Assembly (NCBI GenBank): GCA_026390635.1
Contig: JAPLFO010000140.1
Span: forward strand, 19,069 to 75,425
Length of the DNA stretch: 56,357 bases
Source: Ignavibacteriales bacterium
Lineage (GTDB): Bacteria; Bacteroidota; Ignavibacteria; UBA10030; UBA8401
Direction of reading: 5' to 3'
In this document: piece after piece, positions 1 through 56,357 of the stretch
Numbering within the stretch: the stretch's first letter is position 1
Layout: the number at the start of each line of letters is the position of its first letter
The notes under the pieces: model-generated
The model's input: only the letters and a program-made list of their open reading frames with translations
The model's database searches: none
Told to the model about the DNA's origin: nothing
Program-made: the position numbers and the translations under genes

Positions 1-182
1 TTACAGTGTTGTCCCGAATCAACATAACACGACGTTGTAACCGGAGCGCAACCAAGGCCGGAGCCTCTTGTGAGGTGTTCCGAGGGGAAATGGCCACGGC
101 GAGTCGCGATGTCAAGGGAATCCCGAAGGGCTATTTTTGGTACGCTTTGGGGAATCATGACTGACTCACGCTTTTACGTACC
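1..182. other. Left-edge region, no assignable gene
   Basis: No recognisable gene. The plus frame beginning at base 3 is open from the window edge to a stop near 164 (about 54 codons) but has no motif I know. The stretch is GC-rich with short self-complementary pieces (CCTC-TTGT-GAGG near 64-75, TTCC-GAGG-GGAA near 81-92), so it may be a structured leader of the following lipoprotein gene or the tail of an upstream gene. I could match it to no riboswitch or RNA family. Confidence 0.25.
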
Positions 183-236
183 ATGCGTTATCTCCTTTTC
201 CCCAATTTTATTCCACAATCAATTGCGAGGGTATCT

Positions 237-1265
237 ATGAAAAGCAAATACCATTTTTCACACGTCGGGATTTTGATGTTGTGTCTCTTGTTTGCAACCA
301 TGGGATGCAAAAAGGATGAAACCTCAACTGCGCCGGAATCGAACGTCCCCACCTATCCGGTATCGGCAACCATCCTCAATCCACAGGGATATGCCCAGGG
401 AGGGGCAACATTGACACTGGCAAATCCGCCCTATGCGGATCCAAAGTTCTCGGCACTGTCAGACTCCACGGGAAAGGCGACAATTCAATCGCCGGCTGGA
501 CAGCAAACGCTGCTCGCAAAATTTGGAACGGTCTTTCAAGCGACGTTGTCGGTGAACGTTGCCGCGACTCAAACGCCAACTGTCGTCGCCACTCCGCTGA
601 AATTGCAGCAGAATACCTCCCTGGGAAAAACTCTCATCGTGAAAGCGAGCGCGGAACAGCTTGAAGATGTGCTCCGCGTTCTCGGATACACAACATTTGA
701 TTCAATTACTGTCAGCGCGATCCGCGATTCGGCCAGGGTAGATTCAACCAAACTGTTGAATTGGTTGAAACAATATAAGCTCGTCTTCTCCGACTGCAAT
801 GGCGGTGATGAGAATAGCTATCCCGTGCTGGCACGCGTGTACGGTCGCTTCGTGGCAGGCGGCGGAAAGATCTATGGCGGTCATTATAACTACTACAACT
901 TGCGGAACATCTGGCCGCCCTATTTCACAAAATATGATTACCAGGGATCCGCTTCCAAAGATACGATGAAGATTGTGGATCCCAATCTACTGAGTGTCGT
1001 GGGAATGTATCTCGATTGGACCAAATCGGGTGATTCGAGGCACCTTACAGACTACGAGAAGTTTTCTGATTTGCCGCCATCGCCGGTTTCCTATGTGTAC
1101 GGCGTGATTAAAGGAACCTCTCCGGCGGTTGGCGTGGTTGTCGAATGCTACCCGTATCCAAATCCCAATGGCGGAAAATATCTCTGGACGGATTACCACA
1201 ACCAGGATATCAAGGCGATACCCAATCTTCGAAAAATTGTTGAATACTTCATGCTCAACATGTAG
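237..1265 (+). CDS. Lipoprotein with regulatory-like Ig domain and putative GATase-like domain
   Basis: 342 aa. The ATG at 237 is preferred over an upstream ATG at 183 because GAGG (227-230) lies six bases before it and the product then starts with a lipoprotein signal (hydrophobic GILMLCLLFATMG followed by Cys-Lys-Lys). Residues ~35-105 look like a carboxypeptidase-regulatory-type beta domain (YPVSATILNPQGYAQGGAT). Residues ~130-340 resemble a class I glutamine-amidotransferase-like fold: WLKQYKLVFSDCNGGDE, then FVAGGGKIYGGHYNY, then GGKYLWTDYHNQD. These match the pattern 'strand ending in a Cys, GG-K-hydrophobic strand, late His' seen in lipoproteins of other phyla. No enzyme activity can be assigned. 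It is monocistronic, with a strong terminator directly downstream. Confidence 0.7.
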   Translation: MKSKYHFSHVGILMLCLLFATMGCKKDETSTAPESNVPTYPVSATILNPQGYAQGGATLTLANPPYADPKFSALSDSTGKATIQSPAGQQTLLAKFGTVFQATLSVNVAATQTPTVVATPLKLQQNTSLGKTLIVKASAEQLEDVLRVLGYTTFDSITVSAIRDSARVDSTKLLNWLKQYKLVFSDCNGGDENSYPVLARVYGRFVAGGGKIYGGHYNYYNLRNIWPPYFTKYDYQGSASKDTMKIVDPNLLSVVGMYLDWTKSGDSRHLTDYEKFSDLPPSPVSYVYGVIKGTSPAVGVVVECYPYPNPNGGKYLWTDYHNQDIKAIPNLRKIVEYFMLNM

Positions 1266-1280
1266 CAGGCATTGGAATCG

Positions 1281-1315
1281 AAAAGCCGGCTCATTGTTTG
1301 TGAGTCGGCTTTTTT
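1281..1315 (+). terminator. Rho-independent terminator
   Basis: A 12-bp stem (AAAGCCGGCTCA / TGAGTCGGCTTT, one G-U pair) with a 7-base loop, followed by a T-run. It lies 15 bases after the lipoprotein stop and between convergent genes. The A-run before the stem means it could also work for the minus-strand kinase gene. Confidence 0.85.
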
Positions 1316-1369
1316 ATTGTACCCCAAAGATATGCGCTGAGCCGTTGCGATGAATTTATCGAAAGCCTG

Positions 1370-1993
1370 TCAGCGTATATTTTTCAGTTTCTCCCTGACC
1401 AGTTTTTCCACGCGCTCAAAATCATCCGGACTATGAACAAAGTCCAGGCCGTCGCTTTCGATCACCAGCAGCGGGCCAAGTTTGTAGCTGCTGATCCATG
1501 ACTCGTAGTGACGGTTTAACTGTCCCAGATACTCAGAGCTGATGCTTTGTTCATAGGAGCGTCCGCGCTTGGCAATCTGTGCTTTCAGCGTATCAACATT
1601 GGCGCGCAAATAAATCATGAGGTCCGGCACCTTCAAATACGCCATCATTACATGATACAGCGCGACATAATTCTTATAGTCGCGTGCATCCATATTGCCA
1701 ATCTCACTCAGATTTCGCGCAAAAATTTCTGCATCTTCATAGATCGAACGATCCTGAATAACCGATTCCGGAGATTCCACGATCTGCTTGTGGCTCGTAA
1801 ATCGATGCGATAAGAAATAGATCTGCAAATGAAACGACCATCGCTTCATGTCACCGTAAAAGTCGGCGAGGTATGGATTGTCTTCAACGGATTCAAAGTA
1901 CGGCTTCCATCCGAATCGATCCGCCAGCATCGTGGTGAGTGATGATTTTCCGGAACCGATGTTCCCTGCGATTGCGATGAATTTCTTGTCCAT
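1370..1993 (-). CDS. Deoxynucleoside kinase
   Basis: 207 aa, usual length for the dNK/dGK/dCK family, which phosphorylates deoxynucleosides for salvage in the cytoplasm. Walker A is GNIGSGKS at residues ~10-17. ESVEDNPYL follows (substrate-side Glu), then QDRSIYED, the family's (D/E)RS motif, and RGRSYE forms the arginine-rich lid. Substrate preference (dA/dG versus dC/T) cannot be read from sequence by eye. It lies 40 bases downstream of typA on the same strand, so probably in one transcript. Confidence 0.85.
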   Translation of the reverse strand: MDKKFIAIAGNIGSGKSSLTTMLADRFGWKPYFESVEDNPYLADFYGDMKRWSFHLQIYFLSHRFTSHKQIVESPESVIQDRSIYEDAEIFARNLSEIGNMDARDYKNYVALYHVMMAYLKVPDLMIYLRANVDTLKAQIAKRGRSYEQSISSEYLGQLNRHYESWISSYKLGPLLVIESDGLDFVHSPDDFERVEKLVREKLKNIR

Positions 1994-2033
1994 ACGTGCG
2001 GTGTGATTGGTGGAATAATTCGGATTTTTGTTG

Positions 2034-3884
2034 TCAGACTATCGGTTCGACTTTCTTCTTTGCCGCCCGGTTGCGGTCGTTGGCGTTCAGGACCTTCTTC
2101 CGCAAACGAATCGACGTGGGCGTTATTTCCACGAACTCATCGTCGCCGATCCATTCAATGGCCTGTTCCAGGGTCATAATGTGCGGCGGCTCCAAGCGCA
2201 CGGCTTCATCCGCACCGGATGATCGCATATTGGTAAGCTGTTTGCTTTTGCAGACGTTCACCGTCATGTCGTGTTCACGCGAATTCTCACCGACGATCAT
2301 TCCGGTATAAACTCTTGTCCCGGGTGTCACGAAGAAGGTCGAGCGTTCCTGCAATTTCCACATCCCGTACGCCACGGCTTCGCCGTCTTCCATGGCAATC
2401 AATGCGCCTTTGGTACGGTGTTCCAGCTCACCCTTGAACGGTTCGTAGCCGTGAAAGTTGTGATGCAAGATGCCGTTGCCTTTTGTTTGCGTCATGAACT
2501 CACCGCGGAAACCGATCAAGCCGCGCGACGGCACAAAGAATTCTATGCGTGTGTTGCCGTTGGTCGCCAGCATGTTCTTCATTTCCCCGTTGCGACGGCC
2601 GAGATTTTCAATCACTACCCCGACGAATTCATCCGGGACGTCGATGATAACATGTTCGACCGGTTCGCTCAGCACATCGGCGATTCGCTTGTAAATCACC
2701 TCGGGACGGGAGACCTGCAGTTCATATCCTTCGCGCCGCATCGTCTCTATCAGAATTGCCAGATGCAGTTCTCCGCGGCCGCTCACGCAGAAGACGTCGG
2801 GAGAATCGGTCAACTCAACACGCAGACTCACGTTGGACCGCAATTCCTTCACCAGTCGCTCGCCCAAGTGGCGCGTGGTGACGTATTTGCCTTCCATTCC
2901 AGCAAAGGGCGAATTGTTCACCACAAAATCCATCGAGATGGTCGGCTCTTCGATATCCACAAAAGGAAGCGGTGCCGGATCGGCGGCATCGGCAATGGTC
3001 TCGCCGATGTCCACGTCTTCCATACCGGCAATTGCAATGATATCGCCGATGCTCGCCTCTTTCGTTTCAATCCGTTTTAAACCTTCGAACGTGTAAATCT
3101 TCGTCACCCGCGCGTCATCCACCTCGCCCGTGCGATGAATGATCTTCATCGGTGAACCATAGCTGATCGTGCCCCGGGAAATTCTTCCGATACCGAGACG
3201 TCCAAGATAGTCATTGTAATCGATCGTCGTTACCAGCATCCGGAACGGAGCGTTTTTTTCTCCTTCCGGGAACGGCACGCGTTTGACGATGGCATCGAAG
3301 AGAGGCATGAGGCTCTCGCCTTCGTCTTCCAATTCGTATTTGGCGATGCCCTGTTTTGCAATTGCATAGATCGTTGGAAAATCCAACTGCGCATCCGTCG
3401 CACCAAGGGACAGGAAGAGTTCAAACACTTCATCCAGCACTTCATGCGCGCGCGCATCTTTGCGGTCGATCTTATTAATGACAACAATCGGCTGCAGATG
3501 GAGATCCAGCGATTTTTTCAGAACGAATTTTGTGCCGGGCAGCGGACCTTCGGCCGCATCCACCAGCAACAGCACACCGTCCACCATTTTCAGCGTGCGC
3601 TCCACTTCACCGGAGAAATCCGAGTGACCGGGAGTATCAACGATGTTGATTTTATATTTGGTATCCGATCCTTTCGGCGTGTAGAATACTGCGGTGTTCT
3701 TTGCAAGGATCGTAATGCCGCGCTCGCGTTCAAGATCGTTCGAGTCCATGACGCGGTTTTCCAGGACCTGATTGTCGCGGAAGGTACCTGTCTGGCGAAG
3801 CATGTGATCGACAAGCGTGGTTTTGCCATGATCGACGTGTGCGATAATGGCGATATTGCGTATGTTTTCTGGTATTATGCTCAT
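2034..3884 (-). CDS. typA: Translational GTPase TypA/BipA
   Basis: 616 aa, full family length. The G-domain motifs are AHVDHGKTT (G1), the DTPGHSDF motif (G3) and NKIDRKDAR (G4). After these come the EF-G-like domains II, III and V and the TypA-specific C-terminal domain (GLIGFRGEFMTQTKGNG, the region that recognises the ribosomal A site). TypA acts on the ribosome in subunit assembly and in stress or low-temperature growth. The ATG has no evident Shine-Dalgarno and a promoter lies only a few bases upstream (see 3893-3921). It is divergent from mreD. Confidence 0.95.
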   Translation of the reverse strand: MSIIPENIRNIAIIAHVDHGKTTLVDHMLRQTGTFRDNQVLENRVMDSNDLERERGITILAKNTAVFYTPKGSDTKYKINIVDTPGHSDFSGEVERTLKMVDGVLLLVDAAEGPLPGTKFVLKKSLDLHLQPIVVINKIDRKDARAHEVLDEVFELFLSLGATDAQLDFPTIYAIAKQGIAKYELEDEGESLMPLFDAIVKRVPFPEGEKNAPFRMLVTTIDYNDYLGRLGIGRISRGTISYGSPMKIIHRTGEVDDARVTKIYTFEGLKRIETKEASIGDIIAIAGMEDVDIGETIADAADPAPLPFVDIEEPTISMDFVVNNSPFAGMEGKYVTTRHLGERLVKELRSNVSLRVELTDSPDVFCVSGRGELHLAILIETMRREGYELQVSRPEVIYKRIADVLSEPVEHVIIDVPDEFVGVVIENLGRRNGEMKNMLATNGNTRIEFFVPSRGLIGFRGEFMTQTKGNGILHHNFHGYEPFKGELEHRTKGALIAMEDGEAVAYGMWKLQERSTFFVTPGTRVYTGMIVGENSREHDMTVNVCKSKQLTNMRSSGADEAVRLEPPHIMTLEQAIEWIGDDEFVEITPTSIRLRKKVLNANDRNRAAKKKVEPIV

Positions 3885-3892
3885 AGGTATAT

Positions 3893-3921
3893 AAGATACG
3901 AAAAAATGGAGGGTTCTCCAA
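3893..3921 (-). promoter_or_regulatory. Putative promoter of typA
   Basis: On the minus strand TTGGAG (3921-3916) and TATCTT (3898-3893) are separated by exactly 17 bp. The -10 ends eight bases before the typA ATG, which implies a nearly leaderless mRNA. This is read by eye only. Confidence 0.45.
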
Positions 3922-4059
3922 ATGAAGGGAAATTGGAAAAAATTTTGCTGAAGAGCAAGATTTTACAGTTTTGTGCACTACGGACCAATGAGTAATCTTT
4001 TTTTTTCACTTACCAAAGTGGACACGAAATTTGGACTTGAACGGCCCAGGACGATTTAC

Positions 4060-4088
4060 ACTGTGTCCTCTGTGCGCTCTGTGGCCAA
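4060..4088. repeat. Half copy of the GCCACAG-type intergenic repeat
   Basis: ACTGTGTCCTCTG followed by CGCTCTGTGGCCAA matches the right arm of the inverted-repeat elements at 47258-47348 and 43041-43196. No left arm is obvious upstream. The rest of 3922-4133 is AT-rich DNA between divergent genes with nothing else recognised. Confidence 0.55.
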
Positions 4089-4133
4089 TATAGCTTCTCA
4101 TCTTTTTTCTAACCTCGAAGTGGGTGTAATCAA

Positions 4134-4162
4134 TTGAACCTTAGCCGTTTTTTTGGTACTTT
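4134..4162 (+). promoter_or_regulatory. Putative promoter of the mreD-mrdA-rodA operon
   Basis: TTGAAC (4134-4139), a 17-bp spacer and TACTTT (4157-4162). The mreD ATG at 4168 falls where transcription would start, so the mRNA would be leaderless. No Shine-Dalgarno precedes that ATG. Confidence 0.45.
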
Positions 4163-4167
4163 GCTTT

Positions 4168-4650
4168 ATGCAACGCTATATAAACTACGGCGTCATCACG
4201 CTGGCGCTTCTGATCATACAGACGACTATCGTCCCGTTCACAGCAATCGCCAACATCATTCCCGATCTGCTGACTGTTTGGATTGTCTATCTTGCCATTC
4301 AACTCGGACAGATACCCGGAACGGTTGCCGGATTTCTTATCGGTGTCGCGCTCGACCTCGTTGGCGGTCAATTTCTTGGATTGCATGCACTCTCCAAAAC
4401 CGTTGGCGGTTTTCTGGCAGGATATTTCTTCAATGAAAACAAAATCGCACATATACTCGGCAGCTACGAGTTTCCGCTTGTCACCGGCATCACTTCGTTC
4501 GTCCATAACATAATCTATTTTATCATTCTGGTTCAGGGCGGTAATATTTCACTGGTGACGGCAATTTTCCGCTTCGGTCTTTTTTCCACCCTCTACACCA
4601 TCGCCGTTGCTCTCATCCCCGTATTGGTGTATTCCCGCAAGGCGACCTGA
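4168..4650 (+). CDS. mreD: Rod-shape-determining membrane protein MreD
   Basis: 160 aa, typical MreD size, with about five membrane segments and the characteristic DLLTVWIVYLA and GFLIGVALDLVGG helices. MreD is an integral inner-membrane part of the elongasome that directs sidewall peptidoglycan synthesis. The ATG at 4168 is chosen over an in-frame TTG at 4153 because the protein then begins MQRYINYG like its relatives. The next gene starts two bases after the stop. mreB and mreC, usually just upstream, are absent here: the upstream neighbour is the divergent typA. Confidence 0.9.
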   Translation: MQRYINYGVITLALLIIQTTIVPFTAIANIIPDLLTVWIVYLAIQLGQIPGTVAGFLIGVALDLVGGQFLGLHALSKTVGGFLAGYFFNENKIAHILGSYEFPLVTGITSFVHNIIYFIILVQGGNISLVTAIFRFGLFSTLYTIAVALIPVLVYSRKAT

Positions 4651-4651
4651 C

Positions 4652-6448
4652 ATGGCGTTCGAAGAATTCGGATCGGCAACCCGCAGAAGCGTACTGCTTG
4701 GGATTCTGGCTCTCGGTATGCTTGCACTCAGCGGACGTCTCTATCAGCTTCAATATATCTACCGCGAGGAGTACGGAAAAAAGTCTGAAGAGAACAGCAT
4801 CCGGCGCGTCGCCAAGGAACCGATCCGCGGCTACGTCTACGACCGGAACGGAATTCTGATCGTGGACAACAGACCGTCCTACACCGTCATGCTGACACCG
4901 ATTGATTTCGACGAGAAGAATCTTCCCCTTCTGTCGGAAATTCTTGTCATGCCGGTGGATCTGATCAGGGAGCGGATCAAGAAAGCGAAAGTCTATTCGT
5001 CCTTCATTCCGACCAAGATCAAACGCGATATCGATTTCCGGACGTTGTCGCTGCTGGAAGAATTCAAGGGTGCGCTGCCCGGCGTCGAAGTACAGCTGGA
5101 ATCAAAACGCTTCTACGTCACACCGGCGCGTGGAACGCACATGCTCGGGTATGCAAAGGAAATCTCGGATTGGCAGCTGGATAAGCTCGGTTCGTACTAT
5201 CAGCAGGGCGATGTGGTCGGATCTGCCGGCATCGAAGCGAAATATGAGGAAGCGTTGCGCGGCGAAAAGGGATTTGAGTTTATCTCGCAGAATGCACGCG
5301 GACAAATCATCGGCACCTTCAACAACGGCAAGAGCGACATTCCTCCGAAGGATGGACTCGACCTTCACACCGCCATCGACATCAAGGTACAGGCGCTTGC
5401 CGAGTCGCTCATGATTGGAAAGCGCGGTGCGATTGTTGCCGTCGATCCCTCCACCGGCGGCATTATCGCCCTGGTGAGCAAACCGGACTACGACCTTTCG
5501 CTTTTCAGCGGCGTCACCCCCCCCGAAGTCTGGAAATCGCTGAACACCGATCCCGAAATTCCACTCTTCAATCGCGCAACGCTGACGAGGTATCCTCCCG
5601 GATCCACATTCAAAATGGTCCTTGCCTGTGCCGCGCTGGAGAAGGGGATCATCGATGAGAATTGGCGTGTTCACTGCAACGGATCGTTCCGGTACGGAAA
5701 CAAGGTGTTCAAAGATTTGCATGTGCATGGATCGATGAATGTGGTGGAAGCGATCCAGCATTCCTGCAATGTTTTCTTCTACCAGTTAATACTCAAAGTC
5801 GGATTGGATCCATGGAGTGACTATGCGCGCGCCTTCGGCTTCGGCAAATTAAGCAAAGTCGATATCACGGAAGAAAACTCCGGCCTGATTCCATCCACCG
5901 AGTACTACGACCGCGTGTATGGAAAACGCAAATGGACACTCGGCTATACCGTGAGTCTCGGTATCGGACAGGGAGAGGTTGGTGTCACACCGCTGCAAAT
6001 GGCAAATTATGCTGCGATGCTTGCCAACAAAGGACACTATCATCAACCGCATATCGTTCAGACTATTCACAATAAATGGACCGGCAGAATCGATACGGTC
6101 AAGAGCGAGAACCATGATCTTGCGATTTCAGAACGTACCTGGGATCTGGTACGGGAAGGAATGCGCCGTGTGGTTGCTGCCGGCACCGGGACTCCTGCGC
6201 GCATTCAGGGCGTGGAAGCCGGCGGCAAAACGGGTACGGCACAGAATCCGCACGGGAAAGACCACTCCTGGTACATCGGATTTGCACCGTATGACAATCC
6301 CACAATTGCGATTTGTGTGCTTGTGGAAAATGCGGGCTTCGGCGCCACGTATGCCGCTCCCTATGCCGGCATGTGTATGGAGCAATATCTGTTCGGCGAG
6401 TTGATCCGGAACAAGAAACGCGCACCGGCAAAACTTGCAGCACACTGA
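4652..6448 (+). CDS. mrdA: Penicillin-binding protein 2, peptidoglycan transpeptidase
   Basis: 598 aa. A single N-terminal membrane anchor is followed by the pedestal domain (GYVYDRNGILIVDNRPSY) and the transpeptidase domain. All three active-site motifs are present: PGSTFK with the acylated Ser, HSCN (SxN) and GGKTGTAQ (KTG). It cross-links glycan strands in the periplasm as the partner of RodA. The start at 4652 is one base after the mreD stop codon, indicating translational coupling. An in-frame upstream codon at 4607 would lie inside mreD and is rejected. Confidence 0.95.
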   Translation: MAFEEFGSATRRSVLLGILALGMLALSGRLYQLQYIYREEYGKKSEENSIRRVAKEPIRGYVYDRNGILIVDNRPSYTVMLTPIDFDEKNLPLLSEILVMPVDLIRERIKKAKVYSSFIPTKIKRDIDFRTLSLLEEFKGALPGVEVQLESKRFYVTPARGTHMLGYAKEISDWQLDKLGSYYQQGDVVGSAGIEAKYEEALRGEKGFEFISQNARGQIIGTFNNGKSDIPPKDGLDLHTAIDIKVQALAESLMIGKRGAIVAVDPSTGGIIALVSKPDYDLSLFSGVTPPEVWKSLNTDPEIPLFNRATLTRYPPGSTFKMVLACAALEKGIIDENWRVHCNGSFRYGNKVFKDLHVHGSMNVVEAIQHSCNVFFYQLILKVGLDPWSDYARAFGFGKLSKVDITEENSGLIPSTEYYDRVYGKRKWTLGYTVSLGIGQGEVGVTPLQMANYAAMLANKGHYHQPHIVQTIHNKWTGRIDTVKSENHDLAISERTWDLVREGMRRVVAAGTGTPARIQGVEAGGKTGTAQNPHGKDHSWYIGFAPYDNPTIAICVLVENAGFGATYAAPYAGMCMEQYLFGELIRNKKRAPAKLAAH

Positions 6449-6466
6449 GCTACGACGGATCACATT

Positions 6467-7684
6467 ATGAATTCTTTCTTCAAAGAATATTTCGACCGCA
6501 CGGTGTTTCTGACGTGCATTGCGCTCGTGATTATCGGCATCTTTGCAATCTACAGCGCCACGTACGATGCCCATGCCGGCAGCAGTTTCCATAAGCAGAT
6601 CCTCTGGGCAAGCGTCGGATTTGTACTGATGATTGTTGTTACCTTCCTCCCGCTTCGATTTCTCCAACGCTCGTCTTACATCGCCTATTTCGCCTCGTTG
6701 ATGGTCCTTGCTGCCGTACTCGCCGTCGGCCGGAAAGTGTACGGTTCACAGAGCTGGTTCGGCGTCGCCGGAATGGGCGTGCAGCCATCGGAGTTCGTCA
6801 AGATCACCACGCTGTTGGCGCTGGCGCAGTTTCTCGGAAATCCGGATGTCAATCTCGGCAGAGTAAAAGACCTTGCCACCACTTTTGGTATCGTCATGCT
6901 GCCGGTAACCTTGATTATGATGCAGCCGGATTTCGGGACATCGTTGACATTTTTCGGCATGTTGATACCGGTACTGTACTGGGCGGGCGCGTCCAATTTT
7001 CTCATCCTCGCCATCGTTACCCCGCCGCTCGTTGCGCTTTCTGCCATCATCGGAACTACTGCGTTTATCGCGGTGCTGATTCTCGTCGCAGTTGTTCTCT
7101 ATCTTGCACGGGAAAACCGTTTCCTTGCCGTAACGGTTTTTGGACTGAATATCGTCGTCGGAATCTTCGTGCAGATGATGTACGAAAAGCTGCCGCTCTA
7201 TCAGCAAAAAAGAATTACAACATTTTTGGATCCGAACAACGATCCCCTCGGCGCAGGATACAATGTCATTCAGGCAAAAGTTGCCATCGGATCCGGCGGA
7301 GTTTTTGGAAAGGGGTTTCTGCAGGGAACGCAAACGCAGTTGAACTTCATTCCCAAACAGTGGACGGATTTTATTTTCTGCGTCCCGGGCGAAGAGTTTG
7401 GATTTGTCGGGGCGATGGTGGTGCTTGGGCTCTTCGCCGTGCTCCTGACACGCGGCATCCGACTCGGCTATTCGGTCAAGAATCGATTTGGAAGTGTCAT
7501 CGCAATCGGCATCAGCGCGCTGTTTGCGTTCCACATGTTCGTCAATGTTGGGATGTGCCTCGGATTGATGCCGGTCATCGGCATCCCTCTCCCCTTTCTC
7601 AGCTACGGCGGTTCATCGCTGGTCTCGTACATGATAATGGCGGGACTACTGATGAATGTGTACGCAAACCGAAAAGAATACTAG
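6467..7684 (+). CDS. rodA: Peptidoglycan polymerase RodA (SEDS family)
   Basis: 405 aa, ten or so membrane helices. It carries SEDS signatures: SWFGVAGMGVQPSEFVK, the MQPDFGTS loop with the catalytic Asp, and the C-terminal GIPLPFLSYGGSSL. RodA polymerises lipid II into glycan chains and works with the class B PBP encoded just upstream (18-base gap). It is the last gene of the mreD-mrdA-rodA operon. Confidence 0.95.
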   Translation: MNSFFKEYFDRTVFLTCIALVIIGIFAIYSATYDAHAGSSFHKQILWASVGFVLMIVVTFLPLRFLQRSSYIAYFASLMVLAAVLAVGRKVYGSQSWFGVAGMGVQPSEFVKITTLLALAQFLGNPDVNLGRVKDLATTFGIVMLPVTLIMMQPDFGTSLTFFGMLIPVLYWAGASNFLILAIVTPPLVALSAIIGTTAFIAVLILVAVVLYLARENRFLAVTVFGLNIVVGIFVQMMYEKLPLYQQKRITTFLDPNNDPLGAGYNVIQAKVAIGSGGVFGKGFLQGTQTQLNFIPKQWTDFIFCVPGEEFGFVGAMVVLGLFAVLLTRGIRLGYSVKNRFGSVIAIGISALFAFHMFVNVGMCLGLMPVIGIPLPFLSYGGSSLVSYMIMAGLLMNVYANRKEY

Positions 7685-8016
7685 GAGCTATCTCAAAAAT
7701 CCTGGGCAAGCATCATTGCAATGACCATCTATTTTTGAAATGACTTCTAGAAATCTAGTCGAAAACTCTCGTCCGGCAATTGACAGTAGTGTAGATCGAG
7801 ACGAAAGTCTTGATCCGTCAAATCCTTGGTCGCGACTCCACGGAGTCGCGCTACAAAATGTACTCCATTCTACGGTGAGCGGACTTTTCGACCACGTTTC
7901 TATTGCACCCAGCGATCATCTCGACTTGGGTTGGCAAGCTTGGTCGAGCCACGCCCGATGACCGCCGAGGTGAGGTCACCGAGCGCAGCCGAGGTGACAC
8001 ATCCCAATAGAGAAAA
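7685..8016. other. 332-bp gap between convergent genes rodA and GHL10 protein
   Basis: No coding potential that I trust. It holds the paired REP hairpins at 7791-7854. Further right (about 7960-8000) is an imperfect repeat of GCCGAGGTGA next to GTCACCGAGCG, the sort of G+C-rich repeat that accompanies REP units. No clear T-tailed terminator was seen, so the REP pair may end both transcripts. Confidence 0.5.
7791..7854. repeat. Inverted pair of REP hairpins (BIME-like)
   Basis: Left unit: GTAG (7791-7794) then a near-perfect hairpin with GAAA loop (ATCGAGAC-GAAA-GTCTTGAT). Right unit, read on the minus strand: GTAG (7854-7851) then CGCGACTCC-GT-GGAGTCGCG (7850-7831). The two face each other across about 15 bases. 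A GTAG tetranucleotide 5' to a palindrome is the known hallmark of REP units recognised by REP-associated tyrosine transposases. The same units flank such a transposase gene at 51131-51796. Confidence 0.8.
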
Positions 8017-9813
8017 TCAGTGTTTCCGCATGAGGATCTTTCTCACCGATCCCCCCGCTTCCAGGCGGCATTCATACCGTTCATCATCTCCGGCAACCGT
8101 TTCGAAAAGCGCAATATACGTCCCAGGCTGCTGACGCGCATCGACGAGACACTTCTCCACTCCCGTTCTCTGCGAAGTGACAGCAAGGCGCACACGACAT
8201 GATGCATCGATTTCATAGAGAATAATGGTTTTTTCTGCAAACGGCTCGGGATAATTCTGCGCCAAGACGCAGCCAACCTCTGCGGGTTCTCCCAAAGAAT
8301 TCCTCGCCTCAACCCTGTGAATTACATGCGGAGACTCGGCAATACTGCGCACCTCCGTTTGCTCTGTTGCCGTTGCAATGGACACCGGCATTCCCGTCAC
8401 TGCCGGAGTGCTTTCATTGTTGCATGAGTCCAGCGCGGTGACAGCATACGAATAGATTTTTTCATTCGTCTTCAGATCGGAGTAGTTTGTCCCATCGCCC
8501 GGTACGATGGCAAGAATGTTGCGCGGATCCCTCGTGTCGACTTTTTTGAAAGATGACCGGTAGATCACATAACCGTTCGGCAGATCGCCGTCGGTTGCCG
8601 GCCCGGGGCTTTGCCAGCGCAGCATCCCGGAAGCAGAAACAGTAAGCTTTGCCGGAGCAAGCGGCGGAATGGAATCAATCCATGGCATCGGGGGGATCAG
8701 AGCTGGAAAGCGGTAGGCCGGAATATGATTGTCGAGCACTTCCAGATGCCGGTAGCGGAAAAATGCCTGCCCTTCCGCTCCCGCTTTTCTGCTAACGACT
8801 ATCTGATCGTCAATTTCTTCTCTGATCTTCTTCTTGTAGACGCCAATGCCTGCATAGATGTGACGGCTAAAAGCGTGTCCGGTCCACTCCCGGCACATCT
8901 CCCCAAAATCCGGGTCATGCTCCGTTCCACCATTGCCGAGATCCCAATACAACTGCGGCACGACATAGTCCTGTACGTGTTGGCGCAGCCATCCGCGTGC
9001 ATCTTGAAACACTCCTGCGTAACCCGTAAAGTCCGATTGAATGCCCTTCATCGGTTGATAGATGCCGATCGGCGCTGATCCGATTTTCAAATGGGGTTTT
9101 TTCTTTTTGATCGTGCGGTACACGTCAGCAACAAACACGTCCAGGTTGTGCCGCCTCCAATCATCGCGCGTCCTTCCGTCGCCGTACATCCGGAACGATT
9201 TCCAATCTTCAATTCCCCGCTCAGGATATCGCAGATAGTCGAAGTGAATGCCATCCACGTTGTATCGCAACGCAACATCCATGACGACCTGTCTGGAGAA
9301 CTCGCGCGCCTCCGGGATTCCCATATCCAGCCACCACTCGTGTCCGGTCTGTTTTGCCCATGACGGATGCGCATCCACAACGTGTGCAGGCACCGATCGA
9401 GGCGGCCGTCCATCGCCATAGACCTTGGCAATATTCAGCCAGGCATGCACCTCCAGCCCTGCTGTGTGCGCCTCCTGAAGAAGAAATTCCAGTGGATCCC
9501 ATCCCGGATCCCTGCCGGCCGTGCCCGTCAATTCCTCCGCCCATGGTTCGTAGTGCGACTGGTACATTGCATTTCCCCGTGGACGCACCTGGAAGAAGAT
9601 TGTATTGAAATTTCTCGATCGCAGATCTTCGACAATGCGCCGGAGCGATTCCTTCTGCTCCTGCTGATCATGCGACTGCGGCCAATCCATGCCGCCGAGT
9701 GTCGTCAGCCAGACGGCGCGGACTTCACACTTCGGCGGAGCAGGAATTGGTTGTGCAGAAAGAGGAAGCAGGCAGAGAAGCGGCAAGACAATAAATACGG
9801 CGGTGTATCGCAT
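8017..9813 (-). CDS. Secreted glycoside-hydrolase-like (GHL10) protein with T9SS-type tail
   Basis: 598 aa. A signal peptide (residues ~1-20) precedes a GHL10 domain (~27-330), seen in EVRAVWLTTLGGMDWP, IFFQVRPRGNAMY, LEVHAWLN and VDGIHFDYLRYP. A fibronectin-III-like domain follows (~385-480). The last ~80 residues start AQNYPEPF and end RKILMRKH, a diverged T9SS type A sorting tail. GHL10 (DUF187) proteins are predicted TIM-barrel carbohydrate-active enzymes; the substrate is unknown. The ATG overlaps the stop of the DUF1684 gene (TAATG), so it is the last gene of the sthA operon. Confidence 0.85.
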   Translation of the reverse strand: MRYTAVFIVLPLLCLLPLSAQPIPAPPKCEVRAVWLTTLGGMDWPQSHDQQEQKESLRRIVEDLRSRNFNTIFFQVRPRGNAMYQSHYEPWAEELTGTAGRDPGWDPLEFLLQEAHTAGLEVHAWLNIAKVYGDGRPPRSVPAHVVDAHPSWAKQTGHEWWLDMGIPEAREFSRQVVMDVALRYNVDGIHFDYLRYPERGIEDWKSFRMYGDGRTRDDWRRHNLDVFVADVYRTIKKKKPHLKIGSAPIGIYQPMKGIQSDFTGYAGVFQDARGWLRQHVQDYVVPQLYWDLGNGGTEHDPDFGEMCREWTGHAFSRHIYAGIGVYKKKIREEIDDQIVVSRKAGAEGQAFFRYRHLEVLDNHIPAYRFPALIPPMPWIDSIPPLAPAKLTVSASGMLRWQSPGPATDGDLPNGYVIYRSSFKKVDTRDPRNILAIVPGDGTNYSDLKTNEKIYSYAVTALDSCNNESTPAVTGMPVSIATATEQTEVRSIAESPHVIHRVEARNSLGEPAEVGCVLAQNYPEPFAEKTIILYEIDASCRVRLAVTSQRTGVEKCLVDARQQPGTYIALFETVAGDDERYECRLEAGGSVRKILMRKH

Positions 9814-10451
9814 TAGTGATCGTCGTGATATTTCTTTTCACCGGCGTTGATGGCAAGATCCAAGACATCGTCGCGTGTGGGTACCGCGCAGGAATAGTGC
9901 GATGTGTACGCGCAGTACGGATTATATGCCTTGTTGAAGTCGATGACGTAGATGTGTGTGCTGTCGGGAGATTCGAGATCGATCTCCACATAGCGACCGA
10001 CCGGATATGTTTCCTTTCCCGTGGTGAGGTCGGTAAACCAGACCATCAGATAGGAACGGAGACCCTCGCCCCGCTGTTTGAGTTCCGCCTCTGTAAATTT
10101 ATACACATTGAGCCGGAATTCTCTTTGCTGCAGTGTGAATGTAAGAATACCATAGCGGATCACATGGCGCTCTTCACCCTTTGTGCCGCGTGTAACGATT
10201 TCGGATGGATCCGGATAACGATGGAGACGCGCTTCTGCGCGGAACGCATAGTCGGGAGGAAACCATTTGATTCCCGTGAACTGAATCGATGAATCTCTGA
10301 GAAACGGCGACGATGGGTCACTGCGCATTGTCGAATCAACGGTTGCACGATGTGCAGAGAGAGCGGCAAGGTACTCGGGTGGTGCCGCCGGTTGACGGTG
10401 GCAGGCAGACAGGACTATCAGGAAGACCACCGATGCGCACACAGACTTCAT
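9813..10451 (-). CDS. DUF1684 lipoprotein
   Basis: 212 aa. The start at 10451 is chosen because its ATG overlaps the TGA of the upstream HerA-like gene (ATGA) and gives a lipoprotein signal (VFLIVLSAC). The body matches DUF1684: IKWFPPDYAFRAEARL, then DLTTGKETYPVGRYVEID, and the C-terminal DFNKAYNPYCAYTSHYSCAVP. The NPYCAY...CAVP signature is diagnostic of the family. Its function is unknown; it should sit on the periplasmic face of a membrane. Confidence 0.85.
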   Translation of the reverse strand: MKSVCASVVFLIVLSACHRQPAAPPEYLAALSAHRATVDSTMRSDPSSPFLRDSSIQFTGIKWFPPDYAFRAEARLHRYPDPSEIVTRGTKGEERHVIRYGILTFTLQQREFRLNVYKFTEAELKQRGEGLRSYLMVWFTDLTTGKETYPVGRYVEIDLESPDSTHIYVIDFNKAYNPYCAYTSHYSCAVPTRDDVLDLAINAGEKKYHDDH

Positions 10452-12076
10452 CCGCGCTCCTGTCTCCACCATCGATCAACAACATCCGAAACGATCGTCG
10501 GCTTTTCGTGCGCAATCCATTTGTCATAGAAGTGAATATCCGCGCTGTCCGGCGGCGGTGCGGGAAAGTCAAGGAGAACGCGCACCGGTAATGCGGTCGC
10601 ATCGCCGATCACCATCGCTTCGCCCTGCCGGAGTGACGGTAAAAACTCCAACATGTTGCCGAATGAATCAGGAACGAGTTTCTTGATATAGTTTTGATCA
10701 TTCGGATTTGTCAGGCGGAGGGTTACAAAGTTGTTGCATTGCGAAAGGATCGTCTCGGACAGATCCGAAGGACGTTGACTGACAATCATGCAGGTCACGC
10801 CGTATTTTCGTCCTTCTTTTGCAATGCGTTCCACCGTCCGGCGGGCAGCGCGATTGTTGGGGGTCGGGACTTGCGGAAGATAATTGTGCGCTTCTTCGAA
10901 CACAAGCAGCACTGGAAAATCGGACTTTGCTTTATTCCAAAAATTGAAATCGAACACTGTCCTTGCCAGCAACGACACAATCACATTCACGATATCGAAC
11001 GGCACGCCGCTGAGATCGATTACCGTCACCTGACGCTTGGTGTCGAGTCCGAAAATCCGCGTGATGATGTCTTTGATCGCATTCGAATCTTTGTATTTGC
11101 GCGGCTTGAACATGAACTCATAGCGTTTGTCCGTCATGCGGCTGTCCAGCCGGATGAGAAGCCGTGTAAATTGCCCGTAAAACGGCCCTTCGCGCGATGC
11201 ACCACCGCCATAGCCGGTGATGCGTTCGGTATCGTAGAACTGGAACTTTGCGCGGACTTCGTTGAGATCGTAGTACACCGGCGTATCGATCGTGATCAGT
11301 TCCTGGATCTCCGGCATTTTGGCCTTCTTCGAGTTCAGAACAAGATCCTTCAGCAGCATTGTCTGGCTTTGCGCCGACTGTTCGGTGTCGTCGATAAACG
11401 TTTCGCGCATCTCTTCGAAATTCATAAACCAATGCGGCAGTTCCAGATCGGTGATGTTGATCAGATTTCCGAAATCACGGAAGGCGGCGCTGTATTCGTT
11501 GTGGATGTCGAGGATGATGACATGCGTATTCGGAAACATCTGCACTTTTTGGAGAATCGATGCAACTGCCGTCGATTTTCCCGATCCGGTGGAGCCAAGC
11601 AGAGCGATGTGCTTTCCAAAAAATTTGTTCGGATCCAGGTACTGCCGCTCGCCGGCATATCCGGAAATGTCGCCGATGGCAAACCCGAACTGCGCAAACG
11701 ATGCGAACAGACTGGACATGTCTTTGTCGTCCGCCATGTACACATCGTAACCGAGCCCCGGAAAGGCCGCGATACCTTTTTCAAAGCGCGTACCAACAAC
11801 CGAGCCGATGAGTTGCACCACCATTTCTTTCGGCAGCATGGTCACGTCCTGGCCTTGTTGCTGCTGATCCGGGCCGGCATACCGCATTTCCGTCACCATC
11901 GCAATGATGATGATCTCACCGACGGGAACCGCGACGAAGGATGAAATCTGTCCGATGTGATACACCTTGCCGTCGATCTCACGGTCGAGCGACACGATGG
12001 ACTCATCCATCCGAACAACGGCTTTGAGGCTGTTGATGGATGTGACGATACCGATATGTTTTTCCTGGATCGACAT
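10448..12076 (-). CDS. HerA-like hexameric ATPase (DUF87)
   Basis: 542 aa. An N-terminal beta domain resembling a HAS barrel (HIGIVTSINSLKAVVRM) comes first. The P-loop ATPase follows with Walker A LGSTGSGKST near 160-168 and Walker B VLLVFEEAHNYLP near 390-400. The arginine-finger region (RIAKEGRKYGVTCMIVSQRPSDL) is next. HerA-family ATPases are DNA-translocating hexamers that usually work with NurA or Sir2-type partners in end resection or phage defence. No partner nuclease is next to it. Instead it lies four bases after sthA and overlaps the DUF1684 gene, so its role here is uncertain. Confidence 0.85.
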   Translation of the reverse strand: MSIQEKHIGIVTSINSLKAVVRMDESIVSLDREIDGKVYHIGQISSFVAVPVGEIIIIAMVTEMRYAGPDQQQQGQDVTMLPKEMVVQLIGSVVGTRFEKGIAAFPGLGYDVYMADDKDMSSLFASFAQFGFAIGDISGYAGERQYLDPNKFFGKHIALLGSTGSGKSTAVASILQKVQMFPNTHVIILDIHNEYSAAFRDFGNLINITDLELPHWFMNFEEMRETFIDDTEQSAQSQTMLLKDLVLNSKKAKMPEIQELITIDTPVYYDLNEVRAKFQFYDTERITGYGGGASREGPFYGQFTRLLIRLDSRMTDKRYEFMFKPRKYKDSNAIKDIITRIFGLDTKRQVTVIDLSGVPFDIVNVIVSLLARTVFDFNFWNKAKSDFPVLLVFEEAHNYLPQVPTPNNRAARRTVERIAKEGRKYGVTCMIVSQRPSDLSETILSQCNNFVTLRLTNPNDQNYIKKLVPDSFGNMLEFLPSLRQGEAMVIGDATALPVRVLLDFPAPPPDSADIHFYDKWIAHEKPTIVSDVVDRWWRQERG

Positions 12077-12080
12077 GGTA

Positions 12081-13505
12081 TCAGCGCTTCGGCTGCGGTG
12101 TTTTCTTTTTCATCTTTGAAAGATTCTGCAAGCCATCATATGCCGCGTATTTGTAAATCTCGGAGAGTGAGGGGAAGTTGAACACCGACTGTATGAAATA
12201 ATCGATCGTCAAGCCCCGGGAGAGCACAAACATTCCGAGATGAATAAGCTCCGAGGCATTTTCGCCGATGATGTGTGCGCCGAGAAGTTTTTGATCGTCC
12301 GGCGAGAAGAGCAACTTCACCATACCATCCAAGTCGCCGATGATCTGGCCGCGCGCATTCGTTTCATACATCGCGCGTCCGACACAGTATGGAATTTCTT
12401 TCTTTTTGAGCGACTCTTCCGTCATTCCCACAAATGAAATTTCCGGAATGGTATAGACAGCCAGCGGAATATAGGGCGACACGTGCTTCTTATACTTCAG
12501 TTTGAAGGCATGACACATCGCCACGCGTGCCTGCTCCATCGATGTGGAGGACAAGGCGGGAAATCCGATCACGTCGCCGGCGGCGTAGACATTCGGGACA
12601 GCGGTTTGAAAATGCTCGTTCACCGGAATATTTCCATGATCATTGGCGTTGATTTTCAGGGCGGCCAGATTTAGGGACTTGGTATTGCCGTACCGTCCAG
12701 CGGCAACCAACACTGCTTCCGATTCAATGACCTCTCCGTTGGACAGATGGACAATCGCCGAGCTGTCGCGCGTCTCCAGATAATCCAAGGAGAGACCGTT
12801 CCGGATGGTAACCCCGAGATCGGTCATGTGGGCATGCAGACGCTTCGAGATTTCTCCATCCAGAAAAGAAAGAATACGCGGTTTCGTTTCGACGATTGTG
12901 ACGAAAACACCAAGTGACGAAAAAATCGTCGCGTACTCACATCCCACCGTCCCGGCACCGATGATCGTCAGGCTGCGGGGCATCCGGGTCATGTTGATGA
13001 TGGCGTCGCTGTCGTACACAATGCAGCCATCGATGGAAAAATTTCCCGGAGAATTTGGAACCGAGCCAGTCGCAATCAAAAAATATTTCGACGTATAGCG
13101 CTCCTTGGTTCCGTTCAAATCCACTTCCACGGTGTGTGCGTCAACAAATGACGCGGTGCCGAAAATCAGCTGGATATTATGACGCTCAATGTTCTTGTAA
13201 ATCAGATCCCATTCGTTGTTCACGACGTGGGTCTTGCGATACATCAGCGCTTCTATAGAGATGGTTTCCTTCAGGCTATAGTCGATGCCATAGAGCCCGC
13301 GCTGCCGAAGGTTGGTGAAGTAGAGCGCCGTTTCACGCAGCGTTTTGCTGGGGATGGTCCCCGTGTTGACGGACGCGCCCCCCACTCTGGGGTCTTTTTC
13401 GATGATCGCGGTCTTTTTGCCAAAGTATGCCGCCTGTGCGGCTCCTTTTTCTCCTGCAGGACCGGAGCCGATTACAACGAGGTCAAAGTCGTAAATTTTC
13501 TTCAT
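12081..13505 (-). CDS. sthA: Soluble pyridine nucleotide transhydrogenase (Si-specific)
   Basis: 474 aa flavoprotein of the disulfide-reductase superfamily. FAD-binding GSGPAGEKGAAQAA is at the N-terminus; the NAD(P) Rossmann motif is GAGTVGCEYATIF and the second FAD motif is VYAAGDVIGFP. The redox-active CxxxxC is replaced by GGASVNTGTIPSKTLRE, the hallmark that separates SthA from lipoamide dehydrogenase. It converts NADPH and NAD+ to NADP+ and NADH. The ATG at 13505 gives MKKIYDFDLVVIGSG; an upstream in-frame start at 13538 is not supported. It is the first gene of a four-gene operon. Confidence 0.9.
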   Translation of the reverse strand: MKKIYDFDLVVIGSGPAGEKGAAQAAYFGKKTAIIEKDPRVGGASVNTGTIPSKTLRETALYFTNLRQRGLYGIDYSLKETISIEALMYRKTHVVNNEWDLIYKNIERHNIQLIFGTASFVDAHTVEVDLNGTKERYTSKYFLIATGSVPNSPGNFSIDGCIVYDSDAIINMTRMPRSLTIIGAGTVGCEYATIFSSLGVFVTIVETKPRILSFLDGEISKRLHAHMTDLGVTIRNGLSLDYLETRDSSAIVHLSNGEVIESEAVLVAAGRYGNTKSLNLAALKINANDHGNIPVNEHFQTAVPNVYAAGDVIGFPALSSTSMEQARVAMCHAFKLKYKKHVSPYIPLAVYTIPEISFVGMTEESLKKKEIPYCVGRAMYETNARGQIIGDLDGMVKLLFSPDDQKLLGAHIIGENASELIHLGMFVLSRGLTIDYFIQSVFNFPSLSEIYKYAAYDGLQNLSKMKKKTPQPKR

Positions 13506-13848
13506 GGTCTGAAAATGAGATAATGAGAAAAGATACACCTTTTTTCCTCAATGGCAACGACGGAAGAGTGATAATTCGACGGAGCAACACAGGAAATCCG
13601 GCCGGAAAGTCGAGTTGGAAGAAAATGTTCGATGTCTTTTTGCCAAATTGATTGACAGTCGATGGACTGTTCGTCCATAGTCCATTCGCGCTCAGGACTT
13701 TGCCGCAGCACCGGCAGTTCATAGCCTCGCCGGTCTTGTGCCGATTCCAAAAAAAGCAGTGCTGGGTTTGGTGAATTTCAGACGTCATTCCACCGGCGTT
13801 GAGTCCTTGTCTTCTTGACATATCCGCAAATATTTGCGATATTGGCAC
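13506..13848. promoter_or_regulatory. 343-bp divergent control region, with helicase promoter and palindromic operator at its right end
   Basis: Between divergent sthA and the helicase gene. At the right end, TTGACA (13815-13820), a 17-bp spacer and GATATT (13838-13843) form a promoter ending five bases before the helicase ATG. The spacer holds a perfect 14-bp palindrome, CGCAAATATTTGCG (13825-13838), a candidate repressor site. For sthA, TTGCCA and TATCTT with a 16-bp spacer lie about 25-45 bases upstream of its start. A small hairpin (ATGGAC-GTCCAT) lies near 13660-13677. No gene is supported in the middle. Confidence 0.5.
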
Positions 13849-16206
13849 ATGACCGCTTTCGGACTTACACCCGCTGCAATCCAACAGTGGCTGGATACGC
13901 GCGCAGGGAACGTTTCGGCAATATTCAGACTTTCTTCCTGCGAAGCGCCCATTGGTTCTGTTCCGCCCAATAGTGTGATCATACAAGATGTTTCTTTTCC
14001 CGAACTGAAGAACCGCCTCCCGCTGCTTGTGGGGCAGATGCTCTATCCGCTCTGGCTTCATGGCACTCCGTTTCATTTTCTCTCCATTCTGCATCGCGAT
14101 GACTACCGGCCGGCAAAAATCTCGTCTGAAGCCGTTCATGGTCCTTCTATCGAGCTCGAACGATACTTTCTCTGCGAACAACTCCTCGCGCTGCTCACAC
14201 TGCCGCCGCCATCATATTTCATCCGAACGACAGATGCCGCATCATCAGATCTCGACGCGTCTCAGCGCCTCGCGGTCAATCATCTTCATGGACCGATCTG
14301 CGTTCTTGCTCCCGCTGGTTCCGGAAAAACCAGAACACTCATCCGCCGCATCGTACACATGACGAATTCCGGCATCTCCCGTGAAGAGATTCTTGCGCTT
14401 GCATATAACACAAAGGCCGCAGACGAGATGAAAAACCGTTTGCTTTCACATGGGATCACCGGGATCGCGGTGCGAACATTTCATTCTCTCGGATTCGAGA
14501 TTTGCAGAAACGCCGGATGGCATTTTGATCCGGAGAATTCGCAATCCCAGACACAACAATTGCTTGGTGATGCCTTGCTTGGAGGCTGCGGCATTGGAAC
14601 AGATTCTCTCACCGAATGCATTCCCGTCTTGCTCAAAGCGATTGAGCGCGCAAAATCGGAATTGATACTCCCGCCTCTCCGCGTACCGGGGAAAGAGGGA
14701 ACAATATCCTTTGAAAAGTTTTTCCACAACTATTGTCGTCTGCACCGACAGCAGCGCCGGCTTGCCTTTGACGACATGGTCTATGTTGCTTTGCGCATTA
14801 TGATTGACGATGATTCGGTTCGCAGAGCCTATCAGGATCGCTTTCACTATATCCTTGCCGATGAATTCCAGGACTTGAATGCGGCTCAGATGCAGATGCT
14901 CCGAATCCTTGCGCTCCCGCGAAATCATCTCTTTGCGGTCGGCGACGATGATCAGATGATTTACGGTTGGCGCGGCGCGAGCGTCCGTTACTTGATCGCT
15001 TTTGCGGAAATGTATCCATCCGCACAGCAAATCGTTCTACAGACAAACTACCGCTCCAGTCGCGACGTCGTGCGCCATTCGCGCCGCCTCATCGAGTACA
15101 ACGCCCACAGGATTGCAAAAGACATCCGGCCCCGTGAGGGCGCAGAGCTGGGATCCTTTTCTGTTGAACGCGCTGCATCGCTTCATGCACAGGCTGCTTC
15201 CGCCATAGCGTGGATGAAAACCGTGCTGACCCATGAACATCTCGAATGGCGCGATTTCGCATTTCTTTTTCGCACCAATGTTCTTCAATTTCCGATTGCA
15301 CTCGAACTCGATTGTGCGGGTATTCCTCATTCACCGCTGCGTTTCGATCTGTTGTTTCACACTCCCGCCGGGCGCTTGTTGCTCGGCACCATCCGCGTTC
15401 TTCAGACAAAAGACACTGACGATACCTGCGAGTTCAGATTCCTTTTGAAAGAGCTCCGCCTCTCCCGAAAATCAATAGAACGGTTCCGGTCATGGCATGA
15501 CCTTGAAGAATCTGCATCCCTGAATAATTTGCCGGTATGGGAAGACGCCCGGTTGCGACGGGCGCGGGCGGGACTGCGGCGGCTGCGGACCCTTGCCGTT
15601 CTTCCCGATGCGTCAACACTCACCATCCTCCACGCTCTCAACGATCTCTTTGAAATCAGCTCCCGATGCCGCACGCGCCGCAGGCAGGAGCCGGATGAGC
15701 CTGGAGATGCTGACGTTTTTGAAGTCCTGTGTGCGCTTTCCTGCAAGTATCCCCTTTTTCGGGAATTTTGCATAGCTGTTGATGGCTGGACCACCCCTCA
15801 CGAAGATGGAAAAAGAGACAACTGCCGGGCTGAGTCGCGAAATAAAGTCACTCTTTCCACCATCCACCGGACAAAGGGAAACGAATACCGGAACGTTATC
15901 TATTATAATATGGTCATTCCTTCGGAAAGCACCGGGGAAAGCCTCGAAGAAGAGCGGCGTGTAGCATATGTCGGCCTGACACGCGCGAAGGACCACGTTC
16001 TTATTACTGCACCTGATCGTTGCCGCCCGCCCTTTCTCCGCGAAGCCGCACTCGATCCTGCGTTCGCCCGGACCCGCTCGATGACGCTCCGCCTGCGCTG
16101 GTTTGCAACGTGGCTGCTTGGCGGCACTGGAATCTCCCGGTCAAGAAATGCGGAGAGGTGCGCCGGGCTTGCGCGTGAGCTCACATTGCGCAGGAAAGTC
16201 CGTTAA
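13849..16206 (+). CDS. UvrD/Rep-type superfamily 1 DNA helicase with N-terminal extension
   Basis: 785 aa. Helicase motifs in order: LDASQRLAVNH (Q motif), APAGSGKTRTL (Walker A, ~154), DEFQDLNAAQM (Walker B, ~338), DDDQMIYGWRGA (motif III), TNYRSS (IV), STIHRTKGNEYRNVIYYN (V) and AYVGLTRAKDHVLI (VI). It should unwind DNA 3'-5' using ATP in repair or restart. Residues 1-~135 are not part of the standard fold and I do not recognise them. The ATG at 13849 follows a promoter by five bases, so the mRNA is probably leaderless. No nuclease domain is visible. Confidence 0.9.
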   Translation: MTAFGLTPAAIQQWLDTRAGNVSAIFRLSSCEAPIGSVPPNSVIIQDVSFPELKNRLPLLVGQMLYPLWLHGTPFHFLSILHRDDYRPAKISSEAVHGPSIELERYFLCEQLLALLTLPPPSYFIRTTDAASSDLDASQRLAVNHLHGPICVLAPAGSGKTRTLIRRIVHMTNSGISREEILALAYNTKAADEMKNRLLSHGITGIAVRTFHSLGFEICRNAGWHFDPENSQSQTQQLLGDALLGGCGIGTDSLTECIPVLLKAIERAKSELILPPLRVPGKEGTISFEKFFHNYCRLHRQQRRLAFDDMVYVALRIMIDDDSVRRAYQDRFHYILADEFQDLNAAQMQMLRILALPRNHLFAVGDDDQMIYGWRGASVRYLIAFAEMYPSAQQIVLQTNYRSSRDVVRHSRRLIEYNAHRIAKDIRPREGAELGSFSVERAASLHAQAASAIAWMKTVLTHEHLEWRDFAFLFRTNVLQFPIALELDCAGIPHSPLRFDLLFHTPAGRLLLGTIRVLQTKDTDDTCEFRFLLKELRLSRKSIERFRSWHDLEESASLNNLPVWEDARLRRARAGLRRLRTLAVLPDASTLTILHALNDLFEISSRCRTRRRQEPDEPGDADVFEVLCALSCKYPLFREFCIAVDGWTTPHEDGKRDNCRAESRNKVTLSTIHRTKGNEYRNVIYYNMVIPSESTGESLEEERRVAYVGLTRAKDHVLITAPDRCRPPFLREAALDPAFARTRSMTLRLRWFATWLLGGTGISRSRNAERCAGLARELTLRRKVR

Positions 16207-16211
16207 TCTCT

Positions 16212-16265
16212 TTGCATGGCGGTTATTTCTATAGTATATTTCATTCGTTTTGTTGGAACGAATGA
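16212..16265 (+). promoter_or_regulatory. Promoter and start-codon hairpin of the M1-like gene
   Basis: TTGCAT (16212-16217), a 17-bp spacer and TATATT (16235-16240). Just downstream is a perfect 9-bp inverted repeat, TCATTCGTT (16241-16249) and AACGAATGA (16257-16265), with a 7-base loop. The right arm contains the ATG at 16262. It could be an operator at the transcription start or an RNA hairpin that masks the start codon. Confidence 0.45.
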
Positions 16266-18310
16266 AAAGCCGATCTATTATCATCCTGATTTTTCTTGCT
16301 GTCTCGCCGATGTTCGGTGGAGTCACCGGACCCGACTCTCTTCGGTATTCCGCCTCGGTGGATCACTATGCGCTGTCGCTGAAAATTGACAGTGATCGCC
16401 ATCTTGTACAGGGAGAAGCCCGATTTGCCGTTCGATGCCTTCGCGATTCTTTGGCGGAGCTGCACTTTCTCATTCCGCCCCCGCTTGAATTCTATTCCGT
16501 ACGCGATACATTGGACCGACGCAGCGACCGGCGACTGATCGATCTTCCGGGAGGCGGCGTTGAAGTTGTCGTCTTTCTCGATACGCCTGTTCCGGCAGGA
16601 AACACAACTGTTGTCCGGATTCTTTTTGAGGGGGACGCAGACACAACTTCCACAAAGCCCGTCTTTGTCGGCACCACGGAATTTCTTTTCACACAGAGCG
16701 GTGAGCGGCCGTGGTGGCCGCATCTGATTGCACCGGCACCGGGACCGACCGGAGCAACCGAACTGACGGTATCCGCTTCTTCACGCTTCAGAGTCTTCGC
16801 AGCCGGACGCACAGATTCATCGCGGCTGTCGGAGAAACTCATCCGCTGGACATTCACGCAGGATCGACCGACTGAGTTGGATCATTGTTTTTTTGTCTGC
16901 GGCACGTCCGGTATCGAGACACAGACGGCTCTTTCCGCTGACAGCACGTTGACACTCCGTCTGCACTCGCGGCCTCCCTCTTTCGACCAGCAACATGCAT
17001 CAAGAGTTCTGAAATTACTTGGTGAGGCAGCTCAATTCTTTTCTTCCGTCACCCGTATTCATCCGGCAGCATCTTCCATCGATTTTGTGGTTGTTGGAAA
17101 CGATGACCAGCTCTGGGAATGGCAACGGACCGGTTCATTGATACTGGTGCCGAATTCCCCCGCGTTCAGCGTCGACGACTCCGCTTCGCTGATGACACGG
17201 AGCGGCAATCCGTGGCTGCATCACCTCGCACATGTGTACGCATTTCCTGTCGCTGATTCTCTCGCATGGATGCCGGAAGCATGGGCGGGATATCTGTCGG
17301 TTCGATTCCTCTTTTCGGCAAGCGACTCGACGATGCAGAAACGGGAGCGGTTGGACTTGTTGACACATGTTTTGGATTTTTATCCGACACCGTCTCTTGT
17401 TACTTTCGGAAGCGATCCCCAGGCAGCAAGGGGAACGTACGTCCTGCTGATGCTGGAGTACCTGCTCGGCCGCGACCTGTTCGATGGAGTGATAAGAAGC
17501 ATTTTTGCCCGCGGCAGCGGGTATCCGTTGCATCTCGCCGAGTTTCGGTCCGCCTGTGAGGATGCATACGGCTCGCCGCTGGATTGGTTTTTCAAGCAAT
17601 GGATGCTGCAGTCCGGATATCCGGAGCTCGTGATGACATCAGAAATGAAGCAGACAAACCGCGGCACATACGCTCTGCAAATTTCCATCTCGCAGCGCGG
17701 CGACATCTTCACCACGCCAGCCGACCTCGTTCTCTATGGAAATTCCAGGCCGATTGTCAAACGGCTCTTTCTTCATGAACAGGATCAGCAATTTGAGTTT
17801 GTTGTTCCGACAAAACCCGTCCGCCTCGAACTGGATCCTGAGTATGCCATCCTGCGCTGGCTGCCCCGCGTGCGATTGCTTGCACATGCATTGACGTCGC
17901 AGAAACACCGAACTCTTGGCCGCGATCTTCCAAATTCGGAACAGGAGGCGCTGCTCACGCTTAAGCTGGATCCCAATAACCACACCGGATGGAATAGTAT
18001 TGCCTATTTCGCCCTTGCAAAGTCTGCGGTGCTCCATGGAGACTTGAAACGGGCGGAAGATTTATTCCGCAAAGCATCAACGATGGAGGCGACGGAACCG
18101 GCACAGCTGTATCCTGTCATCAGCCTTGTTCGGCTTGGAAACGTGCTGGAGATGCAATCAAAGCGAGAAGAAGCGCTCCAATTGTACCAGTTGGCGCTGA
18201 GCGCCGGAGAACGAAATCCCCGCCTTTTTGCATATTCCATTTCCGAAGCACAAAAATATTTGCAGCAGCGCTTCGTTTCGACAGAAGCCTTCTGGTATGG
18301 CTTCTATTAG
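16262..18310 (+). CDS. Exported M1-aminopeptidase-like protein, probably catalytically inactive, with TPR tail
   Basis: 682 aa. A signal peptide (MKSRSIIILIFLAVSPMFG) is followed by an M1-type N-terminal beta domain (SLKIDSDRHLVQGEARFAV). The catalytic-domain region contains HHLAH (~320-324) where active enzymes have HExxH. The downstream Glu survives in MPEAWAGYLS but only 14 residues away rather than 18. The general base is missing, so zinc hydrolase activity is unlikely. The C-terminal ~140 residues look like TPR helices (AKSAVLHGDLKRAEDLFRKA). Possible role: scaffold or binding protein in the envelope. Start chosen for the signal peptide; GGAACGA precedes it. Confidence 0.75.
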   Translation: MKSRSIIILIFLAVSPMFGGVTGPDSLRYSASVDHYALSLKIDSDRHLVQGEARFAVRCLRDSLAELHFLIPPPLEFYSVRDTLDRRSDRRLIDLPGGGVEVVVFLDTPVPAGNTTVVRILFEGDADTTSTKPVFVGTTEFLFTQSGERPWWPHLIAPAPGPTGATELTVSASSRFRVFAAGRTDSSRLSEKLIRWTFTQDRPTELDHCFFVCGTSGIETQTALSADSTLTLRLHSRPPSFDQQHASRVLKLLGEAAQFFSSVTRIHPAASSIDFVVVGNDDQLWEWQRTGSLILVPNSPAFSVDDSASLMTRSGNPWLHHLAHVYAFPVADSLAWMPEAWAGYLSVRFLFSASDSTMQKRERLDLLTHVLDFYPTPSLVTFGSDPQAARGTYVLLMLEYLLGRDLFDGVIRSIFARGSGYPLHLAEFRSACEDAYGSPLDWFFKQWMLQSGYPELVMTSEMKQTNRGTYALQISISQRGDIFTTPADLVLYGNSRPIVKRLFLHEQDQQFEFVVPTKPVRLELDPEYAILRWLPRVRLLAHALTSQKHRTLGRDLPNSEQEALLTLKLDPNNHTGWNSIAYFALAKSAVLHGDLKRAEDLFRKASTMEATEPAQLYPVISLVRLGNVLEMQSKREEALQLYQLALSAGERNPRLFAYSISEAQKYLQQRFVSTEAFWYGFY

Positions 18311-18351
18311 CCCGCTCATCTCGACAGATACCCTTCAACACCGATACGACA

Positions 18352-18384
18352 AAGCCCGCCGCGGGTGGTTCCCACGACGGGCTT
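18352..18384. terminator. Hairpin between convergent genes, probable bidirectional terminator
   Basis: A long stem starting AAGCCCG (18352-18358) and ending CGGGCTT (18378-18384), with inner pairing of CGCGGG to CCCACG. It lies between the stop codons of the M1-like gene and ctpA. The T-tracts on both sides are poor, so termination efficiency is uncertain. Confidence 0.6.
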
Positions 18385-18409
18385 GATATTTCTACCGGCA
18401 CCCGCGGAC

Positions 18410-20062
18410 TTATCGTGCCGCAAGTCGGCGGGAATACTCACGCGGAACTTTCAGGATCCCGATGGCTGCCTGCAGCTGCACATCGTACGACAGCGCTGCG
18501 TGAATTCTTCCTTTCTCACCGTCGTACCGGCTGACGATCTCAGCCTCCAGTTCGCGACGGAGTTCGAGCGCATGGCGGGAAAAGGCGTTTCCCTTTTCCT
18601 TCTGCAGTCGATTGTTTATCGGTTCGAGAAAAGCGATGATCGTGGAATCATACCGTTCTTTTTCGAGTACGCTTTTCACTTCGGCAAGTTTCTTTTCTGC
18701 TTCGTCTTTGTATGAAAACTTCTGCGACTTCACATATTGTTCAAACTCCCGCAGCACGGGGTCGCCGGGGACAAAGTCCTCACGGCGCGGATGTTTCCGG
18801 ACGTACGACGTCGCAAACTTGAAATACATGGCCGTGCGCAGCAACTCCTGTTCCAACATGCTCGCTTCTTCTGACACAACAACGGAGTCGGGCGTAATCC
18901 CACCGGCATCAAGCACCGTCCGGCCATGATTAGTCTTGTATGCGTGCTTGAGGCTATCCGGCGTAATCGCATACACACCGTTCTTGTTGCTGTGTTTGTA
19001 GTCGATTTCCTGAATACTGCGTCCGCTGGGAGTATAGTATCGTGCGGTGGTGATCTTGAGTGATGTATTGTAGCTCATCGGAACAATTGTTTGCACTAGT
19101 CCCTTGCCGAAAGAGCGCGTACCAACAATCACGCCGCGATCGAGATCCTGAATCGCTCCGGCGACAATCTCGCTGGCACTGGCGCTGTTCTTGTCGATCA
19201 GCACGGCAAGAGGAATATCGGGGATGATCGGATCGCTCTCCACTGTATAGAGCTTCTGGTCCTCCGTCGTTCTCCCCCTTGTGGACACCACCACTTTTCC
19301 CCTCGGAACAAAATTTCCGACGATATCGACCGCTGCCTCCAGCAGTCCTCCCGGGTTTTCGCGCAGATCAAGAACAAGGCCGCGAGTCATCCCTTGCGCC
19401 CGAAGATCTTTGATTGCCTGCCGGACTTCGTCGCCGGCACGCCGGGAGAATCGGTCCAGGCGGATGTAACCTATACCGCTTTCCACTACACCGGCGTAGG
19501 AGACATTGCTGACCTGAATCTCTTCGCGGACCAGTACAAAGTCCAGCGGCTTTTCTTCACCCTCACGCGCGATCTTCATCGTCACTTCCGTTCCGGGTTC
19601 GCCCCGGACCTTGCTGCGGACGCTGTCCAGATTTATTCCATTGACTTTGAGGCCGCCGACTTCGAGAATGCGGTCACCGGCACGAATCCCCTGCTTCTGC
19701 GCCGAATATCCTTCCATGGGAGCAATGACAATAATACCGCCGTCCCGCACTCCGATCGAAATGCCGACGCCGCCGTACTCGCCATGGGTGATCAGATCAA
19801 TTTCATCGCCTTCTTTTTCTCCGATGAAGACCGTATAGGGATCAAGTGTCTCGAGCATTCCATCGACACCCTCATGCATGAACCGCTCGGGGTCAATTTC
19901 ATCGACATAATTGCCGACGATCTCTTTGTACACGCGCCCGAAGATGTCGATGTTCTTATTGATCCTGAAATAAATACTGTCCCCGGCGGAAAACCCCAGC
20001 GCCAAGCACGCCGCTCCGACGATGATAAGGACGAATACTTGCTTTCTTCTTCCCGTTCTCAT
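18410..20062 (-). CDS. ctpA: C-terminal processing protease, S41 family
   Basis: 550 aa. An N-terminal membrane anchor or signal (VFVLIIVGAACLALGFSAG) is followed by a PDZ domain (EYGGVGISIGVRDGGIIV...GIRAGDRILEV). The S41 catalytic core has NSASASEIVAGA (nucleophile Ser) and GTRSFGKGLVQ (general-base Lys). A helical C-terminal extension of ~130 residues follows. It degrades or trims periplasmic proteins from their C-termini. The start at 20062 is preferred to ATGs at 20068 and 20086 because AAAGGA lies six bases before it. Confidence 0.9.
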   Translation of the reverse strand: MRTGRRKQVFVLIIVGAACLALGFSAGDSIYFRINKNIDIFGRVYKEIVGNYVDEIDPERFMHEGVDGMLETLDPYTVFIGEKEGDEIDLITHGEYGGVGISIGVRDGGIIVIAPMEGYSAQKQGIRAGDRILEVGGLKVNGINLDSVRSKVRGEPGTEVTMKIAREGEEKPLDFVLVREEIQVSNVSYAGVVESGIGYIRLDRFSRRAGDEVRQAIKDLRAQGMTRGLVLDLRENPGGLLEAAVDIVGNFVPRGKVVVSTRGRTTEDQKLYTVESDPIIPDIPLAVLIDKNSASASEIVAGAIQDLDRGVIVGTRSFGKGLVQTIVPMSYNTSLKITTARYYTPSGRSIQEIDYKHSNKNGVYAITPDSLKHAYKTNHGRTVLDAGGITPDSVVVSEEASMLEQELLRTAMYFKFATSYVRKHPRREDFVPGDPVLREFEQYVKSQKFSYKDEAEKKLAEVKSVLEKERYDSTIIAFLEPINNRLQKEKGNAFSRHALELRRELEAEIVSRYDGEKGRIHAALSYDVQLQAAIGILKVPREYSRRLAAR

Positions 20063-20089
20063 GCTCATTCCTTTTGATGTACTCATTAT

Positions 20090-20118
20090 AGTATAATCAC
20101 CCACCGGTCTAAAATCAA
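20090..20118 (-). promoter_or_regulatory. Putative promoter of ctpA
   Basis: On the minus strand TTGATT (20118-20113), a 17-bp spacer and TATACT (20095-20090), about 28 bases upstream of the chosen ctpA start. It is back-to-back with the divergent promoter at 20123-20151, only four bases apart at the -35 boxes. Confidence 0.55.
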
Positions 20119-20122
20119 ATGG

Positions 20123-20151
20123 TTGCTTCTCCGCGAATTCATTGCTACTTT
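20123..20151 (+). promoter_or_regulatory. Putative promoter of the VKOR-like gene
   Basis: TTGCTT (20123-20128), a 17-bp spacer and TACTTT (20146-20151). The ATG at 20158 comes six bases later, predicting a leaderless transcript. No Shine-Dalgarno is present. Confidence 0.45.
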
Positions 20152-20157
20152 TCTGTC

Positions 20158-20574
20158 ATGATTGAAATCCTCATTCGCTGTTGTGCCGGCACAGGTCTTG
20201 TGATTACGCTGTTCTTTTTTGCCCTGCAGTACCGGATCATCCCGCCGGATCATCCGCATATTCCGCGATGGTGCCGCATTGATGCAGGCACGTGCCGTTC
20301 ACTCCTTGCACTGCCTGAAGCTCACATTTTCGGTATATCAAATCTCTTCTTTGCGTTTGGATATTACGTTGCCGCATTGGTGTTGCCGTTGCACCCATGG
20401 GAGGCTTTTTTTCTCATTAGCACGATGTTCGCGGCATGTCTCGGTGTGTATCTCACCTCTGTACTGGTCCGCAAATTGAAAATTTTCTGCATTCTTTGTT
20501 TGACCGTGCACGCACTTAATGTTGCACTTGTGATTCTCTTCATTATCCACGCATCCCAATGGCACGGACTTTGA
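20158..20574 (+). CDS. Small VKOR-like membrane thiol oxidoreductase
   Basis: 138 aa with four hydrophobic segments. It has the cysteine layout of vitamin K epoxide reductase homologues: Cys39 and Cys46 in a periplasmic loop (RWCRIDAGTCRSLL), a Gly-Ile-Ser stretch, then CILC (111-114) at the start of the last helix. Bacterial VKORs use quinones to reoxidise DsbA-like partners and so drive disulfide formation. No thioredoxin-fold domain is fused and no DsbA lies nearby. The length is near the minimal family core. An upstream in-frame start at 20119 is rejected because it precedes the promoter. Confidence 0.7.
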   Translation: MIEILIRCCAGTGLVITLFFFALQYRIIPPDHPHIPRWCRIDAGTCRSLLALPEAHIFGISNLFFAFGYYVAALVLPLHPWEAFFLISTMFAACLGVYLTSVLVRKLKIFCILCLTVHALNVALVILFIIHASQWHGL

Positions 20575-21221
20575 CGACCGGAACGATTCATCCTGCCTTT
20601 AGACGATGGACCGCGCGGGAACGGCGCTTATTGCAGTCATTTAAGACTCCAATGGATATTCAGCGGCATGTAAACCGTCTTTCCTATAACGCCGAACCAA
20701 CCTCGTACGCTCCACGACGCGTCATTCTCGAAGGAACAGCGCATTGTTTTGAAGGAGCCCTCTTTGCCGCCGCTGCGCTGCGCTGGATGGGACACCGCCC
20801 ATTGATTGTCGATCTCGTAGCAGAGAATGATGACGACCATGTTGTGGCTGTTTTTCGCCGGAATGGCCGCTGGGGAGCTATTGCAAAATCCAATACAACG
20901 GTTCTGCGATTCAGGGAGCCGGTGTACCGCTCGATCTTTGAATTGACAATGTCGTACTTCGATATGTACTTCAACACGCGAGGGGAAAAAACTCTCCGAT
21001 CCTACAGCCGCCCTGTCGAACTCACCCGATTCGATCCCCGTGGATGGATGGAGTCTTTGGAGGAAGCAGATTACATCAGCGATTATCTCTACACGATACC
21101 GCACCGCGAACTTCTCTCCGGCGCAATGAAGCGCTGCCTCGAAAAAACAGATCCGGCCCTTCAGAGCGCCGGATTTATGGGTGCCAACACTGCGGGCCTG
21201 TACAAACCCGGAAAGAAATAA
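20559..21221 (+). CDS. Transglutaminase-like cysteine-fold protein
   Basis: 220 aa. Residues ~58-115 fit the transglutaminase-like core: AHCFEGALFAAAALRWMG with candidate nucleophile Cys63, then DDDHVVAVFRRNGRWGAIAKSN with His94 and a polar third residue near 112. The rest is unrecognised. It may be a peptidase, an amidase or a non-catalytic fold. The start overlaps the end of the VKOR-like gene by 16 bases, so the pair is probably translated together. No signal peptide is visible, so it is likely cytoplasmic. Confidence 0.6.
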   Translation: MARTLTTGTIHPAFRRWTARERRLLQSFKTPMDIQRHVNRLSYNAEPTSYAPRRVILEGTAHCFEGALFAAAALRWMGHRPLIVDLVAENDDDHVVAVFRRNGRWGAIAKSNTTVLRFREPVYRSIFELTMSYFDMYFNTRGEKTLRSYSRPVELTRFDPRGWMESLEEADYISDYLYTIPHRELLSGAMKRCLEKTDPALQSAGFMGANTAGLYKPGKK

Positions 21222-21267
21222 TTTTTTAGACCTTCACACTCGCATTGATATCATCGTGACCACATCG

Positions 21268-22143
21268 CTAGCGGAAAGGGTTGGGATAGTTCTGTCGCAA
21301 CCGCCAGGCGATGGCTGGCGGAGGGCTCGGTTCCCGAATGACGCTTGAAATAGACTGCGGCTCCTCGGGCATTTTTTTTCTCATCGTCAGAGAGCTCACC
21401 GTCCATGTCAGAGTGAACCGGTTTTCACCGCTTGTGAGCGTTCTATGAAAAGACTGCTCCTGATGGTGAACCGTATCTGCGAGCGTGATCACTACTTCTT
21501 TGGGTATTGAAAATACGCCGGTGGAATCCGGACCTGTGACTTCGGTTTTTATCAGCAGAGGCAGCACGAGAATTCCGGGAAACATCAGCGAGTCTCCGGT
21601 CTGCCACACCCCTTCCGCATTTGTAGCACCGACGATTGAGGTTGAAGGATCGTCCCTCCATAATGTCATATAGATGGAATCACGAAAGAGGACTCCACCC
21701 GTTACAGTGCTGGTGGCCGTAAGAATTCCCCTGTACACTTTCGTTCCGGATCCACCGATCGGGAGTGACAGCAGCACCGAATAGGTTCCCGCCTGCAGCA
21801 TGCTGTTCACCGGACACGAGACGATCGTTCCGTCCATTTCCCGCACAGCGAATTCGACGTTGCTGGTTTGTTCGATCGCGAAGAAGACGGAAGTTGCAGA
21901 CGGCAACGGTTCGGCGGGGCTTCCCTTCTTCATTGATGGCTGGGGCGTTTTCGAATAGATGCTGACGCATAATCCGCTGACCGGAGTACCGGCACTATTT
22001 TTCACCGCAACAGCGAATGAGAATTTTGCGCTCTCCGCCTTGCCGGCATCAACCGGCGACGAGTCTTTCTTGCATGCAGGAACAACGAGCGAAAGCAAAA
22101 AACAGCCTGCAGCCACAATGAGAGGAACAGTTCTATGCATCAT
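21268..22143 (-). CDS. Lipoprotein with truncated T9SS sorting tail
   Basis: 291 aa. The ATG at 22143 follows AAAGAGCGGGAA and gives a lipoprotein signal (FLLSLVVPAC then KKD). The body is beta-rich and contains a regulatory-like Ig segment (VAVKNSAGTPVSGLCVSIY) but no family I can name. The protein ends at QNYPNPFR, exactly the first residues of a T9SS type A tail that should run another ~75 residues. A TAG stop follows directly. It may be decayed. It is convergent with the transglutaminase-like gene. Confidence 0.65.
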   Translation of the reverse strand: MMHRTVPLIVAAGCFLLSLVVPACKKDSSPVDAGKAESAKFSFAVAVKNSAGTPVSGLCVSIYSKTPQPSMKKGSPAEPLPSATSVFFAIEQTSNVEFAVREMDGTIVSCPVNSMLQAGTYSVLLSLPIGGSGTKVYRGILTATSTVTGGVLFRDSIYMTLWRDDPSTSIVGATNAEGVWQTGDSLMFPGILVLPLLIKTEVTGPDSTGVFSIPKEVVITLADTVHHQEQSFHRTLTSGENRFTLTWTVSSLTMRKKMPEEPQSISSVIREPSPPPAIAWRLRQNYPNPFR

Positions 22144-22180
22144 TTCCCGCTCTTTGCGATTGGGTGACTCGATTCGGCAC

Positions 22181-22474
22181 TTACTCCCGTTCAAGCAGCC
22201 GCTTGAAACCCGGATACGGAGCCAATGGAATATAGTCGAAAGCAATCAGTCCCCGCTGTACAAGCGGAAGTGTTGCCAGCGCTTTTTCGGCAGCTCCAAC
22301 ACTTTCGCATTCAAGTATCAGAACAGCCGCTTTTTGATCGGCACGAAAATAGAGCTCGCGAATCACTCCGTCGAGATATAATTCGAGTGCCCGGAACGCT
22401 TCGGCCCGGAGATGCGGCGCAAAGGCATTGCCTGCAGCCCCGAGTGTTTCCTTTTCAATGGCCAGTATTTTCAT
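22181..22474 (-). CDS. YciI/muconolactone-isomerase-like small protein
   Basis: 97 aa, a ferredoxin-like (dimeric alpha/beta-barrel) protein. Conserved stretches MKILAIEKE, LELYLDGVIRELYFR, AVLILECESVGAAEKALATLPLVQRGLIAFDYIPLAPYPG match a widespread family sometimes mislabelled superoxide dismutase. Relatives are small cytoplasmic proteins without an established reaction. It lies 37 bases upstream of the truncated lipoprotein gene on the same strand. Confidence 0.7.
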   Translation of the reverse strand: MKILAIEKETLGAAGNAFAPHLRAEAFRALELYLDGVIRELYFRADQKAAVLILECESVGAAEKALATLPLVQRGLIAFDYIPLAPYPGFKRLLERE

Positions 22475-22573
22475 ACTTCGTGATTCCTGTTTTTACGTGA
22501 GACATTTCATCCATCCATCCCAGCGCACAGCAATGTGTCCCACATCCAGAACTACATTGGACTCACATAATTC

Positions 22574-23311
22574 TCATCGATGCTGCGCGAGCATCCATTC
22601 ATACAATTCCGGATTGGCATACGTGGCGGTCCATGAATCGTGGCCGGCATCGGGGTAAAGCGTGTATTTCACATTCCCGCCGGTTTTTTGAATCGCATTC
22701 ACCATTTCCTGCGATCGTTCCGGGGAAACCACCGGATCTTTTGCTCCATGAAACACCCAGACCGGAATCTTTTTCAGTGCGGAGGCTTTGAAAGGCTCTC
22801 CGCCGCCGCAGACGGGAATAATTGCGGCAAATCGTTCGGGATAATTACAGGCAAGGTCCCACGTACCGAAACCGCCCATGCTGAGTCCCGTACAATACAT
22901 GCGGCTCTTATCAACGGAGTATAGGGCAATAATGTTATCCAACAAGGCATTCAGCACTTCGGGCTCCCATCGTTGATTGTCCGGACACTGTGGAGACACA
23001 AGAATGAAAGGAAATTGCTTCCCTTTTGCCACTAGTTTCGGCGGCCCATGAATGATTACTTTGTTCAAATCGCTTCCCCGTTCGCCTGAGCCATGAAGAA
23101 AGAGAACCAGCGGCCATTGTTTCGACTTGTCCTTTCCATACTCCTCGGGCAATGAAAGAAGGTAGTCAAGCCGCACCGTCTTTGTGATTTGAGCGGCAAA
23201 GGTACCGGGATGCTGGCCGGTCTGGAATGAAACGGACGATGCGCAGCCTGAAAAGACAACGGCGGTGCCCAGCCCGATCAACGGAAGAATCAATCTGCAG
23301 AGATGCTGCAT
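22574..23311 (-). CDS. Lipoprotein alpha/beta-hydrolase (esterase/dienelactone-hydrolase type)
   Basis: 245 aa. The start at 23311 is set by AAAGGA seven bases upstream and a lipoprotein signal (LGTAVVFSGC then ASS). The catalytic triad is visible: GLSMGGFG with nucleophile Ser, GAKDPVV with Asp and DAGHDSW with His. FLHGSGERGSDLN forms the oxyanion region. Relatives are PHB-depolymerase or feruloyl-esterase-like envelope hydrolases; the substrate is unknown. Confidence 0.8.
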   Translation of the reverse strand: MQHLCRLILPLIGLGTAVVFSGCASSVSFQTGQHPGTFAAQITKTVRLDYLLSLPEEYGKDKSKQWPLVLFLHGSGERGSDLNKVIIHGPPKLVAKGKQFPFILVSPQCPDNQRWEPEVLNALLDNIIALYSVDKSRMYCTGLSMGGFGTWDLACNYPERFAAIIPVCGGGEPFKASALKKIPVWVFHGAKDPVVSPERSQEMVNAIQKTGGNVKYTLYPDAGHDSWTATYANPELYEWMLAQHR

Positions 23312-23357
23312 GACGTGTCCTTTCCTTACTGATGCATACTTATTTAGTGTAAAAAGA

Positions 23358-23390
23358 TTTGCCACAGTCCAGAGGATCTCGAATGATGCC
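23358..23390. repeat. Partial copy of the TTTGCCACAGTCC repeat
   Basis: Carries TTTGCCACAGTCC, then AGAGGATCTCGAATGATGCC, identical to the left part of the elements at 36560 and 43041, but the inner hairpin and the right arm are missing. Confidence 0.75.
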
Positions 23391-23402
23391 TCGTATTAGA
23401 GA

Positions 23403-24401
23403 CTACTGTTGTATCGCAAGTGAATCATCGGTAATGTATTGAGTGTACGCACGATCGCCAAAATATGTGTAGCCCTTTCCATCATGGGAACTTCCGGAAC
23501 AAACACATTCGATGAATCCGTTTTTTTCCACCTGCACCGTGTGGTAGATTGCCCGCTCCGGATTTTCCTTCATCCATATTTTGATCCTGCCATCCAATGC
23601 AGAGAAGCGCTCAAGCCCATCAAGCGAATCCACCACAAAAGAAAAATGCTGCTGCAGCCTGCGCATCATCATCTTCGTCCGGTACCATGTTCCGCCGGTG
23701 GCAGACACAAACGGCTTTCCGTTCAGGAGAGCGATACTGTCGTTGTATGCCAGAACGTTCAGCGCATGATCGCTGCCGTTGCGGAGCCATTGCACAAGTT
23801 TCTCGCCATGTTGCAGGGTGTCATTGTACGCGTAGTCGGCATCGAGAAATGCAATGCGTGCGATGGATGCGGGGATCGTATCGACGCCATTCAGGTAGCC
23901 GAACAGAAGGCTGCCGCCGCCGCTATGGCCGCTGAGCATGATGTCCGCTGGACGATCGGCGTAGAATGATGCAACGGTATCGATCAATGCACGAATGACG
24001 GCGGCATTGTCCGGATGCGTTGAGCGCCACTGTGGCCAGCTTTTGCGTGCAGCTTCAAGATACACAACGACGACATCGTTGTCGGGCATGATCGAACGAA
24101 GAAAACGCGTTTGCGCCCCGATATGTTGAATGTCAAAATGCCAATCGTCCGCCGGCATTCTTTTTTTTCCAACTGTCCAAGCGGTAGAGTTGCCGTTCGG
24201 AAGGGCATAAAATATCAGAAGAAGTCTCTTCGACACATCGACGGACATTTTCCGGGGAGTATTAACTGTTACTATGACGTCGCCGCGATATCGGAAACGG
24301 AAATTGGATTCTTCAGATATCTGTGCGTATTTGTAGATGGGGACGCATGATTGAATTGCGCACAGACAGACACCGAAAAGGAAAAGCGGGATCCGTTTCA
24401 T
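23403..24401 (-). CDS. Lipoprotein with alpha/beta-hydrolase fold
   Basis: 332 aa. Lipoprotein signal LFLFGVCLCAIQSC is at the N-terminus. The nucleophile elbow SGHSGGGSLLFGYL lies near residue 157; LDADYAYND could hold the acid and SGSSHDGKGY the His. It is probably an envelope esterase or peptidase of unknown substrate. Its ATG overlaps the stop of the upstream exported protein (ATGA), so they are translationally coupled. It is not closely similar to the neighbouring esterase at 22574. Confidence 0.7.
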   Translation of the reverse strand: MKRIPLFLFGVCLCAIQSCVPIYKYAQISEESNFRFRYRGDVIVTVNTPRKMSVDVSKRLLLIFYALPNGNSTAWTVGKKRMPADDWHFDIQHIGAQTRFLRSIMPDNDVVVVYLEAARKSWPQWRSTHPDNAAVIRALIDTVASFYADRPADIMLSGHSGGGSLLFGYLNGVDTIPASIARIAFLDADYAYNDTLQHGEKLVQWLRNGSDHALNVLAYNDSIALLNGKPFVSATGGTWYRTKMMMRRLQQHFSFVVDSLDGLERFSALDGRIKIWMKENPERAIYHTVQVEKNGFIECVCSGSSHDGKGYTYFGDRAYTQYITDDSLAIQQ

Positions 24402-25252
24402 TGTGGTTCTCCATATCGCGGAACGGCAATTACTCCTTCATTGCTCAACAATCGACAAAACACCGAGTCCGCCAGCACGGCGGCTACCGTTGTCCGTCCT
24501 CCATCAAGCATCATTTCCGAACGAATGAAGCGGAGACCGTGGCTGTAGTCCACCCAGCGCTCCGTGTGGCCGGTGTACAATGCTTGAATTGGAGTTCCAT
24601 CCCCACGATGCCAGCCGTAGATGGCAACTTTTCCCACCGGACAGCGATTGCTGATGACGACATCCTTTTTGTGTCCGGCGGTGAGTGCCCCGGCAGGATG
24701 GAGAGTCAATTGTGAATCCCTCTGTGTCCGGACGAAAGCATTGTGCTGCCGGAAAACCGGTACGGTTGTCATCTGTGCCGACGGAGCTATGGGCGCAGGC
24801 GTCAGCTTGACCGGCGCAGCGGCAAAGATTGCATCAACCATCGCGGTTGTCGGCAGACAGCAGCCGATCGAATCGGCCATGCGCTGAGCGATGCGGGGCG
24901 AGAGCGGGGTAAAGAAATAGTCGCTGTCGGATCCAACGGCACAGTAGTCCGGTGCAGCAAAGAATGTTGCGACATGTACAATCCCGCCGATTTCCGTACG
25001 GACTGTCACCGGAACGAACGAGCGCAAAAAGAACGGCACATTTCCTTTGAAGACTTCAGACTCGATGAGTGCCTCGCGCACCTCCCTCTCGAGTGTGTCC
25101 ATCTGCAAAGAGATGGCTGAACCGGCCGGCGCATCCGGCGCACGCGCCGGCAGCGGTAGATACTGCGCATCTGCACTGTGAAAATAAAAGAGGCACTGCA
25201 TCATCATGATGATGCAGTGCCTCAAGATCAAATGTCTGCCTGAAGGCAACAC
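24398..25252 (-). CDS. Conserved exported protein of unknown function
   Basis: 284 aa. A TTG at 25252, three bases after the HDOD stop codon and preceded by TAGGTTG, gives a signal peptide whose hydrophobic part is LILRHCIIMMMQCLFYF, cleaved near HSADA. The body has strongly patterned segments (FKGNVPFFLRSFVPVTV, DYCAVGSDSDYFFTPLSP, KKDVVISNR, KVAIYGWHRGDGTPIQ, ERWVDYSHGLRFI). I recall these from uncharacterised secreted proteins but can name no family. The ATG cluster near 25207 is an alternative start but would remove the signal. Coupled to the downstream hydrolase. Confidence 0.6.
   Translation of the reverse strand: MLPSGRHLILRHCIIMMMQCLFYFHSADAQYLPLPARAPDAPAGSAISLQMDTLEREVREALIESEVFKGNVPFFLRSFVPVTVRTEIGGIVHVATFFAAPDYCAVGSDSDYFFTPLSPRIAQRMADSIGCCLPTTAMVDAIFAAAPVKLTPAPIAPSAQMTTVPVFRQHNAFVRTQRDSQLTLHPAGALTAGHKKDVVISNRCPVGKVAIYGWHRGDGTPIQALYTGHTERWVDYSHGLRFIRSEMMLDGGRTTVAAVLADSVFCRLLSNEGVIAVPRYGEPQ
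25181..25223 (-). terminator. Terminator-like perfect palindrome inside the exported-protein reading frame
   Basis: A 34-bp perfect inverted repeat (25190-25223; arm GAGGCACTGCATCATCA) is followed on the minus strand by TTTTATTTT (25189-25181). This is a textbook intrinsic terminator for the HDOD gene. It overlaps codons of the next gene's signal peptide, so it may act as a partial terminator. Confidence 0.75.
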
Positions 25253-25255
25253 AAC

Positions 25256-26125
25256 CTACGAGAGAAGTTGGATGAGTTCCAGATTTTTCTCAAAATCTGC
25301 AGTGAGGTCCTGAATAACCTGCTCCAATGGGCGATCACGGAAAAATGCGTCAAATTCTCCCAGCATCCTGATCGCCTTATCCTCGGCAAGCGTAAAACCC
25401 TGCGGCTGCTCACCGACACCATAGCCCCATTGTTCGCACAGCAAATCGGCAAAACGGACAACCGCAGTCAACAGCGGATTCTGCTCCGACGTGCGCACAT
25501 CGTGATGGCATCGCATAACCTCAACGAACTCTGACGGGAGGCGCCATTTCTCTCCAAGCTGGCTTCCGATACTCGTGTGCGAAATGGACGCAACCTGCAC
25601 TTCGGCATCGACATCGCACAAAGAGCGTTCGCGGATCATTTGCTCAATCACCGGATTGGTCTCTGGAAAATATTGGATAAGCACCAGCTTCCCCATATCG
25701 TGCAGCAAGCCGGCGGTATATTCTTTCCCGTCGGTCAGGAATTTGTACCGGGATGCGACCATGCGGGAAACCGTCGCCGTCGTTACCGAATGTTTCCAGA
25801 GCGCCTCGAGACGTGCGTTCTGCTGTTGATTCAGGGAGATGAGACGCGCCTTCATGTGGTACGTCAGCAAGAGGCGTCCCGTTTCATCCAGACCGAGCAT
25901 CGTGATTGCGCTTTGGATACTCTTGACATTGCCGCGCAGACCGTAGAACGGGGAATTTGCCACACGAAGCATTTTTGTTGTCAATGCGGGATCGGACTCA
26001 ATGAGCCTGGTAATTTTCGACGTAGTGATTTTTTCATCAGTCATCGCATCGAGAATTTCCGCCACAACAGTGGGGAATGAGACGACTTCATTGATACGAT
26101 TTATTTCATTGCGGATATCACGCAT
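25256..26125 (-). CDS. HDOD-domain signalling protein
   Basis: 289 aa, almost entirely an HDOD domain: SFPTVVAEILDAMTDEKITTSKIT, then IESDPALTTKMLRVANSPFYGLRG, TAGLLHDMGKLVLIQYFP and the RCHHDV region. HDOD proteins are HD-like regulators in signalling and stress, and usually lack phosphodiesterase activity; here the HD pair (LLHDMGK) is retained. No receiver or output domain is fused. It has its own promoter in the gap after the DUF1460 gene and is followed by a strong palindrome. Confidence 0.9.
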   Translation of the reverse strand: MRDIRNEINRINEVVSFPTVVAEILDAMTDEKITTSKITRLIESDPALTTKMLRVANSPFYGLRGNVKSIQSAITMLGLDETGRLLLTYHMKARLISLNQQQNARLEALWKHSVTTATVSRMVASRYKFLTDGKEYTAGLLHDMGKLVLIQYFPETNPVIEQMIRERSLCDVDAEVQVASISHTSIGSQLGEKWRLPSEFVEVMRCHHDVRTSEQNPLLTAVVRFADLLCEQWGYGVGEQPQGFTLAEDKAIRMLGEFDAFFRDRPLEQVIQDLTADFEKNLELIQLLS

Positions 26126-26163
26126 GGCTGAATCCCGGCTGTGGAGTGGAAATTGGTGGACGT

Positions 26164-26192
26164 AAGATAGAAAAGTTCTTCTGCTTTCTCAA
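26164..26192 (-). promoter_or_regulatory. Putative internal promoter of the HDOD gene
   Basis: On the minus strand TTGAGA (26192-26187), a 17-bp spacer and TATCTT (26169-26164), about 40 bases before the HDOD start and partly in the gap after the DUF1460 stop. Confidence 0.45.
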
Positions 26193-26206
26193 CAGGTATC
26201 GTTTTC

Positions 26207-27112
26207 TCAGGCCGCAGGTTCGAGCGGCTCGGCAACGACAATTCCGGTTTGCTTGCTGTTCTTTGCCAGATAGTCGTGGAGTGGCGCTTCGGTGATCTGC
26301 ACTTTGTAACCGACGTTCGGAGCATGCATAAAATGCAGCTCGCCATTCTCCAGTCGAATGGCCACGCCGGTATGCGCAATATCCATCCCCGGGATATTCG
26401 TGGCGATACCGAGCAGGCTCCCTGTTTTTATTTTGTCCGCAAACAGATGTACGCTGCCCTTGGGCAGGAAGAATGTCTCCCGGTTGTTGATGGCTTCTTC
26501 CTGTTTGACGACCATCTCAAAGAACCGGTCATTCGCGAGCTGCGTGTAAGTGGAGCGGTGTGTAGTCATGAAGTTGATCGGCTTGGGAATCAGCTTGACA
26601 TTCTCATCGCCGAACAATTTTTTTGTTACAACTTTGATGACGCCCTTTTTTTCATTGTCGAACCAGTAATCGGTGGTGTAATGAAGTCTGCTGGGATAGC
26701 CGTCGATGATCCCGCCGCGATACCGGATGAACTGCAGCTGTACTTTGTAGTCGTCAAATGTGAATTTTTTCATCTTGATGCAGCGGGCAAGCACCAGGCT
26801 GTTCTCATAGAACGACACACAATCCAGCGCACGCATGTTGACAACGAGGCGCTCGTCACCCGGCTGCTCCAGCACATGGCCGACATAGTCTGTGCCAAGA
26901 AATGTCTTGCCGATCTCGACAATAATTTCGTTGATCGGGCGACCTGCGAGATTCTGATTGACCGCAAATTCGAATTTCTTCTTGCAGATGAGTGCATCGG
27001 CATCATCCATGTCCAGCGTTCCGGCCAATAATGATGAAGGAAAGAATTTGTCGAGTGCGAGTGGAAGAAGGGCTGCGGCTGCGGTTCGATGGAAGAACTC
27101 TCGTCTGTTCAT
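26207..27112 (-). CDS. DUF1460 (NlpC/P60-like amidase) protein with Tat-type signal
   Basis: 301 aa. The ATG at 27112 follows AAAGGATAGGGAC and opens with NRREFFHRTAAAALLPLAL, a twin-arginine-type signal. The body fits DUF1460: FLGTDYVGHVLE, NMRALDCVSFYENSLVLAR with the candidate catalytic Cys, and PGMDIAHTGVAIR plus LHFMHAPNVGYKVQI around the His. The family is annotated as N-acetylmuramoyl-L-alanine-amidase-like, with a predicted role in peptidoglycan-fragment cleavage. It lies 22 bases after dnaB. Confidence 0.85.
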   Translation of the reverse strand: MNRREFFHRTAAAALLPLALDKFFPSSLLAGTLDMDDADALICKKKFEFAVNQNLAGRPINEIIVEIGKTFLGTDYVGHVLEQPGDERLVVNMRALDCVSFYENSLVLARCIKMKKFTFDDYKVQLQFIRYRGGIIDGYPSRLHYTTDYWFDNEKKGVIKVVTKKLFGDENVKLIPKPINFMTTHRSTYTQLANDRFFEMVVKQEEAINNRETFFLPKGSVHLFADKIKTGSLLGIATNIPGMDIAHTGVAIRLENGELHFMHAPNVGYKVQITEAPLHDYLAKNSKQTGIVVAEPLEPAA

Positions 27113-27134
27113 GTCCCTATCCTTTCTGTATTCA

Positions 27135-28535
27135 TCAGAACGCCGGCTCGGCATCCGCCGGCGGCATGTACTCATTAAAGGACGGCATCGCAAGATTCTC
27201 GAAGCGGGCATATTCCTTGACAAATGTCAACTGTACTTCGCCGATCGGTCCATTCCGCTGCTTGCCGATGATAATTTCAGCCAAGCCCTCTGTCGATTTC
27301 CCGCCTTCTTCCAGAATATTGTACTTTTCCGGACGATGGACAAACAGCACAACGTCGGCATCCTGCTCGATGGCGCCCGATTCCCGAAGGTTGGCAAGCA
27401 TCGGGCGTTTGTCGTTGCTTGTTTCCACCGCACGATTGAGCTGCGACAACGCAATGACGGGAATATTCAGTTCTTTTGCCAGCGCTTTGAGCGAACGCGA
27501 GATCATGGAAATTTCCTGTTCGCGGCTCTGGACGTTTCTCGGCCCCTGCATCAGCTGCATGTAGTCGACGATGATCATTCCGACATTGTGTTCCACGCGG
27601 AGCCGCCGCGCTTTTGCGCGCAATTCCAGAATTCCCAACGCCGGTGTATCGTCGATGAATATTTTTGCATTGTGCAGTTTGCCGATGCGCGTACTCAACT
27701 GAGCCCACTGGCTGTCCGGAAGGCGGCCCGTGCGCACACTGTGTGCATCCACCCGCGCTTCGGCACAAATCAGCCGCAGCACCAACTGGTCTGCAGACAT
27801 TTCAAGACTGAAAAAACCAACCGGCACACCGTGATCGACCGCCGCGTTGCGCGCAGCAGAAAGAACGAATGCCGTTTTTCCCATACTCGGACGTCCGGCA
27901 ACAATAATCAGATCGGATCCCTGAAATCCGCCTGTCAGATTATCCAGCATTGAGAAACCGGACGGAACACCGGTAACGCCGCTGTGTTTTCCATGAATCG
28001 CTTCGAGCTTTTCCATGGTACGGAACAGCGCGTCTTTCATCTCCACGTAGCTGCGCTTCATCCGTCTTTCGGAAATCTTGAAGATTTCATTTTCTGCCCG
28101 GTCCAGCAGATCAAGCGCGTCTTCCGTTTCATTGAATGCCGAACGCGTAATTTCCGAACTGGCCGAGATCAGATTGCGCAGCAGCGCTTTCTCGAGAACG
28201 ATTTTTGCGTGATATTCCACGTTGGCGGCGGAGGTAACATGCATTGTCAAATCTGCAATATACACCGGCCCGCCTATGTCGTCCAGATGGCCGCGCCGGC
28301 GCAATTCTTCCACCACTGTCAGGGAATCTGCCGCTTCATTTTTTTCAAACAATCCAACGATTGCTTCAAATATTTTTTTGTGCGCCGGTTTATAAAATAC
28401 ATCGGCATCGAGAATTTCCAATGTTTTGGAGATGGCTTCCTTCTCCAGCAACATCGATCCCAAGACTGCCATTTCGACATCTTGTGCTTGCGGCGGCACC
28501 CGCCCGCTGGACTGTTCCATAGTTTGATCTGTCAT
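27135..28535 (-). CDS. dnaB: Replicative DNA helicase DnaB
   Basis: 466 aa, full length. The N-terminal DnaG-interaction domain (AVLGSMLLEKEAISKTLEIL) is followed by a linker and the RecA-like ATPase with Walker A AGRPSMGKTAF (~215), Walker B MIIVDYMQLM, LSQLNRAVE, and DLLRESGAIEQDAD-type motif H4 present as NLRESGAIEQDADVV. It encircles the lagging-strand template and unwinds DNA at the fork. No intein is seen, although this gene is a common intein site. Confidence 0.95.
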   Translation of the reverse strand: MTDQTMEQSSGRVPPQAQDVEMAVLGSMLLEKEAISKTLEILDADVFYKPAHKKIFEAIVGLFEKNEAADSLTVVEELRRRGHLDDIGGPVYIADLTMHVTSAANVEYHAKIVLEKALLRNLISASSEITRSAFNETEDALDLLDRAENEIFKISERRMKRSYVEMKDALFRTMEKLEAIHGKHSGVTGVPSGFSMLDNLTGGFQGSDLIIVAGRPSMGKTAFVLSAARNAAVDHGVPVGFFSLEMSADQLVLRLICAEARVDAHSVRTGRLPDSQWAQLSTRIGKLHNAKIFIDDTPALGILELRAKARRLRVEHNVGMIIVDYMQLMQGPRNVQSREQEISMISRSLKALAKELNIPVIALSQLNRAVETSNDKRPMLANLRESGAIEQDADVVLFVHRPEKYNILEEGGKSTEGLAEIIIGKQRNGPIGEVQLTFVKEYARFENLAMPSFNEYMPPADAEPAF

Positions 28536-28605
28536 GCTATAATATCAGAAATTGAAACGATAGGTTCAAAACGTCTCTTGAGAATACTTGTCAATACTTT
28601 TTTCT

Positions 28606-29334
28606 TCATGCGCGCCCAACCAGTTCATCATGCATGGTCCGCATGCGCTGGACATCCTCCCACGTCGGGCGTTTCCAATTCGGATTGCGCAGCAGCGCGG
28701 CCGGATGATAGGTAACGATCACCGGAGTTTCACGGTACGTGTGCGTCCGTGTACGCAGATTCCCCATCGACTCCGTGGTTCGCAGCAGCGTCTGCGCAGC
28801 TGTCAGTCCCAGACAGAGAATGACCTTCGGATTGATCAGTTCGATCTGTTTCCACAAATACGGTTCACAGCGTTCGACCTCGGATGGATTCGGTTTCCGG
28901 TTGTTCGGAGGACGGCACTTAATAATATTGGCGATATAGACTTCTTCACGTTTGAACTGTACGGCCTCCAGGATTTTGTTCAGGAGTTGTCCCGCACGCC
29001 CGACAAACGGTTCGCCCTGTGCATCTTCATCCGCGCCCGGCGCCTCGCCAACCACCATGAGTGTCGCCCGGGGATTACCGACGCCGAAAACAAATTTTGT
29101 GCGTGTGCTGCCGAGCGGGCATTCGAGACAAGTGCAGATAGATGCGTTCAGTTGATCGAGAGTTGCCGCCTGCTTCCAGGAAGCGGATGCGGGGATTGGA
29201 GTCACTGGCTGGGATTCACTTTCCGGTTTTTGTGCAGAACGGCGCTCTGTCAGCATCGATCCGCCGAATAATTCCCGTTCCTGTTGAATGAAGTCCTCTA
29301 TGTCCGACAAAACACTCTGGTAGTCTCTGGGCAT
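28606..29334 (-). CDS. Uracil-DNA glycosylase, type 4 (4Fe-4S)
   Basis: 242 aa. The C-terminal ~190 residues are family-4 UDG: cluster cysteines in [13 protein letters not shown] and in [10 protein letters not shown]...ERCEPYL, motif [21 protein letters not shown] and motif [12 protein letters not shown]. It excises uracil from DNA and binds an iron-sulfur cluster. The first ~50 residues are a low-complexity linker. It is in the same run as coaBC and dnaB (22-base and 70-base gaps). Confidence 0.93.
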
Positions 29335-29356
29335 TGCTATCGTTTCCGGATGCGTC

Positions 29357-30571
29357 TTACAATAACTGTGCGATGCGATTCAGGATTTCCGTTGCCACGT
29401 CGAATTTTGACATCTTGGGGAGGGACTCGACAGCGCCATTGGCGGAGATAATGGTCACAACATTCGTTTCGGTACCGAATGCCGCCCCTTCGTCGCGCGT
29501 ACTGTTCAGAACGATATAATCGAAATTCTTTTCTTTCAATTTCTTTGTCGCGTTTTCCAGTTCATCGTTGGTCTCGAGGGCGAAGCCGACATGAATGCGC
29601 GATCCTTTTTCTTTTCCAAGTTCCTTCGCAATGTCGGTGGTCGAAAGGAGGGAGAGCGTTCGTCCGCCGTTCTGGTTCTGATCTTTTTTAATCTTGGAGT
29701 CTGCGGGGGCGGCCGGCGTAAAATCCGCGACCGCGGCGGCCAGAATCATAATCTTTGCCTCGCGTGCAGCATGTGACACGGCTGCGTACATTTCTGCCGC
29801 AGTTTCAACATTCACACGGGTGACGTGTGAGGGTGTTGCGAGAGCAACTGGTCCGGAAACGAGCGTCACCTCTCCACCCCGCTCCGCCGCACATTGCGCA
29901 AGAGCAAACCCCATTTTTCCGGATGACCTGTTGCCGATAAACCGGACCGGATCAATCGGTTCATGCGTGGGACCGGCGGTCACGACAATTTTCCTGCCGG
30001 CAAAATCGTTTCGCAAGCCCGCGACGATATTTTCTACAAACGCCACAATGGTTTCCGGTTCCGGAAGCCGTCCTCGACCGCTCAGACCGCTGGCAAGTTC
30101 ACCCGCTTCCGGCGGCAGCACGCGGCATCCGCGCTCCCGGAGTGTGGAAATATTGTGTTGTGTCGCCGCATGCTCAAACATATCAACATCCATGGATGGT
30201 GCAAGCGCCAGCGGACAGCGCAGCGCAAGCGCCGTCGCCGAAACGACATCATCCGCCAATCCTTGAGCGAGCTTGGCTATCATATCTGCGGTTGCCGGCG
30301 CCACGAGCATCACATCGGCCCACAGCCCGAGATCGATATGCCGCACTCCTGCCGCCGTCGATGAATGGCTGTCCTGCGGCCAGAGAGAAACGGTGACCTC
30401 TTCCTGCGAAAGCGCAGAAAATGTCAACGGCGCAACGAATTGCGTTGCGGCCCGCGTCATCAACACACGCACTTCTGCACCCGCCTTTTTCAACAGCCGT
30501 ACCACGGAGCAGACCTTATAAGCAGCGATGCCGCCGCAGACGCCGATCAGTATGTGCTTATTCTGCAACAC
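29357..30571 (-). CDS. coaBC: Bifunctional phosphopantothenoylcysteine decarboxylase/synthase
   Basis: 404 aa. The N-terminal CoaC flavoprotein has GVCGGIAAYKVCSVVRLL, the catalytic His in GVRHIDLG, APATADMIAKLAQG and PSMDVDMFEH. The C-terminal CoaB has VVTAGPTHEPIDPVRFIGNRSSGKMG and ILAAAVADFTP. Together they make phosphopantetheine from phosphopantothenate and cysteine for coenzyme A. It overlaps rpoZ by 14 bases, indicating coupling. Confidence 0.95.
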   Translation of the reverse strand: MLQNKHILIGVCGGIAAYKVCSVVRLLKKAGAEVRVLMTRAATQFVAPLTFSALSQEEVTVSLWPQDSHSSTAAGVRHIDLGLWADVMLVAPATADMIAKLAQGLADDVVSATALALRCPLALAPSMDVDMFEHAATQHNISTLRERGCRVLPPEAGELASGLSGRGRLPEPETIVAFVENIVAGLRNDFAGRKIVVTAGPTHEPIDPVRFIGNRSSGKMGFALAQCAAERGGEVTLVSGPVALATPSHVTRVNVETAAEMYAAVSHAAREAKIMILAAAVADFTPAAPADSKIKKDQNQNGGRTLSLLSTTDIAKELGKEKGSRIHVGFALETNDELENATKKLKEKNFDYIVLNSTRDEGAAFGTETNVVTIISANGAVESLPKMSKFDVATEILNRIAQLL

Positions 30572-30884
30572 TGGCCGGGGCTTCCGGTTCTTTGTAACGG
30601 AATTTCAATTCGTCGTTCAGAATCTCTCTGATTGCTTCTTCCGTCGGCTTCGGTCTCTTTTCAAATTCGAGGCTGATGCGCAGCTGATCCGGGTTGGCAT
30701 CCGGCTCTTCTTCTTCCGGATTGGAGCTGGAGGGGAGAATGGAAATTGTTTCCAGGCGCTGGTTGAACTCCAGCTTGGTCTCTTCATTGATCTGTCGTGC
30801 GCGCTTCGAGAGTACGACAATCGCTTCGTACACGTTTGCCGCTTTCGACTCAAGTTCGGAAATTTCAACTGATTTAATTGCCAT
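30558..30884 (-). CDS. rpoZ: RNA polymerase omega subunit
   Basis: 108 aa. Its position between gmk and coaBC is the conserved one. The N-terminal half has the omega signature: NVYEAIVVLSKRARQINEE. The remainder is an acidic, proline-rich tail (NPEEEEPDANP) followed by KPTEEAIREILNDELKF, the form common in Bacteroidota. It binds the beta-prime C-terminus and helps assemble the core enzyme. Confidence 0.9.
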   Translation of the reverse strand: MAIKSVEISELESKAANVYEAIVVLSKRARQINEETKLEFNQRLETISILPSSSNPEEEEPDANPDQLRISLEFEKRPKPTEEAIREILNDELKFRYKEPEAPASVAE

Positions 30885-30927
30885 GATGCATCCTTCTAAT
30901 GATGGTTGTTGGTGTTCGTATGCTCTC

Positions 30928-31491
30928 TTATTCCGCCGACAGATGCTTCGTCACGATCGCCTGCACTTCTTCGATGGCAACGTCCAGCTTGTCGTTGACG
31001 ACGCGGTAGTCAAATTCCTTTCCACGCTCCAATTCCATCGCCACGCGATCCATGCGCCGCTGGAATGTCTCCTCATCCTCTGTCTTTCTATTGCGCAAAC
31101 GTTCTCTCAGGATGTCGATGGACGGCGGCTCGACAAAAATCAGCACCGATTCTTTCGGGTAGACACGGCGGATGGACAATCCGCCGCGTACGTCTATGTC
31201 GAACAGCATGTTTTCTTTGCGATCGAGAACGCGGTTGACTTCACGCTTCAATGTTCCGTAATAGTTGCCGTAGATCACTTCGTGCTCAACAAGAGCATCT
31301 TCGCGGAGCAGCTGTTCAAACTCTTCACGGCCCAGAAAGAAATAGTCCCTTCCCTCCACTTCTACCGCACGCTTCGGACGCGTCGTTGCAGAAACCGAGA
31401 AGGCAAATTCCGGATGCCGTTCCAGAATTGATTTTACAATTGTTGTTTTTCCGCCGCCGCTCGGCGCGGAAATGACAAATAATTTGGACAT
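30928..31491 (-). CDS. gmk: Guanylate kinase
   Basis: 187 aa, typical size. The P-loop SAPSGGGKTT is at ~8-17 (the family more often has GPSGxGKST). The GMP-binding segment SVSATTRPKRAVEVEGRDYFF is intact; ENMLFDIDVRGG and the lid LRERLRNRKTEDEETFQRRM follow. It makes GDP from GMP and ATP. It sits between yicC and rpoZ, a classic arrangement. Confidence 0.95.
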   Translation of the reverse strand: MSKLFVISAPSGGGKTTIVKSILERHPEFAFSVSATTRPKRAVEVEGRDYFFLGREEFEQLLREDALVEHEVIYGNYYGTLKREVNRVLDRKENMLFDIDVRGGLSIRRVYPKESVLIFVEPPSIDILRERLRNRKTEDEETFQRRMDRVAMELERGKEFDYRVVNDKLDVAIEEVQAIVTKHLSAE

Positions 31492-31541
31492 TGTGTTCTT
31501 AATTCACAGTAGCTGTTGCTCAACATTGAGGAACAAATATC

Positions 31542-31566
31542 TGCCACAGTCCAGAGGACTGTGGCA
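31542..31566. repeat. Hairpin form of the GCCACAGTCC repeat
   Basis: TGCCACAGTCC (31542-31552), AGA, GGACTGTGGCA (31556-31566): a perfect 11-bp stem in the yicC-gmk gap. Its left arm equals the left end of the dispersed TTTGCCACAGTCC elements. It could act as an RNA processing or attenuation site within the operon. Confidence 0.75.
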
Positions 31567-31575
31567 GGTCTCTTT

Positions 31576-32457
31576 CTATTCAAAATTCTGCAATTGCTCG
31601 CGAATCTTTTCCATTTCATCCTTGATAGCAACCACGTGATGGGCAATAGCCGCATCGTTTGTTTTGGAACCGATCGTGTTTGCCTCGCGGTTCATCTCCT
31701 GGATCAGAAAGTTCAATTTCCTGCCGGCACCCTCTTCGCGCTCAAGTGCTTCGAGAAAAAATTTATTATGCGACCGGAACCGGACACATTCCTCTGTCAC
31801 ATCCAATTTGTCTGCCAGGAGCGCAATTTCGAGTTCCAGACGCTGAGTATCGATAATTCTTTTGTCGCTGACCAGCGCCTCGATGCGTTCCTGCAGTCGT
31901 GCACGCTCTTCCGGAACCTTTTGCTTTGCCAGCGTCTCCACTTCTTTCAGGCGGCTTTCGATTCCCTTAATGCGCTTGACCATGTCTTTCGCTATTTCCC
32001 GGCCTTCGTTCGCCCGCATGGTTTGCAGCTGCTCGATTGCCGCCACCAGCGCCTTTTCAAAAACAGTCCAGAGCGTCGTGTCGTCTTCCTCTTTCGCATC
32101 GTTCTCAAAAATATCGGAAAACGAAAGGAAGTGGCTCAGATTCACAGGCTCTTTCAGGCCGGCGGTCTTGCGAACGTCATTCAACAGCTTCTTATATGCC
32201 TTGACTGCATCCTTGTTCACGCGAACGGATATATTTGCATCCGCATCACCCTGCACTGTCGCATTCAGCGTAATCTTCCCCCGGATAACGCGCGAACGGA
32301 CCAGCTCCTTCATTTCATTTTCGCGAAGCGATAGCGAGCGCGGCACGCGGGAAACCAGTTCGAGATACCGGCTGTTCACGCTGCGAAGCTCAACAATCGC
32401 AGTAGTTCCGCCCGATGAGAATTCCCCACGCCCGTACCCGGTCATACTTCGGATCAT
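31576..32457 (-). CDS. yicC: YicC/YloC-family endoribonuclease
   Basis: 293 aa. The start at 32457 gives the invariant MIRSMTGYGRGE. The C-terminal DUF1732-like part ends with FLIQEMNREANTIGSKTNDAAIAHHVVAIKDEMEKIREQLQNFE, the most conserved segment. YicC proteins are endoribonucleases that affect sRNA turnover and stationary-phase stress. First gene of the yicC-gmk-rpoZ-coaBC string. Confidence 0.95.
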   Translation of the reverse strand: MIRSMTGYGRGEFSSGGTTAIVELRSVNSRYLELVSRVPRSLSLRENEMKELVRSRVIRGKITLNATVQGDADANISVRVNKDAVKAYKKLLNDVRKTAGLKEPVNLSHFLSFSDIFENDAKEEDDTTLWTVFEKALVAAIEQLQTMRANEGREIAKDMVKRIKGIESRLKEVETLAKQKVPEERARLQERIEALVSDKRIIDTQRLELEIALLADKLDVTEECVRFRSHNKFFLEALEREEGAGRKLNFLIQEMNREANTIGSKTNDAAIAHHVVAIKDEMEKIREQLQNFE

Positions 32458-32612
32458 AATTGCCGCTCCATTCCTGTGTAGCATTTAAGGTACGAAAAAT
32501 GCGATCGGCAGACAAGAAAAAAAACCTGCCGGAAACAGCTCAATTTGACGAAATTTGGGGACAATCCTCTGAGGTGTCGGCAAAGAACTGCGGTACAGAT
32601 CACGAAATCGGA

Positions 32613-33926
32613 TTACTTCTGAATCACCAGCTTTCTGGTCGCAGAGGACCGGCCGGCCGTCATTGTATAGAAGTAGACACCGCTTGGAAACGCAGCAGCA
32701 TTCCAAGACACCGCCTGTGGTCCTGCTTCTCTGCCACCATCCACGATCAGAGAAATTTGCCGTCCGAGCACATCATGCACGCTGAGGCGGACATGCGTCG
32801 CGTGTTCCAGTGTGAAACGGAACTGCGTTTCCGGATTGAAGGGGTTGGGATAGTTCTGGTCGAGGAAGAATCCTTCCGGGTGAACCGAGGCCGCCGCAAT
32901 GGAAGTCGCTGACGATGATTGCGCAATCAAAGTCAGGGTCCCAAGCGCTAACTGTGTCAACGCCTTCGCCATGGGGATATTGAGTGTTCCCAGTGTGTCG
33001 CTGGAACGATGGTAATGCGGACTTGATGTATAGTTGATGTCGCTCGTCCACGGAAAGGCGTGTTCGATAATCATGATTGCCGGATATCCAGCGTTCCAAA
33101 ATGACAGATGATCGCTGTAGCCGGCATTCACGTACGGAGAGGCGTTGGTTGGTATGCGGAGACCATACCGGTTGTTGACCGCGACGGCCGCATCTCCCAT
33201 CCAGACAGACAGCGGATTGGAAAAGATGTCTGCGTATATTTTTTGCGGATTATATGCAATCATGTCAACATTGACGACACCGGCGATTTTCATTCCACGG
33301 GCGCGTGCTTCGTTGGCATAGTGGGTGCTGCCCATCAATCCGGCCTGTGGCGGAATACCTTCTTCGTCACCCCATGCTGCAAAGATAATCGAGTAGTCCG
33401 GCGAGTACCGCAACGATGAGTCCGACATGATGCGCGCGCATTCAAGTACTGCTGCAATACCGCTTGCGTTATCGTCCGCGCCGAGTGTACGGATTGTTCG
33501 CCACGTATTCATCCAGACACTGTCCCCCATACGACTCGCCGAGCAATCGAGGTGCGCGCACATCATCGCATACGTATCCGGAAAAACAGATCCGCGAAGT
33601 GTTCCAAGAATATTAACCGCCGGCATATTATTGTACGGCGGAGGATATGCTGCAACAGAGAACGTATCGTTGGCCACCGTGAGCCGCGATTGCGCACTCA
33701 ACACACTGTCAAGATACCGCACGGCGACTGTGTTCCCCGGCGTAAACGAGACCCGGTTGAAATATCCACCGGCATTTCCCATCGCCGAGATATGTCCGAC
33801 AAGATTGGACTCCGAAACAGCGTTGAGCATTTTGCGCACGAGTGCCGTATCTGTTTGACCGGCATTGAGGGAAATGGCGATGAAGATGAGAAGGATATAT
33901 GCAAGAGCGGTGCGTCTATGTATCAT
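32613..33926 (-). CDS. Secreted M28 metallopeptidase with T9SS type A tail
   Basis: 437 aa. A signal peptide (ALAYILLIFIAISLNAG) precedes an M28 catalytic domain (~90-335). Zinc ligands and catalytic residues are readable: H125 and D127 (CAHLDC), D151 (GADDNASG), E188/E189 (GDEEG), D221 (VNVDMIAY) and His304-306 (SPHYHRSSDT). The tail (~353-437) is a complete T9SS type A domain: FFLDQNYPNPFNPETQF through SGVYFYTMTAG to RKLVIQK. It should be exported, moved across the outer membrane by T9SS and act as an aminopeptidase. A promoter-like TTGCCT-17-TATGCT lies upstream. Confidence 0.92.
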   Translation of the reverse strand: MIHRRTALAYILLIFIAISLNAGQTDTALVRKMLNAVSESNLVGHISAMGNAGGYFNRVSFTPGNTVAVRYLDSVLSAQSRLTVANDTFSVAAYPPPYNNMPAVNILGTLRGSVFPDTYAMMCAHLDCSASRMGDSVWMNTWRTIRTLGADDNASGIAAVLECARIMSDSSLRYSPDYSIIFAAWGDEEGIPPQAGLMGSTHYANEARARGMKIAGVVNVDMIAYNPQKIYADIFSNPLSVWMGDAAVAVNNRYGLRIPTNASPYVNAGYSDHLSFWNAGYPAIMIIEHAFPWTSDINYTSSPHYHRSSDTLGTLNIPMAKALTQLALGTLTLIAQSSSATSIAAASVHPEGFFLDQNYPNPFNPETQFRFTLEHATHVRLSVHDVLGRQISLIVDGGREAGPQAVSWNAAAFPSGVYFYTMTAGRSSATRKLVIQK

Positions 33927-34007
33927 CGCGAGCCTCTGTTCAAAAGCATAGCCGCAGGAAAGTATGAAGGCAAAGGGGTCTATAACGAAGCATGTTCCCG
34001 ACGTTTA

Positions 34008-35501
34008 TCAGAACACAACGGCTGCTATTGCACCTGCAACAGCGCAACACCAGTTCACGACATCGTTGTCTATAAATTTTAGACCCCGGAACAGCGTTGT
34101 TGCCTGTGAGCAATGCTGCGTGCGCTCGGTGATCTTTCCGCACACGGTACATCGATATTGCGATTGAAGTGTTGCGCCGAGCGCACTGTCGACCAGTGAT
34201 CCTATTACACCCGCCGCGACAATTCGAAGGAGTCCGGTTGCCGTCAGCGGCAGTCCCATACTTATGAAACCGGCAGTCGCAATAAAAAGTGCCCCGGCTG
34301 CGCCGCCAATAAATCCCGGAAGTGAAACACCGCCGCTCGTTCCCGTCTCAACATGCTTCAGTGTGAGAATAGATCGGGGGTTCCCTTTTGCCAGAATGCC
34401 GATTTCGGTTCCCCACGTATCAGCCGTCGCTGCCGCTATTGCAGCAAGATACGACGGATACCAGAACGACCATTGAGGAAAACAATACCACGCGAGAATC
34501 AACAGCCCCGGTACGGCACCATTGGCAGCAACCTGTCCGGCATCACGCCGGTCGGTTTTTTCAAACATGAGATCAAAACGCTTCTTTCGCGCCTTGCCGA
34601 ACTTGGAAAGCACGCTGGAGACGATGAAGAATGCAAGAATCGGCGTTGTCCATGGCCAGCCGCCGATGCCATACACAATCGTCGCAAGCAGCGCCGTCGC
34701 AACACTGCCGGAGAGAGAAAGGAATCGAAAATAGTAGGCGGCGATGCCAATGCCGATCCCGAGCGTGAGCGCCAGCAGCAGATCCGCCGGAACTCGACCT
34801 GCTCCGCCCACCAGCATGAAGTGCAGAACAAATGCTGCCGACAAGGGGACGGTCAGATTGTCAAATCCCTGTGACGCAATTCCCTCCCACGCAGTAACGA
34901 AGAGGGCTGTTGCGAGTGCCGTTTCAACAACAAGCAACAGATTGTCGACCCGTGCAAAGGGATGAAAATGGAGACCCAGGATGGTCACCAGAAATGTCAC
35001 GACAAACATCGTGGCGCTGCCTTCAATGGATTTTTTGTCGCTGGTGAGACGATAGGTATGGGGATGTTCAAGATCTTCTCCGACGATGGCAGCGGCTGCG
35101 TCTCCAAGTGCAAGAATAAGGATGGCGATCGATATGATTGCGGCATGCGTATTCCAGAACAGCATCACCAGAATGAAAAATGAGAACGGGTAGTACACCG
35201 TGCCGTAGGATCGGCGGTTGGTTCCGTGCATCCCCTTCAACAGTCCCAAACTGATCGCCAGCATATTGACGATGCTGAATACGAGCGCCAGCAGTATCGC
35301 GGGAATGCCCGAGGTAAATAATTGCGGAGCAAAATAGATAAGGACACCGACGGCAATGTGTACAGTCTTCCGCGTCACTTCCGCCGACCAGTGCATTTTC
35401 TTCCGGATCAACTCGGCTGCCCCGACGAAACAACCCAGCGCCAGAAATATCAGCGCAAAGAGGAGCCATTCGTCGCCCGTCGGAGGAAGAATAAGTTTCA
35501 T
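34008..35501 (-). CDS. Fusion of phytol/dolichol-kinase-like and DUF92 (phytyl-phosphate-kinase-like) domains
   Basis: 497 aa, about 14 membrane helices. The N-terminal half is a CTP-dependent prenol-kinase-like domain: RKTVHIAVG, LALGDAAAAIVGEDL and DKKSIEGSATMF. The C-terminal half is DUF92 (TIGR00297): ANGAVPGLLIL, TADTWGTEIGILAKG, GTSGGVSLPGFIGG and GSLVDSALGATLQSQYRC. In plants VTE5 phosphorylates phytol and VTE6, a DUF92 protein, phosphorylates phytyl phosphate. The fusion suggests a two-step prenol-to-prenyl-diphosphate salvage enzyme; the substrate is inference. ATGA overlap with holA sets the start. Confidence 0.85.
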   Translation of the reverse strand: MKLILPPTGDEWLLFALIFLALGCFVGAAELIRKKMHWSAEVTRKTVHIAVGVLIYFAPQLFTSGIPAILLALVFSIVNMLAISLGLLKGMHGTNRRSYGTVYYPFSFFILVMLFWNTHAAIISIAILILALGDAAAAIVGEDLEHPHTYRLTSDKKSIEGSATMFVVTFLVTILGLHFHPFARVDNLLLVVETALATALFVTAWEGIASQGFDNLTVPLSAAFVLHFMLVGGAGRVPADLLLALTLGIGIGIAAYYFRFLSLSGSVATALLATIVYGIGGWPWTTPILAFFIVSSVLSKFGKARKKRFDLMFEKTDRRDAGQVAANGAVPGLLILAWYCFPQWSFWYPSYLAAIAAATADTWGTEIGILAKGNPRSILTLKHVETGTSGGVSLPGFIGGAAGALFIATAGFISMGLPLTATGLLRIVAAGVIGSLVDSALGATLQSQYRCTVCGKITERTQHCSQATTLFRGLKFIDNDVVNWCCAVAGAIAAVVF

Positions 35502-36514
35502 CCGCGCGCCCTCATGATAGTACACAACAGGGTATCCAGAATCAGGCGGGGATCAGCGGCCGATGTTTTTACCGCAAGATCGCAATCGGTCAGCGCAAGG
35601 AAGGCATCTTCGATTGCCGCCGGCGGGTACCGTCGCAACTGCTCGCTGTATTCTTTCATGTGGTAGGGATTGACACGCAGCGCTTGTGCCAGCTCAAATT
35701 CGGATTTGCGTTCGTTCCGCAGACCTGTTAGTTTCCAAAGCATGGTGAAGTGCCGCGTCAGCATCACCACAATGAACGGAATGCCCTCCCCCGCCTCCAG
35801 CATGCGGCCGCCGATCGATAGCGCACGGGCCGGATTCTTCTCTCCCAGCGAACGCGTCAATTCGAAGATGGAAAACTCTTTCGAGATGCCGACGATCGAC
35901 TCGACATCAGCGCTTTCTATCCCTATGCGCGCACCGACGGCGATGATTAACTTTTCAATTTGATTCGCGAGCTCTCGCAGGGAATTCCCCACATACGCCT
36001 GCAGCAGTTCAACGGCCTCCGAACTAATTTTATATTTTTGGCATGCAACGTGGTTTTCAATCCAGGCGGGGATTTCGTTATCGTACAGTGTGCGACTCTC
36101 ACCGACAACCGCAAATTTTTTCAGAGCAGTATACGGCTTCTTTCTCATATCCGGTTTTGTGCCGATCAGCACCAGAACGGTGTTGGGTGATGGCTGTGCA
36201 ACATAGGATTCCAGCGCCTCCGCCTCCTTGAGATGATCCAGATCCTTCACTACCACCAGCCGGTAATCGGACATCATGGGAAAGGAAAGTGCAAGCCCTA
36301 CCAATGCCCTCCCTGTGGTCTCGCTCCCCTGCAGCACATCCATGTTAAAGGCACGCATCTCCGGCGGCACGATTATTTCGAGAAATGCGTCAATAAGCCT
36401 GTCGATGGGATAGTCTTCTTCGCCGTAGAAAAAATAGACGGGCGCAAATTTTTTCTGACGAATGGAAGAGAGGATTCCGTCAATATCGATTTTTTCGCGC
36501 TTTGCTTTTGCCAT
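35498..36514 (-). CDS. holA: DNA polymerase III delta subunit
   Basis: 338 aa. The N-terminal domain carries FAPVYFFYGEEDYPIDRLIDAFLE and domain II has YRLVVVKDLDHLKEAEALESY. The C-terminal collar region includes LARHFTML-like VMLTRHFTMLWKLTGLR and HMKEYSEQLRRYPPAAIEDAFLALTDCDLAVKT, typical of HolA. It opens the beta clamp in the clamp loader. The start at 36514 gives MAKAKREK; an upstream in-frame start at 36535 lacks support. Coupled to the downstream DUF92 fusion. Confidence 0.92.
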   Translation of the reverse strand: MAKAKREKIDIDGILSSIRQKKFAPVYFFYGEEDYPIDRLIDAFLEIIVPPEMRAFNMDVLQGSETTGRALVGLALSFPMMSDYRLVVVKDLDHLKEAEALESYVAQPSPNTVLVLIGTKPDMRKKPYTALKKFAVVGESRTLYDNEIPAWIENHVACQKYKISSEAVELLQAYVGNSLRELANQIEKLIIAVGARIGIESADVESIVGISKEFSIFELTRSLGEKNPARALSIGGRMLEAGEGIPFIVVMLTRHFTMLWKLTGLRNERKSEFELAQALRVNPYHMKEYSEQLRRYPPAAIEDAFLALTDCDLAVKTSAADPRLILDTLLCTIMRARG

Positions 36515-36559
36515 GGTTGATTCAGATAACGGCAATAATTATTATCGGTAGATTTGTAG

Positions 36560-36692
36560 ATTTGCCACAGTCCAGAGGATCTCGAATGATGCCGCAGGCA
36601 TCATTCGGAAGCGCACGGGGGTCACAGAGAAGAAATGTAGTAGCCCGATCAAAATAGCGATCATTCCTCCGTGACCTCTGTGACGGATCTTT
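36560..36692. repeat. Inverted-repeat intergenic element (TTTGCCACAGTCC family)
   Basis: Begins TTTGCCACAGTCC and carries an inner hairpin CGAATGATGCC...GGCATCATTCG. It continues with GGGGTCACAGAGAAGAAA and ends with CTCCGTGACCTCTGTGAC, complementary to the left part. No coding content. It fills most of the 197-bp gap between the cyclophilin gene and holA. Confidence 0.8.
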
Positions 36693-36711
36693 CTCTTTTA
36701 GCTCTATAAGA

Positions 36712-37308
36712 TCAGTGTACGACAACTTTTTTGATGAGAACTTTCTCGATCGGATTATCGCTTCGATCCCGTTTGACCGCAGCAATCTTATCTGCAACAT
36801 CCATGCCGGTCACCACTTTGCCGAAGACAGAATACTGGCCGTCAAGAAACTTTGCGTCGGCAACGGTGATGTAGAACTGGCTGCCATTTGAATTTCGCTT
36901 GGGATTCACCTGATCACCCTGCCGCGCGGCAGCAATCACACCGCGGTCATGGGAAGCGCCGATCTCGGCATCAATCGTATAGTTTGGACCACCCATACCA
37001 TGGGTGGAGCGATCATCATTTTTTGAATTCGGATCCCCTCCCTGAATCATAAATCCGGGAATGACCCGATGAAATGTCGTTCCCTCGAAGAAGCCCTCTT
37101 GTGCCAATTTTCTGAAATTGGCAGCGTGCTTCGGAGCCTTGTCGTCAAACAATTGGATGGCAATGTCGCCCATCGATGTCTGGATCACCACCAGTCCTTT
37201 TAATGAATCTTTCTCCACCACGGCTTTCTTTCCTTTCTTGGGATGCGCCGTCTGCGCCGACGCAGTGAGAACGAAAACAACGCACAGCAGGATTATCAGG
37301 TGTTTCAT
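36712..37308 (-). CDS. Exported cyclophilin-type peptidyl-prolyl isomerase
   Basis: 198 aa. A signal peptide (IILLCVVFVLTASAQ) and a short basic linker precede the cyclophilin domain (~38-197). GTTFHRVIPGFMIQGGDP contains the catalytic Arg, and SQFYITVADAKFLDGQYSVFG is the second signature. It should catalyse proline isomerisation in periplasmic protein folding. GGAGGAG precedes the ATG. Followed by a repeat element rather than another gene. Confidence 0.93.
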   Translation of the reverse strand: MKHLIILLCVVFVLTASAQTAHPKKGKKAVVEKDSLKGLVVIQTSMGDIAIQLFDDKAPKHAANFRKLAQEGFFEGTTFHRVIPGFMIQGGDPNSKNDDRSTHGMGGPNYTIDAEIGASHDRGVIAAARQGDQVNPKRNSNGSQFYITVADAKFLDGQYSVFGKVVTGMDVADKIAAVKRDRSDNPIEKVLIKKVVVH

Positions 37309-37351
37309 TTATTCTCCTCCAACAATAGATTTGTTCTTATGATTTCCATCA

Positions 37352-38050
37352 TCATAAATACCACGCAATTCCGATTTCGACGCCGGCTGCAAAAAGTGAG
37401 AGCGACACATCCCGCGAGCCGGAGCTTCCCGAACGCAATGTCTTGCCTCTGCCATCGGTCACATCGCCCAACAACTCCCACCGCAGCGTTCCGCCAAGAT
37501 GGACATACAGGTTTTCCGAAAGAGCTGTTTGCCCGACCAACTCCGCTTTGAATCCGACACCGGCCGTTGTGTACGTATTGGTAACACCATAGAGCGATGC
37601 CTTTGTTTCAACACGCCCCGGATGATATCCTCCGCCGGCTGCCACTTTTACAAAATATCCTCTTCCGGATGTAACGTATTGCACCAGCAGTGACGGAGTA
37701 TGGATGCTGTAGAAAATGTCCTGCGTTCCACCATATTGCGGAACAATAGAATATGATTTGAAAAGATATCCATAGTCGATTTTCAATCCCCACGATTCTC
37801 CCACTGGAAATTCTACTCCCGAGAAGAGTTCGATGCCGGTTGCAAGCTGTCCCGCCGCGTCATTGGAATTTGATACCGTATTGATATAGTCCACCATCGT
37901 CGGCGCGGCAATCATGGAGATATTCAGCCCGCCGCTGACGGCAAACGAGTTTTCTCTTTCTACCGCTTGCTGCCTGGCACGGTTGTCTCCTGCCGGGGCG
38001 GCGGCGATCAGAACACACTGCACCATGACAACGACAATGTTTTTTTTCAT
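37352..38050 (-). CDS. Putative outer-membrane beta-barrel protein
   Basis: 232 aa. A signal peptide (IVVVMVQCVLIAAAPAG) is followed by alternating hydrophobic/polar strands with aromatic belts (GLKIDYGYLFKSYSIV, LYVHLGGTLRWELLGDV). It ends in a C-terminal strand closing with AAGVEIGIAWYL. The size suits an 8-strand barrel. No specific family was recognised. Its ATG overlaps the stop of the flippase-like gene (ATGA). Confidence 0.65.
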   Translation of the reverse strand: MKKNIVVVMVQCVLIAAAPAGDNRARQQAVERENSFAVSGGLNISMIAAPTMVDYINTVSNSNDAAGQLATGIELFSGVEFPVGESWGLKIDYGYLFKSYSIVPQYGGTQDIFYSIHTPSLLVQYVTSGRGYFVKVAAGGGYHPGRVETKASLYGVTNTYTTAGVGFKAELVGQTALSENLYVHLGGTLRWELLGDVTDGRGKTLRSGSSGSRDVSLSLFAAGVEIGIAWYL

Positions 38051-39057
38051 TGCTGTTCCCCTGCAACGACATCGGAAACACGAACGTGATCTTTGATGAA
38101 GAAGTACATCCCGATGCTCGTCGTGGAGAAGAAACCGACTTCGTGCGTCAGGATGGAATAACTGAGCGCCGTCACCGGATCGATGTGGAACAACTGCGTC
38201 AGCGTAAACGAGGTGAAGGAGTGGTAGGTGCCAAATCCTCCCGAGGTGGGAAAGGCAAAGGCGACTCCGGAAACCACCATGAGAAACGTTGCAGCTCCGA
38301 AATCCAGCCGGTGAGCAACCATCGCGTCAAACGAAAAAAATGGAAGATACATCATAACGATGTACAATCCCCACACCACATAGGACGATAACGCGATCAT
38401 TGCAAATTTTCCGGGATGGTTGGCGATGCCGAAACCGGAAACGAACGAATCGAATTTGCTCTCAACCTTGTTGCGGAGTTTTCGCGGAACAATGACCAGC
38501 AATTTCCTCAGAAGGGAGAAAAAGAGATCCGCTTTGAAAAAGAGGAGGATGAATATTCCTGTCAGGAGAATCGCACCCAGCAGAAAAAATATCTTCAGTG
38601 ATTCAAAACCCGGAAAAAGCTGTGCAAATGAATCCGTATAGAGGAAAAAGACAATGAGCAGAATCGAAAGGAAGGTAATCATATCGATGATGCGCTCGAT
38701 CACCACGGTTCCGAGCGAGGCGCTCTTGGATATGTTTTCAAGGTTGCCGATGGTATATGGCCGGACGAATTCGCCGACGCGCGGCAGAAAATTGTTCACC
38801 ATATAGCCGATCATCACGGCGGAAAAAGAATTCCGGAGCGACACCGTGGGCTTGATCGGATAGAGAAGGTACTGCCAGCGCCAGGCGCGTGCCAGATGGC
38901 TGACGATACTTCCCAAAAAGAGCAGTACCATCCATCCCCAATGAACGCCGCGCAGTGAATTCCAGAGCGCATCCCGGTCAATACCCCGGAACGCGAGGTA
39001 CATGAACAGGGCCGTGAGAAGAAAACTCGTTGCGTAGCGGATTGACTTTTTCGACAT
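38047..39057 (-). CDS. Lysylphosphatidylglycerol-synthase-TM / flippase-like membrane protein
   Basis: 336 aa with eight or nine membrane helices. Family (YbhN/AglD2/UPF0104) signatures: AWRWQYLLYPI, AVMIGYMVNNFLPRVGEFVRPY, GTVVIERIIDM and GVAFAFPTSGGFGTYH. Members are proposed flippases or polyprenyl/lipid-linked transport proteins; the C-terminal catalytic part of true MprF is absent. It starts six bases after lolA. Confidence 0.85.
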   Translation of the reverse strand: MSKKSIRYATSFLLTALFMYLAFRGIDRDALWNSLRGVHWGWMVLLFLGSIVSHLARAWRWQYLLYPIKPTVSLRNSFSAVMIGYMVNNFLPRVGEFVRPYTIGNLENISKSASLGTVVIERIIDMITFLSILLIVFFLYTDSFAQLFPGFESLKIFFLLGAILLTGIFILLFFKADLFFSLLRKLLVIVPRKLRNKVESKFDSFVSGFGIANHPGKFAMIALSSYVVWGLYIVMMYLPFFSFDAMVAHRLDFGAATFLMVVSGVAFAFPTSGGFGTYHSFTSFTLTQLFHIDPVTALSYSILTHEVGFFSTTSIGMYFFIKDHVRVSDVVAGEQQ

Positions 39058-39063
39058 GGCGGC

Positions 39064-39723
39064 TTATTTCGTGGGAGAGGTCATCGAGCGAAGATCCACC
39101 GTCTCGACTCCGGGGGGGGCAACAAAACTGAAGAGTGCATCTGATAGTCCCGGATTCCGGTGGAAATTTTGCACCGTGTAGATTGTCTGCATCTCGTTGC
39201 CGTCAATAATTTCCACGCGCTGCACCGTCCAGTCCGTTTCCGACACCCAGACCTTTAGGGATTTAATGAACGCGTTGGTGCCCGAACGGGGCGCCAGCTT
39301 GAGAACGTGGACACCCGACTTCTTCTCGCCGACAAATGCGGCAGTATAGTTCTTTGGAAGGCCAAAAATAAATTTTTCCGGCGAGAATGTTTGCGCATTT
39401 TCCTTGTACGCATCCACCACCACCTGCTTATTGACAGGCGAATATACCCAGACGATCTTCCCATCCGTCACCAGTGTCTGCTGCTGCGATTCGACCCGGT
39501 AGCGGTTTCCCTTTTTCATGCGGGCCGTACCGGCAAACTTCTGCTCTGTCTTTGTATACTTAAATTTCACGGTCTGTGTAAAGTCGGCAGAAGCATCCGT
39601 GAGAGAAGCATACAATGCCTGCACCCTGCCCACAACATCCATTGCCGTCAGCGAGGATTGCTCCTGTGCGGCACAGAGGGACGCGATAAAGAGAACAAAA
39701 AAATATTTTGTGTGTCGTATCAT
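39064..39723 (-). CDS. LolA-like outer-membrane lipoprotein carrier
   Basis: 219 aa. Signal peptide FVLFIASLCAAQEQ. The LolA fold is indicated by VQALYASLTDASADFTQTVKF, AGTARMKKGNRYRVE, QTLVTDGKIVWVYSPVNKQVVVD and LKVWVSETDWTVQRVEIID. LolA shuttles lipoproteins across the periplasm, or in some FCB bacteria takes part in related lipid delivery. No LolB is nearby. It lies 44 bases after ftsK, consistent with the common ftsK-lolA pairing. Confidence 0.87.
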   Translation of the reverse strand: MIRHTKYFFVLFIASLCAAQEQSSLTAMDVVGRVQALYASLTDASADFTQTVKFKYTKTEQKFAGTARMKKGNRYRVESQQQTLVTDGKIVWVYSPVNKQVVVDAYKENAQTFSPEKFIFGLPKNYTAAFVGEKKSGVHVLKLAPRSGTNAFIKSLKVWVSETDWTVQRVEIIDGNEMQTIYTVQNFHRNPGLSDALFSFVAPPGVETVDLRSMTSPTK

Positions 39724-39767
39724 AATCTTCGTAACGGTTAGTGTCCGACATCTTCTCTGCAGGCCGC

Positions 39768-42200
39768 TTACAGGCTCTTCAGAATCGCTTCCAGTTCTGT
39801 TTCGCTTTCCACCAGCACCTCCCGCGCTTTGCTGCCGTCGAACGGACCGACGATGCCGGCCGCTTCCAGCTCATCCACCAGGCGCGCAGCCCGTGAGTAA
39901 CCGACTTTCAACCGGCGCTGTAACAGTGAAACCGATCCCTGCTGGTGACGGACGATCGTTCGCGCCGCTTCTTCAAACAATTCGTCAAGATCACCGCCGC
40001 CGGACTTAGCGCTGCTGCGTCTGTTTTCCAACACCGATGGAAGCTCGAACGGCTTGCTGTATCCTTTTTGCTTTGCAATATGATCGACTATTGCTTCCAC
40101 TTCATCCGACGAGATGAACGCGTTCTGAATGCGAAGCGGCTTCGGACTCCCCGACGGCAGGTACAGCATGTCGCCGTTGCCGAGAAGCTGTTCCGCACCG
40201 TTCATGTCCAGAATGGTACGCGAGTCCGTCTTCGATGCCACCTGGTAGGCAATGCGTGCCGGGAAATTTGCCTTTATGACACCCGTGATAACATCGACCG
40301 ACGGCCGCTGCGTGGCAACCACAAGGTGAATACCGACGGCACGCGCCAACTGCGCCAGCCGGGTGATAGGTTCTTCGACTTCGCGCGCAGCGGTGATCAT
40401 CAGATCTGCCAGCTCGTCGATGATGATCACCAGATACGGGAGTTTACGGTGTTTGAAGGTATCGGAGTCTTTCAATCGGCCGGAGCCAATGCGTTCGTTG
40501 TAGTCGGCAATATTACGCACGCCGGCATGTGCGAGCTTGTCGTACCGCTGTTCCATCTCCAACTCAGCCGCTTTCAGTCCCAGCACCGAATTCTGCGGTG
40601 AGGTCAGGATCTTTTCGTCGACGTCGCGCGACACGGCGAGGTAATGATGTTCGAGCTTTCGATACAGACTCAGTTCGATTTTTTTTGGATCGATGATTAA
40701 GAATTTTACTTCGGACGGATGCAGCCGGAAGATCAGGCTCATGAGAATCGTGTTAATCCCAACGCTCTTACCGGAACCGGTGGATCCCGCAATCAATAAA
40801 TGCGGCATCTTGGAAAGATCGTCGACGCATACTTCTCCCGAAATAGTTTTTCCCATTGCCAGCGGAAGGGCCGCATGTGCATCCCGGAATTTTGCCGAGT
40901 TGATGATGGATCGAATGGTGACAAGCGACGGCTTGTGATTCGGAATTTCGACGCCGACCGTTCCTTTGCCGGGAATGGGTGCTTCGATGCGGATGCCGCG
41001 CGCCGACATCGCCAATGCAAGATCGTTGGCAAGACTTGTAATCTTCGATACCTTCACGCCGGTTGCCGGCACCAGTTCGTACAACGTTACGACGGGACCG
41101 GGCGTCACGCTGACGCTGCCGACTTCAACATCAAAGTCCGCCAGCTTTGCTTTCAGCAGTTCCGCATTTGCCTGCAATTCCGCATCGTCCGGCGTGTCGG
41201 ACTGACGCTGCGGATTCAGCAATTCAACAGAAGGAAAGACATAGTCAATCTCTTCATCGGCCACTTCACGCTCACCGAGTTCCACCTCTTCTTCCTGCAC
41301 AACCGCCTTGATATCCAGCGGGGTATCGGCTGCAGAATAGAGCTGCGGATCGGGGCGTTTGATGACCGGCGGCACCGGTTTTTCCTTCGGCGGCTCAGGT
41401 TTTTCTTTGGCCGGTTCGGGAGTTGATTTCTCTGACGTACGGTGACCGGAAATTTCCCCATCCGGTTTTTTGATCTTGATGACCTCTTTTTTCTTGCGTG
41501 CGTCGTCCGCTGTGCGTGCTTCGCTGCGTTCCTTTCGGCGGCGGTTCCATTCTGCGAGCAACGCCGCTATCGCGAGGAATGCATCTTTCACACGTTCCGA
41601 CGTCGCGTGCAAATCCAGGTCAATCGCCAACGTGATGACGGCAAACAGAAATGAGAGGGAGAGAATGATGCCGCCGGTCACGCCGATCAGCTTGCCGACA
41701 ACGTCAGACAGAAAGACACCGATATCGCCACACCATTCGGACGAGACAAACAAGGCGGACAGCGCTGTCTGGCGCAACAGGCCGAAGAGAAGCGAACCGA
41801 GGACAGCCATCACCAGAATGTAGGAGGTAAACACCGCCAGCCGTCGCATGTCCCCTTTGCGCAGCGTTATCCATCCCCACCACATCATCAAAAACGGAAG
41901 GACAAGGACGAAGTAGCCAAGCGTTGTCTTGATGAGAAAATAGGAAATCATCGCTCCGTAGATACCGAGCCAATTTGGTGTCTGCTCGATCTTCTGGCGC
42001 AGCAGCGGATCGGCGGAGTTGGTAACGATTTTGATTAATGTCGTGAATGCGTTTTCGCCGCTCGCATCATCGGCGGAGGAATAGGACGCGAGACTGAGAA
42101 GAATCAGCACGCCGGCCACCATCAGGAAGAAGGAGGCGAGCTGCCGGAAGTGGAAATTTTTTATTTTCTTTTCTTTGGTATGTCCTTCGGCTGCTGCGAT
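39768..42200 (-). CDS. ftsK: DNA translocase FtsK, with probable AUC start
   Basis: 810 aa if started at the ATC at 42200. An in-frame ATG at 42122 is possible but has no Shine-Dalgarno and removes the basic N-terminal tail (KEKKIKNFHFRQLASFFL) expected before helix 1. AAGAGAGG (42214-42207) sits six bases before the ATC. Four membrane helices are followed by a charged linker (~190-290) and the motor: GSTGSGKSV (Walker A), YLVIIIDELADLM (Walker B), GVIKANFPARIAYQ. The C-terminal gamma domain is SVSLLQRRLKVGYSRAARLVDELE, which reads KOPS sites. It moves chromosome ends during division. comB stops 12 bases upstream. Confidence 0.93.
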   Translation of the reverse strand: MAAAEGHTKEKKIKNFHFRQLASFFLMVAGVLILLSLASYSSADDASGENAFTTLIKIVTNSADPLLRQKIEQTPNWLGIYGAMISYFLIKTTLGYFVLVLPFLMMWWGWITLRKGDMRRLAVFTSYILVMAVLGSLLFGLLRQTALSALFVSSEWCGDIGVFLSDVVGKLIGVTGGIILSLSFLFAVITLAIDLDLHATSERVKDAFLAIAALLAEWNRRRKERSEARTADDARKKKEVIKIKKPDGEISGHRTSEKSTPEPAKEKPEPPKEKPVPPVIKRPDPQLYSAADTPLDIKAVVQEEEVELGEREVADEEIDYVFPSVELLNPQRQSDTPDDAELQANAELLKAKLADFDVEVGSVSVTPGPVVTLYELVPATGVKVSKITSLANDLALAMSARGIRIEAPIPGKGTVGVEIPNHKPSLVTIRSIINSAKFRDAHAALPLAMGKTISGEVCVDDLSKMPHLLIAGSTGSGKSVGINTILMSLIFRLHPSEVKFLIIDPKKIELSLYRKLEHHYLAVSRDVDEKILTSPQNSVLGLKAAELEMEQRYDKLAHAGVRNIADYNERIGSGRLKDSDTFKHRKLPYLVIIIDELADLMITAAREVEEPITRLAQLARAVGIHLVVATQRPSVDVITGVIKANFPARIAYQVASKTDSRTILDMNGAEQLLGNGDMLYLPSGSPKPLRIQNAFISSDEVEAIVDHIAKQKGYSKPFELPSVLENRRSSAKSGGGDLDELFEEAARTIVRHQQGSVSLLQRRLKVGYSRAARLVDELEAAGIVGPFDGSKAREVLVESETELEAILKSL

Positions 42201-42212
42201 ACGCGACCTCTC

Positions 42213-42980
42213 TTAACTTGCTTTTGTTTCTGCTGCCGCCGAAGGCTTCTGTTCGTCTTTTTTCAGTTTGAGGACATTGCCAACCAATAACGGCAGCGCG
42301 GGAATCGAATCAATCTTCACGCAGGTCTTAATGTCGTCCTCAAAACCGATTTCCATCAAATGCTTGCCATGCTCGGAACTTCTTGCCATCTTTAGCAAAT
42401 TTCTTCCGATGGTTTTGTGCAGCGCGCGCGCCGCCACAGCGGAATCATTCAGCTCGACGTAGAGCGAGTCATCGTCGCATAACATCTTCACGATCATTCC
42501 TGCACAGATGGCATCTTCCAGACAGAAGAGTTGCTGCTTTCCGGCACAGATGATGAAAAAGTCTTCGCGACACTCTTTGATGTACTGCACCGCGAGGGAG
42601 ATGTTGACAAATCCCGCCACCACCATTTTCTGTGCGTAGCGCGCCTTTACCATGGCGGCGGTGCCGTTGGTGGTGCAGTAGATAATCGACTTTCCCCTGA
42701 CCGCTTCTTCTGTATACTCTTTCGGGGAGTTTCCAAGATTGAAGCCGGTAATAATTTTTCCGTTCCGTTCGCCGCCGCGGAGCACAACGTCGCCGAACAG
42801 ATTGCCGGAGACCTTCACGGCCGATTCAACGCTGCCTACCGGGATAATCTCTCTTGCACCATTGCGCAGCGCTACGGCGATCGTCGTGCTGGAACGAAGA
42901 ACGTCGATGACGACCACGTTCTTTTCGCGCAGCAACATTTCGTCGACCTGGGACGGTGAAAAGAAGACATCCAGCTTCAT
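42213..42980 (-). CDS. comB: 2-phosphosulfolactate phosphatase family protein
   Basis: 255 aa. ComB signatures: VVIDVLRSSTTIAVALRNGA, NLGNSPKEYTEE, IIYCTTNGTAA and SLYVELNDSAVAARAL. In methanogens ComB dephosphorylates 2-phosphosulfolactate in coenzyme M synthesis. In bacteria the family may make sulfolactate or act on another phosphate ester. No comA, comC or sulfite gene is adjacent. The start at 42980 gives MKLDVFFSPSQVDE. Directly upstream of ftsK. Confidence 0.85.
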   Translation of the reverse strand: MKLDVFFSPSQVDEMLLREKNVVVIDVLRSSTTIAVALRNGAREIIPVGSVESAVKVSGNLFGDVVLRGGERNGKIITGFNLGNSPKEYTEEAVRGKSIIYCTTNGTAAMVKARYAQKMVVAGFVNISLAVQYIKECREDFFIICAGKQQLFCLEDAICAGMIVKMLCDDDSLYVELNDSAVAARALHKTIGRNLLKMARSSEHGKHLMEIGFEDDIKTCVKIDSIPALPLLVGNVLKLKKDEQKPSAAAETKAS

Positions 42981-43040
42981 GCGGTGACACCTCTTGGTTT
43001 CAATCTCATGCTTGAGTGTAGAACAACCTAGTAAAAAGCA

Positions 43041-43196
43041 ATTTGCCACAGTCCAGAGAGATCTCGAATGATGCCGCCGGCATCATTCGGAAGAACACAG
43101 AGAAGAAAATTCGAGCTTTCCAAAACATTCTTCACGAGAACAATCTACACTCAAAGCACACTATCTCGGTGTGCTCTGTGATCTCTGTGGCAAAAT
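43041..43196. repeat. 155-bp inverted-repeat element (full-length TTTGCCACAGTCC family)
   Basis: Left end TTTGCCACAGTCCAGAGAG and right end TGATCTCTGTGGCAAAA form a TIR-like outer pair. Inside is a perfect hairpin, CGAATGATGCC-GCC-GGCATCATTCG, then AACACAGAGAAGAAA. It lies in the gcvT-comB gap and separates the rng-tal-gcvT run from comB-ftsK. It has a MITE-like layout with no coding content. Confidence 0.85.
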
Positions 43197-43216
43197 CTTT
43201 AGCCGTAATACTGATA

Positions 43217-44299
43217 CTATTTTTTATTCAAAAATGGAATGGTGACAACCGACGCCGGCTTTTCCGTTCCGCGGATATCAACCGCCACTGTTGTGCCGGG
43301 ACCGGCATAGGCGGCTTCCACATAACCCATGGCAATGGCTTTTTCCAATGTCGGCGAAAATGTTCCGCTCGTCACAACGCCGACGACGGCACCGTTGGCA
43401 CGAATGGGGTAACCATGACGCGCCACCGTTTTCTCGGGAAGCATCAGCCCAACGAGCTTGCGTTTCAGGCCCGCGCTCTTCACCGCCTCCAATGCTGCTT
43501 TGCCCACAAACACAGGCTTGCTCATGCGTGTAATCCAGCCGAGCCCCGCTTCCAAAGGATTCGTGGTTTGATCAATATCGTTGCCGTAGAGACAAAATCC
43601 CATTTCCAGGCGCAGCGTATCGCGGGCACCGAGTCCTACCGGACCAATGCCGAATTCTTTGCCCGCCTCAAAAACGGCGGTCCACACTTTTTCCGCATCC
43701 GTCGGCGCACAGTACAGTTCAAAACCGGCTTCTCCTGTGTATCCGGTGCGTGAAATGATCATGGATACCCCTGCCAGCGTACCCTGGACAAAATGATAAT
43801 ACTGAATCTGAGACAATACAGCGGTCGTCAATTTCTGCAGCGTCGCTTCGGCCTTGGGGCCTTGCACAGCAAGGAGGGCCGTCTGATCGCTTTCATCTTT
43901 CAGGGTCACGTCCGCCGTCAGGTGCTCTTTCATCCAGGCAAAATCTTTTTCCATGTTGGAGGCGTTGACCACCACCATGTATTTGTCCTGCGCGAGATTG
44001 TATATCAGCAGATCATCGATGATGCCGCCGTCGTCATAACACATGGCGGAATATTGGATGCGTCCCGGAAACAATTTCGTCACGTCATTCAGCGTGAGCT
44101 GTTGCAAATATGCCGCGGCGCCTTTGCCGGAAACAAAAAACTCTCCCATGTGTGAGACGTCAAAAACGCCGACGCTGTTGCGTACGCGCTTATGCTCCTC
44201 GATAATGCCGGTGTATTGAATCGGCATCTCATAGCCGGCAAACGGCACGATCTTCGCTCCCAACTCCTGATGAAACCGGTAGAAAGGAGTTTTCTTCAT
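43217..44299 (-). CDS. gcvT: Aminomethyltransferase, glycine cleavage T protein
   Basis: 360 aa. Folate-binding and catalytic segments: [33 protein letters not shown] and [11 protein letters not shown], then [20 protein letters not shown]. It transfers the methylene from the H-protein aminomethyl group to tetrahydrofolate, releasing ammonia. No gcvH or gcvP is adjacent. The ATG overlaps the transaldolase stop (ATGA), setting the start at 44299. Confidence 0.95.
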
Positions 44300-44943
44300 T
44301 TCTTCTGTCCTTTTTTCCAATCGGCCAGAAACCGCTCGATACCGATATCAGTCAACGGATGTTTGATGAGCGATTCGATCACCTTGAACGGCATCGTGCA
44401 CACATCGGCGCCCATCATGGCCGCTTCCACAACGTGGAGCGGATGCCGGATGCTCGCCACCAATACTTCCGTATCATATCCGTAGTTGTGATAGATTGTC
44501 ACGATTTGTCCGACGACATCCATGCCGTTGTGGCTGAAGTCGTCCAGCCGTCCGACAAACGGGCTGATATAGGTGGCGCCGGCCTTTGCGGCAAACAGCG
44601 CCTGCGTTGGGGAGAAGCAAAGCGTCACATTGGTGCGGATACCCTCGGATTTTAAGGCTTTGACCGCCTTCAATCCGTCTTTCACCAGCGGTACCTTCAC
44701 CACAATGTTGTCATGAATCTTCACCAGTTCATGCGCTTCCTTCATGATACCGTCGAAATCCAACGAAATCACTTCGGCGGAAATTGGGCCGTCAACGATG
44801 GCGCAGATTTCCTTCAGAAGCGGAATGAATTCTTTTCCTTCTCTTGCAACCAGGCTGGGGTTCGTGGTAACACCGTCCAGCACGCCGAGATCGTTTGCCT
44901 CCTTGATCTCGGCAAGATTTGCGGTGTCGATAAAGAATTTCAT
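44296..44943 (-). CDS. tal: Transaldolase (TalC/fructose-6-phosphate-aldolase-like)
   Basis: 215 aa, the short single-domain class. [16 protein letters not shown] and [11 protein letters not shown] are followed by the Schiff-base Lys in [12 protein letters not shown], then [31 protein letters not shown]. It transfers a dihydroxyacetone unit in the non-oxidative pentose phosphate pathway; F6P aldolase activity cannot be excluded. It starts 11 bases after rng and is coupled to gcvT. Confidence 0.93.
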
Positions 44944-44954
44944 CGCAATCTCCG

Positions 44955-46547
44955 TTACTCTCTGTACTCGTTTGTAACGTCCTTTCCCTGCTTGAGGGAA
45001 TAGAACTGAAACTCATCAATGGCGAGGGTCTTGTCCGGCATAATTTCGATGTGCACGAGAAAGCGGAGCATCATTTTGCGGATGCGGCTCATCGTCCGTT
45101 CGGTCAGATACTCGGCTATGGTGGGATGCACCTTCAACTGCAGCCGGTATTCGTGCGTTTCCGTCCGGAAGCGGCGAATCCACCGTTCGATGTGACTGAC
45201 AATGGTGGTCTTGGATTGAATCAGTCCGCTGCCGCCGCAGACTGGACAGGGTTCCGTGAAGCTATGGATGATACTCTGACGCATTCGTTGACGCGTGATT
45301 TGCATCAGGCAGAATTCCGTCATCGGCAGAATGGTGTGCTTTGCACGATCCCGACGGAATTCCTTCTTGACTTCGTCGTAGACTTTTTTCTTGTTCTTCT
45401 CGTCTTCGATGTCGATAAAATCGATGACGATAATGCCGCCCAGATCGCGCAGTCGGATCTGTCGCGCAATCTCTCTCGCGGCTTCCAGATCGGTACGCAG
45501 GGAATTCAGTTCCTGCTCCTGTTTCGCGGCGTACCGTCCGCTGTTCACATCGACCACCGCCATCGCTTCCGTGTGTTCGATGATGATATAGCCGCCGCTT
45601 TTCAACCATACCTTGCGGGCCAGCGTGGTCGCAATTTCTTTTTCGATGCCGAAGGCATCGAACACCGGCTCCCTCTTTCCATAGTACTCGATCTTCTCAA
45701 GCATCTCCGGGGAAACTAGCTTCACATACGCACGTGTTTCTTTATAGAGTTTTTTGTTGTCGATGACGACACGTTCGACTTTTTCGCTGAATAGATCGCG
45801 GATGACAGACGACGTCGTCTCCATGTCTTTATAGAGCAGCGCCGGAGCGGACTCTTCTTTCACAGTCTTTTCGATCTCGCGCCAGGAGGCAAGAAGCGTT
45901 TCGAGATCCTGCAGAAAGACCTTTTCGTCCTGGTTTTCCGCATTTGTGCGGATGATGACGCCAAACGTTGCGGGAAGAATGGAACGGACCAACTTGCGGA
46001 GGCGGCGTTTTTCCTTGAAGCTGCTGATTTTTTTGGAAACGCCGATCTTGCCGTCGTACGGGAGAAGGACGAGGAATCGACCCGGCAGAGAGACTTCGGA
46101 GGTAACGCGCACCCCCTTCTTGCCCACCGGTTCCTTCGTGATCTGGACGATAATGTCCTGACCCTTCGTCAGATTGACGTGTGTTTTTCTTTCACTGCGT
46201 TGCCGGCGTTCCCGTTCGCCTTCCTTTTTGGCGGGTGGGGCGTCGCTGCCACTTTCTTCCTCATCATCGGCAGTATCTACGTCGGAATCTTCTCCCAGCA
46301 TGGAATTATAACTGCCCAGTGTGTCGGCAATATCTGAGAAATGAAGAAAAGCATCCTGCGGCAGGCCGATATCAATGAAAGCGGCCTGAATTCCCGGCAT
46401 CACTTTAGCAACTTTGCCGAGATAAATGTCCCCGAGCATACGTTCTTTTTCGGGGGTTTCAACGAACAATTCAGCCAGCTTTCCCTCTTCGGTAATCGCT
46501 ATCCGGATCTCGTTGGCGGTGGAGTTTATAATTATTTCTTTTTTCAT
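44955..46547 (-). CDS. rng: Ribonuclease E/G family protein
   Basis: 530 aa, RNase G-length. The S1 domain is split by an acidic/basic insert (residues ~88-122, [16 protein letters not shown] then REERR-like). The catalytic core contains [16 protein letters not shown], with the metal-binding Asp, and [20 protein letters not shown]. The Zn-link is CPVCGGSG. It cleaves single-stranded RNA and matures rRNA and mRNA. First gene of the rng-tal-gcvT run. Confidence 0.95.
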
Positions 46548-46560
46548 AGAAAATCATTGA

Positions 46561-46589
46561 AATGTAGTAAAATAAACTATGCCGAGCAA
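46561..46589 (-). promoter_or_regulatory. Putative promoter of rng
   Basis: On the minus strand TTGCTC (46589-46584), a 17-bp spacer and TACATT (46566-46561), 13 bases before the rng ATG. The remaining divergent gap up to 46793 holds only the promoter listed next. Confidence 0.4.
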
Positions 46590-46730
46590 GGAGTATTACC
46601 AATTCCGGTGAATCAGGAGTCGGTTACCGATCCCGGAGTTCGGAAGCCGGACATAGCCCGTGGGCCCGTATTGATCAAAAAACAATGTAATTCAAATCAT
46701 TTTGTCTATTGTGCACCCCGCACCTCCATG

Positions 46731-46759
46731 TTGACATTCGCCGGCAAATCAAATAGATT
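46731..46759 (+). promoter_or_regulatory. Putative promoter of the RsbRD-like gene
   Basis: Consensus TTGACA (46731-46736), a 17-bp spacer and TAGATT (46754-46759), giving a leader of about 28 bases before the ATG at 46794. Confidence 0.55.
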
Positions 46760-46793
46760 GGCTTCGGATTGCATAACCACGAAAGTGAGACTA

Positions 46794-47252
46794 ATGACAC
46801 TCTATGATCTTTTGTACACACAAAAAGGCGACATCCTGATCGACGCAGTTGCGGCAATGGAATGCTCCCGCCTGCAACACTACAAACTGGTCGGAAAAGA
46901 AGAGGTCTCCCGCCGGCTTTCCAGTCTTTTGACTCTTACTATCGAGGCCGTCGAATCCCGGGACGTCGGTTCGATGATTGCTCATGCCCAGCAGATCGCT
47001 CGCGAGCGTTTTGAAGCCGGGTTTGACCTTGCCGAGGTGCAAACTGCATTCAACGTTCTGGAAGAAGCGATCTGGAAACGTATTCTCCAACACATTGCAC
47101 CGGCCGAGTACGCCGAGGCACTCGGCGCCGTCAGCACGGCGCTCGGTCAGGGAAAAGATGCACTGGCCAGAGAATATGTTTCACTTGCCAGCAAAACCAA
47201 AGCGCCATCGCTCAATTTGCAGTCCCTCTTTTCTGGAACTGCGGGGGTATGA
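46794..47252 (+). CDS. RsbRD-N-like helical sensor protein
   Basis: 152 aa. An all-helical pattern (LLTLTIEAVESRDVGSMIAHAQQIARERFEAGFDLAEVQTAFNVLEEAIWKRI, broken here as one helical bundle) resembles the RsbRD N-terminal domain found on stress-sensing co-antagonists and histidine kinases. No STAS or kinase domain follows. The start at 46794 is used because the frame upstream of it runs through the divergent promoter region and into rng. Fold assignment is by eye only. Confidence 0.55.
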   Translation: MTLYDLLYTQKGDILIDAVAAMECSRLQHYKLVGKEEVSRRLSSLLTLTIEAVESRDVGSMIAHAQQIARERFEAGFDLAEVQTAFNVLEEAIWKRILQHIAPAEYAEALGAVSTALGQGKDALAREYVSLASKTKAPSLNLQSLFSGTAGV

Positions 47253-47257
47253 TTTTT

Positions 47258-47348
47258 TTTGCCGCGGAGCACACAGAGATCACAGAGAAAAAAAGGATTT
47301 CCAACGCAGGTAGAAACTCTCTGTGTCCTCCGTGGTCTCTGTGGCAAT
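47258..47348. repeat. 90-bp inverted-repeat element
   Basis: About 30-bp imperfect TIRs: left TTGCCGCGGAGCACACAGAG, right (reverse) TTGCCACAGAGACCACGGAG. The core is about 30 bp with no coding content. It lies immediately before the S9 peptidase gene, whose in-frame extension through it is spurious. Confidence 0.85.
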
Positions 47349-47381
47349 TTGCTTCTTCCACTTTTGACGAAAGGATCTTCA

Positions 47382-49448
47382 ATGAAAAAAATATCAGTTC
47401 TATTCCTTTTCCTTTGCGCCCTTCACACCGGATTTGCAGAAAAACGCGCGTTTCGTCTTCCGGATCTTTACGCCGTCAAAGGGGTGGCAGATCCGCAGAT
47501 CTCTCCGGACGGTAAGCAGGTACTCTTTACAATGACCGAAAGTTTTCTGGCAGACGGCAAGACCAATTCCGGCGTTTACATTATCAATGTGGACGGTACG
47601 AATCAGCGCCGGCTTACTTCTGCATCATCAAGCTGTAATCATCCGCGCTGGTCACCCGATGGATTGTCGGTGTATTTTCTCTCCTCTCGAAAAGACGGTT
47701 CGCAGGTGTGGGCGATGCCGCTCAATGGCGGAGAAGCGAAGCAGCTCACAAAGCTTTCTACCGGAGTATCCGATCCCATTCTAACGGGCGATACGAAAAA
47801 GATTGTCTTCTCGACCGACGTCTATCCCGAATGCGGCGCCGATGACGCGTGCAACAAGAAGAATGATGAGGCTGTCGAGAATGGTCCGATGAAAGCACAC
47901 ATGGCCGACCGGCTCCTCTATCGCCATTGGACATCATGGAAGGACGGCAAACGAAGCCACACGTTTGTATTCGATACCGAAACCGGCTCCAGCACAGATT
48001 TGACACCGGGTGATTTTGACTCCCCGGCGTTCTCTCTCGGCGGCACAAGCTGCGCAGTCTCACCGGATGGAAAAGAAGTGTGCTATGTCTCCAATCATGA
48101 TTTGAATGAAGCCGAAACGACGAACAAGGACCTCTTCATCGTCTCCATTGCCGGCGGAGAAGCGAAAAACATCACCGACGACAACGAGGCATACGACGGC
48201 GATCCTGCATATTCGCCCGATGGAAAATACATTGCGTACAAACTGCAGCGCGTTCCGGCCTACGAATCTGATTGTTTCCGCATCAGCCTGTATGAGCGCA
48301 CCACCGGAAAAAAATCCGTACTCACCGAGGAGTTTAATAACTGGGTTGGCGAAATCGCCTGGGCACCGAATTCACAAAGTATTTACTTCACGGCGGAAGT
48401 CGGCGGGCATCTGCCAATCTACACGGTTGACATCAAAACTAAAGTAATTACAAAAATTCTCGATGCCAAAGCAATCGATGCATTTGATATCGCGCCGGAT
48501 GGAAAATCGATTCTCTTCACGCATCGTGCGGTGGGCGAGCCCGTCGAACTCTGGCGTGCATCGACACAGGGAAAAAATATTCAACGTTTGACTTTCTTTA
48601 ACAAACCGTTGGAGGATTCCGTCGATATCCGTCCGGCGGAAGAAATGTGGATTTCCTCTCCGACGGGTGCGAAGATCCACACTTTCATTGTCAAGCCTCA
48701 CAATTTTGATCCGGCGAAAAAATATCCGCTGATTCTGAATGTGCATGGCGGGCCGCAGTCACAATGGGCCGATGCATTCCGCGGTGACTGGCAGATGTAC
48801 CCGGGTTCCGGCTATATCGTCGCATTCCCGAATCCCCATGGCTCCACCGGCTACGGACAGGATTTCACTGCTGCAATTTCAAAAGACTGGAATGGCAAGG
48901 TGTACGTAGACGTTATGGCGGTCGTGGATTCTCTGGAAAAGATGCCGTTTGTGGACAAAGACAGAATGGGCGCCATGGGCTGGTCGTACGGCGGTTACAT
49001 GATGATGTGGATGGAGGGACATACTGCGCGCTTCAAGGCAATCGCATCCATGATGGGTGTGTACGATCTGAAGGCGATGCATGGCTCTACAGAAGAGCTC
49101 TGGTTCCCGCAATGGGATTTGGGCGGAGCCCCATGGGAATCCGATCTCTATACAAAATTCTCTCCAAATCAATACGTGAGAAATTTTAGAACACCGTGCC
49201 TTGTCATCACAGGAGAATTGGATTACCGCGTTGCCTATACGCAGAGCCTGGAATTTTTCACCGACCTGCAAAAGATGGGTGTACCGTCGCGCTTAATCGT
49301 GTTCCCGAATGACGGACACTGGCCGTCCAGCGTGAAATCGATGCCGCTCTATTATAATGCGCATCTCGATTGGTTCCACAAATACCTTGGCGGCGAACCC
49401 GCACCGTACGATATGACAAAGATGATTCGTAATCAGGCGTTTAAGTAA
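47382..49448 (+). CDS. Exported S9-family (dipeptidyl) peptidase
   Basis: 688 aa. The start at 47382 follows AAAGGATCTTCA and opens with a signal peptide (ISVLFLFLCALHTGFA). Beta-propeller repeats (HPRWSPDGLSVYFLSSRKDG, DPAYSPDGKYIAYK) fill ~25-430. The C-terminal alpha/beta hydrolase has GWSYGGYMMM (Ser ~534), GELDYRV (Asp) and NDGHWP (His), plus VHGGPQSQW at the oxyanion side. It resembles DPP5/acylaminoacyl peptidases. No T9SS tail, so it is probably periplasmic. Confidence 0.92.
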   Translation: MKKISVLFLFLCALHTGFAEKRAFRLPDLYAVKGVADPQISPDGKQVLFTMTESFLADGKTNSGVYIINVDGTNQRRLTSASSSCNHPRWSPDGLSVYFLSSRKDGSQVWAMPLNGGEAKQLTKLSTGVSDPILTGDTKKIVFSTDVYPECGADDACNKKNDEAVENGPMKAHMADRLLYRHWTSWKDGKRSHTFVFDTETGSSTDLTPGDFDSPAFSLGGTSCAVSPDGKEVCYVSNHDLNEAETTNKDLFIVSIAGGEAKNITDDNEAYDGDPAYSPDGKYIAYKLQRVPAYESDCFRISLYERTTGKKSVLTEEFNNWVGEIAWAPNSQSIYFTAEVGGHLPIYTVDIKTKVITKILDAKAIDAFDIAPDGKSILFTHRAVGEPVELWRASTQGKNIQRLTFFNKPLEDSVDIRPAEEMWISSPTGAKIHTFIVKPHNFDPAKKYPLILNVHGGPQSQWADAFRGDWQMYPGSGYIVAFPNPHGSTGYGQDFTAAISKDWNGKVYVDVMAVVDSLEKMPFVDKDRMGAMGWSYGGYMMMWMEGHTARFKAIASMMGVYDLKAMHGSTEELWFPQWDLGGAPWESDLYTKFSPNQYVRNFRTPCLVITGELDYRVAYTQSLEFFTDLQKMGVPSRLIVFPNDGHWPSSVKSMPLYYNAHLDWFHKYLGGEPAPYDMTKMIRNQAFK

Positions 49449-49505
49449 TAAGTCCTCATTCCATGTGACAGGAGAATTTTCAATGGAAGAAAAAACAAAC
49501 ATACA

Positions 49506-49688
49506 TTGAATATCATCCTCTTCGGCCTTATCGCTGGACAGGCGGCATATTATTTCATCTCCGGCAAACATCAGACCAATACGGATGGTTGGAATATTCT
49601 CGTAGGAATTCAATTCTTCGCCGGACTAGCTGCAATGATATGGGGTTGGAGAAGATTCAAACGATCAAAAGGAACCGAAGCGGCGTAA
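49506..49688 (+). CDS. Small two-helix membrane protein, reading frame apparently interrupted upstream
   Basis: 60 aa from a TTG: NIILFGLIAGQAAYYFISG, then GWNILVGIQFFAGLAAMIWGW and a basic tail RRFKRSKG. The natural start should be the ATG at 49483, preceded by AGGAGA seven bases upstream, but that frame stops after eight codons. One extra A in the A6 tract (49489-49495 region) would join both into a 68-residue protein. Either a real one-base deletion, a sequencing error or slippage. No function known. Confidence 0.5.
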   Translation: MNIILFGLIAGQAAYYFISGKHQTNTDGWNILVGIQFFAGLAAMIWGWRRFKRSKGTEAA

Positions 49689-49767
49689 GCGACTTTCAAT
49701 CCATTCATTCATAAGAATATTTGTGGTTGACACTGAAAAGAAAAACTAGCACCGGGTAATTGACACC

Positions 49768-50991
49768 ATGATCCTTTCCTCCATTGCCGAACAGTACGTC
49801 CGGCTCGTTCTCAAACTCGGACTCTACGACGAAGATTTTGTCGATGCCTATTACGGACCCGACGAATGGAAACCGACCGGCTCAAAACATTCATCCTTTC
49901 CCGCCGAGGAATTCCTGCACCGAACCGCCTCCCTCGCTATCACACTGCAGAATGTTGCTCTGGCTGCAGACGAGGAAGAACGCCTTCGCTGCCGGTCATT
50001 AGCAAAACAGATTATTGCACTGGACGCGCGGGTGCGCTTTTTGAGCGGCACCGGGTTTTCATTCGACGAAGAATCCCGATTGCTTTATGATGCGGTGGCG
50101 CCGCACAACGACGAAGCCCATTTTCGCCGTCTTCTTTCATCCCTTGATGGGCTACTTCCCGGTACCGGCAGTGTTCATGAACGATTGGATTCATTTCGAA
50201 AGTCCTTCGTGATTCCGGTGGATCGGCTGGACGCTGTATTCTCCGCTGCCACCACAGAAGGAAGAAGAAGAACTCTTGAGTATATTGCACTTCCAAAGGA
50301 AGAGCGCTTCACTGTCGAATATGTTACCGGCAAAGCATGGAGCGGCTATAATTGGTACAAGGGAAATTGCTTCAGCATCATTCAGGTGAATACAGATTTC
50401 CCGATTCTCATCGATCGCGCGGTGGACCTTGCGTGCCACGAAGGATATCCGGGACATCATGTTTTCAACATGTTGATGGAAACCAATCTCGTGCGCCGCA
50501 GGAAATGGATGGAATTTTCCGTCTATCCCCTTTTTTCTCCCCTTTCGCTGATTGCGGAAGGAAGCGCCAACTTCGGCATTGAAATGGCTCTTCCCGAAAA
50601 AGATCGGATTGATTTTGAACGAAAAACGCTCTTTCCTCTCGCCGGTCTCGATGCTGCGCGCACAGAAGAATACTATGCAGTGCAGAAGCTCATCACCAAA
50701 CTGCATTACGCCGGCAATGAAGCGGCGCGCGGCTATTTGGACGGAGTGTTGAACAAAGACGCCGCGGTCGAATGGCTTGTGACATATGCTTTGTTCGAAC
50801 CGAAACGCGCGGTCCAGCGTATTGGTTTTTTTGAAAAATACCGCAGCTATGTGATCAACTATAATCTGGGATTGGATCTTGTCCGTGCATCGATCGAGAA
50901 GCGCGGGGGAACAATAGACAATCCATCGCTGCGCTGGAAACTGTTTGAAGAACTGCTTTCTCTGCCGCCGACGCCGGGATCGTTGAGGTAG
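49768..50991 (+). CDS. DUF885-like metallopeptidase
   Basis: 407 aa, no signal peptide. The zinc motif reads HEGYPGHH (224-231), a variant HExxxxH spacing, followed by a Glu in LIAEGSANFG (~264), the arrangement of the DUF885/M3-like group. The substrate-channel segment GKAWSGYNWYKGN precedes it. Probably a cytoplasmic oligopeptidase or carboxypeptidase; family members are mostly uncharacterised. Confidence 0.7.
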   Translation: MILSSIAEQYVRLVLKLGLYDEDFVDAYYGPDEWKPTGSKHSSFPAEEFLHRTASLAITLQNVALAADEEERLRCRSLAKQIIALDARVRFLSGTGFSFDEESRLLYDAVAPHNDEAHFRRLLSSLDGLLPGTGSVHERLDSFRKSFVIPVDRLDAVFSAATTEGRRRTLEYIALPKEERFTVEYVTGKAWSGYNWYKGNCFSIIQVNTDFPILIDRAVDLACHEGYPGHHVFNMLMETNLVRRRKWMEFSVYPLFSPLSLIAEGSANFGIEMALPEKDRIDFERKTLFPLAGLDAARTEEYYAVQKLITKLHYAGNEAARGYLDGVLNKDAAVEWLVTYALFEPKRAVQRIGFFEKYRSYVINYNLGLDLVRASIEKRGGTIDNPSLRWKLFEELLSLPPTPGSLR

Positions 50992-51013
50992 CAAGATATT
51001 GCAGATTGCATTT

Positions 51014-51063
51014 GTAGATCGACTCTGTGCATCACGTTTGTAGATCGAGTCCGTGGACTCGAT
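51014..51063 (+). repeat. REP unit(s) downstream of the RAYT gene
   Basis: A complete unit at 51040-51063: GTAG then ATCGAGTCCGTGGACTCGAT, a 9-bp stem with a GT loop. A degraded copy starts at 51014 (GTAGATCGACTCTGTGC). A further imperfect hairpin (ACTCGG-CGCCA-CCGAGT) lies near 51083-51100. The remaining gap to the RAYT stop is unremarkable. Confidence 0.8.
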
Positions 51064-51130
51064 GCGTGGAGATCTGCACAAGTACTCGGCGCCACCGAGT
51101 CGAGCGGAGGAGGAAGGGTGCTTTGCTTCA

Positions 51131-51796
51131 CTACAATTGCCCGGCCCTTCGATAGTTCCATTTCCACTCCAACTCATCTTTTGATAGCCCTGCTTTGACC
51201 GGATTATTAAGGACATAGCTTACGATTCTTTCCAATTCTTCAGCATTCCTTACTAAATGATCGTACGTCTCATATTGCCACAATTGACCGCTTCTTCCCA
51301 GCCGATTGTTGATAACACTGCTTGTCCTTTTTTTCAATGCGCCGATAACATTTGCCAGGCGGTGGTGCCATTTTTGATTTGACAAGTCGGTGGGTGACTC
51401 ATCCCTATTAAGACGAATCACCATGTGGACATGATTCGGCATGATTGTGCTCGCAATCAGAGTATACATCGTCCCGTCTCTTTTCCTCATACCCGCCGCA
51501 ACAATTTCGGCAAGATCATCTCTCTCAAGAAGCTTTTCACCATGCCTGCAGCAATCCAGGTATTCCTCCATTAATTGAAAAGACGCTCTCTTCTGTCTTT
51601 TCATACGATGATGTGCCGCCGCCGTAGAGATCTGGTGTCGGCCTTTCAGTTTGGCAGCTCCAATATCTTGCTCCATCTGTTCAAGGACGGCGGGGGGAAT
51701 GGTGCCGGCAAGACGAAACGTGACAAAATAAATGCCGCCATTTACGATAAAGTGTGGAAGAGTGCGATGATAATGATAGCATCCGGACTGGTTCAA
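51131..51796 (-). CDS. REP-associated tyrosine transposase (TnpA_REP / RAYT)
   Basis: 221 aa, Y1_Tnp (IS200-like) HUH domain. Key motifs: PHFIVNGGIYFVTFRLAG near the N-terminus, the metal-binding HUH pair in IMPNHVHMVI, and the catalytic Tyr in YETYDHLVRNAEELERIV followed by SYVLNNPVKAGL. It cuts single-stranded DNA at REP hairpins. A single domesticated copy with no IS ends, flanked on both sides by inverted REP units, is the RAYT pattern. The start is TTG with GGGAGG four bases upstream. Confidence 0.9.
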   Translation of the reverse strand: MNQSGCYHYHRTLPHFIVNGGIYFVTFRLAGTIPPAVLEQMEQDIGAAKLKGRHQISTAAAHHRMKRQKRASFQLMEEYLDCCRHGEKLLERDDLAEIVAAGMRKRDGTMYTLIASTIMPNHVHMVIRLNRDESPTDLSNQKWHHRLANVIGALKKRTSSVINNRLGRSGQLWQYETYDHLVRNAEELERIVSYVLNNPVKAGLSKDELEWKWNYRRAGQL

Positions 51797-51825
51797 TTGG
51801 CCTCCCTGTTTTTAGTGCACACTCT

Positions 51826-51849
51826 CTCGACTCCATGGAGTCGAGCTAC
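51826..51849 (-). repeat. REP unit upstream of the RAYT gene
   Basis: On the minus strand GTAG (51849-51846) then CTCGACTCCATGGAGTCGAG, a perfect 20-bp palindrome (51845-51826). Inverted relative to the unit at 51040-51063, and nearly identical to the right unit at 7831-7854. Confidence 0.85.
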
Positions 51850-51874
51850 AGATTTGAATTGCAGATATTTTTCT

Positions 51875-54800
51875 CTACAATTTCCCCGCAACAACGGCCA
51901 CTTCTTTCAATGTCCGTATCGCATTCCCACGGCCATCCAATGCTTCAAAGAGAATGACATACATTCCGATCCGCACTCGCTGGCGATAGTCATCGAGACC
52001 GTCCCAGAAAATTGTGCCCGTGGAAGCCGATGCCTCCCTCTCTGCCAATGTTCTAACTAACCGTCCTGTAATGTCAAAGCAACGCACGCGGAGAAGTGCA
52101 ACTGCCGTCGGAAGTTCATACGAAATGCCAAGCATATCTTCAATACCATCATTGTCCGGCGAGAATGGGTTGGGAAACAAATGAAGCCGGCCGGCCGATG
52201 GAACCACTTGGGTGAAGATGGAGTTTCGGTTTCCCGGTGTACCTCCTGCGGGATCAACACAAGAACTCCAGGTGTGCCCGGTGTTTTCAAAAACATCCGG
52301 ATTGATCCGCTCAAGTGATCTCCCCTCAGGCACCAAGCCCGCCAGATGCCATGACGGCACATAGCAAACACTGTCGACAATTGAGCCTGTCTGATCGTAC
52401 AGCACAACATCATCGCCGTCATTTCCCAGTCCAAGATCGTGGCGGGCGGCACATAACTGACTGTCGGCAAGTCCTGGAAATTGCTCACACAGGACGGAGT
52501 CTTTCGCGATGACAAAATATTCCCCCGGATACTTCGGTCGCAGGCCTGCTTGAAACATTGTTGTTGTTCGAGAGCCCGATGCGGACGGACTATCCGCGAG
52601 ACGCCACCCTTCCAGCGAGATCGTATCTGCGGATCGATTATACAGCTCAACGTATTCTGCGCATCCCGCTCGCGGATTGTACATGATTTCGTTGATGATA
52701 ATCGACTGCGGCCGATACGCTGAGGCGATACGTATCACCCCGACATTGTTTGACTGCCGCTGATCATCTTCCGCCGCGGCCACCGCCAGAAATGTCTGAA
52801 TGCCTACTCCAATCGTGTCTGGTTGCCAATGAATTATCAATGAATCACCCGGCACACATCGTGTCGCGATCCGTTCTGCATGAACCAGTTCGTCGCTGTC
52901 CGGAAGAGAGTCCCTATCCCGGTCATGATACCACGACATTGTGACGCCAGTGATTTCAGTTCTTCCAATATTTTTTGCCGTTGCGGATATGAGGATCCCA
53001 CCCCCGCTCCGTTCATACCACGTACGCAGAAGAGTCATGTCTGTATCTTTTCGGGCAAAGTCATTCTCCATTCCCGGCGAAGGTACGCCGACATACCAGT
53101 TTGCAGAATCGCAGGAACCGCCTGCATCGTCAGAGCGCTGCAGCGAGGTTCCATTCACTCCACCCCAGGACGGACGGTACCACACGCTATCCATAACAAT
53201 ATCCCGATTGTCATAGAGAACAACCGCATCCGGAGTTGTGTTGTTGAATGCTCCATGAGCGGCAAACACAACCGGAACAGATGTCGCCACGTACTGATAC
53301 AATGTCGAATCCGCGGTGAGCAGAAAGAAAGAATGGGGTGCTACCCGTGTTTGCGGACCATGAACGGCCCCCCGTTGGCTCGTTCCTGCATCGGAGATTT
53401 TCCATCCACCGATATCTATCCAGGAATTCGTTCGGTTATAACATTCTACCCATTCGGGCGCTTCGTCCGTCGGCGCATACATAATTTCATTAATCGCGAT
53501 ACAATGCGGCAAACACCCTACACTGAATCGTAGTGACGCGTGGTTGTTGGTCGTGTCTTCATCTTCTGCAAATGACACAGAGGCGGCCGCACCATATTCC
53601 CCCTGTTTCAAGACGCCACAATTGAGGCTCACCTCTGTTGAATCGCCCGGCATCAGGACGCCTGCCGTGCTTTCTTCTATGAGGCATCCCTCGGCGGGAA
53701 AAGCAAACGGATACTGCACGCACTCAACACTCAGCCGGATATTCTGCGCTGGACACCGTCCATTGTTTTTAATCATTCCGCGCATAAGTATTGATGAGTT
53801 GACGACGGGATTTCGTGGTTCGATCGTGAGGCGCATGAGAGCCGCATCAAAGTCTTTGGGGGAAAGACTGTTGCTCATACCTGGAGTCGCACCAAGCGGG
53901 TGGCGGGAACTTCCCCAATTCGACGATTGAGTGGAAGATACCGCCGTGTCGATCCGTTCCAGCGATGTGCCGCCCGTGCCGCCCCACGAAGCATCATATT
54001 GAACGCTGTCCATGAAATAGCCCGACGGATCCAGAAGAACGACAGCATCTTTTGTATTACCCAGGCTCGGAAGAGACGTACGCAATACTCCGGCGGCGCA
54101 GGAGGGATAATACTCCGCGATTGCGCTGTCTTTTGATATCAAAAAATATTCTTTGGGATGGACGATAAATGATTGTGTTGTTAGTGTCACGCGAGATGAT
54201 AGATCGCTGATCTTCCAATCTGCGAGATCGAGCGTGTCAAGAGAAATGTTCATGCACTCCACCCATTCGGGTCCGTTACTTGGAGCGTACATAATTTCAT
54301 TGATCAGCACCGAGCGATTGCGCGGAAGTATTGTTGTATAGAACGATGCGGTATCGTTGGTCACATCTTCGTCGTTTACAGCAGAGAGTCGTCCGGTGAT
54401 GCGATGTTTGCCCGGCCGCAGCCCTGCAACCGTGAATGACAACATAATAGAATCGCCGGAGGCAAGCGACTTCTCCATGCCCGTATCCGCAAGCTGCCTG
54501 TTGCCGTACCAACATGAATCCATCACGACGGTCCGAAAATTGCAGGGACCGCTTTCCCCTAGATTCTTAATTGAGAGCGTTAGTGTTAGTGCAGAACCCG
54601 TTCGTTCAAAAAATCGTGGCCCTGAGATCGCAGCGAGCGCAAGATCGACCGACTTTGCGACACCAATGGAAATATCGTCTATGCGGTAGATTCCCGCCGT
54701 GCTTGCTCCATTTCCCAGACATCGCCAGCGGATTCGAACATTTGTGTGATGCGAGAGAGCTGGCGGAAGAGACACTACTCTCTTTACATATGCCGTTGCA

Positions 54801-55207
54801 CTCAGAAGACGCAGAGTGTCTGAGAGTACCGTGGAGAATGTTGTGTCCCCGTCGATTGATGCTTCGAGAATGACGCCGGCAGTATAGGTTGACGTACGTC
54901 GTTCATAGAACTCCAGCTGACCCGCGATCTTGTTTTGAAAATCGAATGAAGGAGAGATCAACGATTGCGGCGTCTTTGCATCAGACGAGACCAGAAATTT
55001 AACACCAGTGTGAGCAGAGGAAGAAGAGGAATCGACCTTGAAATCGCCCGACGTATTTTTTGCGTTCGTGGTTTTCCAGTCTGCCTGCAGTGTACCGGCG
55101 GGGACAGACTCAAAAGATTCGCGAAATGGATAGACAGAAATCTGGGAAACAACGGCGGGTGAAAATACAAGAAGAAACACAGCGGTGCCCAGTGTGCGCA
55201 GCAACAT
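51875..55207 (-). CDS. Large secreted lamin-tail-domain protein with CARDB repeats and FlgD-like tail
   Basis: 1,110 aa. Signal peptide, then a jelly-roll-like domain (~25-195, ESFESVPAGTLQADW), then three alternations of CARDB and lamin-tail domain (LTD) modules. The LTDs begin near 305, 575 and 840, each opening INEIMYAP or INEIMYNP and ending with a DSVxYxxSW segment. The C-terminal ~110 residues (LHLFPNPFSPDNDGIEDMLG...) are a FlgD-like/CHU-type sorting domain. Such proteins are cell-surface or secreted, often next to nucleases. Start at 55207 after AAAAAAAGGGGGGG. Confidence 0.85.
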   Translation of the reverse strand: MLLRTLGTAVFLLVFSPAVVSQISVYPFRESFESVPAGTLQADWKTTNAKNTSGDFKVDSSSSSAHTGVKFLVSSDAKTPQSLISPSFDFQNKIAGQLEFYERRTSTYTAGVILEASIDGDTTFSTVLSDTLRLLSATAYVKRVVSLPPALSHHTNVRIRWRCLGNGASTAGIYRIDDISIGVAKSVDLALAAISGPRFFERTGSALTLTLSIKNLGESGPCNFRTVVMDSCWYGNRQLADTGMEKSLASGDSIMLSFTVAGLRPGKHRITGRLSAVNDEDVTNDTASFYTTILPRNRSVLINEIMYAPSNGPEWVECMNISLDTLDLADWKISDLSSRVTLTTQSFIVHPKEYFLISKDSAIAEYYPSCAAGVLRTSLPSLGNTKDAVVLLDPSGYFMDSVQYDASWGGTGGTSLERIDTAVSSTQSSNWGSSRHPLGATPGMSNSLSPKDFDAALMRLTIEPRNPVVNSSILMRGMIKNNGRCPAQNIRLSVECVQYPFAFPAEGCLIEESTAGVLMPGDSTEVSLNCGVLKQGEYGAAASVSFAEDEDTTNNHASLRFSVGCLPHCIAINEIMYAPTDEAPEWVECYNRTNSWIDIGGWKISDAGTSQRGAVHGPQTRVAPHSFFLLTADSTLYQYVATSVPVVFAAHGAFNNTTPDAVVLYDNRDIVMDSVWYRPSWGGVNGTSLQRSDDAGGSCDSANWYVGVPSPGMENDFARKDTDMTLLRTWYERSGGGILISATAKNIGRTEITGVTMSWYHDRDRDSLPDSDELVHAERIATRCVPGDSLIIHWQPDTIGVGIQTFLAVAAAEDDQRQSNNVGVIRIASAYRPQSIIINEIMYNPRAGCAEYVELYNRSADTISLEGWRLADSPSASGSRTTTMFQAGLRPKYPGEYFVIAKDSVLCEQFPGLADSQLCAARHDLGLGNDGDDVVLYDQTGSIVDSVCYVPSWHLAGLVPEGRSLERINPDVFENTGHTWSSCVDPAGGTPGNRNSIFTQVVPSAGRLHLFPNPFSPDNDGIEDMLGISYELPTAVALLRVRCFDITGRLVRTLAEREASASTGTIFWDGLDDYRQRVRIGMYVILFEALDGRGNAIRTLKEVAVVAGKL

Positions 55208-55227
55208 ACGCCCCCCCTTTTTTTGCA

Positions 55228-55256
55228 AATATAGTGAATTATTGCGAATTCGTCAA
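55228..55256 (-). promoter_or_regulatory. Putative promoter of the LTD protein gene
   Basis: Minus-strand TTGACG (55256-55251), a 17-bp spacer and TATATT (55233-55228). An A7-G7 homopolymer lies between it and the ATG and forms the Shine-Dalgarno. Confidence 0.6.
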
Positions 55257-55341
55257 CAATGCACTACACCCGCAACACGCGCACACAAAGTAATTTCCAT
55301 GTCGCCCGATCGCACGCCCCTTGTGCCGACTTCCATGCCCG

Positions 55342-55962
55342 CTATTTCTCGCGGCGGAAGATAATGCGCCGGTCGCCGCACTGCAGCGGCTTGCTAAACT
55401 CGCCTTCCTTCAGTTGCATCAATTCTGTCCGAACTGCTATCGGATACTGGTGAAGTTCCACCAGGCCGAGAGATCCGCGCAGAGCTCGCGCTTTCGGACT
55501 GGCATGCACCATTGCCAGCTGGCCAAAATCCGCCCCTGAAACAAGCTGTTTGTAGAGAGAATCGGCCAGTCCGCAATTCTCACATTCGATAGCGGCCAGA
55601 TACATCTGCAATGGATCCTCAAACTTAAGTGTTATGCGCTGACGGATCCAAAGGCGAATCGGCTTTTCACCCATTTTGGCAGGCAGAAATTGCCATTGCA
55701 GTAACCGTTGCTCTGCGGCGGAGTCCCAACCCTCATCACCGCTGGAATTCTGGAGTTTTGCCTTGGAAACAGCACCCGTTTCCAATATCAACAAATCGGC
55801 GACGATTTCCCGGTATCTCCCAGGAGCACCGGCCGGAAGTGGCGGCAACCCGGTATAGTCAACCAATTTGGGAAGCGTGTAGGGTTGATCCAAAGCTCCG
55901 GATGACGAACAGCCGACAATGAGAAATACAGAGACGAGAACAGAGAGCACACAGTTTTTCAT
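55342..55962 (-). CDS. Lipoprotein fusing a TonB C-terminal-like domain to a partial parvulin domain
   Basis: 206 aa. The start at 55962 follows GGAGGTGCGCC and gives lipoprotein signal VSVFLIVGC then SSSG. Residues ~70-130 look like a TonB C-terminal domain (LETGAVSKAKLQNSSGDEGW...AAEQRLLQWQFLPAKMGEKPIRLWIRQRITLKF, pattern only). The C-terminal ~85 residues match the second half of a parvulin rotamase: ADSLYKQLVSGADFGQLA, then GSLGLVELHQYPIAVRTELMQLKEGEFSKPL. The first strand and the substrate-binding His of parvulins are absent. Function unknown; it should face the periplasm. Confidence 0.65.
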   Translation of the reverse strand: MKNCVLSVLVSVFLIVGCSSSGALDQPYTLPKLVDYTGLPPLPAGAPGRYREIVADLLILETGAVSKAKLQNSSGDEGWDSAAEQRLLQWQFLPAKMGEKPIRLWIRQRITLKFEDPLQMYLAAIECENCGLADSLYKQLVSGADFGQLAMVHASPKARALRGSLGLVELHQYPIAVRTELMQLKEGEFSKPLQCGDRRIIFRREK

Positions 55963-55977
55963 GGCGCACCTCCGTTG

Positions 55978-56003
55978 ATTATACAAAGGGCAAAATTGCC
56001 CTT
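55978..56003 (-). promoter_or_regulatory. Minus-strand -10 box with 18-bp operator-like palindrome
   Basis: A perfect TATAAT (55983-55978) lies 16 bases before the TonB/parvulin start. Two bases upstream sits AAGGGCAAAATTGCCCTT (55986-56003), a perfect inverted repeat with arms of eight. No good -35 is seen, so a regulator may bind the palindrome. Confidence 0.5.
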
Positions 56004-56123
56004 GTGAAAGAATGTAGTGACAAATATCGACAAATTCATTGACTGAAATCACACACTTCGGCACGGCTATCGATTGCCTCTGCAAGAAAAGGAATCTGCT
56101 TTTAGAAACCTGGTCGAAAGGCA

Positions 56124-56193
56124 TTGCCACAAAGATATGAAGACACAAACTTGTATTTTTCAATCAGTTCTTTTTTTTGTGACTTCGTGGCAA
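56124..56193. repeat. 70-bp inverted-repeat element, second variant
   Basis: Left TTGCCACAAAGATATGAAGA and right TTTGTGACTTCGTGGCAA form terminal repeats similar to the TTGCCACAG family, with an AT-rich core. It lies next to the transposase remnant. Confidence 0.7.
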
Positions 56194-56217
56194 GTAAAAG
56201 GGTTTTCGTCCAAGTCC

Positions 56218-56357
56218 CTAGTGTTGTGTCTCAGAAATATATTGACAAAGTCTCTTGATCTTCGCAAGGATGGATTCAGCCGTCGCAGTCCATGAAAAGG
56301 GTTTTGGGTGCCTGTTATATTCTTTGACGTACAGCTCAATTTTAGAAACAAGCTCTT
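56218..56357 (-). CDS. IS630-family transposase, C-terminal fragment running off the window
   Basis: An open frame enters from the right edge and stops at 56218 (TAG). The 45 visible residues include ELVSKIELYVKEYN, PFSWTATAESILAKIKRLC and end YISETQH. This is the typical C-terminus of IS630-type transposases (xNxxxxPFxWTxTAxxIL). Whether the rest is intact lies outside the window. Confidence 0.75.
   Translation of the reverse strand, partial: ELVSKIELYVKEYNRHPKPFSWTATAESILAKIKRLCQYISETQH

Follow-up and report, generated by a model that had tools for sequence, protein, structure and literature searches.

A probable REPtron in an Ignavibacteriales bacterium: a single-copy RAYT gene, its GTAG-footed REPs and REPINs bracketed by MITE ends

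RAYTs are defined by the placement of two inverted REPs around their gene (PMC2817692). Among these transposases, subclass 2.4 is abundant in Cyanobacteria and Bacteroidetes and has long GTAG REPs (PMC6006769), although Di Nocera et al. (PMC3733652), in a survey of GTAG repeats, reported these from Proteobacteria, Cyanobacteria, Chloroflexi, and the PVC group, and for Bacteroidetes and Chlorobi listed CGTC repeats alone. An earlier note on the DNA considered here had called its REP/RAYT system little described for this host group; this holds with regard to that survey, but not with regard to the subclass 2.4 GTAG REPs already reported from Bacteroidetes. The biochemistry of RAYTs in the papers cited here concerns groups 2 and 3, in gammaproteobacteria, whereas the locus described here is a compact group-4-like pair of enzyme and REPs from Ignavibacteria. 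It lies in a window (the whole stretch of DNA that was analysed, 56,357 nucleotides) of an Ignavibacteriales genome, and is very probably a REPtron, i.e., a single-copy RAYT of the HUH/Y1 superfamily, probably of subclass 2.4 (Bertels group 4), together with its cognate GTAG REPs. This reading draws on the gene, its motifs and its fold match to TnpA_REP, on the structure and orientation of the REPs, their dispersal and their compensatory stems, and on the absence of the family from relatives. The kind of element is known; what is new is the particular set of REPs, the group to which the host belongs, and a REPIN nested in a MITE.

The RAYT gene and its flanking hairpins

The RAYT gene occupies the gap between convergent genes, the neighboring ORFs ending at 50991 and 51875 (Table 1). 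A Y1 transposase gene had been proposed at this position from the letters alone, and it proved to be real. In fact, the protein matches Pfam Y1_Tnp at 26.1 bits (cut-off 23), and carries an intact HUH motif (H122-V-H124) and an intact tyrosine motif (Y194-V-L-N-N-P), that is, the combination of HUH and a single tyrosine in the form Y-x-x-N-P. The other match, to the NCBIfam model NF047646 ("REP-associated tyrosine transposase"), reaches 76.9 bits (E 1.4e-21) and remains below the curated equivalog cut-off of 80, which is counted against the REPtron reading. These two models are the sole matches of the protein in Pfam and NCBIfam, and PHROGs gave just one weak match, of unknown function. Six residues (H122, H124, W173, D179, R183, and Y194) are invariant across 62 aligned sequences. 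The residues of E. coli TnpA_REP that contact the GTAG foot are W94, Q95, and R104 (PMC6006769, PMC8266576), and W173, Q174, and R183 of the RAYT align to them.

Table 1. Features of the RAYT locus and of the dispersed element in the window
Feature	Position	Strand	Description
RAYT/TnpA_REP gene	51131–51796	−	221 aa, TTG start, stop codon within TTGTAG
Shine–Dalgarno of the RAYT gene	51801–51807		AGGGAGG
Upstream REP B'	51826–51849	−	GTAG CTCGACTC CATG GAGTCGAG; start codon 29 nt away
Downstream REP A'	51040–51063	+	GTAG ATCGAGTC CGTG GACTCGAT; orientation opposite to B'
Decayed third REP (B'')	51085–51108	−	CTCGACTC GGTG GCGCCGAG; foot lost
Half REP	51014–51029	+	GTAGATCGACTCTGTG; 5' foot and one stem arm
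Dispersed REPIN element, complete	7747–7903	+	convergent gap after rodA/ftsW-like ORF
Outer inverted repeats of that element	7747–7765, 7885–7903	+, −	both present
REP A of that element	7791–7814	+	
REP B of that element	7831–7854	−	

With regard to structure, a profile built from relatives of the RAYT and compared with solved structures found only E. coli TnpA_REP (4ER8, E 6.8e-10). The same structure, TnpA_REP bound to a REP, was the best solved match of an AlphaFold model of the protein (pLDDT 87, pTM 0.83), with Z 15.6 over 140 residues, and the IS608, IS200, and ISDra2 enzymes of the IS200/IS605 family gave Z 11.8 and lower (range 10–12). The modeled fold is nearer to TnpA_REP than to IS200/IS605 TnpA. 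Thg1-like proteins and ribosomal protein S6 also appeared in the fold search; they were taken to share a ferredoxin-like arrangement and not to be relatives.

The hairpins on both sides of the gene, previously described as inverted and GTAG-headed, were borne out by direct reading of the sequence: A' and B' carry GTAG on the outer side and the hairpin toward the gene. In each of them the stem has 8 bp without mismatch and the loop has 4 nt, with DNA folding energies of −6.9 (A') and −7.4 kcal/mol (B') that were equaled in none of 200 shuffles. The decayed third REP, the half REP, and the dispersed copy of Table 1 are additions to that description. A' and the decayed B'' make up a broken head-to-head dimer, and the stretch 51075–51105 is 74% identical to the stretch 51816–51846. 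In addition, B' and B'' lie on the same strand, one at each end of the gene, as in IS200. This placement, the Y1 transposase fold and the Z of 10–12 to the IS608, IS200, and ISDra2 enzymes are what a typical IS200/IS605 insertion sequence moving as a whole, with the hairpins as its left and right ends, would have in its favor. Such an element is nevertheless very improbable, since the genome holds one copy where several near-identical full copies mark an autonomous insertion sequence, the flanking units are inverted and GTAG-footed, the closest fold is TnpA_REP, and the closest family model is a REP-associated one.

Perfect 8-bp hairpins number 32 in the window, and three of these are preceded by GTAG, two at the RAYT gene and one at 7854; the combination was absent from 20 shuffled windows, and the REP pattern has three matches where 0.03 are expected. 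A search of Rfam with 49700–52500 gave no match. Ordinary transcription terminators are expected between convergent genes such as those that enclose the locus, but the idea that chance palindromes or terminators happen to stand beside an unrelated transposase gene can practically be set aside. Apart from the shuffles, the RAYTs of relatives also have GTAG hairpins, the REP family is dispersed with fixed orientation and dimer spacing, and the copy counts given below already contradict both chance and terminators.

Other observations concern the edges of the locus. A possible 9-nt target duplication, ATTGCAGAT, is present at 50998 and 51858; target duplications are not known for this class of transposase. 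The stop codon of the RAYT gene falls inside a GTAG (51131–51136), as if the REP foot supplied it; among the RAYT genes of relatives (L104–L182), 24 of 76 end in GTAG and 35 of 76 stop with TAG.

The dispersed REP family and its outer repeats

Genome-wide counts were obtained from pattern searches and fetched stretches. The strict REP pattern has 6 matches in the genome (control 0), a search allowing up to three mismatches has 66 against 1 for the reversed-pattern control, and a generic pattern has 64 against 2. The REP family is therefore not confined to the window, and the genome contains about 70 related REP units. Among 72 collected units, three hairpin variants were distinguished: A (stem ATCGAGAC), B (CGCGACTC), and the flanking type C ([AC]TCGA[CG]TC). 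The CGA/TCG core of the stem is nearly invariant, and the variation in pairs 1, 2, 6, and 7 is compensatory. A' corresponds to variant A and B' to variant B, each with one pair swapped in a compensatory manner. This defined set of variants (A, B, and flanking type) allows the reading of stem pairs by the enzyme to be asked directly. The palindrome noted earlier is dispersed in the form of variants; of the exact flanking 24-mers A' and B', no second copy was found in the 72 units. The lack of an exact second copy is counted against the REPtron reading, as is the fact that the most abundant units, A and B, are not of the flanking type.

The units of types A and B, which make up most of the dispersed ones, are joined head to head in a 64-nt REPIN with fixed spacing at 16 loci and one more, and three 90-nt versions also exist. 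With an inverted REP pair, conserved spacing and multiple copies, these elements are REPINs by definition. Units of type C, present at about nine loci, stand alone or form dimers whose spacing varies. Since A' and B' have the polarity of a REPIN, the RAYT gene occupies the place of the REPIN linker. As for genomic context, the longest ORFs leave 33 of 43 REP clusters uncovered, and 2 of the 33 are enclosed by divergent ORFs, a placement judged from mechanical ORFs in which some "inside" calls are open ORFs at the ends of stretches. Tandem 12-nt foot repeats, GTAGCGCAACCT and AACTCGATCTAC, adjoin REP B and REP A at G000:C30:17192-17465 and C49:11250-11314.

The mechanism that we propose for the REPtron would begin with a monomeric RAYT binding a single-stranded REP (GTAG foot and 8-bp hairpin), the foot acting as a guide for the enzyme. 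Tyr194 would then cut at a C/T-T site adjoining the foot, with His122 and His124 holding the metal, and the strands would be rejoined, so that single REPs and REPINs of the same genome would be copied or moved at a low rate. A T precedes the foot in 65 of the 72 units, and the TnpA_REP of Stenotrophomonas and Marinomonas cut at CT (PMC8266576). DNA cutting by the RAYT, its action on the A and B variants, and any mobility at present are inferences.

Similarity around the A/B REPINs extends beyond the REPs, on the left for about 45 nt and on the right for as much as 68 nt. The consensus, a 176-nt element whose ends are inverted repeats (CTAGAAATCTGGTCGAAAA), has 44 pieces in the genome and none in 22 relatives. 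The outer repeat CTAGAAATCTGGWCGAAAA was matched 38 times in this genome (control 0), most often on elements of 125–160 nt that have no REP and an unrelated interior (CCACAAAG..CTTTGTGG). Examples of these MITEs, with the interior CCACAAAG..CTTTGTGGC, are found at G000:C24:15895-16055 and C73:15215-15339, and in the window at 56102–56120. About half of the A/B loci have one or both outer repeats in recognizable form at constant distance, which is likewise counted against the REPtron reading; among random 70-nt stretches, 38 of 3000 contained such a match. They stand 43–48 nt outside REP A (10 copies) and 47–49 or 65–68 nt outside REP B (8 copies), and the complete window copy bears both.

Because the outer repeats are shared with the MITE, TIR-type MITEs may have carried the A/B REPs along for part of their spread. 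In its full form, this alternative holds that the RAYT serves only the flanking-type REPs (the roughly nine C-type loci) and that another transposase spread the A and B copies via their outer TIRs; the REP-free elements and the near-constant distances speak for it, and we regard it as a tenable minority reading. Against it, several A/B REPINs have no recognizable arms (for example C30:17401 and C49:11250), A and B are each one compensatory pair away from the flanking REPs of the RAYT, and no transposase was identified for the outer repeats. This alternative disputes only who spread the A/B copies, not the reading of the locus as that of a RAYT. At the locus itself, outer MITE arms are absent and the 176-nt element matches over REP A' alone. 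A further possibility, which we consider less likely than not, would be that the A/B elements are chimeras on which two unrelated transposition systems act, with a RAYT-type REPIN core set in a MITE with 19-nt TIRs and copied by either machinery. If true, this nesting would be a route to genome-wide REP expansion where RAYT-flanking REPs usually stay local.

REPs and RAYTs among relatives

The strict pattern with one mismatch has 12 matches in the genome and a single, weak one among 97 other members of the order, so the palindrome is not equally common in relatives. For the generic pattern, every one of 99 related genomes stays at background level or close to it. Neither of the two outcomes that the earlier note gave as breaking the link was thus obtained. 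The closest RAYTs of relatives share about 40% identity with the one described here. The link between the RAYT and its REP family is a species-level co-occurrence, drawn from genomes outside the genus, and is not a controlled test. These genomes offer no empty site, which is also counted against the REPtron reading.

Another claim of the earlier note, that the gene and its REPs form a self-contained unit, was not sustained. Neither excision nor insertion was observed, the RAYT gene is single-copy, and its next relative in the genome, RAYT2 (L032/L086, G000:C159:3603-4427), is 44% identical over 159 residues and is accompanied by different REPs, three in number (GTAGCGCGAAACGAAGTTTCGCG and one variant). 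All three are local, and no dispersed copies of the RAYT2 type were found in the genome. Similarly, the REPs next to the RAYTs of two related genomes (G042 and G048) are confined to the RAYT locus, and those of a third (G012) nearly so. A different picture is given by G013, a member of the same family with 95 matches to GTAGGGCGAAACGGCGTTTCGC, which is close to the REP type of RAYT2; neither single-sequence nor profile searches found a RAYT in this genome, which is 71% complete. Local-only REPs beside RAYTs, on one side, and the REP-rich G013, on the other, indicate that the presence of a RAYT is not a predictor of dispersal. This is counted against the REPtron reading as well, and it means that, within one order, possession of a RAYT and possession of a dispersed REP family are separable.

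The RAYTs of 80 named relatives from many phyla were also compared. Near these genes, strong flanking hairpins are preceded on their 5' side by GTAG more often than by any other tetramer, with 84 of 1400 starts where about 5 would be expected if tetramers were uniform. Inward GTAG/GTGG units box 12 of the 80 genes on both sides, and at least one unit is present at 32. RAYT-bearing stretches are present in G020 (same family) and G090 (same order). In the RAYT tree, only the pair L031 and L136 is supported (0.91), the remaining placements being poorly supported. Finally, a distant Y1 transposase gene of the genome (L033, G000:C148) contains the palindrome GTAGGGAACAGGCATGCCTGTTCCCTAC inside its frame (1417–1444), with a foot at both ends, and so resembles the REPs that subclass 2.4 is reported to have within its genes.

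Comparison with known systems

The REPtrons of Stenotrophomonas, Pseudomonas, and E. coli (PMC2817692, PMC8266576) likewise consist of a single gene with two inverted GTAG-hairpin REPs, and share with the present system the scattering of variant REPs in intergenic DNA, the HUH-Y fold, and the residues that contact GTAG. In contrast, the present system belongs to another RAYT group and phylum, and has a perfect 8-bp stem and a YRTG-type loop. It is also smaller, with about 70 REP units compared with some six hundred in E. coli and thousands in some Pseudomonas.

Closer similarity is found with subclass 2.4, or Bertels group 4 (PMC6006769). The RAYT has in common with it NHVH, WQ, and NNP after the tyrosine, and the two systems share a Bacteroidetes host, long perfect GTAG REPs, and REPs inside the transposase genes of relatives. 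On the other hand, the RAYT has YV (YVLNNP) instead of YI and a distance of 70–72 residues between HUH and tyrosine compared with a median of 88, and its own gene has no internal REP. By most motifs the RAYT probably fits subclass 2.4, an assignment that is not a formal one.

Known REPINs or BIMEs with dimorphic REPs (PMC3116915, PMC2817692) are, like the A/B elements, dispersed pairs of two variants placed head to head at fixed spacing, although in the present genome such a pair often forms the center of a longer element bounded by outer TIRs. Another example of a fusion between REPs and an unrelated repeat is that of the double inverted repeats of P. putida and P. fluorescens, in which degenerate GTAG-1 units are joined to unrelated stem-loops (PMC3733652); here, however, the fusion is found on the dispersed A/B elements, and the flanks of the RAYT are free of outer repeats.
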